Origin: Eremomyces bilateralis CBS 781.70
Lineage: Eukaryota > Ascomycota > Dothideomycetes > Eremomycetales > Eremomycetaceae
Length of the DNA: 64,000 nt
Assembly (NCBI RefSeq): GCF_010015585.1
Contig: NW_022985068.1
Location: forward strand, 836,123 to 900,122
Direction: 5' to 3'
This document shows positions 1-64,000 of the stretch, one piece after another. Made by a program: the position numbers and the translations under genes. Numbering within the stretch: the first letter of the stretch is position 1; each line of letters opens with the position of its first letter. The notes under the pieces were generated by a model. It searched no databases. It was not told where the DNA came from and saw only the letters and a list, made by a program, of their open reading frames with translations.

Positions 1-1016
1 AGGATGACCTTGAACCGACTCCCCAGAAACGCTCGGGCTTGGTGCTTTCCTTGCAGTTCGTACGCTTTGTAGGCTCGGACCAAGAATTCGGCTCGATCCA
101 GTACGAATTGCTTGTCCTCGAGCCCCTTTGATCCGGCCGGTCCAACGACCCCCTCGAAGATCTCGCGATCGTTCGTATCCACCAGGGCATTCATGACCAT
201 CATCACTGGCACCAGATATTCGCTCTTTCGCCATGAAAATCGCATCATGACGTTACCATCGCTGAGGAAATGCAGCACGTTCGTGACGCTGGTTTGGTCG
301 GGTCGCGTGGACCGAATCTGGATGCCGTGATCCGTATACAAGAGTCCTCGATTCTTGAACGATGGCCGGGTAATCGCCATCGGATAATTCCTCCGATTCT
401 GAATCAGCAATCGGATCATTCTTTCGTTGCCGTTGACGATGAAGTATCCTCCTAGCTCTTCCGTCTCCTCCTTGGCCTGGACGAGCTCAGCGGGACCGAA
501 CCCATCCAAATGGCACTTCTTCGTCCGCAGCATGATCGGCAAGCTGCCCAGGTCGCGCGTGACCTCTTCCCAGTCCCCGTCATTGACCCTATACTGCAAT
601 CGTGCGCGTAATCTGCCTTTGTATGTGGCGTGCCGCTGTCGACATTCGGACGGGAGGATTTCTCGGCGGGGTGACGTCTTGTTGGTCGGTGGGAGTTGCG
701 GCTTCTCCAGAAAGACCTCGCCGATGCGGACATGGAGATGGTTGCGGCGTAGAACCTGGTCCAGGGGCCCGTCGACGAACACCTTGGTGCCAATATCGGC
801 GACGGCGTGCTCGAGGAGGCCGTGTTCCTCGAACGCGGCATTGAAGGAATCGACGTGGGGAGCAATGGCTTCCGCGAGGCTGGGATAGGCGGTCTTCTCT
901 GGTGGACTGCGGAAGAGCTTCTCACGCTTGACAGTATCGAAGTTCGTGGTCCATTTCGAAGATGGTTTCGGGCGTGCTGTTACCGTCATCTGCTTTCCGT
1001 TGGCAGAGGGCGCCAT
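1..1016 (-). CDS. RPA135: RNA polymerase I second-largest subunit RPA135 (partial, N-terminal part)
   Basis: The frame is open from the ATG at 1016 leftward to the window edge (338 codons, no intron needed), so roughly the first 30% of a protein of about 1,200 residues is present. Translation starts MAPSANGKQMTVTARPKP. It contains VFVDGPLDQVLRRNHLHV, NGNERMIRLLIQNRRNYP and TNDREIFEGVVGP, which fit the protrusion/lobe part of the RPB2 family; the last string is typical of the Pol I paralogue. In the family this subunit forms one half of the Pol I active-site cleft and acts in the nucleolus transcribing rDNA. The gene is divergent from ARL8. The catalytic hybrid-binding and wall domains lie outside the window. 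The family assignment is secure; the Pol I rather than Pol II or III assignment rests on the motifs quoted. Confidence 0.93.
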   Translation of the reverse strand, partial: MAPSANGKQMTVTARPKPSSKWTTNFDTVKREKLFRSPPEKTAYPSLAEAIAPHVDSFNAAFEEHGLLEHAVADIGTKVFVDGPLDQVLRRNHLHVRIGEVFLEKPQLPPTNKTSPRREILPSECRQRHATYKGRLRARLQYRVNDGDWEEVTRDLGSLPIMLRTKKCHLDGFGPAELVQAKEETEELGGYFIVNGNERMIRLLIQNRRNYPMAITRPSFKNRGLLYTDHGIQIRSTRPDQTSVTNVLHFLSDGNVMMRFSWRKSEYLVPVMMVMNALVDTNDREIFEGVVGPAGSKGLEDKQFVLDRAEFLVRAYKAYELQGKHQARAFLGSRFKVI

Positions 1017-2483
1017 GGTTGGCTGCGGGGAGTGGTAGCGAAGCCGGGGAGAGTCAATATCTGATTCTAGCACTGGAACTGTATTTCCGTGCGCTCATGT
1101 CATTTCATTTCATGGTAAATATAGGCTTGGGAATTGCTTGGACACTGGTTTCAATTGGTGGGAGACATGGGAGGATCTCCATGCACCGAAAGATTTTCCT
1201 GAGATTTCTGTTGTTCAATCTGATTATCGATAAGATTTGTATGCCTTGCAGCCTCAGGCGTCAACACTCCCTGTCGCAACTCGCAACTCGCAACTCGCAA
1301 CCCACTTCTCGTTCTGGCCCATGTCAGGATCTTATGTCATCATCATCTTCCCCTCCTAGCTCCCATAGCTCCGAACTCCAGTGCTACGCAGGCTGTAGCC
1401 AAGTGAATCATCATGCCTTAGCCACTTAACAGTCGATGGAGGAGGGTATGTAGGCCGATATACGCAAGAGGTGAGATGAGATATTTTCTCGAGAGAATAA
1501 GGAAGTGTCCAATTTGAATAACCAGCCTGAGGGATGGATATGGGACTACTTCTACTTACCTTCTACATATGATGCTTCAATCGATCCGATCCTCCAGTCC
1601 ATATCATTGGGCCGTTGGCGCCCGCAGAGACAGCCCACCTACATTTCGACCAAAGTCATCCCCCGCTCCACCGCCCACCACATCCACGCTCTCTCCTGCC
1701 TTACCATGTCTCATCGCCTCGATTATCTCTCAGGATCGCTCCGTGCCGCAAACCATCGCCCAAATCACTAGATCCACCGTGCTTCCCACGCCTCTCGCGC
1801 TCCATTTGGCCGCAGGCCGCCATCCCGTATTTCAAGCGCCCACCTTCCCCCCCATTTGCGCCGTTTGCGGAACCAGCACGTCTCAGCCTCCCGATTTCCC
1901 CATTGTGCAGTAAGCGCCCACTGGGCTGGGAGTCCGGGACCGAACCCTCAAGCCTCCGCACGGAACCCAGTGACCGACACAAGGACGGGCCCGCCGCTGG
2001 TTGTCCAGTTGACCTCATCTCTTGTTACAAACCGCCAGGCACCGACGTTCCGTCGCATTTCACCGTTGATCGTACAAGCCTGGACATTTGCTGCGCGTGC
2101 CGTGTTTTCGTGCGACCCGTCATCCGCCTCGCCTTTTCTGTGTACGAACCATTTTTTTGCGTGGGGAGCGAAAAGGAAAAAGAAAGTCAAAAATACTTGG
2201 ATGGAGGAAAGAGGGTTCCGAAGCTTTTGACTGGGGAGAAGCTCAGACAAAGCAACCTGCAGTCTTGCACGCACGAACAAACGCGGGGGATCCTGGGCAT
2301 TTTTGGACCACACGCCGCTTTTTCTTTTCTGCACATCCCATCTTTCTGGCGGTGCGGGAAACGATTATATCACCAGGTCTTTGTTTTCATCGGCCTATTG
2401 CCCTCTCACTCTCTAGCGGGTTATCTATCGAGTGCGGGAAGAATAGAGGCTCGGCCGGTCCACAGGCCTAGCACGTAGCGATT
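1017..2483. promoter_or_regulatory. Divergent intergenic region between RPA135 and ARL8
   Basis: No coding region is supported here. Long open frames on the plus strand (about 1615-2478) begin with TTG, not ATG, and are rich in Pro, Ser and Arg without recognisable motifs. The region must hold both 5' UTRs and promoters. A four-copy heptamer repeat lies at 1274-1301. Confidence 0.5.
1274..1301. repeat. Heptamer tandem repeat, TCGCAAC x4
   Basis: Four perfect head-to-tail copies of TCGCAAC in the RPA135-ARL8 intergenic region. A degraded relative of the same motif occurs near 58454-58480 in another gene-free region. No function can be assigned. Confidence 0.85.
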
Positions 2484-3564
2484 ATGGCCGGCTTTTTCAG
2501 GCGCATTTACGATTGGTTGCTGCGCATGTTCTGGTAAGTCCGCATATCCTTGACCGATGCGAGCCATCACGCACGGCGGAGGATATTGCCTCTGTTCGCC
2601 TTGCGACCGGCGGCACATATCGACTGCCTCGCGTGTACGGATGGATCGAGAGGTCACCCAGGCGACGCGATATGACGGTGTAACTGACCGCATGCGTGCG
2701 CATCCACAGGGCGACGGAGATGGATATAACCATGATCGGCCTGCAAAACGCGGGGAAGACGTCCTTGTTGCGAGTGCTCGCGGTACGTATTTGGAATTGA
2801 TTTCGTCCACCCGCCAACTTCGCCACGTTGCTTGTGCTAGCGCTGATGCCTTATTGCAGGGCGGAGAGTTCACGATCGAGTAAGTCGCTTCGCTGGGATC
2901 ACCGCCTATGTGTATTGCGCTGGATGCAAGTGGGCTGTCGCTAGATAGCCCCTAGCCGATCCACTTGAATGATCGTTCGTAAGGAGGGCCGCTGACGATC
3001 TGAAAGCTCCATACCCACCGTGGGGTTTAACATGAAACGGGTTCAGAAAGGCCATGTAACACTGAAATGGTGAGTCCGCTAACTCCATCGACGAGGTGGT
3101 CCAGGCCTGGATATACCCTCTCGTGTGCTATTCGAGGCGGTCGGATCTGACATGAGCGTAGCTGGGACCTGGGAGGCCAGCCTCGATTCCGAACCATGTG
3201 GGAGCGATATTGTCGAGGGGTGAATGCAATCGTGTAAGTGCCGGTCCATAGCCTTCGGATGAAGGTGTTCGAAGCTTAACGTTTGGAAAGATTCATCGTC
3301 GACTCGGCCGATCGCGCAGCCTTGCCAGTCGCCAAGGAAGAACTCCAGCTGTTGTTGGAGAAACCCACGCTCGACGGCATACCGCTACTCGTCCTTGGCA
3401 ACAAATCCGATCTGCTCGACCATATGAGCGTGGATGAGTTGATTGCGGCCCTGGACCTCAAGACCATCTCGCATCGAGAGGTGAGCTGCTACGGCATTAG
3501 CGCCCTAGAGGAGACGAACTTGGATCACGTACTCAACTGGCTGATTGCTCGAGCAAGCCATTGA
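2484..3564 (+). CDS. ARL8: ADP-ribosylation factor-like GTPase ARL8
   Basis: Six exons: 2484-2533, 2710-2782, 2860-2879, 3007-3069, 3162-3233 and 3291-3564, giving 183 residues, which matches the usual ARL8 length of about 186. The protein begins MAGFFRRIYDWLLRMFW, the amphipathic helix ARL8 uses for membrane binding; there is no Gly2 for myristoylation. The G1 loop is GLQNAGKT, switch I contains SIPTVGFNM, switch II is WDLGGQPRFR, G4 is NKSD and the SAL box is present. The segment RTMWERYCRGVNAIVFIVD is diagnostic of the ARL8 subfamily. In animals ARL8 sits on lysosomes and couples them to kinesin; in fungi a vacuole or late-endosome transport role is inferred. All introns have GT-AG ends. 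Exon 3 is only 20 nt. Confidence 0.95.
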
Positions 3565-5660
3565 ACGATTCACCCCGCCTTGAAATTCACCAAGACAGCG
3601 TCGGTCAGGCGACACTACAATGATGTTACGAGCGCAAGCGACGATGATCCGGATACGATACGATGGCTTGCTTCATGTGCTCGACGCACTTCTTCTCTTC
3701 ACCTTTTCGCTTCATGACTGACGAACATTTCGAGGAAGCCGGCTTTTGGAGAAAATAAGAGTTGAACATGGCTAGCGATGGCCGCATTCTATAAACTTTG
3801 GATAAGCTTCGCGGCGATGTTTCGAGTTTCTGTCTCAGACCGACTTAACGGCGATGAGACGATGAAACCACCTAGCATCTTTGAGCGGGATCCTGAGTTA
3901 TAGCATTCTAATTAGTGTCTCCTTTGTTAGTGGTATATAGCGAATTAACCGACTCCGATGTGGTCAGACGATAATCCAGTGCTTGTGTCGCCAGACCACC
4001 ACAAAGGACGCCCTGGGGTCGCCCCAAAACGGCGCCCGCCATGCGCTGTCGTTTTGCGGAGGGTAACGATGGTATGCCCCTCCATAGGCCGCGAGGGTTC
4101 GACGGCACTCTGCGCACCACCACATCGCGACTAACACAGGATTCCAACGAAGTTCCGACACGACGATTGAAAGCGATGAGAGAAAATTGAAAGAAAGAAA
4201 ACCAACACGAAACGGGGCAGACGCAGAGGAATGCGCAGAAATTATTCAGAGCTGTCCGCTGTTGATGCCCCCCGGTCGTTTCCTGCATGGACAACTCATC
4301 ATATTACCAGGATGTTCTGGCCAATCAGACGTCGGGGCCAGGGGATGACCTGCATGGCTCCGATCGGATCTGGTCTGGTCGGTCCGCCGTTGCAGTTGGG
4401 TTCCGTCTCGAAAGGCCATTATCACGGGAGGGGATGATGAAAATATTGCTGAACACGGAGCAGAAAGAGTTGCTATATTAGTACAAATAGGCAAGGTACG
4501 TAGGCGTACAGGCCGGTACAGTACTCCGTAATGCGGGAACATTGGATCCTTCATACGAGGATATACTCAGATGCAGGGCCACAGTGAGACGGGAGCCACC
4601 AAATCCTTCGAATTGAAGATCATAAGCGCTCCATTCAAGATAGATATAGGTCCAACGATCCGCAGTAAGCTCAACGAAGAGAAAATTATTCGGCGAATAT
4701 CTACGATGACTCTGGCATAACGTCCATTGATTCTAAGGTTAGTCAGAGCCAGACACTAAGCGCATCGCCCACTCAACGCGGGCAGAGGCAAAGTCCTTCC
4801 AAATCATGTTACACAGCCATAATCATTCCAGCAGGCCGACTCGATGTGGAAAATGCAAGATTAGCGTGCATAAGTAGGCTACCTTGCTGTTTCGCTGCAA
4901 TTCGATCGGACGTCGCTCAAGACTACTACGAAAGTTACACAGAAATCCAGACTACTCGAGAGTGCAAGGAGTGGAGGTATATTATGAACACAGGGAACCG
5001 AGATTCGACCGATTCCGGCAGGCCATTGTGCAATCAACCAAGCGAAGGAAACAGAAGGAGCATACCCCGTGTCTCTAAAATATGGCGACTGAGATGTAAA
5101 CGTCGCAGGGTATCTTTCTCTTGTTGTCTCTCTTAGCGCCGGGAAGGACGGGATGACATACTATGTATATCAAGGCTTAGAGAAGCGAGATCGTCGATCT
5201 TATCTGAACTCTGGTATGCCCATAATAGTTTGTCATGATACGAGACAGAAGCTGTGAGATTCTTGTAAGATCAGAGACCGATTAGGACTTGGTGAGGACC
5301 GTGAGGTGCTATGTAAGTTAGTCATGCTGCCCTGCACGTGCACCAGCCTATCGGCTCCACTGCGGCTTGCGCATTCCGTCCCCAGCCTTGAACTCGTCAT
5401 CGTTCCACCGACTCAGCCACAAAAAAGCTGGGCGGTCCGATGGATCTAACTACCTAAAAACAGGAAGCACGCCCTCAGTGCTTTTGGTAGAACCACCTCT
5501 CCATTATAATATCGCGTCTAGCTTTGTACTTTTATACCGAATTCTCTCATTTCCATCAATTCCCCAGGCGATAGCTTCCATCTTCCTTGGGAACTTGGCC
5601 ATCATCCTTCTTGATTGCCTGTGTTTCAGTAGCTATACACAAACAGTTCCGACCACGACC
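3565..5660. other. Intergenic region, no gene recognised
   Basis: The stretch holds the ARL8 3' UTR and the upstream region of the RCR-family gene. Short open frames (for example 3908-4294 minus and 4846-5136 plus) show no domain, no conserved motif and no paired splice signals. The sequence is moderately AT-rich. Confidence 0.5.
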
Positions 5661-6348
5661 ATGCCGGTCCTAGAGTCACGAGCGTACGTCTTTCCAAGAT
5701 TTTCCCGCCATGATCATAGCCCAGACAGAAGAGGATCTCTTTGTCGAACTTCCACGATGCGGCGGAGTCGTCATGGATCACGTCTTTGAACCCGGAATGC
5801 TAACGCCCAGCGCAGTCGTTGCTACTATTCAGGCGGGGTCCGCTACTGCGAACGGACCAACGCATGGAACAGCTGGGTCCGCTGGTTATTCCTCGGACTC
5901 ATCATTGGCGGATTTCTCCTCCTCTTCGTCCTCTGCTCGTACGTCCCCCCCTTCCTCGTCTCCCCCAGCGGAGCACCTGGACCGAAACAACCCCTCAGCT
6001 ACTGCAAACCAACTAACATTCTCCAGCTGCGTCTCCGCCCGCCGTCGCCGCCGCGCCGGCCAGATGCCCTTCCGCGGCACCGGCTGGGCCGTCCCCAACC
6101 AAGGCCAATACCAACATCAACACCCTCCGCCGCAGAACAACGCCGTCTACTACTCGCAACCCGCGCCGCCGTACAGCCCCCCTCCGCAGGGCGGATACTA
6201 CGGGAACCAGGGCCAGCAGCAAGGCTACGAGATGAACAACCAGTCGTCGCAGCCGGCGTATCCGACGCAGTCGTACGCGCAGGACGGCGGGAATATGTAT
6301 CAACCGCCGCCGGGGCCGCCGCCGGGGAAGGATGGGGTGGTGAGATAG
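5661..6348 (+). CDS. RCR-family single-pass membrane protein (Congo red resistance / chitin regulation type)
   Basis: Three exons, 5661-5683, 5816-5938 and 6027-6348, give 155 residues. The short N-terminal part (MPVLESRARCYYSGGVRYCE) carries a pair of cysteines. It is followed by one membrane helix at about residues 28-49 (RWLFLGLIIGGFLLLFVLCS) and a basic stop-transfer run SARRRRRAGQ. The remaining tail is cytosolic and rich in Pro, Gln, Tyr and Gly, beginning MPFRGTGWAVPN, which is typical of fungal RCR proteins. In yeast RCR1/RCR2 influence chitin deposition and plasma-membrane or vacuolar protein traffic through Rsp5. The PPxY motif used in yeast is not evident here, so Rsp5 binding is not supported. 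The second intron has a clear CTAAC branch site. The family call rests on architecture and the R-run/FRGTGW junction; the biological role is inferred. Confidence 0.8.
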
Positions 6349-7710
6349 GTGGTGGTGAAGGTGGTTCGGAATGGGGTCATGCGCAACTTGTGGACTTGGG
6401 CTCGGGCAGGGAGAAAATCGACATGCTCTTGAAGTCTTGAGGCTTTGAGCAGAGAAATTTGCAATGAGCTTGGGCAGGCGGCGTTCTTCGGCATATCCAT
6501 ACAGTAGGAATTTGGAAATGACATGCGGACGTCATCCGCAAATGGCTAGGTTGAGTGGAATTCTGTCACGAACCTAGTCGATCGGCTTTAATATCTACAT
6601 AGTTATACTATCATAATTAGCGTGTCCATGCACCTGTCTACCTCTGTTACGGCACGGTAGCTGGATGCACACAACATACACGTAGCCAAAGGTATTCTAG
6701 ATTAAGCTGAAGAATAGAACAAGAAGGGGAAACCTTTCTTGTTTCCATCGAAGAGGGTTGGACTCTGATTCAACCCTTGACCTAACCAGGCTTAGGCTCC
6801 CAGCCTTAGCCAACCAAGGGTTTCAACCCATAACAACCTCTGCGCCAACGACCGAGCGACGGGCCAGCTCCCCAACCACAACGAGTGATATCTTCGGACA
6901 GTGAGCTGCGCGAATATCCACATCGCACGACCTTTCCAACCGCGATGTTCACTCGAATCGGATATTTGCTCTCCATTCCTAAATCCTCCGTGGGTTTTCC
7001 CCAATCCAGCCGCGGTCAGGAGATATCACGGGTTTAACGCCCTATCAGTGGCTATCACAGCCTGTCCCCTGACGCCCGAGGGCTAACGGGAGTCGGGAAT
7101 AACATGTCCCCACCGCCGTCCTTTTCCTATGCCGACGCAAGCCTTCCGGACAGCCGATCTAGTCGTCTTATCTGTCGATTCGACGAAATTGATTTGAACA
7201 TAAACATCTGCACATACGGATGGTTCGGTTGTGGTCTGGGAAAATTGCAAAATCTCCAATGGTGACGCCGTCACGTTGGGAAGAAATTTTGATACGGGTG
7301 GAATATCAGTCCTCGCTGAGGCACGGGATACGAAAGAGGGGGATTTCAGCGTCCGAATGGCGGGATTCATTCGATACGGATATTTTTGTGCGAGCAAGTC
7401 GGTACGCAGGTTGCACTCCAAAAGAGCAGGACGCCAAAGACATTCCCGCGAAAATCACACGGAACGGATACATCGATCACAATTACCGACATATTTAAAG
7501 GAGATGGATCAGAGCATCGTGGACAAGCAACGAATCGATTCCCAATCCCCGAAGAATTAGCACAAATATGTGCGATGGTATCTAGGTCATGAAGCGTCCC
7601 ACGCTCGAGACCATCGGACCCAACGCGGGCGTGCGCAGTCCCCTATCGTTTCCCATTCCCGGATCATGTCACATCACAGTTACAATCTTACCCCCCCCGA
7701 CGTCTCTCAC
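6349..7710. other. Intergenic region between convergent genes, no gene recognised
   Basis: This lies between the 3' ends of the RCR-family gene and malic enzyme. The minus-strand frame at 7083-7421 begins with TTG and has no recognisable motif. Nothing else coding is seen. Confidence 0.5.
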
Positions 7711-9918
7711 CTAGAGCGCGGCCCTCATCCCATTGGCGTGGCCATTGGCACCGTTGGCATGCCCGTTCCCGACAATTTCGTTCAACTCATGCAGAATTTT
7801 CTTCCCCTCGTCGAACGGATCGTACATCCTCTGCTGCACATACTCGCGCAGCTCCGCATCGGACAGATTCCGCAAGTTCAATTCCCGATCGACGCTGTTC
7901 TTCTGCGCCGCGCGGATGACGCCGATGGCGACCTCGACGCTCACCTCACGGATACGTCGGATATCTGGATACAGCCAGCCGTCGGCGCGCTCCTGCGCGT
8001 TGAGCGAGATGGACAGCGACTCGGCGGAAGCGTAGATCATGTCCTGGGTGATGTTGACGGAGCGGCAGAGGATCGCGCCGAGCCCGATGCCCGGGAACAC
8101 ATACATGTTGTTCCCCTGGCCCGGGGTGAGCGACTGGCCATCCCACTCCAGCGACGGGAACGGGGAGCCGCTGGCGAAGATGCATTTACCGTTGGTGCCG
8201 GCGACGGCTTCCTCGAAGGTGCACTCGGACTTGGAGGACGGGTTGGAGAGGGGGAAGATGATGGGGTGCTCGTTCAGCTTGGCCATCTTGCCGAGGATTT
8301 CCGCGTTGAAGGCGCCGCCGATGGTGGAGAGGCCCATGAGGATGGTCGGGCGGACGTAGTCGATAAGGCGGGCGAGCGACTGGATCTGCTTGCCGCTGTT
8401 GTCGGTTCGCTGGAAGTACACCTTGTGATCGGCGAGCTTGTCACCGCGGTCCGAGGTCACGAGCCCCTGGACGATATTAGGATCGGTACAGCCCCGAAAC
8501 GCATGGAAATGGGCGATTGCTTACATTTGAGTCGACAAACCAGAACTTCTGGCGAGCTTCGTCCTCGGTCAGGCCCTCCTTCATGAAGAACTCGACGATT
8601 TGCTTCGCGACTCCGACACCGGCGGAACCGGCGCCGAGGAACACGGCACGGTGGTCCCGAATAGGAATTCCTGCCGCCTTGACCGCGTTGATGAAACCAC
8701 CCACGATGACGGCGCCAGTTCCCTGCACGTCGTCATTGAACATGGCATAGGTGTCCTTATACCGTTCAAGAGAGGGGAAGGGGTTCTTCCAGTCCTCGAA
8801 TTGGATCACGATGCTGCATTCGGAGATTAGCAATCGGGACGGTGAGAGACCACATGCACTCGGACTTACCCAGGCCATCTCTCGGTCAACGCCGCCATGA
8901 GCTCATCCAGGAACTCCCTCTCCTCTTCCGGAGTGACCTTCGGTATCCGGCTACCCATATATAGCGGATCTTCCCTCAATGCCTTATTCCCCGTCCCGAG
9001 ATCCACCGTCAACGGCAGAGTGGCCTCGGGTCGAATGCCCGCGCACGCCGTGTACAGGGCGAGCTTGCCGACCGGAATCCCCATCCCGTTGATTCCGAGG
9101 TCACCCAGGCCCAAGATCCGTGATCCGTCCGTCACGACGGTGATCTCGACGTTATGCGGCCAATTCTGGACGATGCCGTGGAGGTTGCCTTTGTCCGAGT
9201 GGGAGAGGTACATGCCTTCCGGCTGGGTGTAGAGTTCTGACCATCGCTGGCAGGCCTCGCCGACGGTGGGGGTGTAGATGAGAGGGGTGAGTTCCTGGAA
9301 GACGAGCAGAAGTCAGCTGGCTGCGGCCGAAGCCATTGATGGGAAGAGAATGTACCTTGACGTTTTGTGAGAGGAGGCGGTAGAAGAGGTGGACGTTGGT
9401 GGCGCGGAGGTGGACGAGGTATTGGTATTTCTCAATGGGCGTCTGCTTGAGTTCGAGGATTTTGAGACCTAGTCGTGGTTTAGCTGACGTCCTCGACGAA
9501 CGGCCCGATGATAGCCTATTCGGAGGTTGGTGGACTTACATCGTTGCGCCTGTGTCTCGAAGGTCTCGACGGTAGGAGGCACCAGACCGTAGGTCCGAAT
9601 GTATTTTCGGACTTCTAGAGGATATGAGGTGTCGTAATCACCGCCCCTAAGTTGTTGTCAGCGTACACGGTCTGCTGCGGTGGTGACGGACGTCTCCTAC
9701 GTTGTGGTAAGATGTCTTGAGCCGACGACATGTGGATTATGCTTCACATTCGCGGGTGGATGGGAGTCTCCGTAAGCCATGGCGTAGGTGTCTGAGTAGG
9801 CGTCGGCGTAGTACTGTCTGACAAAGGTAGAAGCGAAAGGAGGAGTGGCAATTAACAAAGTAGGATGAGTCGGAGGGGACCTGAGGGAGCGAGCGGCTTT
9901 TGAGCAAATGGCGCGCAT
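7711..9918 (-). CDS. NADP-dependent malic enzyme, with putative mitochondrial presequence
   Basis: Six exons (9918-9701, 9646-9540, 9468-9356, 9294-8870, 8813-8525, 8466-7711) give 635 residues from the first ATG, or 589 from the second ATG at 9780. The enzyme oxidatively decarboxylates malate to pyruvate with NAD(P)H. Family signatures are present: YDTSYPLEVRKYIRTYGLVPP-like N-terminus, LIYTPTVGEACQ, GMYLSHSDKGN, VVTDGSRILGLGDLG, FEDWKNPFPSLERY, MFNDDVQGTGAV and the Rossmann site FLGAGSAGVGVA. Residues before the second ATG start MRAICSKAARSLRSPPTHP, with many Arg, Ser and Thr and no acidic residue until about residue 38, and end with RQYYADAYS, resembling a mitochondrial targeting peptide with an R-x-Y cleavage site. 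The C-terminus ends with repeated NGHANGA-like residues. The NADP preference is assigned from the family, not proven. Confidence 0.93.
9778..9780 (-). promoter_or_regulatory. Second, strong-context start codon of malic enzyme
   Basis: The in-frame ATG at 9780 sits in GCCATGG, close to an ideal Kozak context. The upstream ATG at 9918 sits in TCAATGC, a weaker context. No other ATG in any frame occurs between them. Leaky scanning could therefore give a mitochondrial and a cytosolic form. Confidence 0.5.
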
Positions 9919-12490
9919 TGACAATTTCCTGGTGGAAGGCAAGGCCGAACTAATGCGGAGGGGGGGTATATCTTCTTCCTCAAACTTAGCAGATGAAGCG
10001 GGAAGCCAAAAGCGGAGGGAATTCCGAAGGCAGCAAGTAGCAGCACGGAAGTATTAGCAAATGAAAGGCGAACTGAATGCTTCACATATGGGGTCCATGG
10101 AAACCACGAGGGTTGTTAGTGACTCGTCGTTGAAAGTCAAACCACAAGTCCCCGATCCAGTCCGAGTCCGAGCAATGTCACGGCAACAAAACAACCATGA
10201 GCCATCAACGATTAACCCACGGACGGGATGGGGGGAGGGGGATGGGTTAATGAGGAGAGGGATGGGGATCCGAAAGGGTCTTTTTGGAGACGTGACATGA
10301 CTGGGACCAGGCGGACGACGGTGTGTGGGGTGGCTCACCGCAAAATGACCCCGACAACAGGACCCCGACGGATGGGATGGTCCTACGATGAATCCCACCA
10401 GCTAATACATGCTACAGGAACGCTTTCACGGGGCGAATTGCTGGATCGACGCAGAGTGATGGCTTGCGCTTTATCGTGACCAGGACGCAGCTGTACGTAT
10501 CGCATCACTCACGTAATAGTCATGCAGGAGAGAGGGAGGATAAAAGGATTTCACATGCATGCGACAGCAAACCAGCACCTACGTATTTTTCCCTCATTCC
10601 ACGATCACGATGATGACTCTTATCCCCTGTTTCAATCTGATCCGACCATATTATTTTTTTCTCGAAAAAGTTGAGTGGAGTTATGGGTTGATGGGCTGAA
10701 CAGGGGAGGGTTAGTTGGGTTCCGATTGATGTGCACAGTGCATCGGACATGGCTAGGCCAGGGTGCCCCCCGGCCCCGTGGACTCGCAGGGGTTCGCTTC
10801 ACAGAGTCAAGAATCAAGTCTCAACTCTCAACTCTCAAACCGCAACGAGTCAAAGGTGTTAATTACTGGTGTCAGAGTGGGCTCATGTACAGGTGCCGGT
10901 TTTGAGACTATCGCGTGCTTTCTCCTTTTTCCTTTTCCCTTTTCGCAGAACGACTCGCTTCGTAGAATTTACCCTTTTGGGGACTACTAATTCCGCATTC
11001 GCCGGATCGGCTTGGTCGGTGATCCTCCTGTCCTTCTTCGCTTCCCTCGCTTGCTTTCCCGAGTCCCGACACGCCATTATTGCCCCTGCTAAGTTTCAGG
11101 TACCCAGTATTAGTGAGTAACGGTGTCCGGTAGTCAGTAAACAGCCTGGAGGACTGGGTCGAGTTGCATGCATCTCGGGTCCCTGCGAAATCTTCGTCTC
11201 ACCACCCTCACCACCCTCACCATCTCAACCTTGGGGGTTCACGATATCGATATCGATATCGTTGCTCGGTGCCTAGGGACTGCAATATCTCCCCAATCCT
11301 GTCTATCGAATCTCTTGTCATCCCGACTGCCATCCATCCGGATTCCGGACATTCTCGCGCCCACTCTAGAACGAATGAACGATCCATGGTACACGATGTG
11401 ACCGTGGTTCGCTGGATGCATGTGCCGGTGTGGATTCCCACCCGGCGTGCATGTTCGCAATTCATCTGTGTGATCAAACCTGCTTCCTATTTCTCCCGAA
11501 GCCCCCCGATCGCTCACCCTGCCGTCTCCGCATCATCATCTGCCGCCAATTTACAGAATTACGGGTCGACTCGCCGACCACGAAAAGGCTCCACGAAAAG
11601 CCAAGCCGCATGGCGGTTGAATGCTAGCAATGCATGCTCCGCATTTCGACTCATTCGATGGAGCACTCTCGCGCTCGAAAATCTGGGGTAATTAGACGAT
11701 GGTTTCGGCAACACCTTGATTGCATGCAGCTTTCATATGGAGCTCCGAGCGGCTGGGGCGCCGCCCAGATCGGTAGGGAGCTGCGCTGTTGGGCATTCGA
11801 CGGGATGGACAGAACTTTGACTTTGATGATTGCGAATCGAGGCGCTCCGAAAGGTTTTGCAGGTGCATCCGTAAGTCCGTTAGGCATGCCAATGAATCGT
11901 CGGGGTCGCAATTCGCAACATTGGATTACCAATTCATTCAATTGTCCGACGGAGCAGGAATCACTTTGGACGCAAACCGCTCCGTTGTTGAGCGCCTCTG
12001 TTACGACCGTACGAGTCACGGTAAGCTGCGTGTACATTCCGTTGTGCCAGGGTTAGCTTGCGCACAGAAGATCTGGAAATAGGACCTGGTTAAGGAGGTA
12101 CCATCTTAGATGGATTCGAAAATCGATGGTTGGAATGAATTTGGACTTCCTTTGAATAGAATCACTACACTTTACCAGTTCCCAGCACAACAGGTAAACC
12201 ACAGCGGTTCGATAGAAACATCAAGCTTCGTGATGAGCGTGTGCAGTGGACGGATGCGATGGCATCTGCTGTTGCCCATTCAGGAACATGTAGATCGCCC
12301 GAATCCTTACGTCACCGCCAACGGAGGAAACTCATTCGTCAGAGACCGGATTTCCTTGGAACATGAAGCTTCACACTGAGCTTCTTCCAACCGCATATCT
12401 TCACAACATGTCTTTCGCACACGTCCTCTAGGTCGCCTTTCGATCTCCGGACTGTCCATTACTGCATCAGTCCGAAACCTCGCCGTGGTC
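9919..12490. promoter_or_regulatory. Divergent intergenic region between malic enzyme and the HAM1-like gene
   Basis: This 2.6 kb stretch contains no supported gene. It holds both promoters and 5' UTRs and a 22-bp perfect palindrome built on GATATC at 11241-11262. The open frames in it lack domains and are mostly mirrored on the other strand. Confidence 0.45.
11241..11262. repeat. Perfect 22-bp palindrome of overlapping GATATC units
   Basis: The sequence is ACGATATC followed by alternating GATATC units, ending ATATCGT, and reads identically on both strands. It lies about 1.2 kb upstream of the HAM1-like start codon. It may be a simple repeat or a protein-binding site; neither can be decided here. 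Confidence 0.6.
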
Positions 12491-14786
12491 ATGTCTTCAT
12501 GTTTCGGCTTCCGCAGGTCGACCGCCCAGGATCGGGAGCCTTTGCTCCCCCAGTACCACGATGACACCCAGCGCCAACATGAGCTGCACAAGAAACTGCA
12601 TTCCTATCAGATTCTCCGAGCCCTCCGCAAAGGTTTCATGCCGTCGAACGAGCAATTGATCGTCAATCTGCGCACCTTGCTAGCTGCAGATGTTTTGAAC
12701 CCGCAGTCGCAAGATCTGAGCCAATCCGGCCGGCTCCTCATTCAGCGAACCAAAAGATTGCTGCAGCAGTTCATGGACCTCTTGCAGCACAAGAACTCCG
12801 AGGACCAGATCCAAGACTTTCTTTGGTTCCTTCCGAAAGCGAATTTGTCGTTGGATGCCGGCGATATATCTCGCCAAGCCTCCACGGCACGTGCAAGGGC
12901 GGATACAGCTGCAGGTATACGTTAACGACCATCCCTCAGGGCGCCTAATTGGCACCGTATTAATCCGAACTGCAGCATACCAAAGCCTCCACACCGTCGG
13001 CTCCCTTCTCCTCACCAATTCCGACTTCCGGATCTTCGTCTCTGATCTGACCACGGTCGGTCGCGAGGTGTTCAGGGATACGGCGTTTTCGCTATCAGGG
13101 GTTGCGGAAGAAGCAGGAAGACGGCTAGATCCGCCGAAAGATGAGCAAGATGCTCTAAAATTCCCCGGGGAAGATGCAAGACACAGCCCTTCCGGCGACG
13201 ACGTCACCAGAGAAGTTGCCGAGGTATCTCACGAGGTCCAGACCGGCGCCGTTCATGTCGTCCAAGAGGCTAAGGACAGTCTGGCCGACAAACTGCACGG
13301 CGGCGAAAAAGACACGCTTGTACATCGGTTGAAGCAAGCTGTCGCTAGTTTGAGGAAGAGGCCCGATTACGATGATTCCGTCTCCACAATTGCGATGTTG
13401 CTCAAACGGTACGTGCTGGTGTACACGCGTGCCCTGGAGGACACGGTAAGCACGGCGGAAAGTGACGTCCACGTCAATTCCGAGATGGAACTTGCCATGA
13501 AAAACTTCTGGAGCTTCCTGATCTCGTTTGGCGACCGGCATGAATGGCAGAAACTCGAGGAGAAAGCCAAACATGTGATCGATCAAACCAAACATGACCC
13601 TGAGTTCGAGGGTTTACTGGTTGATGTCGGGAATTCCCTCGAGGGTCTGTTAAAGGATCCGGAATTCTTTGACCACATCGAAGAAAGATTCCAAGAGCTA
13701 CGGGTAAAATCTGAGAAAGCTGGTAAGCAGTCGAGCCTTCGTCAAGAAGTCGAGGAGCTGTTGCACCAAATCTCTATCACGTTCCAGAGCGTCGTTCGCG
13801 ACGACGACATTTCCAAGCTACTCCAGACTGCACTGTCCGTGGTCCATCTCTTTTCCCCGCAGGGGGAGTATGTCAATGACGCTCTGCTTTCCGATTCCCT
13901 GTCTGTCTTTATCCCTCTCGTCATCCAAGCCGTTCAATATGTCCCCATTCCACGACTTGAAGTATCTACCCCTGAAATCGACCTTCTCCTTGAGAACCTC
14001 ATCCTCGAGCCCGGCAAAACCATCAACCACACTTCCTTCCTGCCCTACAAACTCGATCTCAACACCGTCAACAACGTCACCGTCCGCGCCGCCCATGTGC
14101 ACACCGTATCCACCGTCACCACCAGCATCACAGTGACCCTCTCCGGCCTAACCCTCTGCGCCTCGGAGCTCGGCTTCTGGTTCCGCCTCCACAAATTCCC
14201 CCTCTTTCTCACCTCCTCCGGCCTCGCCAACTTCGCCCTCGACAACCGCGGCCTCGACCTCTCCTTCACCATCGACATACCCCGCGGCCCCGGCCTCTCC
14301 CGCCCCGATTCCATAGCACGCCTCCGCGCTGCCCGCGCGCACGTCCATCAACTCGACTACTCCCTTAAGCAATCAAAACTCTCACCCCTCCTGTGGCTGC
14401 TGAAGCCCATCCTGCGCCCGCTTCTGAAGAAGACGCTGGAGTGGCGGATCGCGAACGCGGTAGCGGACGGCCTTCGCGCTCTGGATCGGGAGTTCGTGTT
14501 TGCGAGGGAGCGGCTGAGGGCGACGAGGGTTGCGGAGCCGAGGGATTTGGTGACGTTCTTGAGGGCAGTGGCGGCGCGGTGGACGCCGGAGGAGGATCCG
14601 GAGGTCTATACGAGAGTGGGGGTGGATGAGCCGGGAGCAGGTGTGTTTAGGGGTCGGTATGCGCCGGGGAGCTTGGTGAAGCTTTGGAAGGAGGAGGCAG
14701 GGGAGGCGGCGGTTAAGGTGGAGGAATGGGATCGTGGTGGGTGGCGGAATTCTGTTTTCGATGTCCACGGCGTTACGATGGGTTGA
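12491..14786 (+). CDS. HAM1-like (DUF5923-type) protein
   Basis: Two exons, 12491-12914 and 12976-14786, give 744 residues. The start MSSCFGFRR fits the family; another in-frame ATG lies two codons upstream at 12485. The N-terminal block has EPLLPQYHDDTQRQHELHKK and KGFMPSNEQLIVNLRTLL. The intron joins at TAA|AYQSLHTVGSLLLTNSDF, a segment well conserved in this fungal family. The middle is helical and charged. The C-terminal half (about residues 430-640) contains long hydrophobic stretches with repeated Thr/Val (HTVSTVTTSITVTLSGLTLC), compatible with a lipid-binding beta-rich fold. No catalytic motif is visible. The protein is conserved in filamentous fungi but its role is not established. 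The name HAM1 here is a domain label and does not mean the ITPase Ham1. Confidence 0.75.
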
Positions 14787-17700
14787 GCGTGTAACAGGAC
14801 TTTCATGGTCAAATTGTGTATTGTGGTATTGAACTCAAAGTTGTTTAGTCGACGTACTAGCATACATAGGTACATATAGGCAACATCGGAACTGGGGAGA
14901 CTTATTCGAATATTCGGAAATAATATGTAGATACGAATCGAAACGAGAAAACCCATCTATGATGGGTCAAGGCATAAAAGTTACTTTAAAGTATCCAGTA
15001 TTCCCTGAATCTTATGTCGCATAGACTTAATATAGTACGGCTCTTGATGTATATCTCCCCATTTTTCGTTTATATGCCTTTTTGCAGCAGGATAGGCCTT
15101 GAGAACTTTTATTGTACACATGATCTCAATAGACCAATTCGTCAGCAGTCCCTCTTCTTGATGCTAAGTCTTCCACCAAAACTTCCGTCAACCCTGACAC
15201 TCCTCAGACCGAGGAGATTACTGAGTTCCCATATGACATTGCCTTCTGCGTTCTGAAGCATCCTCCAGGGGCCGACTATGGAGTATGGCTGAGGTAGGCG
15301 ATACGAGAAATCAAGCCGTCCGTCATGTTCAAGAAATACACCTCGGGTAATAGAAATTAAGTAGGCCCTCTCAATAATGCCTACTCAATTGCACTGCTCC
15401 AACAGCCAATTGAAGGAAGCTTCTGTTCCCAATGCAGCTTGGGAGTACCGGCGATGAGAATCCGCGGGGATGCCAGTGGAATAAGCACCAGCAATAAATT
15501 AATAGTGCAACCTCACCGTCATCCTTCTCGCGTCGCTTAGTTGTTTTGGGCCACGATCTATGATTTCACTTCTTAAAAGGAGAGGATAGCTCGTACACCA
15601 TTTTATCGACTGTCCTGTCTCGACTTCAGCATTGTAGGGAGAAAAGCATCTGATATTCATAACTGAACTGAATTCTGTACTTCCGCGGCGAGTAATGGTA
15701 TCCCACCAGTGTAGTGGTGGACGCCTTTAAGCACAACTAAGCCGGAGACCTGATGAAGGGCAACAGTCTCCACCAAACATCCGTTTCCAAGATGGATCCT
15801 GATCTGGAAGGAGCTCGCATGGTGCAGCGACCCCTGGTCGTCCCAGCCCACTGGAGCCAGCTTGCCGGGCGCTTTCCCTGCCGATCAAGGGGTGGGGGCA
15901 CGGCTAAATCCCGGAGATAGCACGCTAGCAGGACTTTAATTGAACTTCATCCCGTCCCATCTTCATCGTGATTGTAGATTTCTAGACAATGCTCGCTTCA
16001 ACGCGTTGGTTATTCCCAAACTTACTAGCGTGGCTGGTGAGGCGAAGCAGGATGACTTGACATACTCCCATCTCAAGTCTCAGCGTTGTCTCGCAGCAGG
16101 AGAACCACCTCGGGACTCGCGCATCGTCTGGCTCTCAGGAGACAGTGCTCCATCGTAGCCTATGAGGTTTGTCCGCGGTAGGTGTTATAAGAAGTACGGC
16201 GAGACGCCAACGTTTTCATATATGTTGTATGTCATATGGTGTTTGTCGTTCTCGTTGCCTTAAGTCGTCGTCGCCCTGAGCTCTACGGACCCGCAATAAA
16301 GCTACCTTTCATGCGTGTTTGCGATGATTTCATACGATTCTTGACGAGGGGCTCCGGCACGTTCCATTTCGAAACGGGATGCATCCAGGTGGTTCCTAAA
16401 TGCCGTTGTTTGCCTCCAACGTCTCTTTGTCCCGATCAATGCATGCTCCTTGTGGTCTCCTATCCAACCAAGGGAGAAGCAGCTGGCAGCGAGGTTGGGT
16501 TCTGATTGCATTATCTCCCAGAGCTCTGGATGGTCGAAGCATGTCTATGTGCAGTGCTATGCAGAGAATCTGAGGCATCTTGTCGCCTCATCGCCTTACG
16601 AGGCTAGCAAGGCGCTATTGTCACAATCACCACGTGCCCCTTCGGATATTGGGCTTGGAGCTCCCCCGCACCAACCTCAGCCATAACAAGACCCAAAGAT
16701 ATCTGCAAGACGCATGTTTGCTCCACCTCTTTCATCGATTTGTTTTCTCCAGAGACAATGACCGAGGCCCTGGATTCGACGGGCGTCGAGACACATCGTC
16801 ACGAGCTTTGAAACTGCAGGAACAGTCTAGATGCCACAACGGAGATCATCCTCGCGCTCCGGTCCGGAATGCAACCACCCAACGTTTTGGTTGGTTGCAT
16901 GATGATCGTGTCCTCGCGGCCTCGCCCCTGGACTTGATCAATCATCAGGAGCCCCACGCAAAACGCATCTGTACGTCAATATTCCACGCTGACGTGACTT
17001 TCACTACCTATCCAACCCCACTGACATCCTCAACAAGAACAACCCGTTTCAGATCACTTGGCTGCTCAATGCGCCTCTGGGTTTCTTGTTGATGATGTTG
17101 TGGCGCAGGAGCTCAAAGCCGCTGGAACGGAAAACACTATCGTTGCTGCAAGACCTGTAGGTGAGTAGACTAGTGGTGACTTTTGAATCTGTCCGCGTCT
17201 TGAGACTTCTAACGACTTGTCCATTAGCTTGAGGCCGACGACTGGAGAAGATCCTTACTGGACCGAGCTGTGATGAGTAATTCGGATCTTGTACGGTGCG
17301 GCAGACTTCTAACGGTGAGATTGACATTCCGGGATGCTGAAGTTGACTCCGCTAATCCAGCCTTACCCATCTCAATTGGGAGAAGAGGATTTCCGCTTGT
17401 CGACGCCGATTTCTGGCGACGCCCTGAGATTTCATAAAAGCTCCCCAACCTTCGCGGAACTCCTAACTAGACTCGCCCTGGAACCAAGAAGCACGCGAGC
17501 TCAACAGCCCCTTGGTCTCCCACTGAGTGTAAGTCTGCGGTTGATGATAACTGGTTATGATCCATATTGACTAGTGCCGGATTCATTGATAGGATCCATG
17601 TTGCAGTCTGAACTGAAACCTCCTCTCGTCCCTTGATCAGCGGCTAGCGGAGAGTTCGCTCCCACTGCAGCTCACCATGCCTGTAGGGACAGGGGCCTCC

Positions 17701-19821
17701 ATTCAGGGGTTGATAAGCCAGGAACCAAGGAAACACTGGCTATTACGACCACATTCCAAACGATCCCCCAATACCCGCAATGCTTGTTTTGTTGTCGATT
17801 GCAACATCGCGACCGCCTTTGGCACAGCCGGAAATGTTAAGAGGCCATTCGAGTCGTCGAGATTTTTCTTCCCCATATTGACCCGAGGCTTGGCGTTGAG
17901 ACCCCAAGCAACACCTGTTGTATCGCAATACTAGAATAAGCGCTGCTTGTTTTCCCAAGTCGCTCTACCATGCGGCTGGGTCGACTGTTGGTCTCGTCTT
18001 CAAGGCAAACCGCTCCCTGGTAAGGCAAGACAGAGGCCGACGCCCCATCCTTCTGTGTCCCAAGCCGGGGATCGAGCGTTCAGTCATATTGGTCAAGCCC
18101 ATATTTTGAACCCCTATTAACGAGAGGACCATTAGTCAGCTCCGGACCAAGCCCAGGAGCCTTTGGACTAGTTCCACCCCGAAAGTGCAAGAGTTGTCCG
18201 AGGATAAAAGGGTGCCCCCCTCTCAGCCTCCTGCACTTAACAAGCCGACGTATCACCAGGTCTGCGCCGATTGCATCATCGCGGTATTGTAGCCTTCAAA
18301 TGACCATCTCTTCGAACCCCCAAGGTTTGTGCTTCAACTACATCCGCTCAAACAGATCGTCGACATCGGCTGAACCGCCGAAAATGATATGGAGCTATCG
18401 GGATATATCGACTCGAGTGTCCACATCGTTTAGCGCCGGTACATGTCGTTCTCGGTAGGGGCCTCTAGTCCTGCCCTATGTAGCGCAGGCTTTGTCGAGG
18501 ACGATGTTGTAGTATCAAGTGTACTGACTGCCGTATTCTATATGGTGCAAGGGTCGCTCTCGGTGGTTAGCCCTCAGCTCCACTCCATGCTTTTGAATTT
18601 ACAGCCCACTCACCTCGTGTAGTTACGGATACCGTTGTCCATGGGATATAGCCAGGTTACCGCAGTCGGTTCTAGTCGAACGCACAGAAGTTCCTTCGGT
18701 TCAGGGGTTCAAATCAGTGCTTGTGCCGAATCAACGCAATTCCGGACCGGGACTCCCCTGCCGTGGCCTGCATTCTTGGCCCTCGTCTTGCTGTCTAGAG
18801 AGCGCTTTGTGTCAAGGGGCTCGTCGCCTCGATTGTCCTTCCTCCTGTTCTTGGGTCCCTCAGGCCTAAGGGTTCCGGTATGTATGTCCAAGCCTTCCAG
18901 AGTTTGAGAAACCTTTGCAAGCTTTAGACACAATCCGAATTGCGGCTATCCGCAGAAATTCCGAACGTGACCCGAAGAGCAAACTCGGGTATAGTGCCTC
19001 GATGGCGGTTTGCTCCCCAGACTTTGTTCGGACTTCGCTCTAGGGGTTATGCGTGCATGTAAAGTATCACCGCCTTCCCGTAAGGGATATTGGGATATCG
19101 CTGCCTCTGTGCCTGCACGAATCGGTCAGAGGTCTCATCGGGAGATACCCGTCGATTGGGCTGGAAGGTATGTCGATGGCTTGGTCCCTTGTCCCCTTTG
19201 TTACGCTTAACTTCATTTGATTGCTGAACCCCTGATGATAATATAGGTGATCTCTTGGAGGTCTTTGATGGTGTTTCTTTTACCTTGGAGCTGAAAGCCG
19301 CTCGATCTCTGCCATTCCCGTCAGTGGATGTTAGTTGCTCTCCTTCCTCCCAGGCAGTTCGACGACGAGAGAGGGGAGGTATGGGCCCTATTGATGACCT
19401 TCGAATGGAAGATAAGTCAGTCAAATTGAATCATATTAACAAAGAACCCCCTCGCCGCTTGAGCATACCCTGACCTTGATATTTTGGGCTGCTTCACAAA
19501 GTATAGGTTCGATATACATACAGCACGTGCACCCCTCTTACCAGGCGGAACACCCACTCCCGCAATACTTTCGGTATTCCACAGACACCTGCAACATCAC
19601 AGCATGCCTTAGCGCCTCACTCGAATCCCCCGAAATCGATGTGGTGATCTATCTTTTCCACTCGTTCGCACTGATTTTCAAAAACTTCACTCTTCTCTTG
19701 TTCTCACAACAGTAGCTTCACTTTTGACGAACTTCATCGACTCTGGATACTTTTCATCCTTTTGTCTTACAGACGTTCATCTTGCTCTTTTGACGCTTTA
19801 CAATTCTTTCATACCTCAAAA
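14787..19821. other. Five-kilobase gene-free region upstream of the DNMT5 gene
   Basis: No intact gene can be supported. Frames are short, interrupted and without confident domains. A plus-strand fragment near 17034-17155 (ITWLLNAPLGFLLMMLW in one frame) is hydrophobic and faintly like a transporter helix, but too short to assign. GC content is near 50%, so there is no obvious sign of heavy repeat-induced point mutation. I saw no reverse transcriptase, integrase or transposase motif and no terminal repeats. It could be decayed gene sequence or simply non-coding DNA. Confidence 0.4.
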
Positions 19822-22800
19822 ATGCCTCCCAAGCAGATCGGAAAGCGTAAGCAGGACGATCTTCCTGCGGGCGATCCCACCGCGTCCTCAACGCTTCCTT
19901 CTGACGATGCTCCTGCCCCTGCGAAGCGAGCGAGGATAACGCGTTCGTCCAAAGCGACCGTGCCTATCGATGAACCAACTCCGATGGATATCGATGATCC
20001 CGACATCGTCGACGATCCTGATGGTGTCACCGATAACCCTGGCGGCTACAAGCCATCTCCCTCGATCAAGAAACATCAGCCAAAAACACGGGCTTCTACC
20101 AAGGTCAAGGCTCCTCTGGCACGGCAGCAATCCGATGAGAGCGATACTGATGGCGATAATTCAGCGGGTAAGCAGACATTTCATTTATCCCCCTTACATC
20201 GGCCACCTCATTGTGGCATCCCGATAAGCCATTTAGCAGAATGCAGGATTTCAGGCATGCTTTCTCATCCATTCTGAAGAACATCACTGGCTCTGCCACA
20301 CTGCTTGACAGCTACATATCATACCCTTATCGAATCTCACTACTCTGTCACGTCAACACTGCCCACCAACACAATGTCACACCAACAAACACACTGCCAC
20401 GCCAATCCTCCTGGATTTCCAGCTACAGTTCCAGTAAAGCCCCATGATATCGCTTCGATATTCTTGCTGTCGCATAAGGATATCGTGACAAGTCACCATT
20501 ATTATACTTCCCATCGATGCTTCTTATGTTAGCTTGCGACCAGTCAATCAGTCTCCTATCTTCCAATGCCGTCAATTTAAGGCGCTAGATGTGGTGGCCG
20601 ACTCGCCTCACTAGTGGCTCGGCGTTTTGGCTTACACAAAAAATGACTTCTGTCCCCGGGATGTCCCCATTATCCAACCACTTCAGCCAGCCAGTACCCT
20701 TCCCCTGAATTTACGCAACATCGTCGCGCGAGCAAAGCCCCTTTTGTACTCTTCATGGATTATACCGATGCCAGCAAAACACATTTTACATCGGCGACTT
20801 CAAAACAGCTCAACCCCTTTCCTTATGTTAAATTGCTCCGTCATATAGCTTGCATGCCAACAATCTCCCGCTTTATCACCATGGCCCCCAAGTTTTCCCT
20901 CCATTATCCTGGCTCTCCTTACATTCAACGCAATCATTCCTGGAACCTTTTCTTTTTTGGCATCTTCTCACGGTTTTCAATCCTTTTCGCGAAACCCTTT
21001 GCATCAGTGCTCGCTTCCTCCCATCGACTTCTTTCCAAACCCCCCTCATGCTTGTCATTCCAGGTTAAACCATGCGGACTGAAAGCACCACATTTCTTCT
21101 GATGCTAACAACATATAGATGACTCGGGTTCTGTCGATGGAGACGGCGCTGGGAATGCATCAACCAAAGTCCTAGCGCTGAACGATGAGCAGAAAATAGC
21201 GCTCAAGAAGCCAAAAATCGATTTCTCCCTTGCACCGATAACCGATGTCAAGGACATGTTCGAAGACATGGTAGGGCGTGCATTGGGTGCCAACCTGGAC
21301 GCGGCCGCGGCAAAATTTGGCAACAAGCCGCTCCGTGTTGCGACGATGTGCTCAGGCACAGAGAGTCCCCTTCTTGCATGGAAAATGATCAATACCGGCC
21401 TTGAGAGCAACATGAAACGCCGCATCGAATTTAGTCACGAATTCAGCGCCGAAATCGAGCCGTTCAAGCAAGCCTATATCGAACGGAATTTTGATGTTTC
21501 ACTGTTATTCAAAGACGTCGTCGAGATGACTCGAAAGAAATTCGAGAAGGCGACCACCGCATATGGTAGAGAGGCGGAAATCCCTGGAAATCTCGATTTC
21601 CTCATTGTCGGATTTTCTTGCGTCGACTTTTCGAACCTTAATACCAACAAGAAAACCCTCGAAGCAGACGGGCAATCTGGCCAAACCTTCCGTGCCGTTA
21701 TCGGATATGCGGAGAAGTGGTATCCGAATATCATTCTTGTGGAGAACGTCTCGGGATGCAAATGGGACGGGCTCAAAACAAGCTTCGATGCGATTGGCTA
21801 CGAGTTCGAGTGGGTGAAAGTAGATACTAAAGACTACTATATTCCGCACACTCGTCAGCGAGGCTATGGCATCGTTGTCCGTCGTGCAATCTTCAGTAGC
21901 CCAACGGATGCGAGGAAAGCGGTAGAAGCTTGGAAACGCCATCTGACAGTAACGTTCAAACGTCCTGCTTCGTCAACATTCATCGACTACCTGCTTCCCG
22001 AACATGACCCACGAATTCAGAAGGCCAAGTGGGACCGGGCAGCGAAAAAGTCAAATAACACATCTTGGGAAGCGTCTCAGGTCCGCCATGAAGAAGTGCG
22101 CCAAGATTTGGGATTGGGTGACAAACGCGAGTTCCTCAAGTGGGTTTCCAATGGGGGATGCCGACCGCGAGAGTACATGGACAGAGACTGGATTCTCAGA
22201 AGAGCCGAACGAGAATTGGACCTTTTGGAAGTTGTCAACCTTCGGGCGATCTGTGAACTGGAAGTCGACCCTGAATTTAAGGCGATGGTCTTCGACATTT
22301 CACAAAACCCAGAGCGTCTCATGAACGCCTACCCACAACACGTTATCAATTGCATCACGCCACGAGGTGTCAAGTACCTGACCTACAAGGGCCGTTCGCT
22401 TACTGGATTCGAACTTCTTCACCTACAAGGCATTCCCATCGACACAATTTCTCTAACCAACGAGACGGACGAGGAACTGTCCGATCTTGCAGGGAACGCG
22501 ATGAGCACGACTGTCATCGGAGCCTCCATATTGTCCGCCATGTTGGCGGTATTCCCGCTGCGGAACCCGAATCCGGCTAGTTCTTCGAATACCAAGGATT
22601 TGAACGGACACGCAAACAATGGGATTCTACCAGCAAAAAAGCGAGATGAGAAGAAAACGGCGAAGAAGGTCAAAACATTCAAGTCCGACTTCCACCCTCC
22701 CCTGGAGCCGTATGCGGGCGGCGACGACGATCCACGAGCCAAGGATTGGAACCCAGATGTCATGCCCGGCAAATACGACGATGAGATAGACGTACCTCGT

Positions 22801-25800
22801 GTTAGCAATTTCGGATCATATCTTGAAGGCCTTCGAATGAGTCCAAGATATGATGATGTTGAACTCGGAGCAATCGAAAGTGCCCGAAAGTGCTACTGCG
22901 AAGGCTTCGATCGGGTTGCTCCTTCAGCAATCCAGCGTTGCCGTAGCTGCAACCACACCACTTGCGTCACTTGCGGCCAACATCCGGAGCACGAGTACCA
23001 AGTCGTCACGACGGCGACCAATTTCCCACGGGCACCGAGTCCGCCTCCAAGCCCTAAAATAGTTGGCAAGGAGCCCAAAAAGGGTTCTGACAAACCTCCT
23101 CACGTTGAGCATTGGGATATCAACAACAGAAAGAGTGACGGGAGATTAGAACCCCATGAATTCAAGCAGACGTGGGCAAAATCGTTTCCGCTCAAGATTC
23201 GACTTACAGGATACACTGAGAACCCAACTGGCAGTATAACCTTGAGGGATCGGGTTCAACTACGGACTCGCAATGCTCTTACACAGCCCCTGTCGCTAAA
23301 GCAGATCATTCGGTCGACAAGTTGGATCGTCCAGTACGGCAATGATGACGCCCGGCTCCAAATAGTCATCAATGACCATTCCCGCATTCGGTTGTTCATC
23401 AAACCTGACCACGCGCTCCCCCTCGGTGACCCCTTGAGGCAGTTTTTGGAACTTTTCCCCGTCGCCGAGTGTCAGTTCAAGTTTGACTTCTGGAAGCCCA
23501 GCTATCGCCAGGAGTGGGAATGGTTAGAGCCATTCGATTGCCCCAGCCTAACTCCAGACAGAAATGTCCTGGAGCAGGCGCCCCCGATGCCGATCACCAT
23601 CATCGGCAAAGTCAGAGAATCGCCCTCGGCAAGGGCCCAAACGGGGATTGAGAGGTGGGCCAACGAGACAGTCCCGTCGGAACTTGAGATTGACGCCTCA
23701 AATTTCGATATGGAACAGCCCTCTTCGAGGACCCGCATCTCCGGGACGTACCGATACCTCCCCAAGTGCGGTACAGCATTCTCCTGCCTATATTCTTTAC
23801 AGGGCAGAAGCCAGGGCGAGAACGTCTTCTTTTTCTTGGAGATGTCAAAGTTCGACGGCAAGGAGGCCGATCGATTCGTGTTCTCCCCGGAGCACGAACG
23901 ACTAGACGACGGCCAAGTCCGGCCGATAATCGCCTTGCTGAACTCAGCATGGCGCCCCTGGGGTCTACCCATCCAGTCAGACCATGCACCCCATCCCCCC
24001 TCCCCCTCCCCCGACAAGATCGCGGCGATCTCTGGTGGCAGCACGATGGCCATGGATACGAGTATTGCCCCAGTACTCCGTATCCACGGAAAATGGTGCC
24101 CAATGGAGACCCGGCTGGAAGTTGTCGACTCCGCCATAACCGTAAAAGGTTATGGCCGGAGCGGCCTTTCGGACCATGACTATGGCAGCTGCGATGACCA
24201 TTTCTCCCTGGTCACAGTACGGGTGCCGCGACCGGAAGTGTGGCAACACACCAAAGCACGGTGGTACACGCTGACGGACGTTGGCATCCCGGAAGAGCTC
24301 GCGGGGAATTTCCTTTGGGCCATTCAAGCAATCCAGAGCGATTTGGGCAAGGACCCCAGACCGATCCCGATTCGAACGATCTCGAAGGAAGATCTCCCAG
24401 CTGCACTTTGTTTCACGTGTGCACCAAGTAAACCGATGACCGTCTGGAAACGCGATACAGACAGGCCGAATGCCACCATGGAATCCCTCCTCCCATATGA
24501 GGAACCCGCTGTCGCGCGTCGCTACGAGATGAAATTGAAACGGCAACCGCCACGACTGTCAGCGACGGTCAGTGAAGACGGCGACTCCCGGCTTTCAGTT
24601 CGAGTAAGCGGAAGTATTCGGCTACTCGAGCACATGGCTATATCATTACTGAGCGAGACCTTGGCTGCACCCATCAAACGGAGCCAGCTCATCGAAATGG
24701 GCACAATGTGGCGCCTCGACCCTTTCTTCGTGCCCTCCACTGACCACCACGCTCCCGTATTTACTCTTCAGAGTAACAAGGAGACAGCGCCATATGTGAA
24801 TACCGGTCTCTTCAACGGAAACCTAAAGCTGAGAGACGACCAGCAGCGATCACTCCAATGGATGCTGGAGCAGGAGCGAGGAAAGGTCTTCGAAGTCGAA
24901 GAATGGGAGGAAGCCTGCGTGCAGAAAGTGGGCTGGCGACTGTCCGTTGGAGCAAAGGCAAAGGTCCTTGTCAAGGGCGGTGTTATCGCTGACCAAGTCT
25001 CCTATGGAAAGACCATCATCTCTCTGGGTCTCATCTCCACGGACGTTGTTAAGAAACCAGACGCAAGCCAGAAGGAGTTCAAAGCCCAGCCAGCGAAGTC
25101 ACAAACTGAACCCGGCCAGGTTGATGCAACACTGGTTATATGTCCAAGCCACCTAGTCGAGCAATGGGCGGACGAAGCCAAGATCTTCCTCCCGAAAGAA
25201 TACTTTGGCGGGGAAAAGGTCCTAACGGTTAGGACGATCGGTGATCTGAGAAAGATCACTATAGCCAAAGTCCGCAACGCACGCATAATTGTCCTAAACT
25301 GGGACATCTTAACTAACAGTACATACGTGAACGACCTTGCGAAGTTCGCCGCCGTTCCGAAACCGGTCATTTACAAAGGTCGCGCCTATGCTTCCTACCA
25401 CGCGACGCTAATGACCGAATTTCAGAAAGAGGCGAGCCGGATGTGGTCTGACAAGGCCGCCTTCACGAAGGAGTTTGCAGGGAAGCGCCGTCTTGACAAG
25501 ATGAAAGAAGAGATATTTACAGGGAATCGATTCAGTGAGCCGGCACTGGACCTAAAGGACAAGTTTGTTGGAGTTCCCTTGCAGGCCTTCAAATTCAGGC
25601 GGATTATCGTGGATGAGTTCTCGTACGTGAACGAGAGGACGGATATTGAGAACCGGAAGCAGACACTGCTGATCGAGCTATCTGCTCTGGAGGCCGAAGC
25701 TCGGTGGCTCCTTTCTGGGACCCCTCCGCTATCGACCTTTGAAGATGTCAATCGCGTCGCCACACTCCTTGGCATCAGTCTAGGTGTAGCTCGATATACC

Positions 25801-27642
25801 ATGGCAGAGCTGAAGTCGAAGCAGCGCAGCCCAGGCGAGATTTTTGCGCAGTTTAAAGAAGCGCGGAGTACGATGTGGACACAGGCCCGTAACCGACAAG
25901 CGGCCAAATTCCTCGACGTATTCGTCCGACAGAATGAGGCGGACCTCTATGGGGTCGATTGTTACGAGATCATCATGCCCGTATACCTCCATCCCGACCA
26001 CAAAGCGCAATACCTTCAACGCGCGCAGCTGCTCAACATCATTGACAACAATGTCAAAACCGAGGACGACAAGATCTCCCGCTGTGAGGGACTTCTCGAT
26101 GGTATGAGCAGCCCGGCATTGGCCTTACAGCAGTCTGCGACGGTGTTCTCGGGAGAAACTCTGAGGGACATACTTTCCGCCCGGAAAAGCCAGTCCGACA
26201 AGATCTTCAATGGTAATTTCACAGGCTTCGTCAAGATAGCCTACGGTTGCTATTGCCAGGCGAATATGGCGAACAAACAGCAGAAAAGAGCCGATATGAC
26301 GGAGATCCTGCAGCGGTATGAAACATGGAAACAAGGGACCATAAAGGGTACTTACAACGACCCTGAGTGCACCCGTCGCTTCGCCTCTCTCATCAAGCAT
26401 GTGGAGTCTGGTGTAGCGGACACCAGTGTACCCGACAAAGGCGAAGAAGATGGAAAAAACCCTCTGGTTGCCGATTGGAAAAAACCCCCCATGTCAAATT
26501 TCCGCGAAGTGATTCTCCGTATTCGGAGAGCGGCCAAGGATATTGTTGAACATGAACGAGGGTTGCGCTTCGTGAGACACACGCAGCGCATGATCGAGCT
26601 CGCGCCTTATCTCCCTTCCAACGTTTCGATGGCCTGCAGCAAGTGCAGCGTGCCTACGAATATTTTACGCTTACAAGTCCTCTCTTTGTGCGGACACATC
26701 CTTTGCGACGCATGCCATGGGACCGGAACACCTACGCCTCCATGCACCATTGATGGGTGCGATGGATTCGCCCACAAGATCGTAGGCGTACGCCTCCACG
26801 ATCTTATTCCTTCCAAAAAATACCAAGTTCATCCGTTCTCAGGCAAATACGGGGAAAAGTTGTGCAGAGTTGGCCAATTGATCGAAATGTTTAAAGACGA
26901 CAAGATTCTGCTCTTCGTGAGCACTACACGTCAACGCGATGAAGCCGTTCGCGTCCTCGATTTCCTCCAGATTGGTCACCTCACTCTGTCTTCTGAGGCC
27001 CCGTCGAGTGACTCTGCAAGGAAGAAGAAGGCTGGCATTAGCGAGATGATGAAGGACGCAGACGAGAAGCTCGCTCATTTCAAAACAGAGCCCGAGATGA
27101 GAGTCCTGATTCTAAACCAAGGCGACGAATGTGTGGCCGGCGCCAACCTTACCGAGGCACGCCACATCATCTTCCTTTGTCCCGTGTTGGCCTCGACTCA
27201 GCAGGAGTACCGAATGCAAATGTGCCAGGCCATTGGCCGGAGCAGACGATATGGCCAGAAAAATAAAATTTTCGTCTGGAGATTCGTCTCCTTACAAACC
27301 ATTGATGTTGACATCCTGGAGCATAGGGAGCATCGTACGCGGGTTGTGCGGTCTCTTGAGGAAGCGGTCAACCCGGCAAGCTTTGCTATTTCTCCTCACC
27401 CAGCTGACATTCATGCACCTCTACAAGAGCCAGGCTTCAACGAGAAGGTCGGAAGCGTCCTCGAATTAGTGTCGAAGAAGGTGAAGATACCGGATCCGAA
27501 AGATGCGACGAAAACGGTGGAGGTGATAGAGTCTCGCTATGAACTCAACCGGAGTGCGAGGGAAAGGGAGAGCGACGGTGTAGTCCGAAGAATTGGAAAC
27601 TTCGCTTCAGCTATCAAACTGACTGCCACATTCTCGGAGTGA
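19822..27642 (+). CDS. DNMT5: DNMT5-type cytosine-5 DNA methyltransferase with RING and SNF2 ATPase domains
   Basis: Two exons, 19822-20167 and 21119-27642, give 2,289 residues. Residues 1-161 are a low-complexity basic/acidic tail. Methyltransferase motifs follow: I (TMCSGTESP, about 191), IV (GFSCVDFSNL with catalytic Cys283), VI (VENVSG, about 323), VIII (HTRQRGYG, about 360) and X (LAGNAMSTT, about 573). A cysteine cluster lies at about 707-742 (CYCE...CRSCNHTTCVTCGQH). A SNF2 ATPase begins near 1404 with GVIADQVSYGKT and has IIVDEFSY near 1611. A RING-like finger lies at about 1954-2003 (CSKCSV...LCGHILCDACHG), and helicase motif VI is CQAIGRSRRYGQ near 2150. This order is that of fungal DNMT5, an ATP-dependent CG maintenance methyltransferase in Cryptococcus. 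The chromodomain of the Cryptococcus protein is not seen. The 951-nt intron is unusually long; its ends (GTAAGC...TATAG) preserve the frame. Confidence 0.93.
20168..21118 (+). other. Unusually long intron (951 nt) in the DNMT5 gene
   Basis: The donor GTAAGC at 20168 and acceptor ATATAG at 21118 join SAG to DDSGSVDG in frame. Translation of the interior in all frames shows no chromodomain or other recognisable exon, and both strands carry stops. It could contain an unrecognised short exon or inserted DNA; no terminal repeats were seen by eye. Confidence 0.6.
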
Positions 27643-29714
27643 AGACACAACGTTGATCACGGCGAGAAAGGAGATTACGGGGAGCGGGGTCCCTTTTGCT
27701 TTCATTGTACGGTTCGTCTGCTTGCTTCACGACCGCAGTCCTGTATATCCACCGCCTATCGAGGCCATGGTGTGATGTTGGCGTGTCGGCCAACACTTGC
27801 CCTTGTTTCCCTATCGACCGGAGACGTGGATGGCGACGATGGTATTGCACCTAGCCATAGAAGATAACCGAACCTGAGAGGCTCCTGCAGTGGCCGGGGA
27901 ACCACTGTGCATGCAAGGTATCGGAAGACGAGAGATGCTACTGAGCTACAAGCATGAGAGACCCTACAGTGGGCTAGGGAACCGCTGTGCATGTGAGGAA
28001 TCGGTATCTATATGTGCCAGAGCATGAAGGTGAGCTATTGGCCCGGGGGACTCCTGCAGTGGGTTGGAGAACCGCTGTGCATGTGAGGAACCGGTGTCCA
28101 GACACACGGGGGCGAGTTTTACGGAAGAAAGGGATTGAGAAAGAGGACCGAAGACCTGAGAGGCTTCTGCAGTGGCATGGGGAACCATTGCGCATGCGAG
28201 ATATCGGACGTCTGATGAAAATCTTGTTGGTTGCCGGCCCGAGAGACTCCTGCAGTGGGTTGAGGAACCGCTGCGCATGCGAGGAATCGGTGTCCGGATG
28301 CGCCAGTGACGGCCGGGACAACGATTCACGGTAGAGGGATAGGACCCATGGGGGCACGGAAATCAAAAGCTGGAGGGACGATGTTCAGAACGAGTGGCTG
28401 TGTTCACTACGCCATGGCAACGGTTGGAAGGTCACCTGCCCGAGAAGCACTCGAGGATATGACACGATTGACCAGCCACTATTGGCCTCGTGGCGTGGAC
28501 GGACGCAACTAGATCCAAGAGCCGTCATGACGACAGGAGATTTGGGCGGGTTTCTCGCTATTCCGACCACTCCGCAAACAGCTCGCACGGCACCATCGAA
28601 ACGAAGCCGAAGAATGCCTCACATGATCATTCAAGACAGATATTCCGATACTTCTAAAGGCTTACGCGATGCGTTTCCTTTTTCCGGCAATCTCCATCGG
28701 GAGCGCCTCGCGGACCGACTCGGCAACATCGACATTGCAACTCTCGGGGAACACGCCAAGGGAGAATGCTTCGGATCTGGAAAGCTCTTCGGTCTTCACG
28801 GAGGCAACGAGAGACATCGACCATGAATCACAATAAGCTGGAGAGCACTGGCACTACTTGGCAAGGTTGAATGTATATCAATGCCATAGTGTAGAGGACG
28901 ATATCGGACGATCGGATATTCCTGTGCCGTCAATACGCACCATGAAGGTACTCAGATCCCGTCTGCCTTGCTGTGCCTTGCCATTGCCATAAGTCATGGA
29001 ATCCTGTTCTGCCAATCGACTATCAAACCGCACTAACCACTACTTGAACAAGCCAAGCCTAATTCGATGGACGTGCTTACTATTCATTCATATCGTGATA
29101 TCGGACAAAGACTCTCATTCGCTAATTTCCGGAGGCGTGAGAACCGGCAGTGCCCAGTGGGGATATCCAAATTGCAAGCTAGTGAGATAGTCACGTGCGG
29201 GTGCAGCACAGCCCACCCGCCCCGCGTCTGGGCAGCCCGGACTAAACTCCATTCGGCATCGACCGTCTTCATCATGGTTTCCACAAGGCTCAGTATTGGG
29301 CGCTCGTACATTGTAGGGAGGCGCATCCCGGTCAAACATCACCACGTTCCTTCCGTTGGATCCGCATTCACAGCTTCATGGAGTGGCCTGACGACACCAC
29401 AGTACATGCATCCAGTAACCGTTGGAGACGCTTCATCTATTAAGCTCCCTCCATCCGCCGTTCAACTTTCGCTTTCGCTCTGCATTCATTCCTCAACCCG
29501 AAATCCTTCGATCGCTGTTGAGACTTATACGACATTGTTTGGAGTGAGCATTCTTCCACATCTCTCGAGGGCGTGAGCATTCAGCATTGCAGCACCAACT
29601 CACCTTGAAACAATAAAAGTGTCACACAAAGCCGCTTCCACTCGAAGCCTTCTCGCACCCACATCCGCATCGTCTCACCGACAATCTTCCATTGAATCGT
29701 CAATTCCAGTAGTC
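27643..29714. other. Intergenic region after DNMT5, with repeat array
   Basis: Apart from the repeat array at 27873-28296 nothing is recognised. Open frames within it are short and do not keep one frame across the repeats. The last few hundred bases should hold the promoter and 5' UTR of the stomatin-like gene; a CACGTG hexamer occurs near 29192. Confidence 0.5.
27873..28296. repeat. Degenerate array of five ~52-bp units, two subtypes
   Basis: Units lie at about 27873-27924, 27955-28007, 28045-28099, 28155-28208 and 28239-28296. Each has a core CTCCTGCAGTGG, then GGAACCRCTG, then YGCATGYGAG and a TCGG end. Units 1 and 4 share one subtype (CCTGAGAGGCT start, GGGGAACCA, ATATCGG or GTATCGG end). 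Units 2, 3 and 5 share another (GAACCGCTG, GAGGAAYCGGT). The 1-to-4 and 2-to-5 offsets are both about 283 bp, suggesting that a longer block was duplicated. The unit-to-unit spacing varies from 82 to 110 bp and the reading frame is not kept, so the array is probably non-coding. Confidence 0.8.
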
Positions 29715-30881
29715 ATGGCCTCCAACACTGGCAAAGGACGCGACGCCGGCGATTCGATCAACGGCGCTCCCGCCACTCGTGAACCCGAGCCGCTCATCAA
29801 GGTGCAACCTCCGCGCCGTGAAGACCTACAGCCCTCGTACGCGCAGGACATCCATCCCGACACAGAGGATGCATCGGCACATGGCTGGTATGGTGGCATG
29901 GTCGACGCTTTCGGACAGGTTATTGGTACCCTGGGTGCCGTTCCGTGCTGCCCCTTCCCGAATCCGTATCGACCTGTCAACCAGGGCAACGTGGGCTTGG
30001 TGACCAAGTTCGGCCGATTCGCCAGGGCGGTTGATCCAGGTCTTGTTAAGGTCAATGTATTGAGCGAGAAGATCATTCAGGTGGACGTCAAGATTCAGAT
30101 TGTCGGTATGTGTTTGCGATGCGAAGCTGGTTGATATGCCCAAAGCTGATTGAACCTACAGAGGTCCCGCAACAGGTCTGTATGACCAAAGACAACGTCT
30201 CTCTCTACCTCACGTCCGTCATCTACTACCGTATCACTTCGCCTCACAAGGCCGCCTTCGGCATCAGCAACATCCGCCAAGCTCTCGTCGAACGCACACA
30301 AACCACGCTGCGTCACGTCGTCGGTGCTCGCCTGCTTCAAGACGTCATCGAACGCCGTGAGGAGATCGCGCAAGACATCCGCAGCATCGTCGAGGAAATC
30401 GCGGCCGGCTGGGGCGTGGACGTGGAAAGTATGCTCATCAAGGATCTGATTTTCAGCCAAGACCTCCAAGACTCGCTGTCCATGGCGGCGCAGAGCAAGC
30501 GAACGGGAGAAGCCAAGGTCATCGCCGCGCGTGCGGAAGTCGAGAGCGCCAAGTTGATGAGGCAGGCCGCCGATATCTTGTCCAGCGCACCGGCCATGCA
30601 GATTCGATACCTCGAGGCCATGCAGCAGATGGCAAAATCTGCCAATAGATAAGTCCCTTCGCTTCCTCAACACACCCCTGCATGCTAACTTTCTTTGTAC
30701 TAAGGTGATCTTTTTGCCGTCCAGCAACCAAGGCGTCACGGAACAGATGACTCGCCTTGCCGATGGCCCTGAAGGGAGCAATTATGGAGGTGGTGAAGGC
30801 AGCAGTGCCGCGCAGGAATATGGACATGGGAATGATGGGATGCAAAGGGCGATCAACTCGGCTGTCATTGAACGCATGTAG
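29715..30881 (+). CDS. Stomatin-like SPFH (band 7) protein
   Basis: Three exons, 29715-30105, 30162-30648 and 30701-30881, give 352 residues. The N-terminal 75 residues are hydrophilic. A hydrophobic/Cys membrane-associating segment follows (VIGTLGAVPCCPFPNPYRPV), then the SPFH domain with GNVGLVTKFGRFARAVDPGL, VDVKIQIVEVPQQVCMTKDN and YYRITSPHKAAFGISNIRQA, and the helical TTLRHVVGARLLQDVI and RTGEAKVIAARAEVESAKL. Stomatins form oligomeric membrane scaffolds; fungal members affect polarity and plasma-membrane domains. The last intron appears to be AT-AC: reading through gives a stop after AKSANR, whereas AT-AC splicing restores KSANSKVIFLP, matching the conserved stomatin C-terminal NS-x-[IV]-[IV]-F pattern. 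Translation upstream of 29715 in the same frame has only a GTG start and is not included. Confidence 0.9.
30649..30700 (+). other. Putative AT-AC intron (52 nt) in the stomatin-like gene
   Basis: The intron begins ATAAGTCC and ends TTTGTAC, with a consensus branch site GCTAACT whose branch A lies 12 nt before the end. The only GT near the donor lies after an in-frame TAA. AT-AC splicing gives an in-frame join AG|T producing NSKVIFLP. The donor resembles the U2-type GTAAGT with G1 changed to A rather than the U12 donor ATATCCTT. Confidence 0.75.
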
Positions 30882-31401
30882 AGAAAGTTCTACAACTGCG
30901 ATCGTTTGGCGGCTGCGGAAAGGGAATGGAGCTGGGAATCTGGGTTTCTTTCTGTTTTAATAATGTTTGGGCTGCTTCGGGAAATTTGGTGTTCATATTT
31001 GGGGCACTCGTAGCGATGGGAATCGGGGAGACAGGACGCGGAGATTGATCTCGTTGTCGCCATTCCTCTCATCAGTCGTTTCAGATACCCAATTGCAACT
31101 CGGATTTTCGTTCGTCACACAAATCAGATCCTTTGCTTTCATGACATGCGTCTCAATTGACTAGATATCGCAGCCGTCGGCACTTCTCTGGCGAAGCGTG
31201 ATGGATATCGGCGCTTCGGTTCACATACACACAATGGACCTGCAGCATTGATTCATCTGGCGCTCAGACACGGATGCTTCGCCAGTTCATGTGCATTTCA
31301 ACCAGCTACATAATGCATATTTTTCGTGAAAGCAGACCCGATGATCGCAGTAATGCCAGCCGTTCCACGCCCATGATGAAAGGAAATCCTTATCGAATCC
31401 T
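30882..31401. other. Intergenic region between convergent stomatin-like and eL27 genes
   Basis: A 520-bp stretch holding two 3' UTRs. No gene or repeat is seen. Confidence 0.5.
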
Positions 31402-32043
31402 TTAGAACCCTGATCATCCGTTAATATTCCACCCATAAAATTCACGGGGGGCGGAAAACACTTACGCAACGCAGTGAAGAACCACCGGTTCTTCCCACTC
31501 TGGTACCGCTCCTCCAACGTCTTCTTGATGTTCTTCTTTGCCTCCTCCCGTTGGCTCACCTCCTTGAACGTGTCGTTGTTGACGGCGCCCTTCAGGCCCT
31601 CGAGGTCCAGGGTGTAACGGGTCGGCATCAGGTGGTTGTAGTTGATGACCTTGATGAACGGCTTGACCTTGGAGCGGCGGGTGACGCGGGCAGCGGACAT
31701 GCGGCGGGTGACTTTGGATGGGTAGCGCTCGATGCCGGCGACGAGGGCGTGCGGGAAGGGGTGGGACTTGTTGCCTGAGTCTTGGGGCTGGATGATCACG
31801 ACCTGGAGGGCGCGCTGTTAGAACACTGATGGCTTCATCGTCTCGTTTCTGCGTTCATCGACTCTGGGGAATATTTCCCGGTCCGCGGGTTCGCACGGCG
31901 TCATGAGGGAGTGTTCGGTGCGTACCTTCTTGCCGGCATATCGTCCTCTTGTGACAATGGCCACACGGCCAACTTTCATGACTATCGCACGGCGTTAGCA
32001 ATTTTCCTCATGCAATCGATACATCGTCAAACTTACACTTCAT
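31402..32043 (-). CDS. RPL27: 60S ribosomal protein eL27
   Basis: Four exons (32043-32037, 31981-31926, 31802-31466, 31409-31402) give 135 residues, the expected eL27 length. The first coding exon is only 7 nt (ATGAAGT) and the last only 8 nt (GGTTCTAA). The spliced start [20 protein letters not shown] and the end [11 protein letters not shown] fit the family; without the terminal introns the protein would lose MKF and end in unrelated residues. Further signatures are [20 protein letters not shown] and [19 protein letters not shown]. The protein belongs to the large ribosomal subunit. It is divergent from RPN6 over 351 bp. All introns are GT-AG, with lengths of 55, 123 and 56 nt. Confidence 0.96.
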
Positions 32044-32394
32044 TTCTGCGTCGTGTGCGATGTGCAGAAAGAAGAATGTTGCTCCAATCACCAGGTTCGA
32101 AGTTCGTTGATGTCAAATTCGCTTGAGAGATTGGGAAATGTGTGTGGAAAAACGAGCGCCCCGACATCCGACGCGCTAGACTGCTTTGGGACTAGCGCAT
32201 CCATCCCCATCGTCCGTCGCTCCTTCCAGGTTCATCTACTCCATCGTCACCTTTTGATGCCTTGACATTGGACCTGCAGCTGCGTGTTATTTGCTTGAAC
32301 AACTCTACATTTTCTCTCTCACACGACCATACTCATCACCTTCTCCCCTCAGCCACCGTGCCCTACAGTCCCCGATCCACACTAACTCTCCACG
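32044..32394. promoter_or_regulatory. Divergent promoter shared by eL27 and RPN6
   Basis: Only 351 bp separate the two start codons, so both 5' UTRs and core promoters lie here. The RPN6 side is strongly C/T-rich just before its ATG (CTCTCTCACACG, CACCTTCTCCCC), as is common for highly expressed fungal genes. No specific factor site is identified with confidence. Confidence 0.6.
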
Positions 32395-33784
32395 ATGCCT
32401 GCAGCGACCACGTCCGGCTCGGCGGACACCCCGAAGCTCACCGAAGCGCAGTCGCTGGCCAAGAGCTCGCCCGAAAAGGCCGAGGCCATCTACAAAGATG
32501 TGCTATCACGGCATCCCGGGTCAAGCGAAGCGGCTATGAAAACGTTCGAGTCGGCGTTAATAGGCTTGGGCGGGCTGTACCGCGACCAGAATAAGGCGAA
32601 CGAGCTGGCCGAGTTGGTCGGGCAAACACGAGATTCGCTCAGTGGGTTCGCGAAGGCGAAGACGGCGAAATTAGGTATGTGATTCACGATGGCTGGTCGG
32701 CTATGGAGACTATTGGCACGACCTTCTTATTATCTCGTCGGCGGATGCGTCTATATACTGACAGCCTGGGTCAACAGTTCGCCAACTACTCGATCTCTTC
32801 AGCGGGATCCCCAAATCACTCGAAATCCAAATCGCCATCACACGCTCATGCATCGACTGGGCCAACCGCGAACGCCGGTCCTTCCTCCGCCAGTCCCTGG
32901 AAACCCGCCTCGTCGCCCTCTACATGGAGAAGAAAACCTACTTCGAAGCCCTCCAACTCGTCAACACCCTCCTACGCGAACTCAAGCGCCTCGACGACAA
33001 GCTCATGCTCGTCGAGGTCCAACTCTTGGAATCCCGCATCTACCATGCCTTGGGCAACGTGCCGAAAGGGCGGGCAGCGTTGACGAGCGCCCGGACATCG
33101 GCGGCGAGCGTATACACGCCCCCGGCTCTGCAGGCGGCGCTGGACATGCAGAGCGGGATGCTCCACGCCGAAGACAAGGACTTTTCCACGGCGTTCAGCT
33201 ATTTCGTTGAGGCGTTGGAGGGCTACCACGCGCAGGAGGACAAGCAGAAGGCCACAGCGGCACTGCAATACATGCTGCTCTGCAAAGTGATGCTGAACGC
33301 CGGCAACGACGTCTCCTCGATCCTGCTCTCGAAGCACGCGGTGCGGTACGCCGGGCCCGGGCTGGACGCGATGAAGGCGGTGGCGCGCGCGCACGAGAAC
33401 CGCAGCCTGGAGGAGTACGAGAAGGCGCTGACGAAGTTCCGCTGGAACCTCGGGGCCGACCGGTTCGTCGCCAGCCACCTCGCGCACCTCTACGACGCGA
33501 TGCTGGAGCAGAATTTGGTGAAGCTCATCGAGCCGTACAGTCGAGTGGAGATCGCGCACGTCGCGAAGCAGGTGGGGCTGGACACGCACCAGGTGGAGCG
33601 GAAGCTAAGCCAGATGATCCTGGATAAGGTGATCGTGGGCGTGCTAGATCAGGGAACGAAGTGTCTGATTGTGTACGACGAGGGAGAGCGGGATGGGGGT
33701 TACGACGCGGCGCTGGAGACGATCGAGAAGTTGAGCAACGTGGTGGACGTGCTGTACACCAACCAGGCTTCCATGTTGGAGTGA
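32395..33784 (+). CDS. RPN6: 26S proteasome regulatory subunit RPN6 (PSMD11)
   Basis: Two exons, 32395-32674 and 32778-33784, give 428 residues, as in the family. RPN6 is a lid subunit that clamps the 20S core to the 19S particle. The N-terminal helical repeats include LAKSSPEKAEAIYKDVL. The splice joins KTAKL|VRQLLDLFSGIP, and family strings FLRQSLETRLVALYMEKKTY, RELKRLDDKLMLVEVQLLES and SASVYTPP-like ARTSAASVYTPPALQAALD follow. The C-terminal PCI/winged-helix part has RVEIAHVAKQVGLDTHQVER, KLSQMILDKVIVGVLDQGT and the terminal LSNVVDVLYTNQASMLE helix. It is divergent from eL27. No oddity was seen. Confidence 0.97.
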
Positions 33785-36494
33785 GAATCATCGAGGAGTC
33801 ATTGAGCAAATCCGCTATACCTGGCCGGCGTCATTGAAGCCTACCGTGCATCGTGGGGCGTTTTGGTGCAGTGATAAGAGGCCAACTTATGTACCGTATA
33901 GACGGGATCTACGATTTCCGAATTCCATTTGCGCAGTCTTTGGACATCCTTCTCTGGATTGTTATTCAGTCTTTCGCTTTAACTGTGGTCATTCCCCAAT
34001 CGATTGCTCTGGAGAGTTCTCACATCAATGTCTCCCTCTCAGCCTCAAGAATGAAGCCAATCCGTGTAGCCTACTGAGTACTGTCAACTCTCAACACAAC
34101 CCAAGTCGATCACGCCTAGGATAATATTAATAACCCGAACATTGTTGAGAGACTTGCTGCGCACTGCATGAGGTTGGGTGGATCCTCAGCAAAAAGATTC
34201 AACCGCGCTCTGACTAACTAACAATCAAATCATTCGCAATTGCGAACACTCCAACAGAACAAAGCACAATTAAGGAATATTTGACGCCACCGACAGATCC
34301 ACTCTGGTTCGACCGTTCGAGTGTTCTGACTACGACTTCTATCCGCATGTGAAAGGTGTCGAATACTGGGTCCAACTTGATATCTTCGCCAATTGTCCAA
34401 GTATCTCTACCCAGACCTGCCTCCAAGCCCCAAGGCATCTAGGCCTTGCCACCACTGAGTCCATGTTCCATCACGACATCAGTCGATAATCAGGCCAAGC
34501 ACCAAATCCAAAATGTTGAATGCCCGTGCTGCCTTGACAGCGGCCCACTATCCTTCCCGGTTGGTATCAACCTCCGTTAATCCATCCTCCGAGCCAATCC
34601 AGCCACTGCGTGAATCCGATTCTGGCAGCTCGCTAAGCCGAAGCATGTACGCAGAACTATAGTAAGTGCATGGACGGAATCCATCGAACAGCAACAGGAA
34701 TAGTATTACCTAGTCAATCATGCATTCGGCGAGAACCCTTTGCTTCATGTATCACATGTCGATCCCAACCTACCGGTTCGAGGATTTTCGTCCAAACCAT
34801 CAGGCGAATTAATTAGTCGCTTCTGCACGTCATCGCGTAGGCGGGTCCAAACCCGATGCTTCATAACCGCGACGTGAAATCTCCACCAGCGCCAATGCCT
34901 CGCGCCTGGAGGGTCGCCGTTCCGCGGTATGTCGGCGCCGCTCAATGGGATGTCCGTCGACACCGAATTTACTGATATCCAACCCTCCGCAGCCCATCCT
35001 CGATCGTCGTCCGGGATCCCCAATGCGATGCGACGTGCCATTCTCACGGCACTATCCCGTCCAGCACCGACGGTGTCAGGGAAGCTTCCCGATGATGGCA
35101 CGACACGACCACTGTGGGATTGTGCAATCTACCACCCGCGGGCATTTGTTGGAGTGCCGTTACTCTCAATCCTGACGCCCAGGGCTGGAGAGTGCAGGAA
35201 TCCGAGCCGTATCGCGCTTGGCGAAGCGGGGACGAGGCGACAGGAGGGAGCCGGTGGCTCCGAGGGTCAGATTGAGCGAGTAGGAGCCTAAGAGGGCGGA
35301 ACATGGAGGGATTCCGACCGGGTGGTTGTGTCACGGTATTAAGTGAACCACTTAGGGGCTGGTCGGGGAGGGTCGACACTCGACACGATGGCAGCCGTTG
35401 AGCGAGGCGTTTGACGCAGATTGTTTGCATCACCGTACTTATGATGCAGCCAATTGATGGGACGGTGATACAGTGAGGATGGGAGGACAGGCGCGGGGTA
35501 TCAACGGTTCTCAGACACGCTGTGGGCGTATTGTTGCGTCCTAGCTGCTTGCGTGATTCGTCCTTTACACTCTACACCGTACGACAAGTCCTGCCATTCT
35601 CTAGAGGCGAAACTTTACTCGAACGGAACATGAAACCCTGATATCAGTGGTTGATGGAACCGGATGCGCTCCCTACCGCCTATCCGTAAGCAGAATCCAA
35701 CAAGGAAGCTTATCGGAGCAATTGGACGCAGGAGAGGCAGCCCGGGCGATTGCAGATCGAGTGGTTCCCTTACGCATCAAGGCAGTCTGCACACTCGTTA
35801 CACGTACGACGGTCGGAAATGGGAGGGATAGTGATAAACGATTGATGGAGGGGAGTGGATGAGGATGGAGGATGGAGGAGGACCACCTTTATGTCACAAG
35901 GGATGTTCAGGGAGGGGAGCAGGGCTGAACCAGCAATTCAGAATCCACCGTAGAAAATCGATCTTCACATGTGAAAAAGGACGCCACCCCAGTCGTCGAG
36001 GCTTCGTCACCTCTCAGCAACAAAAGCTCAAATCGCCATGATTTGCGAATAGGCCCCTCAACAGAATAACAGAAATTCCCACCGTTGCCTCCTGCCTGAT
36101 TATCCCGTGGTATTTATGTCCTATCTAATGAACACTATTTCTGCTTCTTCCTGTACCTTCTTCCAAGCTTCTCAGAGCCTCTTCATCCTTCCAAACCAGC
36201 AATCGCACTCCCTGTAGTAAGTGTTGATCTCCTTATCACTTATCAGTCCCTCAATACGACAGTCACCCCACCAACACAATTGTGCTCTCTCTGACCTGCC
36301 AACTTTTCCATGTCGCACCAAGGAGGAAGGGTTATCTGCCGTCCTTACCTTTGTAATCTTTTGCAAGCCCATTATACCACCGCCTTTATCCCACCCCAGA
36401 CAACGTGGAAGCTCGCAGTTACTGACCTGTCCTCCATTCAGTATCCTTACCTAAGTGCCACCGAGCCACTTAACCTTCATACCTCTCCAGAACG
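33785..36494. other. Intergenic region, no gene recognised
   Basis: A 2.7 kb stretch between RPN6 and the perilipin-like gene. The longest ATG frame, 34929-35291 plus (120 codons), has no recognisable motif and low-complexity residues, and is overlapped on the other strand by another open frame. I see no repeats or RNA genes. The last few hundred bases are pyrimidine-rich and probably carry the promoter of the downstream gene. Confidence 0.45.
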
Positions 36495-37130
36495 ATGCCG
36501 CACGCTGAGAACGAAACCATGAACGAGAAGCCCCTGACCAACGGCGAAAAGCCATCGTCGCAGTTCCTCTCCGTAAGTCTCTCCTCCAGCTCATCTCCGT
36601 ATCATACGATCCAGCTAACACGATGCGGCCAATAGCACCTCCAATCCTACCCCGTGGTCTCCGACAGCTTCTCCACCTACAAATCCCACCCCTGGGGCGC
36701 CAAGTCCGTCGACCTCGCCAGCTCCACCTACGAGAAAAGCTGGCCCTACCTGCAGGGACCGTTCCGCTATATCGCGCCGTACGTCTCCCAGATCGACCAG
36801 CTTGCCGACCACGGCCTCACCCGCGTCGACTCGACCTTCCCCCAGGTGAAGACCCCCACCGACGACATCAAGGCCGGCGTCCGCGGCTACGTCGGGTATG
36901 TCGGGTATCCAGTCGCGCTCGTCGGGAAGGGGAAGGAGTATCTGTACGCCACCTGGGGCGACGAGTATCAGAAGACGGGCGAGGAGAAGAGCCTCGTGCA
37001 TTTCGCGAAGGCGGTCGTGAGCACCGAGTTGAAGGTGGCGGGCGACGTGCTGGCGTTCGCGAAGGAGTGGGTGCAGCATGTGGGGAAGGAAGCGAAGTCG
37101 AAGGCGGACGGCGCGGCTAATAGCCGGTAA
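36495..37130 (+). CDS. CAP20: Perilipin-like lipid-droplet protein (CAP20/MPL1 family)
   Basis: Two exons, 36495-36572 and 36636-37130, give 190 residues, close to the 183 of Colletotrichum CAP20. After a hydrophilic start the conserved block EKPSSQFLS|HLQSYPVVSDS crosses the intron, followed by FSTYKSHPWGAKSVDLASST, PYLQGPFRYIAPYVSQIDQL, GLTRVDSTFPQVKTPTDDI and GYPVALVGKGKEYLYATWGDE. In other ascomycetes these proteins coat lipid droplets, protect stored fat from lipases and, in plant pathogens, support appressorium turgor. The stop codon TAA lies inside a perfect GTAAGT donor-like sequence (CCGGTAAGTGG), so a minor spliced form with a different C-terminus is conceivable. The family assignment is firm; the pathogenic role is not implied for this organism. 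Confidence 0.9.
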
Positions 37131-38323
37131 GTGGACGGTCGAAGGAGTCTGCGGTGGGCGGTCGACGGTGGAGGTTGCGCGGTGAAGACCGGCGCACGAT
37201 GTCGATGGCGGGTCCATGGGGACGTTTTCCCTTCGAGATGGTTAACGACGGTGTTCGAAGTCATACCCTAGAGAATGCGGAGTTCTCCCGCAGAGTTCGG
37301 GACGGGCGATGATGGGACGAAACGAGGCCTTGGAAAGAGTAGGAACGTGGATGTCGACAGGAGGAAGCTGGTTGATGAGGAAGAGACCTTTTCCGACAAT
37401 TTGGCGGGTGTGCTATCGCATAAAAGCATGGCTGAGTCAAGGAAAATACAATACACCATGGCATATATCGCTATGGCGGACCTAGGAGGTTTGATGAGGA
37501 TGTTTCGATTTTGGAGTCTTGCTTCGCTTTCATTTGGCCCTTCGATCGCCATCCGAGCTCATTTTTAGAATCCTTTGTCTGTTGAGAGGCCCTATCTCAC
37601 ATGTATCTCCTACTCGATTTTATTAGTTATGAATAGACGGACGGTATCTGGCTTCTTCTGCATTGTTCCCTTGTGAGACCGAATGCTTGAACTTCCATTT
37701 ACCAACAGTTTTCGGGTGAATTGAGAGCTACACAAGGCTCGCGTTTGTTGAACAGAGAAGACATCGGGTAGAGGTATTACTATTTCCGGTCTCCCAGACT
37801 TCCAACAGCAAGCTGGCAGTAAAGTTGACGGCGATAGTGACGGATGAACTGTGGTTTTGTTTCCTACGACTTAAAACCCTCGGCAATATCGTGACTTGGG
37901 TTGCCAAGCCAATTATTCGTGGATCCGATTGGCCAGAACGCGGCTCTTGACCCCCTTAGGGACAACTTCGACATCAAGCCAGCAACTTGGAGCATACTAC
38001 TCCGTACCAGGTACTATTTAATACCGTGTTATGGACTAGATGAAATATCCAACCACTGCGGAAATAAGGCTCTGTCCGATGGAAGTTTCTATAAAATTAC
38101 CGGACAGTCGAGGGAAGGCATTATAGAGGAGACCACACAGTCGGTTGAAACTTGAAGGACCTAGCACTTGCTATCATTTGGACTCGATGAGAATAGCTCA
38201 TTTATGATAGCTTAGTTTAGAAGCAGCTTTCTGGGGGGGTATAAAGCTTTTAAAGGGTATGAATGGATAAAGGGTGGCGCTTGATACCCTCAATTCTCCA
38301 TTCATTGATCATCCTGTCGTACA
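37131..38323. other. Intergenic region between convergent CAP20 and PCI-domain genes
   Basis: This 1.2 kb stretch contains two 3' UTRs and AT-rich sequence (about 37560-38250). No gene is recognised. A plus-strand frame at 37275-37568 lacks motifs and starts far from any splice or promoter support. Confidence 0.45.
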
Positions 38324-40716
38324 TCATCCAAACCCTGTTCCCACCGGCCTCGCCCCGGAGAGATTGATGACCGTTCCCGGCCCGACCTGCCCACCAAACG
38401 CTGCAAACGGTCCTCGCCCCCCATGGTCGAACGCACTCTTCTGCTCTTTCTTCCATCCAGGGACGTCATCCAACTCCAACCTCCCCTCAAACGTCTCCCA
38501 CGGTGGCGGAAACCCCGCCGCCAACGCCCCCTTCTGCCGCGCGCCCGTGATCGCAAACCGCAGCTGCCGATGGCTCACGAACCCGTTCAACAGCCCCATC
38601 TCGATCATGTTCGCGAACAGCGACTCCACCTCCATCATATCCGGCAACGGCGGTTCCGCCCGCCATCCACTGCCCTCCTCTTCCAGCTCCTCGATGCCCT
38701 GAAAATCCGGGTCGACGTACCGCGCCTCCGCAGGCGTCTCGTCGCCCATGAAGATCCAGTTCGTGTGCCGCTTCCCGGGGCCGCCGTCGAGCACGCTCAG
38801 CGGGGTCAGGATGCGCCGCTCCATCCACTGCCACAGATGCAGTACGTATTCGAGGTCGAGAGTCGGGGCGATGCGGCGGTCTGCGTCGCCCATGTTGCCG
38901 GCAAGGAGGAAGGTGCGGCGGATCAGCGTGCGGAGGAGGAGGGTTTCCGCCTTGCTTTGGATGGGGAGGAGGATGCGGAAGTGGAGGAACCAGGCGGCGT
39001 GCGGGGACTGGAAGGAGGTGACAGAGCGGAAGGTTTGGAGGTCGCCGAGTTTGATTGTGCGGATGATGGGGTTGAAGCGGTCAGCGAGTCCGACGGCTTC
39101 TTCGCGGGAGAGGAGGGCGGCGCTGGGGAAGCGGCCGAGGAGGAGGTTGGCAGTGATAAGATAGATTAGGCAGAGGCGTCGTTGGCGGGGGAAGGTGATG
39201 GGGCACAGCCGGTAAGCTTCGTTGAGGCACTGAGACGAATGATAGTAATGCCCGTTTTGGAATTGGTAACGGCCAAGGTAATAGAGGTATGTGACGCGGT
39301 CTTGTCGAGGGTAAATAGCAAGCGGTGGCGATTGCTTGTATATGTTGGTGAAGATGTGCTCCGCGTTCCGCGTCTTATTACACTGTAAAGTAACTTAGCG
39401 GTGGATCTCATAGACACATGAGAAAGAAAGATGTTACCTGGAACAGGATCTTGAGGCAAACGTTTGCGATAGTGTAGATCCCGACCTTTTTTCCTTCCGG
39501 CTTGCCAGGTTTCGCCCCGAATGTCGACGAAGTTCGATCGGCCAGGCACGTCTTGAACGCGGCGACAAGAATATTGGCGGCCCTTTCGGGCAGCGTCTCT
39601 TGCGCACCATCATCGTCGCCCGCGGGTTGCGCCAGGTGAGCGATCAGTTCCGGTTTCTTATCAAGGCCGATGGCAAGCCTCGCCAGCACCTTAGAGTAAC
39701 TGACGATAGTGGGAAGGACAATGACGCCCATGCTCGGGTGGTTCAATGCCGCGGTGCATTTTCTAAGCCGTCATTAGCTTTCAAATGTAGGAAAAGACTC
39801 GAGTCGGCGCATACTGTACAACGTCACTGAGTAGATCGTACGTATCCAGGAGGTTCTGCAAATTGACATCCCGGAGGAAGCCAAGATACGGCACGATGAA
39901 CTTGATGAAGGTCGTCCAGGGCGACCCGTCGATGCCATGGCGCGCAGCCGACAGCAGAGCCGTGACTTTCTGCTCTAATGCGTCCTCATTGCCCTTTGGG
40001 AACCTCTGTCGGACTTCAGAGATCATCTTTTGATAGATCTCGCCGTACGGAGGTTCGATGATCAGGTAGCTCGCCAGCTTGGCGCCATCTCCGTTCTGGA
40101 CAATCGCGTTGACCTCTTTCAAGAATAAATCCAAAGTGTTCGTGGAGAACGCCATCTTGACTTGCTCTTCCACTGCTTCGTCGGTGGACGGTATTCTTCC
40201 CAGCTTCCTCGATTCCTTCTCTTTCAAAAGAATGCCGGAGAGGGTTGGAATCCAGACTCTTGCGGTTTCGGGCGAGATATGTACGAGGTCGGAATGGCCG
40301 AAATGTCCCTTGAGCGTCGCGCTGAGTGCAGCAAAGATAACATCATCTTCTAGCAGAGGCTCGGTCGCAGTATTGAGCGTCTTCAGTCCTGCTACAAGAA
40401 CTTCGAGGGTGCTTGGATCATTTTGATAGAGCTTCTGAAGTTGGCTGACCGAGGGACTCCGAGCTTTTTTTGGATGACCAACACTCGCCCGTTTCTTCGA
40501 GACCGACTTGGGGCTTGGTGACGGCGTTGATACGGCGGGTGAATGGATTGAATATATATAGTGCTGAAATTGGGCCTTCTTCCCTTTCCATCGCGACTTG
40601 AGGCGAGTTGGTGTCGATGCCAAATTCTGGAGAATCTTATTGGACGTCTTCTTTCGCGGAGACTCTCCAGACCCACTTTTCACTTTCTTTGCCTTGACTT
40701 CACCTTCTTCCATCAT
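38324..40716 (-). CDS. PCI-domain protein of the Thp1/PCID2/CSN12 family
   Basis: Three exons (40716-39815, 39762-39438, 39382-38324) give 761 residues. The C-terminal half matches the Thp1/PCID2/CSN12 family: KKVGIYTIANVCLKILFQCN, RQDRVTYLYYLGRYQFQNGH, QCLNEAYRLCPITFPRQRRL, CLIYLITANLLLGRFPSA and the winged-helix segment LFANMIEMGLLNGFVSHRQL. Members serve in TREX-2 mRNA export complexes or as CSN12/Thp3-type splicing and export factors. Compared with the roughly 400-450 residues of typical members it has an N-terminal extension of over 200 residues, basic and Ser/Pro-rich at first (KKVKSGSGESPRKKTSNK) and then helical (SVSQLQKLYQNDPSTLEVLV). Which of the two sub-branches it belongs to cannot be settled by eye. 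It lies tail-to-head 361 bp downstream of Lcp5. Confidence 0.82.
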
Positions 40717-41076
40717 GAATTGATAATTATATGAATTGATATTCGTTGCGGTAGGGAATGTCTTAGATTCACAAATTATTCACCTGCAATTGGATTTCGG
40801 GATAGCTCTCTCAGAGTCATTGTCTTACTACGTGTAAAACCAAATAAGGGGGGTTGCGGTATACAACATCGCGATCCTAAACGGATATTCGCGTCGCCGG
40901 GAATGTGTATTAAATCCCTTGCTTAAATCCCAACATCTCGTTTGCATTGCCCACCAGAATAACAAGAGAAGATGCTTCCGGACTCCATGCTGCCCGGTCG
41001 AGATAACGTTGAACAATTCCGGGATATCATGTACCCTACAGAGGCCCCGAGCCAACAACATATTCGGCGAATAGTC
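40717..41076. other. Short intergenic region between PCI-domain gene and Lcp5
   Basis: 360 bp holding the promoter of the PCI-domain gene and the 3' UTR of Lcp5, both on the minus strand. The half nearest the PCI-domain start is AT-rich. No gene is seen. Confidence 0.5.
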
Positions 41077-42144
41077 CTATTTCCGCACCCTCATCACCTT
41101 CCTCTTCTTCCTCTCCCAAGCGTCGCCTGCATCGGCTCCATTCGGCCCTATGTCATCAATCTTCCGTCTCCGACTTTTCCCCAGCGCCCCCCGATCTTCG
41201 TCTTTGCGTTGGGTCAACTTTTCGATCCGCTCCACGCCCCTGCTCAGTTCCGTCCACTCCTCGCCACCGAAGCCCATCCGCTCCTTCTTCGTCTTGTCCT
41301 TCTTGTTCTGCATCGGCAACCGAACAAGGTTGGTCTCCTCGTATTTTCGCCGCTCCCCCTCCTCCTTGCGTTCCTTGGCTGATTGCATGTGACGTCCGCC
41401 GGCACGGATCGTCGATCCGATCGATGGCTCGGCAAGCGGAGCAATGGAGAGCTCGCCGGCCACGAATTCGTCAAGAGTGGCCGACTTTTTCGGGGCACGA
41501 TCCGCACGTTCTTTTCTCGATTCAGTGGTTGGGAGAGCGGTGGGGGCGATGCGTGGCGGCTTATATAGCCCACTGGAGTCGTCTTTTCCACGGGGAGCGT
41601 CATGAGCAGCAGGTATCCTAGGCTTGACGAAAGCTGCAGGGTTGGGACGAAATGAGAGGTCATCAATCTTCTCTCCAGTAACGGTATCGGATTCGCTTTC
41701 GGAGCCAGAGCCACTTCCGGATCCTTCAGCACTCGCGTCGCTAGCCCTTCGTGCGGAAGTTCCTTTTCGTTTTTTCGAAGATGCATTTTTTTGCGCGTCC
41801 AGCCGCGCTGCTTCATCCGCAGCCTGGACGACTTTGTCGATCTGGTACTTCAGACGCCCCTCTAGTGGTCGCACTCCTCGTTCCAGAAATATGCGTAACT
41901 CAACCAGCTTGTCGATAATTTGATTTCCAAGCTCTTCTTCTTCCTGGTCACGCAGATTCCGGAGCTTGATATAGATCAGGAATACCAAGTTTTGCATATA
42001 GGAGAGGAAAAGGTCCGTCTTGACGTCCAACAGGGACATCCCATCCTTTGAAGGAAGGACATCGTTTGGCTCTGGTAAAGCATCCTTGGTGGACTCGAGC
42101 GAAGTCTTCAATGATGACAAAAGAGCCGAGATTGAATCAGCCAT
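41077..42144 (-). CDS. LCP5: Lcp5/neuroguidin, Sas10/Utp3-C1D family, U3 snoRNP-associated
   Basis: A single exon of 355 codons, as expected. The N-terminal Sas10/Utp3/C1D region includes GMSLLDVKTDLFLSYMQNLV and ELRIFLERGVRPLEGRLKYQ, followed by a helical IDKVVQAADEAARLDAQK. The middle is Ser-rich and acidic (GSGSGSGSESESD) with FRPNPAAFVKPR and YKPPRIAPT, the short motifs typical of Lcp5. The C-terminus is strongly basic (WERKKRKVMRVRK), suitable for nucleolar localisation. In yeast Lcp5 acts in the small-subunit processome in 18S rRNA maturation. It is divergent from the ribosomal protein gene eL42, with 319 bp between start codons. Confidence 0.92.
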   Translation of the reverse strand: MADSISALLSSLKTSLESTKDALPEPNDVLPSKDGMSLLDVKTDLFLSYMQNLVFLIYIKLRNLRDQEEEELGNQIIDKLVELRIFLERGVRPLEGRLKYQIDKVVQAADEAARLDAQKNASSKKRKGTSARRASDASAEGSGSGSGSESESDTVTGEKIDDLSFRPNPAAFVKPRIPAAHDAPRGKDDSSGLYKPPRIAPTALPTTESRKERADRAPKKSATLDEFVAGELSIAPLAEPSIGSTIRAGGRHMQSAKERKEEGERRKYEETNLVRLPMQNKKDKTKKERMGFGGEEWTELSRGVERIEKLTQRKDEDRGALGKSRRRKIDDIGPNGADAGDAWERKKRKVMRVRK

Positions 42145-42463
42145 AATTGAATAAACAATGGCTTGATTTCATTCGAGGTGTTCAATCCTATGGATGTAGA
42201 GGAAGATCAAAAAGTTCGCAGCCAATATGAAATTCCAGCCCAGCAAAGAATTGGAGTTTTCAAGATTTCACGGTGGTCAGGGGTCCCTGCTGTGGCTGAA
42301 CAGATGTGGCTGAATAGACTCCACATCACGTGAACTCTTCCCAGCCGATGGAGCCACACACCACCAAAAATTGAACGTCAAGTGAGATCCATCCCGATAT
42401 TCCATTCCAATCCTTCCCACGCAACACCTCCGCAATAACCACCGGCTGCCGAACTCAGTCAAA
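42145..42463. promoter_or_regulatory. Divergent promoter shared by LCP5 and eL42
   Basis: 319 bp between two ribosome-related start codons. It contains the palindromic octamer TCACGTGA at 42326-42333, the preferred site of Cbf1-type bHLH factors, which regulate ribosomal protein genes in some yeasts such as Candida. Use of this site here is inferred, not shown. Confidence 0.55.
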
Positions 42464-43247
42464 ATGGTCAGTACTCTGGATTTCCTATGTCGCGATTATA
42501 GCCTTTACCATCGCCAAATCGACGGTCGACCGGGAATCTACGGACACAGGATATGCGAATCGGAGTCGAGCTATCGAACCCCAACAACGTCTCACAAATG
42601 AAGTCTGCCCAGGCATACGGAATGGGAGCGTTGAATCCGATATATTTGATCATATCATCGGCGACGAAGATGCTGAGGCGATTCGAGATGGGCGACTCCG
42701 CAATCCTGTTCCGACGAATTTCCCGGCACCGACCTCGAAACATTGGATAATGGACCGAATCTCGAATACATTGCTCTTGCAGATTGAAGGATTATACTGA
42801 TGCACTGGCGCTTTAGGTGAACATTCCGAAGACAAGACGCACCTACTGCAAGGGCCGGGACTGCAAGAAGCACACCCAGCACAAGGTCACACAGTACAAA
42901 GCCGGCAAGGTACGCGGTCCCCACGCGTTTGTGAACCTGATCCAGGACTGACGAGAATCTCCGCAGGCCTCGCAATTCGCCCAGGGAAAGCGCCGATACG
43001 ACCGCAAGCAGTCGGGATACGGTGGTCAAACGAAGCCCGTCTTCCACAAGAAAGCCAAGACTACGAAGAAGGTCGTGTTGAGATTGGAGTGCACGGCATG
43101 CAAGACGAAGGCGCAGCTGTCGCTGAAGCGCTGCAAGCACTTCGAATTGGGGTATGTCGGGCCCGTCCTCGCGAGATTTTCACGTTTGCTGACCCGGTGC
43201 GCTGCAGTGGTGACAAGAAGACGAAGGGTGCGGCGCTGGTCTTCTAA
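42464..43247 (+). CDS. RPL42: 60S ribosomal protein eL42 (L44/L36a)
   Basis: Four exons (42464-42466, 42817-42909, 42967-43151, 43208-43247) give 106 residues, the family length. The first coding exon is only the ATG; a 350-nt intron (GTCAGT...TTTAG) follows, and exon 2 starts [20 protein letters not shown]. Four zinc-binding cysteines are visible: C12 and C17 in the N-terminal part and the [11 protein letters not shown] pair. The tail ends [13 protein letters not shown]. Residue 56 is proline (QTKPVF), the form associated with cycloheximide sensitivity. It binds near the ribosomal E site. It is divergent from LCP5 and convergent with the dioxygenase gene, 197 bp away. Confidence 0.97.
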
Positions 43248-43444
43248 GCATGACGGTTCATTTGACTGTACGTTTCGCACGGCTGGGATTTCATGGCGGC
43301 GTGGATATGCATTACATGGTGCCTGGTTCGCAATGACGAGCCAAGAACTTAACATCATAAAAATGAGAGTCAATTCATGAGCGCTCAACTGTCAATATAG
43401 CACGGTGCTCGTCGTCATGTTCTTAATTCCCCTCCCCGTGTTCA

Positions 43445-44152
43445 CTATATCGGAAGCCCAGGTTCCCTCACAAGACCACTCCTCATAAATCCGTTCTTCC
43501 TGAACAATCCCAAGTTCAACGGCCACTTGTCCCCCATCCAGGTCGACAGTTGCGTATGATCTCGTTCCTCGTTTCCTTGCAGCGTATTCGGGTGAATCAG
43601 TGCCGACAGCGGACCGCGATTGATCACCAACCACGGGATGAAGGCGCCAAACTGCTGCGGCGTGAACAGATTGACTTCGAACATACCGACAGGGTGTGGT
43701 CCGACGGGCTTATCGAAGAGCTTGTAGATCCGAAGCTCGGGAACTGGTTGAGGATCAGCAAATAGGCTCCCCATGGTAGAGAAGGTATATGTTCTTGAAG
43801 TCAGGGGAAGGAAAAGAGCGATATGGGTGACTCACATTCTCGTCGGATCCGTTCGTGGAGCTCGCGAGCGAACTTCACCTCATCCTCGGATGTATGTAGA
43901 AAGTAAATGTGAATATCAAATCCTCCGCGTTTGCCGTTCGTTATAGGATCGGCGAAACGATCGTACGCTTGGGATGGCCGAGCTACCGGTGGATTGACGT
44001 AGGATTTCCCATCCTCCAGGTTGATCTCACTTCGGCGACGTTAGCATCGTCCTAGGAAACTTGTTTCGTTCCAGTGCTTACTTGGGAAGGTCTGGTAGAT
44101 TTCTGAAGCCTTCCAGAGGGGAAGGATAGGTATAAAGGGAGGGGTCCGCCAT
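43445..44152 (-). CDS. DOPA 4,5-dioxygenase family protein
   Basis: Three exons (44152-44082, 44029-43836, 43743-43445) give 187 residues. The protein begins MADPSLYTYPSPLEGFRN. Family signatures are FDIHIYFLHTSEDEVKFA, LRIYKLFDKPVGPHPVGMFE, FGAFIPWLVINRGPLSALIH and RDHTQLSTWMGDKWPLNL. Histidines in DIHIYF, GPHPVG, ALIHPNT and RDHTQ are the likely iron ligands and active-site residues of this extradiol dioxygenase-like family. Enzymes of this type in fungi such as Amanita open the DOPA ring to give betalamic-acid precursors, but in ascomycetes the substrate is unknown and may be another catechol. The C-terminus extends about 16 residues beyond the last conserved block. It is convergent with eL42. 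Confidence 0.9.
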
Positions 44153-44834
44153 GATTTTGCAGGTAGGTATACAATTGGAGAGGAGGGAAAATATGTTTGC
44201 TTAATTGCTTGGGTACGGATATTTAATTACCAGTACACATTTATGAGACCGAGATTGTCGGTTATTATATTCCAGTCGAGCATTCACTGTTACCTGTCGG
44301 CGCATGAGGTCATGGAGTAGACGTGATGGTTGGGCTGACGAATACTATTTCTTAGCTGCTTAGAAAGCGCGGAATTTAGAAGCAGAACACGCTAGGGAGG
44401 AACGGACAACAGTAATACTCAAAACCTCAATCATTTCATATACGGCCGATCTCAACAAATGGCTGAAGCTCCTGATATGGTATTAGATGCCAACCGACAA
44501 AATCGCATGTAAATAATTCGTAAAAGCGCTATCATGAAAGTGGGAAATCTCCGATGCGCCCCCGTCCATGCTACCGGGCATCCCAATATCCATTAATTCT
44601 GAACGAGCAACCACAAATTAGCAAAGAAAGCAACCTATCTTCATAAGTCTGTACCAAAGCACGGACAAGCCCACGGACAAGCCCACGGGAAACTCGACCT
44701 ATTCACTATCCCGATGTCCTATCCATCCTTGGTGTCAGTGGTCCCTCCGGCCTTGCATAGGGATGGTTCCCACCCACCGGTACAGGCTCTAACAAAGTCG
44801 TCAACGCGTTAGCCATCCACCCACCTCCTAGCAT
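44153..44834. other. Intergenic region between dioxygenase and F-box genes
   Basis: 680 bp upstream of the dioxygenase gene and downstream of the F-box gene. No gene is recognised. A short duplicated phrase (ACAAGCCCACGG twice) occurs near 44666-44690. Confidence 0.5.
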
Positions 44835-47205
44835 TCAATCATCCCCCTCCTCCTCCGTTGCAGGCGGCCGACAGCTCTTCGCCAGCCCGAAATCCAGCAC
44901 ATCGCTCCTCGGCTCGATGTAGTTGCGCAGGCACCAACCGACCTGGGTCGCAACTATGGACTGGTGGCCGAGCGGGTCCGTATGCTGCGACCGGAGGAAG
45001 ATGACCTGGTTCGTCGAGTCCTCGCGGTCGTACACCCGGTCCGACGTGCCGAATGCGACCAGGACGAGATGGTTTTTGCGGATGCGGTAGGGGTAGTCGT
45101 TGGCGACGGTGCTTGGTGGAGGGTCGGATGGGGCGGAAGGTGGCGGGGGTGGCGGAGGGAGGTTGGATGTAGTTGGTGTGGTGCTGGCGCCGTTGATGAA
45201 TGGAGGGAGGGAGGGAACCGAAGTAGTCGAGCTCGAGTGCGAGGGAGTACATCGAGCGTAGATGTTTTGAGCGAGAAGCTGGAGAAGGTGTTCGTAGATC
45301 TTCCGGGGCATCCGCGCCGCAGAAGGGTTGTTCGTTGGCCAGGTGGTAATATGGAGCGTGACGAGCTCGTGCAACTGCGACACGGAATTCTGGGGGCGAT
45401 TAGTTCTGTCACCCGTCGCGAATGGGAACGATCAAGGTACCATGAAGGATGTAAACTCTATGCTCTCGATCTTCGTGATGCTCGTCGCTGGCGCGGCTAC
45501 GCTAAGCTGCTGCAACCCCGTTGCCTTTCGGCAGATGTTGTCGAATTCGTTCACCGCATACACCAGTTCCTCTTCGTCCCCATCGCCCTTCGACGCATGG
45601 ACATTCAAGTCCTTCAGCGTTTTCCCATGCCTCGCAATCCCGGCGGCGGCCGGCAGCTGCTTCGCATAGCAAATATCCAACGTGAGCTGTTTCAGTCCGC
45701 TGACCAAGCACAGGAACCCGTCCACAGCGTTCAGCGCATCGTTCTCGGCATTATCCTCGTGCTTGAATTCCAGGCACTCGAGGTGCTCCGGGAGTCGCGA
45801 ACTCTGGCTCATTTCCGCGAACAGCGTGTCGGCGCCCGAACACGTGTACACGCGCAAGGCTCGCAGGTTTTTGAAGTCGATGGCTTTGCAATACGTCAAC
45901 GCCGCATACCGGAGGCCGATTTTCTGAAGGGTCAGGTCGCGGAGGGGGAGTGGAGTACAGGATTCGAACGGCATCATATGGCGGAACAAAGTCGACGTGA
46001 TCAAGCCCGGCGCCGTGGCGCTGTCGTTCAGCTCTCGTAGAGGAATCGGGTTGTCTTGATTATCCTCGAAGGTGGTGTGCAGGGTGATCTTCTCGACCTT
46101 CTTCGAGCGGCGCAGGATCGTATGGGACATATTCAGCACATCGCGAGAGTCAGGGTAGAGGCCGAGTTTCTTGACGTTGTCGAAGAGCTCATCAAACTTG
46201 AGCGAGGGATCGGACTCGAGCTGCGGGAGGACATCCCGATCGAGAGCGATCGCCTCCATCCATTTCATCCGGCGTTGCTTCCGATAGAGCAAGAGGAGAT
46301 TGTCGGCGTTGAGGGGACTCCATGGGTGCCAGCTGAACTTCTCGAGGATATTCTCGGGCAGGAACTCGAGGATCATGCGAATGACCACGTTTGCTTGCTG
46401 CAGCTGATTGCACTTGCAGGTGTCTGGTACATCAGCCAGGTAGAGGTCGAGCTTACGGATATATGGGAGACCGATGTTCTTGACGTTGAGCAATGAGGTG
46501 AGCTGGCCATCATTTGGCCCACCAACATCAAGCGTAACCGAGTGATATAGTTGTCGGACGGTGATCGCGTGTAGTTGCTTGGAGGTGAGGCAGAGTGACT
46601 TGAGATCGGTGGGACGGATAATCTTGTATAGCAGATTGCATTAGCCAACGACCTCTTGTGTGACGAATGTTAAATGTTTGATATTGCGGAAAACTGTGAA
46701 TCTCTTAGGAAGAAACATCTAATGGGCCACTTCACTCTTCCTCTGACCCGCGGGTTCTGATATACAATTCTTGGGACGGGCTCGGAAGCCACGCTATGCC
46801 GCACGCTACGCCGCCAGCATGCTGTGGATGTAATAGAGTCTATGGAGTCAGGGAATGATGTTTGCTTACATGCGAGACAATGAGGGTCTTGACATCGACA
46901 GGCAGATCTATGAATATCATTCTCCTAGATTCTTCCTTTGTTTCTTCCTTTGCCAAAGCTGTACTGCTTGGGGATTCGGTTGCAGGCAGCAGGGCTAGGG
47001 GGTTGTCGGTCGTCCTCGGAGATCCTGAAGAGTTATCTGTCACCTGGGTGCATTGAAGAGGAGGTTGTGGATTTTTCGTAGCGTTCGATGATTGCTCTAA
47101 GACAGCAGGCAGAGGATGACTGAGCTGCTCATGAGCGACGTCTGTGTTGAGCTTCGCCTGAGCATTGTCATCAATCTGCCCGGACTGCTGCTCCACATCG
47201 ACCAT
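44835..47205 (-). CDS. F-box protein
   Basis: Three exons (47205-46870, 46622-45441, 45389-44835) give 690 residues. The ATG at 47205 is the first in frame; the frame extends further only through TTG. After a Ser/Pro/Gln-rich start the F-box spans the first intron: IFIDLPVDVKTLIVSH|IIRP then TDLKSLCLTSKQLHAITVRQ. F-boxes bind Skp1 in SCF ubiquitin ligases. The body holds irregular leucine-rich repeat-like segments (PYIRKLDLYLADVP, HLECLEFKHEDNAEN, LKQLTLDICYAKQLPAAAG) that probably bind the substrate. A proline run (PPPPPPPSAP) lies in the C-terminal third, and the protein ends with an acidic TEEEGDD. The substrate cannot be inferred. The 247-nt first intron is longer than most here and could hide a small exon. 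Confidence 0.82.
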
Positions 47206-47863
47206 GGTTGCCTCTTGGCCCAAAGATTAATGGCAAATGATAAGGGATGAAGACTCTAAGATATGAGTGCCTGGTAACTATTCAGGAAACTATTGTTGAG
47301 GAGAAGGCTAGGGGACAACTATGGGATAAATAAGTTAGGTATAATGTAGGTTGGTTCTGTAGCCAAATGCACATTAGCACTGTATGTCCTGATGAGGAAA
47401 GGCTGAAGTGTGGACCGCAGCTCGTAATTAGATCAGGAATTCAGGATAACGTCCCGCTGCATCCTGTACATTCTGTACATTCTGATCTATGTCGATTAGT
47501 TATCCTGTTATCCAGTCTGACTCACTTCTGAGTCTAGCCATGTATCTTTCTGTTGCATTGGTAGCAGAACCGACCGAAACGCCATATGAGGTTGATGGTG
47601 GCAGTCATGAATAATATTCATCATGTTAGGTCCTGTAAAGTCGGGTACCTGAGGTATTTTATATTCAGCCGGCGCCCCCTCGAACAACCTTCCCTCAGAC
47701 AACCTTGAACAAGAGATGGGAATGCGCAACCTGCGCGGGGGACTTCAAGCCACCAATTCCTCTTTCGCATATGACACCTGACGCCGGCACTCGCGCTCGA
47801 CATACGGGGAATTAGCAATCGACCGGAAGGGAAGGGCCGGTTTCCTACGATCAAGCATCCACC
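47206..47863. other. Divergent region between F-box gene and DUF7924 pseudogene
   Basis: About 660 bp of AT-rich sequence. It should hold the F-box promoter. No gene is recognised. Confidence 0.5.
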
Positions 47864-49290
47864 ATGCCGGATTCATCCATCCCCCAGCCGGCCTGCATCC
47901 ATTGGAACCGCTCACGAGACGCTGAAGTTGAAGCCGTCGGGATAGAACACGCCCGCCCTTCTACTCCCCGCCGTCCGGAGTCCTTCGAGGAGAGGTCTCA
48001 GGAAGATCCTGAAGCTGAAGCTGATCCCGACGACCTAGACGGCGTGCACCTCCCAGAACACATTCAAGGACCGCTTCCGCTCTCCGAGGAGGACTTACAC
48101 GACCTTTAAGAGGAAGTGATGGAGTCCGTACATCGGGGGAAACGAACTGCGTCCCCGAATCCCGCCGTCCTTTTGGAAACAGGATCGGTCCGAACCGAAC
48201 GATCTTCTAGCAATGCTAATGAAGTCTACCGCCAAATAGACCTTTCGGCCGTCAAGATCCGCTTTCATGCTGAGCCGCCGGACTTCATCGACACCGCTAT
48301 CAAGGGCATCCTCAACGTCGACGTCTCGAAGCCACGGCTCGACTAGCTCCGCATAATAGCCCGAGGATTTCGCGACAGCTGCCTTATAAACGTCCGGAAT
48401 CTGCCTGTCAAGGGTGTCTTCATTAATACACTCCATACTGCCATCAATGCCCTTGGTCTCATGAACCTCCGTATCGGGGGAAACTTGGCCTGGCGATGGG
48501 GGCTCAAGCCCACCGTACCGCCGCGCGTGTATTATTTCAATCCAAACGTTATGGCCAGTGCCCAACATCAGGTTGATGACATGTCGGCTCCTCCCCGGAA
48601 GTGACAGAAACCCCCTCCCAAGGTGGATTATATGTCTCCTGGGCCGTCCGCGACCGGCGCACCCGTTCCACCAGTCAGCAACTCACCGAGGTCGGACGAG
48701 ATGCACCCCCCCGCCCCTATCCTTAAGAAAGAAGGAGACCATTCACATATCAAAACACCCTATCCTGACCTCGCAATGGGTGTAGACGTCAATGCGCGGA
48801 TCTTCGCCCTTTCATCGCGAAGTCTTGACGAGACGAAATACTCAGAGTTCATCGACTGGCTCCAGAAGGAGCTGGTGCAGTACGAGGCAGAGCGACAATT
48901 CGAACAATACTACCTCTAATACCCGCCCTATACGCCCCTGATCTCGCCTTCCCATTTGCTATTGTGGAGGGCAAAGCATACTCGACTGGAAAACAAATCT
49001 TCGAGGCCGAGAACCAAGCCGCGGTGTCGATGGCCTGCGCGCATAAGATCCAAATTCTACTCGATCGTCTCACCGATCCCGAAACAATGACGGACCCTCA
49101 ACTGCATGTGCTCTTCTCCATTGCTACTCAGGGTCCTATCCACGAGCTTTCAGCCCACTGGACCGTCGTGGAAGGGGGGCGTGCGCTGGTTCGAGTCGAA
49201 GATCTGTGGTAGCTGGAATGTGCTGCTACCGGAGCGCGCGGAGGACTTCATTATGACGCTGAATAATGTATGCGTTTGGGGTGTAGGAGG
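47864..49290 (+). pseudogene. Broken DUF7924-family gene
   Basis: A plus-strand coding remnant starts MPDSSIPQPACIHWNRSRD and continues with interruptions. The best-preserved part, about 48725-49212, carries the family core: a segment with HIKTPYPDLAMGVD, then PFAIVEGKAYSTGKQIFEAE, NQAAVSMACAHKIQILLD and LFSIATQGPIHELSAHWTV. The frame is broken in several places (at least three in-frame stops and one frame change) with no introns that would remove them, so this is most likely a pseudogene. DUF7924 proteins occur in many copies in filamentous fungi, have an EGK-type core resembling PD-(D/E)XK nucleases, and have no established function. The C-terminal family block is weak here. Boundaries are approximate. 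Confidence 0.7.
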
Positions 49291-49856
49291 GTTTCTGAAC
49301 TCCGTGGTGGAACATTTATGGGTGGGGCTTACCCAGGCAGAAATGCCCAAGTGAGTGAGCGCAATAGGAAGAAACAGAGGATAAATGACTTGAAGGAAGA
49401 GAAGTGCTGCAAGAATTGTAGAGAGTTCCACTCCCAACTTTCACGAAGACGGCACTGGAAGGACTTCGCACTGCTTAATGCTTATACGCGCGATAATATG
49501 TTTTCTAGTCATAGAGGCCGGATCTGTTTGGAGAGAACGGCTCCAAGCGAGGTTTCTAGTCGAGTGTCGTCCAGAACATGCAAAACTTCTGAGTGAGAGA
49601 TGTGACTTCCACTGACTGACCATGCTGAGCATTCCCCGTCTCCCTAACAAGTTTATCCCGGGCCCGTAGTCGACGACCTTTCCGATTCCCGGATCCATGA
49701 ATCCGTTCCATGCCCAGAGACGCCCGTCCAAAGGAAACCAAGCCCAACCTATATAGCCCCGACACCGCGCTATGCCAATCAATCAGCAGGGAGCCAGAGG
49801 TCATGATAGTGTACAAGACAGAAGCACGCGATCCCACCCGACGCCAAATCCCAACC
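49291..49856. other. Intergenic region between DUF7924 pseudogene and FCP1
   Basis: About 570 bp; may include the decayed 3' end of the DUF7924 gene and the FCP1 3' UTR. No gene is recognised. Confidence 0.45.
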
Positions 49857-52455
49857 TCAATCCTCCCGCTGCAGCTCCGCCAACAACTCCGCCTCCAACC
49901 CATCATCATCGTCGTCGTCGTCTTCCACCACCCCCCCGCGCTCCTCCCCCCTCCCATCCTTCTCGTTCCCGCTCGCCACCGTTGCCTCGGGGCTTAGCAA
50001 CCCCGACGCCTCGCGCACGTCTGCGTTGGTCACGTTAGACAGGCTCGACACGCGCTCCAATGCCCTACGTTTGCGCCGCTGCAGCTGGCTCATCCCATTG
50101 ACCGTCGCGAACGGCTGCGATTTACGGACGTCGGCTTCGCTGTCGTCGCTTTCTGTGTCCGCATCGCCTGTCGATGTCGCGCGCTTGCGCTTTCGGGCGC
50201 TCGCCATCAGGTCGCCGTTCTCGTTGCGGCCTTCGATATCTGTCATGTCGTCGTCGTCATCGTCGTCGTCGTCGTCCTGATCCGTAGTGTCACCTTCTGA
50301 GCCGAGGAACTCCTCCAGCTCCCCATTCATCTCCTCCCAGTTCGCCGCGTCGATTTCGACTGGGCTCTTCAACTCAAAGTCGTCGTCATCACCCTCAGGA
50401 TCCTCATTCTCGTCTCCCGCGGTCCCCTCGCTCTCGCTCAACAACATGCCGTCATCAACAGTGGTGTCGAACGAGACGTTGGCGGTGCGCGACCGGACGG
50501 GACTGGAGTGGTCGTCCGGCTCGACCTCGATGAGGTACGGCTCCTCCGAGACTTTCTGCCAGGCGGAGAAGCATTCGAGAAGCCAGCCGGTGGTGACGAT
50601 GCGGACGCGCCGCATGCGAGCGGCTTGCTTCACTTTGGCAGTACGGCGGAGCTTGGAGGCGACGACATGGGTGACCGACGAGGTCAGTTGGGTCGAGATC
50701 GTGGCACCAAAGCTACGAGCCCATAGGCCGAGATCAGAGCTGCGGACTGTTAGCGTGGCGACTCGAACGTGGAGATTCGAGGGGTTCAACTTACTTCATG
50801 GGGTCAGTCCCGAGAGGAATCACGCCGGTGAAAACTATCACCGCATCGCCTAGAACCTGTTCCTTCATCAACGGCAATATGTACTTCAAATCCGGTGTCC
50901 AGTCGTTTTGATCCACGGCTTGGCCGCCTGTCCGCTGATCATACTCCGCGTAGAAGACGTCGTGGATACCCGTCAGGACGCTCTCAAGATTCAGCAGCTC
51001 GGTGTCGTCGTCATGAAGGAGGTGATGTCGTTCCCGATGTTGCGAATCGCCATTCTCACTCTCCGATTCCGAGTCTTTGGTAGCGGCCTCATCGGCCTTG
51101 TCAAGTAGTTCCTGCTTCCGTTGCAGTGGCCGGTCCTCCACTTGCGCTGTGATTGTCTCGGTCTGTTCCTCTGTTTGCTCCTGGAGCAGTTTCGGGTTAT
51201 CGCCACCAGCCATTGCGACCAGCTGCCGCTCGATATCGGTGATCCCCTCTCCATCTTCGCCCTCCGGAGCGGCTTCGTCGGCAGCGATTTCGCTGTCCGC
51301 GCCCTTGACCACGCCACCTTTCGGGTCGATAGAAGAGTCGCCCTGTTCGTCCTTTGGAGGTGGTGGTTCCAACTTCTCCACCTTTTTTGCATCTTTCTCG
51401 AGCTCTTGACGTTTGGGCAAGAAACTTGAATTGATATCACCGATGCCGACGAAGAAGTCATACGGGCTGACTTTGACCAGATGATGTGACCAACCCCACA
51501 CATCTCCACGGTCGTCTATGATCACCACCATGTTCGTATCGCAGGGGAACAGTCTGTGTAGTGTTTTGACGGTCAAGCTCCCGCTCTCGTCCCGGCTGAG
51601 GATCCGGTCGCCAAAGATCTTGCGATCTGGATCCACGATCTTGGCGATGTGTTCTGCATATGCCCTGGTTCCCATGGTATAGATGTGCAGCTCGTATACC
51701 GACGAGATCTTCTCCAGGAACTCGAGGAGGCCGGGCCGTAGTTTGATATAGTACCAGCAGCTTCGACCTCCAGGGACCTCGTCGATGAGCTGGAATGCCC
51801 GGACATCTTTGACGGCATCGTGATTTGGGTTCTCTGGATCTCGTTGCCACTCGCCAACGGTGGGATCGACGGTCGCATGGATGATGGTTTGGTCGAGGTC
51901 GACAACAAGGGTTAGGCGGCGTGTCGAAAGCAGGCGACGTTTCGCTTCTTCGTTAGCGCGGGTGGCTTCGTTTCGGCTGACTTTGAGCTGTGTGTCGCCA
52001 TGGACCATGTTAATGGTGGCGCGCTCCGCATCGAGAGACGATGTGTTGTAGTTGACCCTATATCTTGTCAGCACGACACGCGGACCGCATCGTTCCATCC
52101 GCGAAACTCACTGGGTCATGTCCTTCCCGCAATTGACGCACAGCCCGCCATATTGGATCTCATGCTTGCACGGCTCCGCGATCTCCACGAGCGGAATCCC
52201 CGGCCACTTCACCAGCTCGCCTTGCCGGACCTTCCATGCGACCACCTTGCCATCGCTCTCGCTGTCGAACTGTGCGAAGGCCGTCTGATCCACCCACTCG
52301 GTCTCGTCGCCCAACCGGTCCTTCGCGACCTCGACCCGCGTCTTGTAGCTGTAGCGGAACAGCGTGTCCAGCTTCTCTACATCGTCGCCCGCCCGCTTCA
52401 GCAGCTCCGTCACCGTGATCGGGTAGTGCAGCGACGGTGGCGACGTGATCAGCAT
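49857..52455 (-). CDS. FCP1: RNA polymerase II CTD phosphatase FCP1
   Basis: Three exons (52455-52112, 52057-50795, 50739-49857) give 829 residues. The N-terminal lipoyl-like region and CKHEIQYGGLCVNCGKDMTQ precede the FCPH domain. The catalytic DxDxT is DLDQT at residues 168-172 (LTLVVDLDQTIIHATVD), followed by YIKLRPGLLEFLEKISSVYE, LHIYTMGTRAYAEHIAKIVD and NMVVIIDDRGDVWGW. A BRCT domain spans exons 2 and 3 (DAVIVFTGVIPLGTDPM ... SSVTHVVASKLRRTAKVKQA ... IVTTGWLLECFSAW). The C-terminus is acidic with two Asp runs encoded by GAC/GAT repeats. FCP1 dephosphorylates Ser2/Ser5 of the Pol II C-terminal repeat so that the polymerase can be recycled, with TFIIF as its partner. The third exon uses the second of two nearby AGs; the first would give an early stop. 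Confidence 0.96.
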
Positions 52456-54527
52456 CGGGAGAGAGGGGGCGCAGATGTTGATGGGGGCGTCGTAGTATAT
52501 GTCAGGAACTTGGATTGCGATGCGCCTTCACATGCCCATTGCGTGCGGCGGTGCGCACGGGCAAGTCGCGACGAAGGTATAGGTATTCTGTTTATGTCCA
52601 GTTGCAACTGGAATGATCGGTGTCGTGAATGTCTCTGCGCGTCGTGATCGTCGTCCAGGATGGCAGAATATAAGGTATCTTCTGTTGGTCGTACAAAGGA
52701 AGTGGGGATACTGCAATTGCGCGCTTTGACAGGAGTAGTCGCAATTGGGGGATGGATGCACCACCGCGCGGCTTGATGGTTGTAGAGTGGCGTTTTGGAC
52801 TTTTGGTTTGTCACCGCGTCCTGGTATGTAGAAAGGCTATTCGGGAGAATTGGCGTCGCGGACCAGGTCGGAATCGTCGGTGTTGATAGAGCTGGGTACT
52901 GGGAGGAAGGATCAAGTCCAGACCGATGGATTGGGTCAGGAAGGAATTGGGGGAAATGCACGTTTTGCTGGCACGAGGTATAAAGTAGGGGTACGTATCG
53001 TGAAGCATTAAGGATGTACGGAAGATATGGTGGAGGATCGTCTGCAGTGTAGCTTGAGATGCATGTGAGGTCGTAAACAGTGACGCCTCAGGCCAACATA
53101 AACTTTTCCTTCAAATCCGATCTTATCTGAAGCTTCCCAAGTTCACCGTGCTCCGTAGTGACGCCAAAGAGCGGGGGATCCGCGAGCTTTTATCTCATTC
53201 GTCTCTTTGCTGAGTTCCTTGCCGTTTTCGGTTCTGCCAGTGAATATTAGGCATTAAGGCATAAACTTCAGGCATCCATATTCCCTGGAGTATTGTCGGT
53301 CATATGATGTTCCGGCACTGTCACGTGCTACTATCTCCAGCGATTACCGCTTGCAGTGGAAACAGATGACGATAACGATTATGGTGGTCATCAACACAGG
53401 CATGCTGTAATTACGAGGATTATCTCATCGGAGGCGTTGAAGGGTTACCATTATCTTGCAAACCACGAGATCATAACATCTTCGAAATGGATTGGTGTGG
53501 TATGCATGGGCACTGTAGCTGATGGGTAGAGGGAATATATCAAGCACGAACCCTGCAGCGTTAGAGAGTTGGTCGCATGAAATGGAATGCCCCTAGATCT
53601 CGTCTAAACTTGTGACCTGTACGGTAGGTATCATATGTGTCTGGGTTCTGGAGCAGTAGTGTATCCAGCTCTGTTCAGGATTGGATAGATAGCTAACGCA
53701 TGAAGCTCGAGGACACCGCAATAAGGGCAGATGCACGCATCATCAACAAGACCGGTCAGTGATGAAAAACACATTTCTCCATTGCGATATCTACCTATAC
53801 GCGTAACGGACCCCATTCAACTTTTGTCCTCTACCATCCGCACCCGGGGGGCCGATCCCCCACACAGATCACGTAATCCCTCCCACAGCGCAACCGAATG
53901 TACATTGGAAAATCTGACACTGATGTGATGAGAGCGCGCCGTGAACCACACTCGAACAAATCCCGGGGAAAGAAAAATCAACGGATGAGAAAGGGGAAAC
54001 AGACGCGTTCCCCACGAAACAGGGCGCGGTCGAATTAGATCGGCCGCAAAAGACCATGGATGAAAGACACTCCTTCTTGATGCGTGGTGTTATGAGATGC
54101 CTGGTGCGATTGGAAAAACCATGCCCTCTCGCAACGTAAAAAAAACACGGAACACGAATGCGAAAAACCACCCGAAGAACACGAAACAGTGATTTGAAGT
54201 CTATTACCCCGCCCGCGTTTCCGAATGTCATCATCCACCCCATCAAGCGCCACCGATATTAGTAAGAATATAATGCGTTGCCAAGTCGAGGCGTTCTTCC
54301 ACGTGGTTGTTGTGGTTACAACCCGCTTTCTAACTCCTTCCAAGAATTGGGGGTGTTGGACAAGAAGAAAATATGTGGTCGGTGGACACACGCTCCCCGC
54401 TCCCCCCTGCTCCGTTTTTGCGTTCTCCTCGATTACGCCTCGATATACAAGGTCATGTTAGACGCGTTTCTTCATCCGAATAGGTAGGGCCGATGCGTAA
54501 ACCGGCCCGTGGCGTGTCGCGAGGAAT
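52456..54527. other. Intergenic region, no gene recognised
   Basis: 2.1 kb holding the FCP1 promoter on its left and the transporter 3' UTR on its right. Open frames are short, often mirrored, and lack motifs. No repeat or RNA gene is recognised. Confidence 0.45.
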
Positions 54528-56044
54528 CTAGGCCTTCATACCCTTCTCGCCAAGCAGCTCGCCGATCTTCGTCTTCGCGTACGCGCTGGCGTCGTAGTCG
54601 GAGGTGATCTGCGGGGTGAGTCCGGCGACGACGATGAAGATGCCCATGGCCACGAGACCGAAGACGATGATCTTGCGCATGACGGGCTGGCGCTGGCCAT
54701 AGTCGTCCCAGGAGCGCTTGCCGTCGGCGATGTATTCCTTGAGGCGCTGCGCACCGAGCTTGTAGTAGACGAGGCCCGTGAGGGCGATGCCGTAGCCGAA
54801 GGCTTGCAGGATGGTGACGGGGTCGCCGAAGAGGAACATAGACGCAACGACCAGGATGATGTCTTTGAGGACGCCGGACAGGGTGTAGACGAGGGATGAG
54901 GTTTTGCCGATCTGAAGGTCGGAGTTAGATATTGGGCAATCGGAAATATAACCGGATGAAGGTGAAGGGGGCTTACCAGAAGCACAACGGCCACATTGAG
55001 CCCGAAGGCGACCATTCCGTTGAGGAACAGCGTGGACAAGCCGACGTCCAGGATATCCTGCATCTGCATGTTCGGGATTTCCAAGAACAGGCAGACAATG
55101 CCGTTCATGACGGTGCACGCCGGGGCGAAGTAGTAGAGCGACACAATCGGGTCCATCTTGAACTCAGCCGAGGAGAGCAGGCGCTCGACCATGACGATAC
55201 GGATGGCCTCGAAGGTAAGACCGCAGATCTGGAACAGAACACCTCTGATGACGAACTGGATCTCTCCTGCAGAGGCGATCATCACACCGACCACGATGAG
55301 CATGACATTCGCAAGGGTCCGGAAATTGGGAGTTTGGGTGCCGAGTGCCCAGCCGGTGAGAAGCACTGCAACGGGCGTGGTGGCCTAACGATTGTTAATC
55401 CTCCACACGATATTGACGCCAGGATAGGGGGATCCGGGCTCACCTTGAGCATCTGAATGAATGACACACTCAGGTAGAGGTAGGCTACGTTGCCGCATAT
55501 CAAGCTAAGGGAGAAGAACACGCCAATGGGGACGATGGCACGGAGATAAACGCGGCCGGTCATGGGGACCTTCTTGCGGGAGTCGAGGAGGTTGGTGGTG
55601 CGGGCGAGGACCTGGGTCATCAAGGTTGCGAAACCCAGATGCCATGTTGTGAGGAAGATGGCTAGAGGTGGTGTTAAATCAGAGGAATTCGACAGCAGAC
55701 GTGATGAGGAACCTACGATAATCTACACAATGTTAGTTGGAGTCGATCAAGGCTGCGTCGAAGGAAACTTACGGAATTTTAACCGGTCCAAAATCTGCTT
55801 GTTGAAAAGAATGACAGTTGAGCTCAGGGCTATCCATGCTCTAGATCGGGACGGTTAGACTCCTTTCCCACGGATCGAGAACGCAAGTAACGTACGCGAT
55901 GTAGACGGCAGCGTGCACCGCTCCTTTCTGTGGCTCTGCCATCTTTTCAATGGCCGGGTTGACGGTCGGGAGAATGGGAGCATTGGAGGCATTGCTGCCC
56001 TCGCCGCTATCTCCTGAGAGTCTTGTCTTCTCTTCTTGCGACAT
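54528..56044 (-). CDS. Triose-phosphate/nucleotide-sugar transporter family membrane protein
   Basis: Six exons (56044-55896, 55840-55773, 55722-55717, 55661-55444, 55384-54977, 54911-54528) give 410 residues with about ten hydrophobic helices. The start MSQEEKTRLSGDSGEGSN is cytosolic. The family string YIAAWIALSSTVILFNKQIL is followed by RLKFHYPIFLTTWHLGFATL, which is only formed if the 6-nt exon 3 (ATTATC) is included. Later blocks are CGNVAYLYLSVSFIQMLKA, GEIQFVIRGVLFQICGLTFE, AIRIVMVERLL and IGKTSSLVYTLSGVLKDIIL. The family exchanges phosphorylated sugars or nucleotide sugars across Golgi, ER or other membranes; the substrate is not predictable from sequence. Length and helix count are normal for fungal members. 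Confidence 0.9.
55717..55722 (-). other. Six-nucleotide microexon in the transporter gene
   Basis: The exon ATTATC is flanked by ...TGTAG and GTAGGT, with a CTAAC branch site just upstream. Its inclusion gives TTC C|AT TAT C|CC ATC (F-H-Y-P-I), restoring the family motif F-x-YP-[IV]-LTT. Skipping it would keep the frame but delete H-Y. Confidence 0.8.
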
Positions 56045-56742
56045 TGTGATGGGAGAGGTATGACGTTGAACGGGCGACGATGGGATGGATCAAATCGGAT
56101 GGGGAGGAGGAAAGGAGGAGGAGGGTAGGCGTCACAAAGACTAGAAGTCCGCGATACGTGGCACCGGGAGTTCGCGATGTAGTGTTGGGAAAGGTTGGAT
56201 TTAATGGAGGATGGAAGATGTAGGTTGAAGGTTGCAGGTGATAACGAAGCCAGGAACGTAAAATTGCAGAGCGTTCGATGAGAGGCGGGCTGGCTAGTAG
56301 CGTATCCACTCAAAGCGAAGCGTGCAAGTGTGGACTGGCTGTGGAAACGTGCAACCGATGAGATTGGAGAATATGGGATGGTGCAACAAATGTCTAGGTG
56401 CAACAGAGCAATGTGCCACTCCCAAGACCAATTCACAGAAATTCTTCTAGGCTTTTGGGGAAAGTCCAGTAAACTCCAGTTGTTTCAATGGCGTTGAAAT
56501 CGCCGGCTCTAGAGGCCTTTTTGGCTGCCGGTTTGCACGAGTTGCAGCCGGGGGGGGTATTAGGCTGCTGGGGACTTGGGCCTTGCTTGGGATAGACAGG
56601 TACGCTAGGGAAGGAGTTTGGTGGTGGAGTGGCCAACGAATCTTAGAATTGGGTTACACACTGAGAGCCTGAGATTTGGAGGGTGGACTGCTAAGATTTG
56701 TTAGGCTAGTTAGCGCCTTAGCCGGAGTGAAATCTGATGGAT

Positions 56743-56790
56743 GTGCTGCGAAATGCGGCGAAGTGCTGCGAAGTGCTGCGAAGTTGCTGC
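56743..56790. repeat. 10-bp tandem repeat, GTGCTGCGAA x4 (one copy diverged)
   Basis: Copies at 56743, 56753 (ATGCGGCGAA), 56763 and 56773, then a partial GTTGCTGC. Lies in the gene-poor region between the transporter and UDP-galactopyranose mutase. Confidence 0.8.
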
Positions 56791-59700
56791 TTGTGGTGCT
56801 TTGCCAGTAGGGAGTGGGGGGTACGGGACACCATCCATCCCACACTCTGGGTTCGATCACCAACTCGCTGATGAAGGAGCACAAGAACCAGTCCATGGAT
56901 CCAATGCCAAATGCATCCGGAGATTGGGAGAAGCAGCTACAGAAAATTGGACGCTCAGGACTTCCCCTTAGAAATCAGATGCAGAACCTCAGAACCTAAA
57001 GACACAGTCCCTGACGTATCGTTTAGGACAGCTGAAGTTGATTCTTTGGCACCCTATCCAGCATCGTGGCTCCTCCTCAACTCATGAGATCATCGACGAA
57101 CTTCATCATTACTTCCACAATGCCTTAACGCAGCATCACCACACTTGCAGGCAGTACAACTGACAGCACCCACAAAAAAGACTCAAAATTGGATCTTAAA
57201 CTGATTCATCCACCAGTATAAAACTCTGGATGGCAAAAGCAAAATGATACTTCAAATGCTTCATTCCTCAAATCCTCAGTGACATTCCCGCTATTTCGGT
57301 TTGCTCCATTCCGATTCCCGATAACATCACCAATAACTAGGTATCTATATTGCTCCTCTCGGTGGTTAGGTATAGTCCTTGCCGCGTATGGCGCTTGCTT
57401 CCCTTCTCCTGAGTGTTTGAACTTCGTGACACCCAGATGACCTCATCGGAGTTCTAGCGGCGACCGGACGGGAGTAACACAACGGCTTCAGCCTGCCGAA
57501 CCGGCGATCCCCTTCTTCCTTCGCAATCTTTGCTCCTCAGATATCGGGCTTCAACTGTGGGCATCAACCGTTTGACGTGGTCGTACGCGCAATTCCGAAA
57601 CAGAATTTTATGTGGGTTTTGCTGGAGTTTCTCGACGCTGGAACTGTGGGTTGGAGAAGTTATTTGCCCGTTACAGTGGATTCCGAGCGCTCGATGGATG
57701 TCGTCACAGGATGGGGATCGATCTCCATCACGGCCAAATAATGTGTTTCAGCTTTTTGCGCACTTTTCCAATCGTCAAATTGAAACGGGGAGTTTATCAA
57801 GTTATGGACCTGGAGGAGCGCAGGACCCGCAGAGCCGCAACCACGATCTCTAGATGACCACATCTCATTTGTGACACCCAGCATTACGACTCCACGAGAT
57901 CCTGATCTTCCCAGTTTCATATGCGGTGCCCCAATAAAACAGAATCTTCATGCCTACGGTCCCAGAGGCCAGATGATCGTCCAGAGTTTCAGGGACCATA
58001 TCTGATGGCACCCTGGCATTCCTTGGGAGCTGTTGAGGATATCATTTCGTTGGCGAACGTCCCCTGACGTCGGCTTGTAGATATTGGGAGGGATTATTTG
58101 CACTGCCACGATAATGGATCTGTCTATCCACTACCCATGCATGGAGATGGGAGAGGCCCATTCCGGTCCACTGCACTTCCCTCCATCTCCTGTTAAACTA
58201 TTGAACCCCTTTAAGGGAGGCAAATGGATCTCCCAAACGAATGGGGGACCAAGGGGAAAAGGTCATGTAGTCAAGAATGACACTGGATGAAACTAAAATC
58301 AACTTTTGTATTACCCACCTCGCCGTTCTCTCGGGGCCGGACGGCATATATCCTGGCGGTATACATGCGGCTGCAGGCTCAATCCGTTCTGACGGTTCGT
58401 TGAAGAACCAAGTTTGCCTGTTGCCATGATGTGGTTTCGATGTCCCACTCTATCGTAACTCGTACCTCGCAACTCGCGATGGTTAGGCTCGTATCGAACA
58501 CAGCCCCGATCTACGGAATGTAATTACTAACATTCCACTCGTGCTCTGTACCGGTCACATGATAGAAATTAATACCATACAACTTGAATGAAATGACCTC
58601 AAGAGTCAAACACCAAAAGTCTGAAGGAAGGACTGAGTGAATGTCTTCAACCCCCTGGGCGGCCTAATGTGCAATTGCGTGATGATAGACAGGGAACGGG
58701 ACACTGGGTTGAAGGGAATCCAAGATGCACCAATCACCGCCCAGCGGGAATGCACACTTCTCGAAGCCGATGTCCAACGCACGGGAATGGCAATGATCCA
58801 AGCAAAGTCCCATGTCTCCGTCGGCTGGTCCATACTCTCTTCGGATCGCAGCATGCACTGGCCCTCCGCCTTCCGGAGTCCAGACGCTCGACAACAGGAG
58901 GCGAGGCGGCTCGGGGAGAGGGAATAAAGGGAGCAGAGCGGCAGAGAGCGATTAAAAGGGAACATGCATGGCACCCCCTGATCCGCTCGACGTTTGGGTT
59001 TTGAGTGATTTGGGCGTTTCACGTGCTGATAGCCCCGATCTCCAGAAAACGATAGACATTAAACTCTCTCAAAAACGGGGATGATAGGAGCAATTACACC
59101 GTAGGACACGGGGCGTTTCCTGCATCCTCGATATGCTCCTGTCCGCGACCAGAGAAAATTCCCTCAGATCCATTGTGAAAATTTCATAGAGTCTGGGAGG
59201 ATGTGCAACTCAACAGGACCCAAGAATCGATCATCTCGTGGTCGTACGGCTCTGATTGCTGGAGCGAAACTCGGCGATCCCCCTTTTTTTCCTTCCCTCC
59301 TCCACTGCGGACACTGGACAGCCGGCGGACTGTGGTCCTCTCCTCTGTTTTGGCGCCTCCTTGAATCACGAAGTCCAACCGAGACGCGGGATGCTCCAAT
59401 CTCCGTCCATGATTTCCGTGTTTGGCGCTGTTGGAGGACATTTGAAGCCACAGTGACTTTCCACGCCGCGCTAAGCATTATCGCAGACCATTGAGAGCTT
59501 AAGATGGGCAATGGCAGCTGGCGAGGCAATGGTGATCGTGACTTTCAACACCTATCAAGTACTTATTGAAATATCACAGTCTTCCATACCTTAGGGGGAC
59601 GATACGGATAGGTAATTCGATAGAACATTGACTGTACCCTCCTCGATAGATAGTCTCAACAGCCAGTCCACAGCATCTTCATTATTTTGAGTTACTGCTA

Positions 59701-59812
59701 TGATATGGTTGCTAGATCGGAATTGTATCATCCGAGCGAATGTCATGTTGATAGCCTCTTTGAATTCCTGCAAGCCCCCCTTGGTCCATGGACACCTGTG
59801 CCCTATGGACGC

Positions 59813-59851
59813 CTCCTCGACTCCTCGACTCCTCGACTCCTCGACTCCTCG
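59813..59851. repeat. 8-bp tandem repeat, CTCCTCGA x4.9
   Basis: Four perfect copies plus seven bases of a fifth, followed by a degraded copy (CCCTCGACTCTCGA). No function is suggested. Confidence 0.85.
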
Positions 59852-60553
59852 CAGCCCTCGACTCTCGAAGATTCAAGGCAAACATAAACACGGGATCGAC
59901 CCACTCCAAACCGCGGATAGCAGACGTTGGCAATCTCAAATTAACTTGGAATGCATAGGAGGTGAGCCTTGTAGTATTATTAGCTACCCTATCCTTTTGT
60001 TTGTCCGGTATTACCTGGAAGGTATGTTGGTAGATCACGGATAGGATGATAGACACAACAGCTTTGGCAACAACAGCTGCAATCATCTTGATACAGACAC
60101 TGTTCGTCCATTGTTGCCACCGCCAGGGCTCCACTAGAGATGGATAAGATAGGAGTAGCACAGCCATGCGAATGTCCGAGTGACCCCTTACAGTGACATT
60201 ATTATGGATGATGAAGGTAAAAGTAGCATTCATGCTGCAAGCGACTTGTTTGGTTTAGCGCCTATGGACAACCTGGAAATAATTTTGGTCCACTCTCTAG
60301 CCCCATACTATCAACCAGCTTCCTCTCCTCGCGCTGCCCTCAACGCTGTTCACCTTCGTCCCAAATCCTACCAGAGATCACAGCTGTATCCGATTTTAGC
60401 CTCTTTACCAATACCGTATCCTACATTGACATCTGGCAAGCACGTGTGGTGCAATTGCATTCGCTTAAGGGACTCGTCCGATTCCCGCTCCCCTGAACAT
60501 TTCCTCTTCAAGAATACACACCTGGACCACATTTCCCGCAACAAGATCTCACG

Positions 60554-62455
<1,902 letters not shown>

Positions 62456-63117
62456 AACATTCAACGATGCAAAAGGAGATGGTAGCTTGGTCCTGTAATG
62501 GTTCGATTCATAGAATACTGAGTTACCACCGAGGAACCGTACGGGCCCCTTGTTTTGGGGGCATCAACGTGGGTGTTCCCCAGGTTTGGGGCGTCGGTCC
62601 TTTCGTTTGTCCCATACACGTTTTCGACTTTCTTCCGCTGCGAGCGCGTCCGTTTGCACCGGGGTAACGTTCATTTGACGGGAAAAGGGGGGATGAGTGG
62701 ACATAGAGAAAAGAAAAAAGCGAAATAATAGTTGCGGTTTTGGCCGGTTTTGGCCCTGCCTTCAGAATAGATTTTTCGGCGGCTCTGGAACGCCGCCAAT
62801 ACACTACCGTAGCTAGATGCTTCAAGAATGGATTGTTTTTTGTTTCTGATCGGTGGCGGGTTTACATGGCATGAAGGCTTTGGAGACGTTGAACCTGTGC
62901 AATGCGAATTGAGGTCTCAGAACTTAAATATGTGACATAATGCTACACGTACATCTGCCGGAAAGGCCATTTCCGCATATCCTGCCAACCCGTTTCGTAG
63001 CCGAGCAAATACCAATCCCATTACCGGGCCTTTCGCATCAGGGAGCCAGCCGTACAATACCACCCCCTCCATAGCACGCCAAACGCCTCGAGAAGATGAC
63101 CCTCATCCAGCCAGCGG
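62456..63117. other. Intergenic region between convergent UGM and NASP genes
   Basis: 660 bp with two 3' UTRs. No gene or notable repeat is seen. Confidence 0.5.
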
Positions 63118-64000
63118 TCACTCCGGGGCATCTTCCACCTTCGCCTTCTTCGACCCCTCGCTCGCTTCATCCTCCTCCAGTTTCCTCTTCCCTTTGCCAT
63201 TGGTCTCCGGGACCGGCGCCTTCTCCTTCTTCCTCGTCCTGATCAACCCCGAAATGTCCGTGGCGTTCTTCGTCGCCTCCGCGATCGTGGCCTGTTGCTG
63301 GAACGCGTCCGCGCCGGTGAGCGTGCCGAGCAGGCCCTGGAGCGCCTCGGTTTGCGCGTCTGCGATGGTCATTTCCGGGGGCTGGAATGGGGCGTTGAGA
63401 TCTTGTAACTGCGGGGTGTTAGCATGTCAGTGTAGATATATATGTATGGGAGGAGAAACCTACCCGTTGCTCCATATCGCCCACCATCTCCTTGACGTCC
63501 GCAATTGTCTTCAACTTCGCCGTCCGCCCCTCGCCATCCTCCATGGCTTTCACCGCCGCCTCCTCCTTCGCGACCCGCAGATGGCAGCTCGCGATCGCCT
63601 TCTCCATCTCCCCCGCCGCCTGCTTCCGCATCGTCTCATCCACCTTCGCCTCCGCCATCGACTCGGCGCTGCGGTTGCCCTGCTCGGCTTCCTCCTGCGC
63701 TTGCCGCACCGAGCTGACGGAGGCGAACTCCAACGCGAGGGAATACTTGAAGTGCGCTTCGGCGAGGATCTCGGACTCCGCGGGGTAGAGCTGGAGCTTG
63801 AGGTCGAGCGCTTGGGCGCTGTCCGCGACGGCGTCGGCGAAGCGTTCGTTTTCAAGGGAGATCTCGGCTTGGTAGTCGCGGGTGTCGGCGAGGAGCTCTT
63901 TGGTGTCATGGATCGATTTGTCCTTATCTTGGCCTCCTGTCGTTGCATCCTCGGACGAAAGCTCGGTAAGTCGTCGCTCCAGCAGTACGCGCGCCAGATC
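63118..64000 (-). CDS. Histone chaperone NASP/Sim3/Hif1 family (partial, C-terminal part)
   Basis: Two exons are visible: 64000-63464 (open to the right edge) and 63408-63118, together 276 codons with stop. The fragment starts DLARVLLERRLTELSSED and contains TPR/SHNi-TPR segments: LLADTRDYQAEISLENERFA, DLKLQLYPAESEILAEAHFK, YSLALEFASVSSVRQAQEEA and GRTAKLKTIADVKEMVGDME. The tail has GLIRTRKKEKAPVPE, then KGKRKLEEDEASEGSKKAKV, a basic nuclear-localisation-like run. Family members bind H3-H4 and pass them to Hat1, Asf1 or, in fission yeast Sim3, deliver CENP-A to centromeres. The N-terminal TPR region lies beyond the window. It is convergent with UDP-galactopyranose mutase. Confidence 0.9.

What the first reader, a model, noticed from the sequence alone, without database searches (positions are those of the whole stretch)
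30649..30700. AT-AC intron in a stomatin-like gene
The last intron reads ATAAGT...TTTGTAC with a normal GCTAACT branch site. No GT-AG pair gives an open frame here: the only nearby GT follows an in-frame stop. AT-AC splicing gives AKSANSKVIFLP, which fits the conserved stomatin C-terminal pattern. The donor looks like a U2-type site in which G1 became A, with the terminal G of the acceptor changed to C, a combination known to be spliced by the major spliceosome. AT-AC introns are rare in filamentous ascomycetes, and automatic gene callers would truncate this protein after SANR.
Basis: partly seen in the sequence, partly recalled or inferred. Interest (0 to 1): 0.75.

Follow-up and report, generated by a model that had tools for sequence, protein, structure and literature searches.

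The report
AT-AC intron in fungal stomatin gene
A fungal stomatin gene almost certainly contains an intron with the rare ends AT and AC instead of GT and AG; it is a genuine but known kind of exception, and the public protein record of this gene lacks its conserved tail because of it.

Summary
Positions 30649-30700 form a 52-nt intron, ATAAGT...GCTAAC...TTTGTAC. Removing it gives a 352-aa stomatin-family protein reading AKSANSKVIFLP at the junction. Of 1368 donor/acceptor pairs around the stop that restore the frame, only this pair gives SANSKVIFLP; none is GT-AG. NSKVIFLP is exact in 114 of the 119 other listed relatives; the other 5 differ slightly. Exon 3 matches 117 of 119 in this frame (all E<=1e-3) and none in the other frames.

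Retention, AT-AG use at 30704 and the nearby GT would all give that same short protein. The donor suits the major (U2) spliceosome, pairing at 7 of 8 positions with the genome's U1. U12, U6atac and U4atac gave no match, but without ringing controls.

It is a new member of a known kind: U2-type AT-AC introns. No RNA reads or relatives' DNA could be reached, so splicing itself and the origin (switch from GT-AG, new gain, or U12 relic) are untested.

The parts
29715..30105 (+). exon 1 of the stomatin gene, ATG at 29715
   Evidence: the protein start agrees with deposited P0001
30106..30161 (+). intron 1, ordinary GT-AG (GTATGT...CTACAG)
   Evidence: the same junction is used in P0001
30162..30648 (+). 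exon 2, ends ...GCC AAT AG (phase 2)
30649..30700 (+). intron 2 with AT-AC ends, 52 nt
   Evidence: the only frame-restoring pair of 1368 that gives SANSKVIFLP
30649..30654 (+). donor ATAAGT; with exon AG (30647-30648) pairs at 7 of 8 positions with the U1 5' end
30650..30652 (+). in-frame TAA that ends the deposited 293-aa model
30684..30690 (+). branch site GCTAACT, branch A probably 30688
   Evidence: same CTAAC-to-end spacing (11 nt) as 30 GTAAGT..CTAAC..TAG candidates (median 10.5)
30698..30700 (+). acceptor TAC
30703..30704 (+). first AG after the branch site; its use would give the 293-aa ...SANR product
30701..30881 (+). exon 3, SKVIFLP...AINSAVIERM, stop TAG 30879-30881
   Evidence: peptide matches 117 of 119 relatives, all E<=1e-3; other frames and reversed peptide match none

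Best explanation
The segment is a spliceosomal intron with AT-AC ends, removed by the major (U2) spliceosome, in a stomatin gene of a dothideomycete, most likely Eremomyces bilateralis. U1 binds the donor through 7 of 8 pairs although A1 is unpaired; U2 uses the ordinary branch site GCTAAC; in the second step the first base A and the last base C make a non-Watson-Crick contact that directs exon ligation to TAC rather than to the AG four bases on. The mRNA then encodes the full 352-aa stomatin. Shown: the sequence, the unique frame and junction fit, the conserved exon 3, and the standard U1 and U6 ends. Inferred: that it is spliced in the cell, the base-pair mechanism, and that no minor spliceosome is present.
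Against: No RNA evidence was reachable. The species and gene are represented by one assembly only (P0001 comes from the same gene). U12, U6atac and U4atac searches were negative, but no control genome rang, and U11 was not searched, so absence of the minor spliceosome rests on papers; [quoted passage not shown] A U12-branch-like TTCCTCAAC lies in the intron. An AG lies only four bases past the AC.
Confidence: 0.9

Rival explanations
1. The deposited 293-aa model is right: the segment stays in, or is cut through the AG at 30704, and the protein ends ...AKSANR; exon 3 is an untranslated remnant.
For: P0001 is deposited so; retention, AT-AG at 30704 and GT at 30653 all give this product.
Against: Exon 3 keeps an open, conserved frame (117 of 119); 0 of the 119 other relatives end there; the AC end and branch site would have no reason to fit.
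Confidence: 0.05
2. Two isoforms: AT-AC splicing is inefficient and both the 352-aa and the 293-aa proteins are made, perhaps in a regulated way.
For: All alternatives tested converge on one 293-aa product; AT-AC is less efficient than GT-AG in yeast (PMC6726248 passage).
Against: No direct evidence; the immediate stop would follow from any AG|RTAAGT donor in this phase. Compatible with the main explanation rather than opposed to it.
Confidence: 0.3
3. Removal by a minor (U12) spliceosome.
For: AT-AC ends; TTCCTCAAC at 30663-30671 matches 8 of 9 of a recalled U12 branch consensus (39 of 2000 single-base shuffles reach this).
Against: Donor matches the U12 consensus at 3 of 8; the motif ends 29 nt before the 3' end, further than usual (recalled); U12, U6atac, U4atac not found (controls silent); no minor introns in Ascomycota by survey.
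Confidence: 0.02
4. GC-AG intron 30641-30704 giving AKSVIFLP, or a sequencing error that hides a GT-AG intron.
For: The GC-AG pair keeps the frame and gives 348 aa.
Against: Its donor GCCAAT is poor, and 0 of 119 relatives read K[ST]VIFLP. An error would need two separate wrong bases, exactly at both ends.
Confidence: 0.03

Closest known systems
U2-type (major spliceosome) AT-AC introns, e.g. human SCN4A intron 21 (PMC2831892 passage)
   Same: AT-AC ends with G at +5, A at +4 and T at +6, the features that PMC2831892 section 16 names for these introns
   Different: Short fungal intron with a strong CTAAC branch site, in a fungus reported to belong to a group without minor introns; origin unknown
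AT-AC junctions in ascomycetes (Fusarium graminearum PMC3577648, Trichoderma longibrachiatum PMC4324775, SnowyOwl models PMC4084796; passages)
   Same: Rare AT-AC ends in filamentous ascomycete genes
   Different: Those are counts from transcripts or models; this one is inferred from protein homology without RNA
Yeast G1-to-A / last-G-to-C intron mutants and the SUT635 AT-AC protointron (PMC6726248 passage; Parker & Siliciano 1993 recalled and cited there)
   Same: The same pair of end bases with the major spliceosome as the only machinery
   Different: Here a natural intron needed for a conserved coding sequence, not an engineered or non-coding one

Membership tests
U2-type AT-AC intron | intron begins AT and ends AC | tested here: met
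   by unique frame and junction fit; not by RNA
U2-type AT-AC intron | donor otherwise U2-like (G at +5, U1 complementarity) | tested here: met
   5 of 6 to GTAAGT, 7 of 8 U1 pairs
U2-type AT-AC intron | U2-type branch site at the usual distance | tested here: met
   GCTAAC, 11 nt to the end against a median of 10.5 in 30 candidates
U2-type AT-AC intron | removed in vivo by the U1/U2/U6 machinery | not testable with these tools
   needs RNA and snRNA experiments
U12-type intron | RTATCCTT donor | tested here: not met
   3 of 8
U12-type intron | TTCCTTAAC-like branch site close to the 3' end | tested here: inconclusive
   8 of 9 match at 30663-30671, but 29 nt from the end (consensus and usual distance recalled)
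U12-type intron | minor snRNAs in the genome | tested here: inconclusive
   U12, U6atac, U4atac no match, but no control genome rang; U11 not searched; U6 found as a positive
Stomatin / Band_7 (SPFH) family | Band_7 domain over the curated cut-off | tested here: met
   PF01145, 118.7 bits against 23.6, residues 88-256; stomatin structures hit

The most novel reading that the evidence does not exclude
A fixed natural AT-AC intron that arose, in a fungus without a minor spliceosome, by a coupled change of both end bases of a GT-AG intron. PMC2831892 (section 16) holds that existing AT-AC U2-type introns come from U12 introns and that switching the ends would need simultaneous mutations; this would be a natural crossing of that barrier in a conserved gene, buffered by extended pairing with U1 and by a fallback short isoform.
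Probability: 0.45. Interest if true: 0.4.

Novelty: new member of a known kind. Interest (0 to 1): 0.25.

Why it matters
[quoted passage not shown] If relatives carry GT-AG at the same place, it becomes a natural double switch that can be dated and used to ask how such switches are tolerated. It also shows that AT-AC introns missed by gene callers can be found where a model stops short of its relatives.

Tried and rejected
Relatives' DNA: scans of viral contigs with P0003 and with the 14-protein alignment A2 found no relative; the genome-contig scan gave 3 distant prokaryotic relatives (28-34% identity); a plasmid search gave 961 records, all under 60% identity. The orthologous intron in other fungi could therefore not be compared.

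Other AT-AC introns in this genome: ATAAGT..CTAAC..TAC gave 29 places, all cut out and scanned for joined open frames (one search read one strand only and so reported 13 of 29, mended). Three places have a joined frame of 60 codons or more on both sides: the target L007, L012 and L026. L012 reads by eye as an ordinary GT-AG intron (GTATGT...GCAG) in an ArfGAP-like gene (sequence; label recalled). L026 looks AT-rich and non-coding to my eye; no homology test. ATATGT..CTAAC..TAC gave 42 places, of which 30 were cut out and scanned; of the best, L055 is an ordinary GT-AG intron, and L045 and L060 contain ordinary GT...AG pairs by eye only. ATAAGH..GCTAAC..YAC gave 30 places, none cut out then, several shared. 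This is not a census.

Extra exon pairing as adaptation: AG before GTAAGT occurs in 18 of 327 candidates (backwards controls 12 and 5 against 103 and 93) and in 0 of 30 read ones, near what chance gives, so the AG at 30647-30648 may be luck.

A variant U1 pairing with A1: rejected for the 2 copies found. Loss of Prp18 as a cause of lax acceptors: rejected, Prp18 is present.

Paper searches. No listing showed a paper on this intron or on this gene of Eremomyces. Papers were seen as listings or passages, except section 16 of PMC2831892, read whole.

The probability of the novel case is lowered from 0.5 to 0.45, because nothing here tells a switch from a new gain.

Full report
What was claimed and whether it is there. 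The window holds a stomatin-like gene on the + strand: exon 1 29715-30105, an ordinary GT-AG intron 30106-30161, exon 2 30162-30648, then 52 bases ATAAGTCCC...GCTAACTTTCTTTGTAC at 30649-30700, and exon 3 30701-30881. In exon 2 the frame meets TAA at 30650-30652, inside ATAAGT. Splicing AT to AC gives 352 aa with a Band_7 domain (PF01145, 118.7 bits).

How specific the junction is. I listed all donor/acceptor pairs with donor 30600-30652 and acceptor 30655-30759 (35-120 nt) that restore an open frame to the stop at 30881. There are 1368; none is GT-AG, 7 are GC-AG, and exactly one gives SANSKVIFLP: 30649/30700. In a wider scan from 30560, 5 GT-AG pairs keep a frame open, all from GTCCAG at 30580. 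Three of them replace the conserved stretch before the junction by an unrelated reading and rejoin at KVIFLP; two delete conserved residues.

What relatives say. A search of 5.8 billion proteins found 2301 with E<=0.001 among the 7999 candidates scored; the best 120 are listed. One is this gene itself: P0001, 'hypothetical protein P152DRAFT_409085 [Eremomyces bilateralis CBS 781.70]', 293 aa, ending AKSANR. Of the other 119, 114 contain NSKVIFLP exactly and 5 read NSKVIFMP (two), GSKVIFLP, SSKVIFLP or NSKVVFMP; none ends at ANR, and none reads K[ST]VIFLP as the 30641-30704 GC-AG alternative would. The exon 3 peptide matches 117 of 119 by phmmer in the frame that AT-AC selects, all at E<=1e-3 and 110 at E<=1e-5; the two other frames and the reversed peptide match none. 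In human stomatin (9oh9) the same stretch aligns as NSTIVF-PLP, so the junction lies inside an old conserved segment.

Could it be chance? ATAAGT-N18..48-CTAAC-N4..24-TAC occurs 29 times in both strands of G000, about 5e-7 per strand position for the 28 others (my arithmetic). The pattern was written after the fact, and its backwards control matched 81 and 76 times, more than the 13 and 16 forward, so the pattern alone is no evidence. The unique protein junction is.

Machinery. The donor with its exon AG pairs at 7 of 8 positions with the U1 5' end ATACTTACCT seen in two loci of this genome (both U1 matches, 60.4 and 55.9 bits, lie below the family's cut-off of 69.5). Neither copy has a change that would pair with A1. 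U6 (85.9 bits, over its cut-off) carries ACAGAGA. Length 52 and CTAAC-to-end 11 nt fit 30 GTAAGT..CTAAC..TAG candidates with medians 53 and 10.5; 17 of those 30 have both flanks open for 40 codons. Prp18 is present. U12, U6atac and U4atac gave no match, but none of the tool's control genomes rang for them either, so this is weak; U11 was not searched. Published surveys find no convincing minor introns in Ascomycota (PMC10639083 passage; [quoted passage not shown]

Mechanism. PMC6726248 (passage) states that yeast has no minor spliceosome, that some major-spliceosome introns use AT-AC, and that in a mutated yeast intron AT-AC is the most efficient pair after GT-AG. [quoted passage not shown] On this basis A1 and the last C should meet, sending ligation to TAC and past the AG at 30703-30704. 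This step is inferred. If splicing fails, uses that AG, or uses GT at 30653, the product is in each case the same 293-aa protein ending SANR, so a short isoform beside the long one is possible but untested.

Origin. A GT-AG ancestor needs two end changes. PMC2831892 (section 16) proposes that existing AT-AC U2-type introns stem from U12 introns and are then trapped. Here the donor is far from U12 (3 of 8), yet TTCCTCAAC at 30663-30671 matches 8 of 9 of a recalled U12 branch consensus, a level reached by 39 of 2000 single-base shuffles, though it ends 29 nt before the 3' end. I rate a U12 relic as unlikely. Relatives' DNA would decide; none was reachable.

Verdict. It is a natural U2-type AT-AC intron, rare but known in ascomycetes: AT-AC is among the non-canonical types listed for F. 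graminearum, where seven shown sites were confirmed by Sanger sequencing (PMC3577648; I did not see which seven); 69 of 14305 junctions (PMC4324775); 0.03% (PMC4084796); 0.09-5.19% (PMC6176087); all seen as passages. It is interesting mainly as a neat case and as the cause of a truncated public protein.

Noticed in passing
window 30663-30671: TTCCTCAAC inside the intron matches 8 of 9 of a recalled U12 branch consensus (39 of 2000 shuffles reach this), but lies 29 nt from the 3' end; possibly chance, possibly a relic.
   Followed up: partly
window 30649-30704: Retention, AT-AG at 30704, and GT at 30653 with AG 30704 or AC 30700 all give the identical 293-aa product ending SANR.
   Followed up: yes
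L035 (G000:C2:825516-825649, about 10.5 kb before the window) and L036 (G000:C32:60915-61073): Two U1-like RNA genes, both with the standard 5' end ATACTTACCT and both below the Rfam cut-off.
   Followed up: partly
L055 (G000:C10:700641-700713, - strand): A 49-nt GT intron whose conserved-looking frame needs the acceptor GAAG, skipping a CAG four bases upstream.
   Followed up: partly
window 56743-56790 and 59813-59868: Short tandem repeats, 10-nt GTGCTGCGAA x4.7 and 8-nt CTCCTCGA x7.
   Followed up: no
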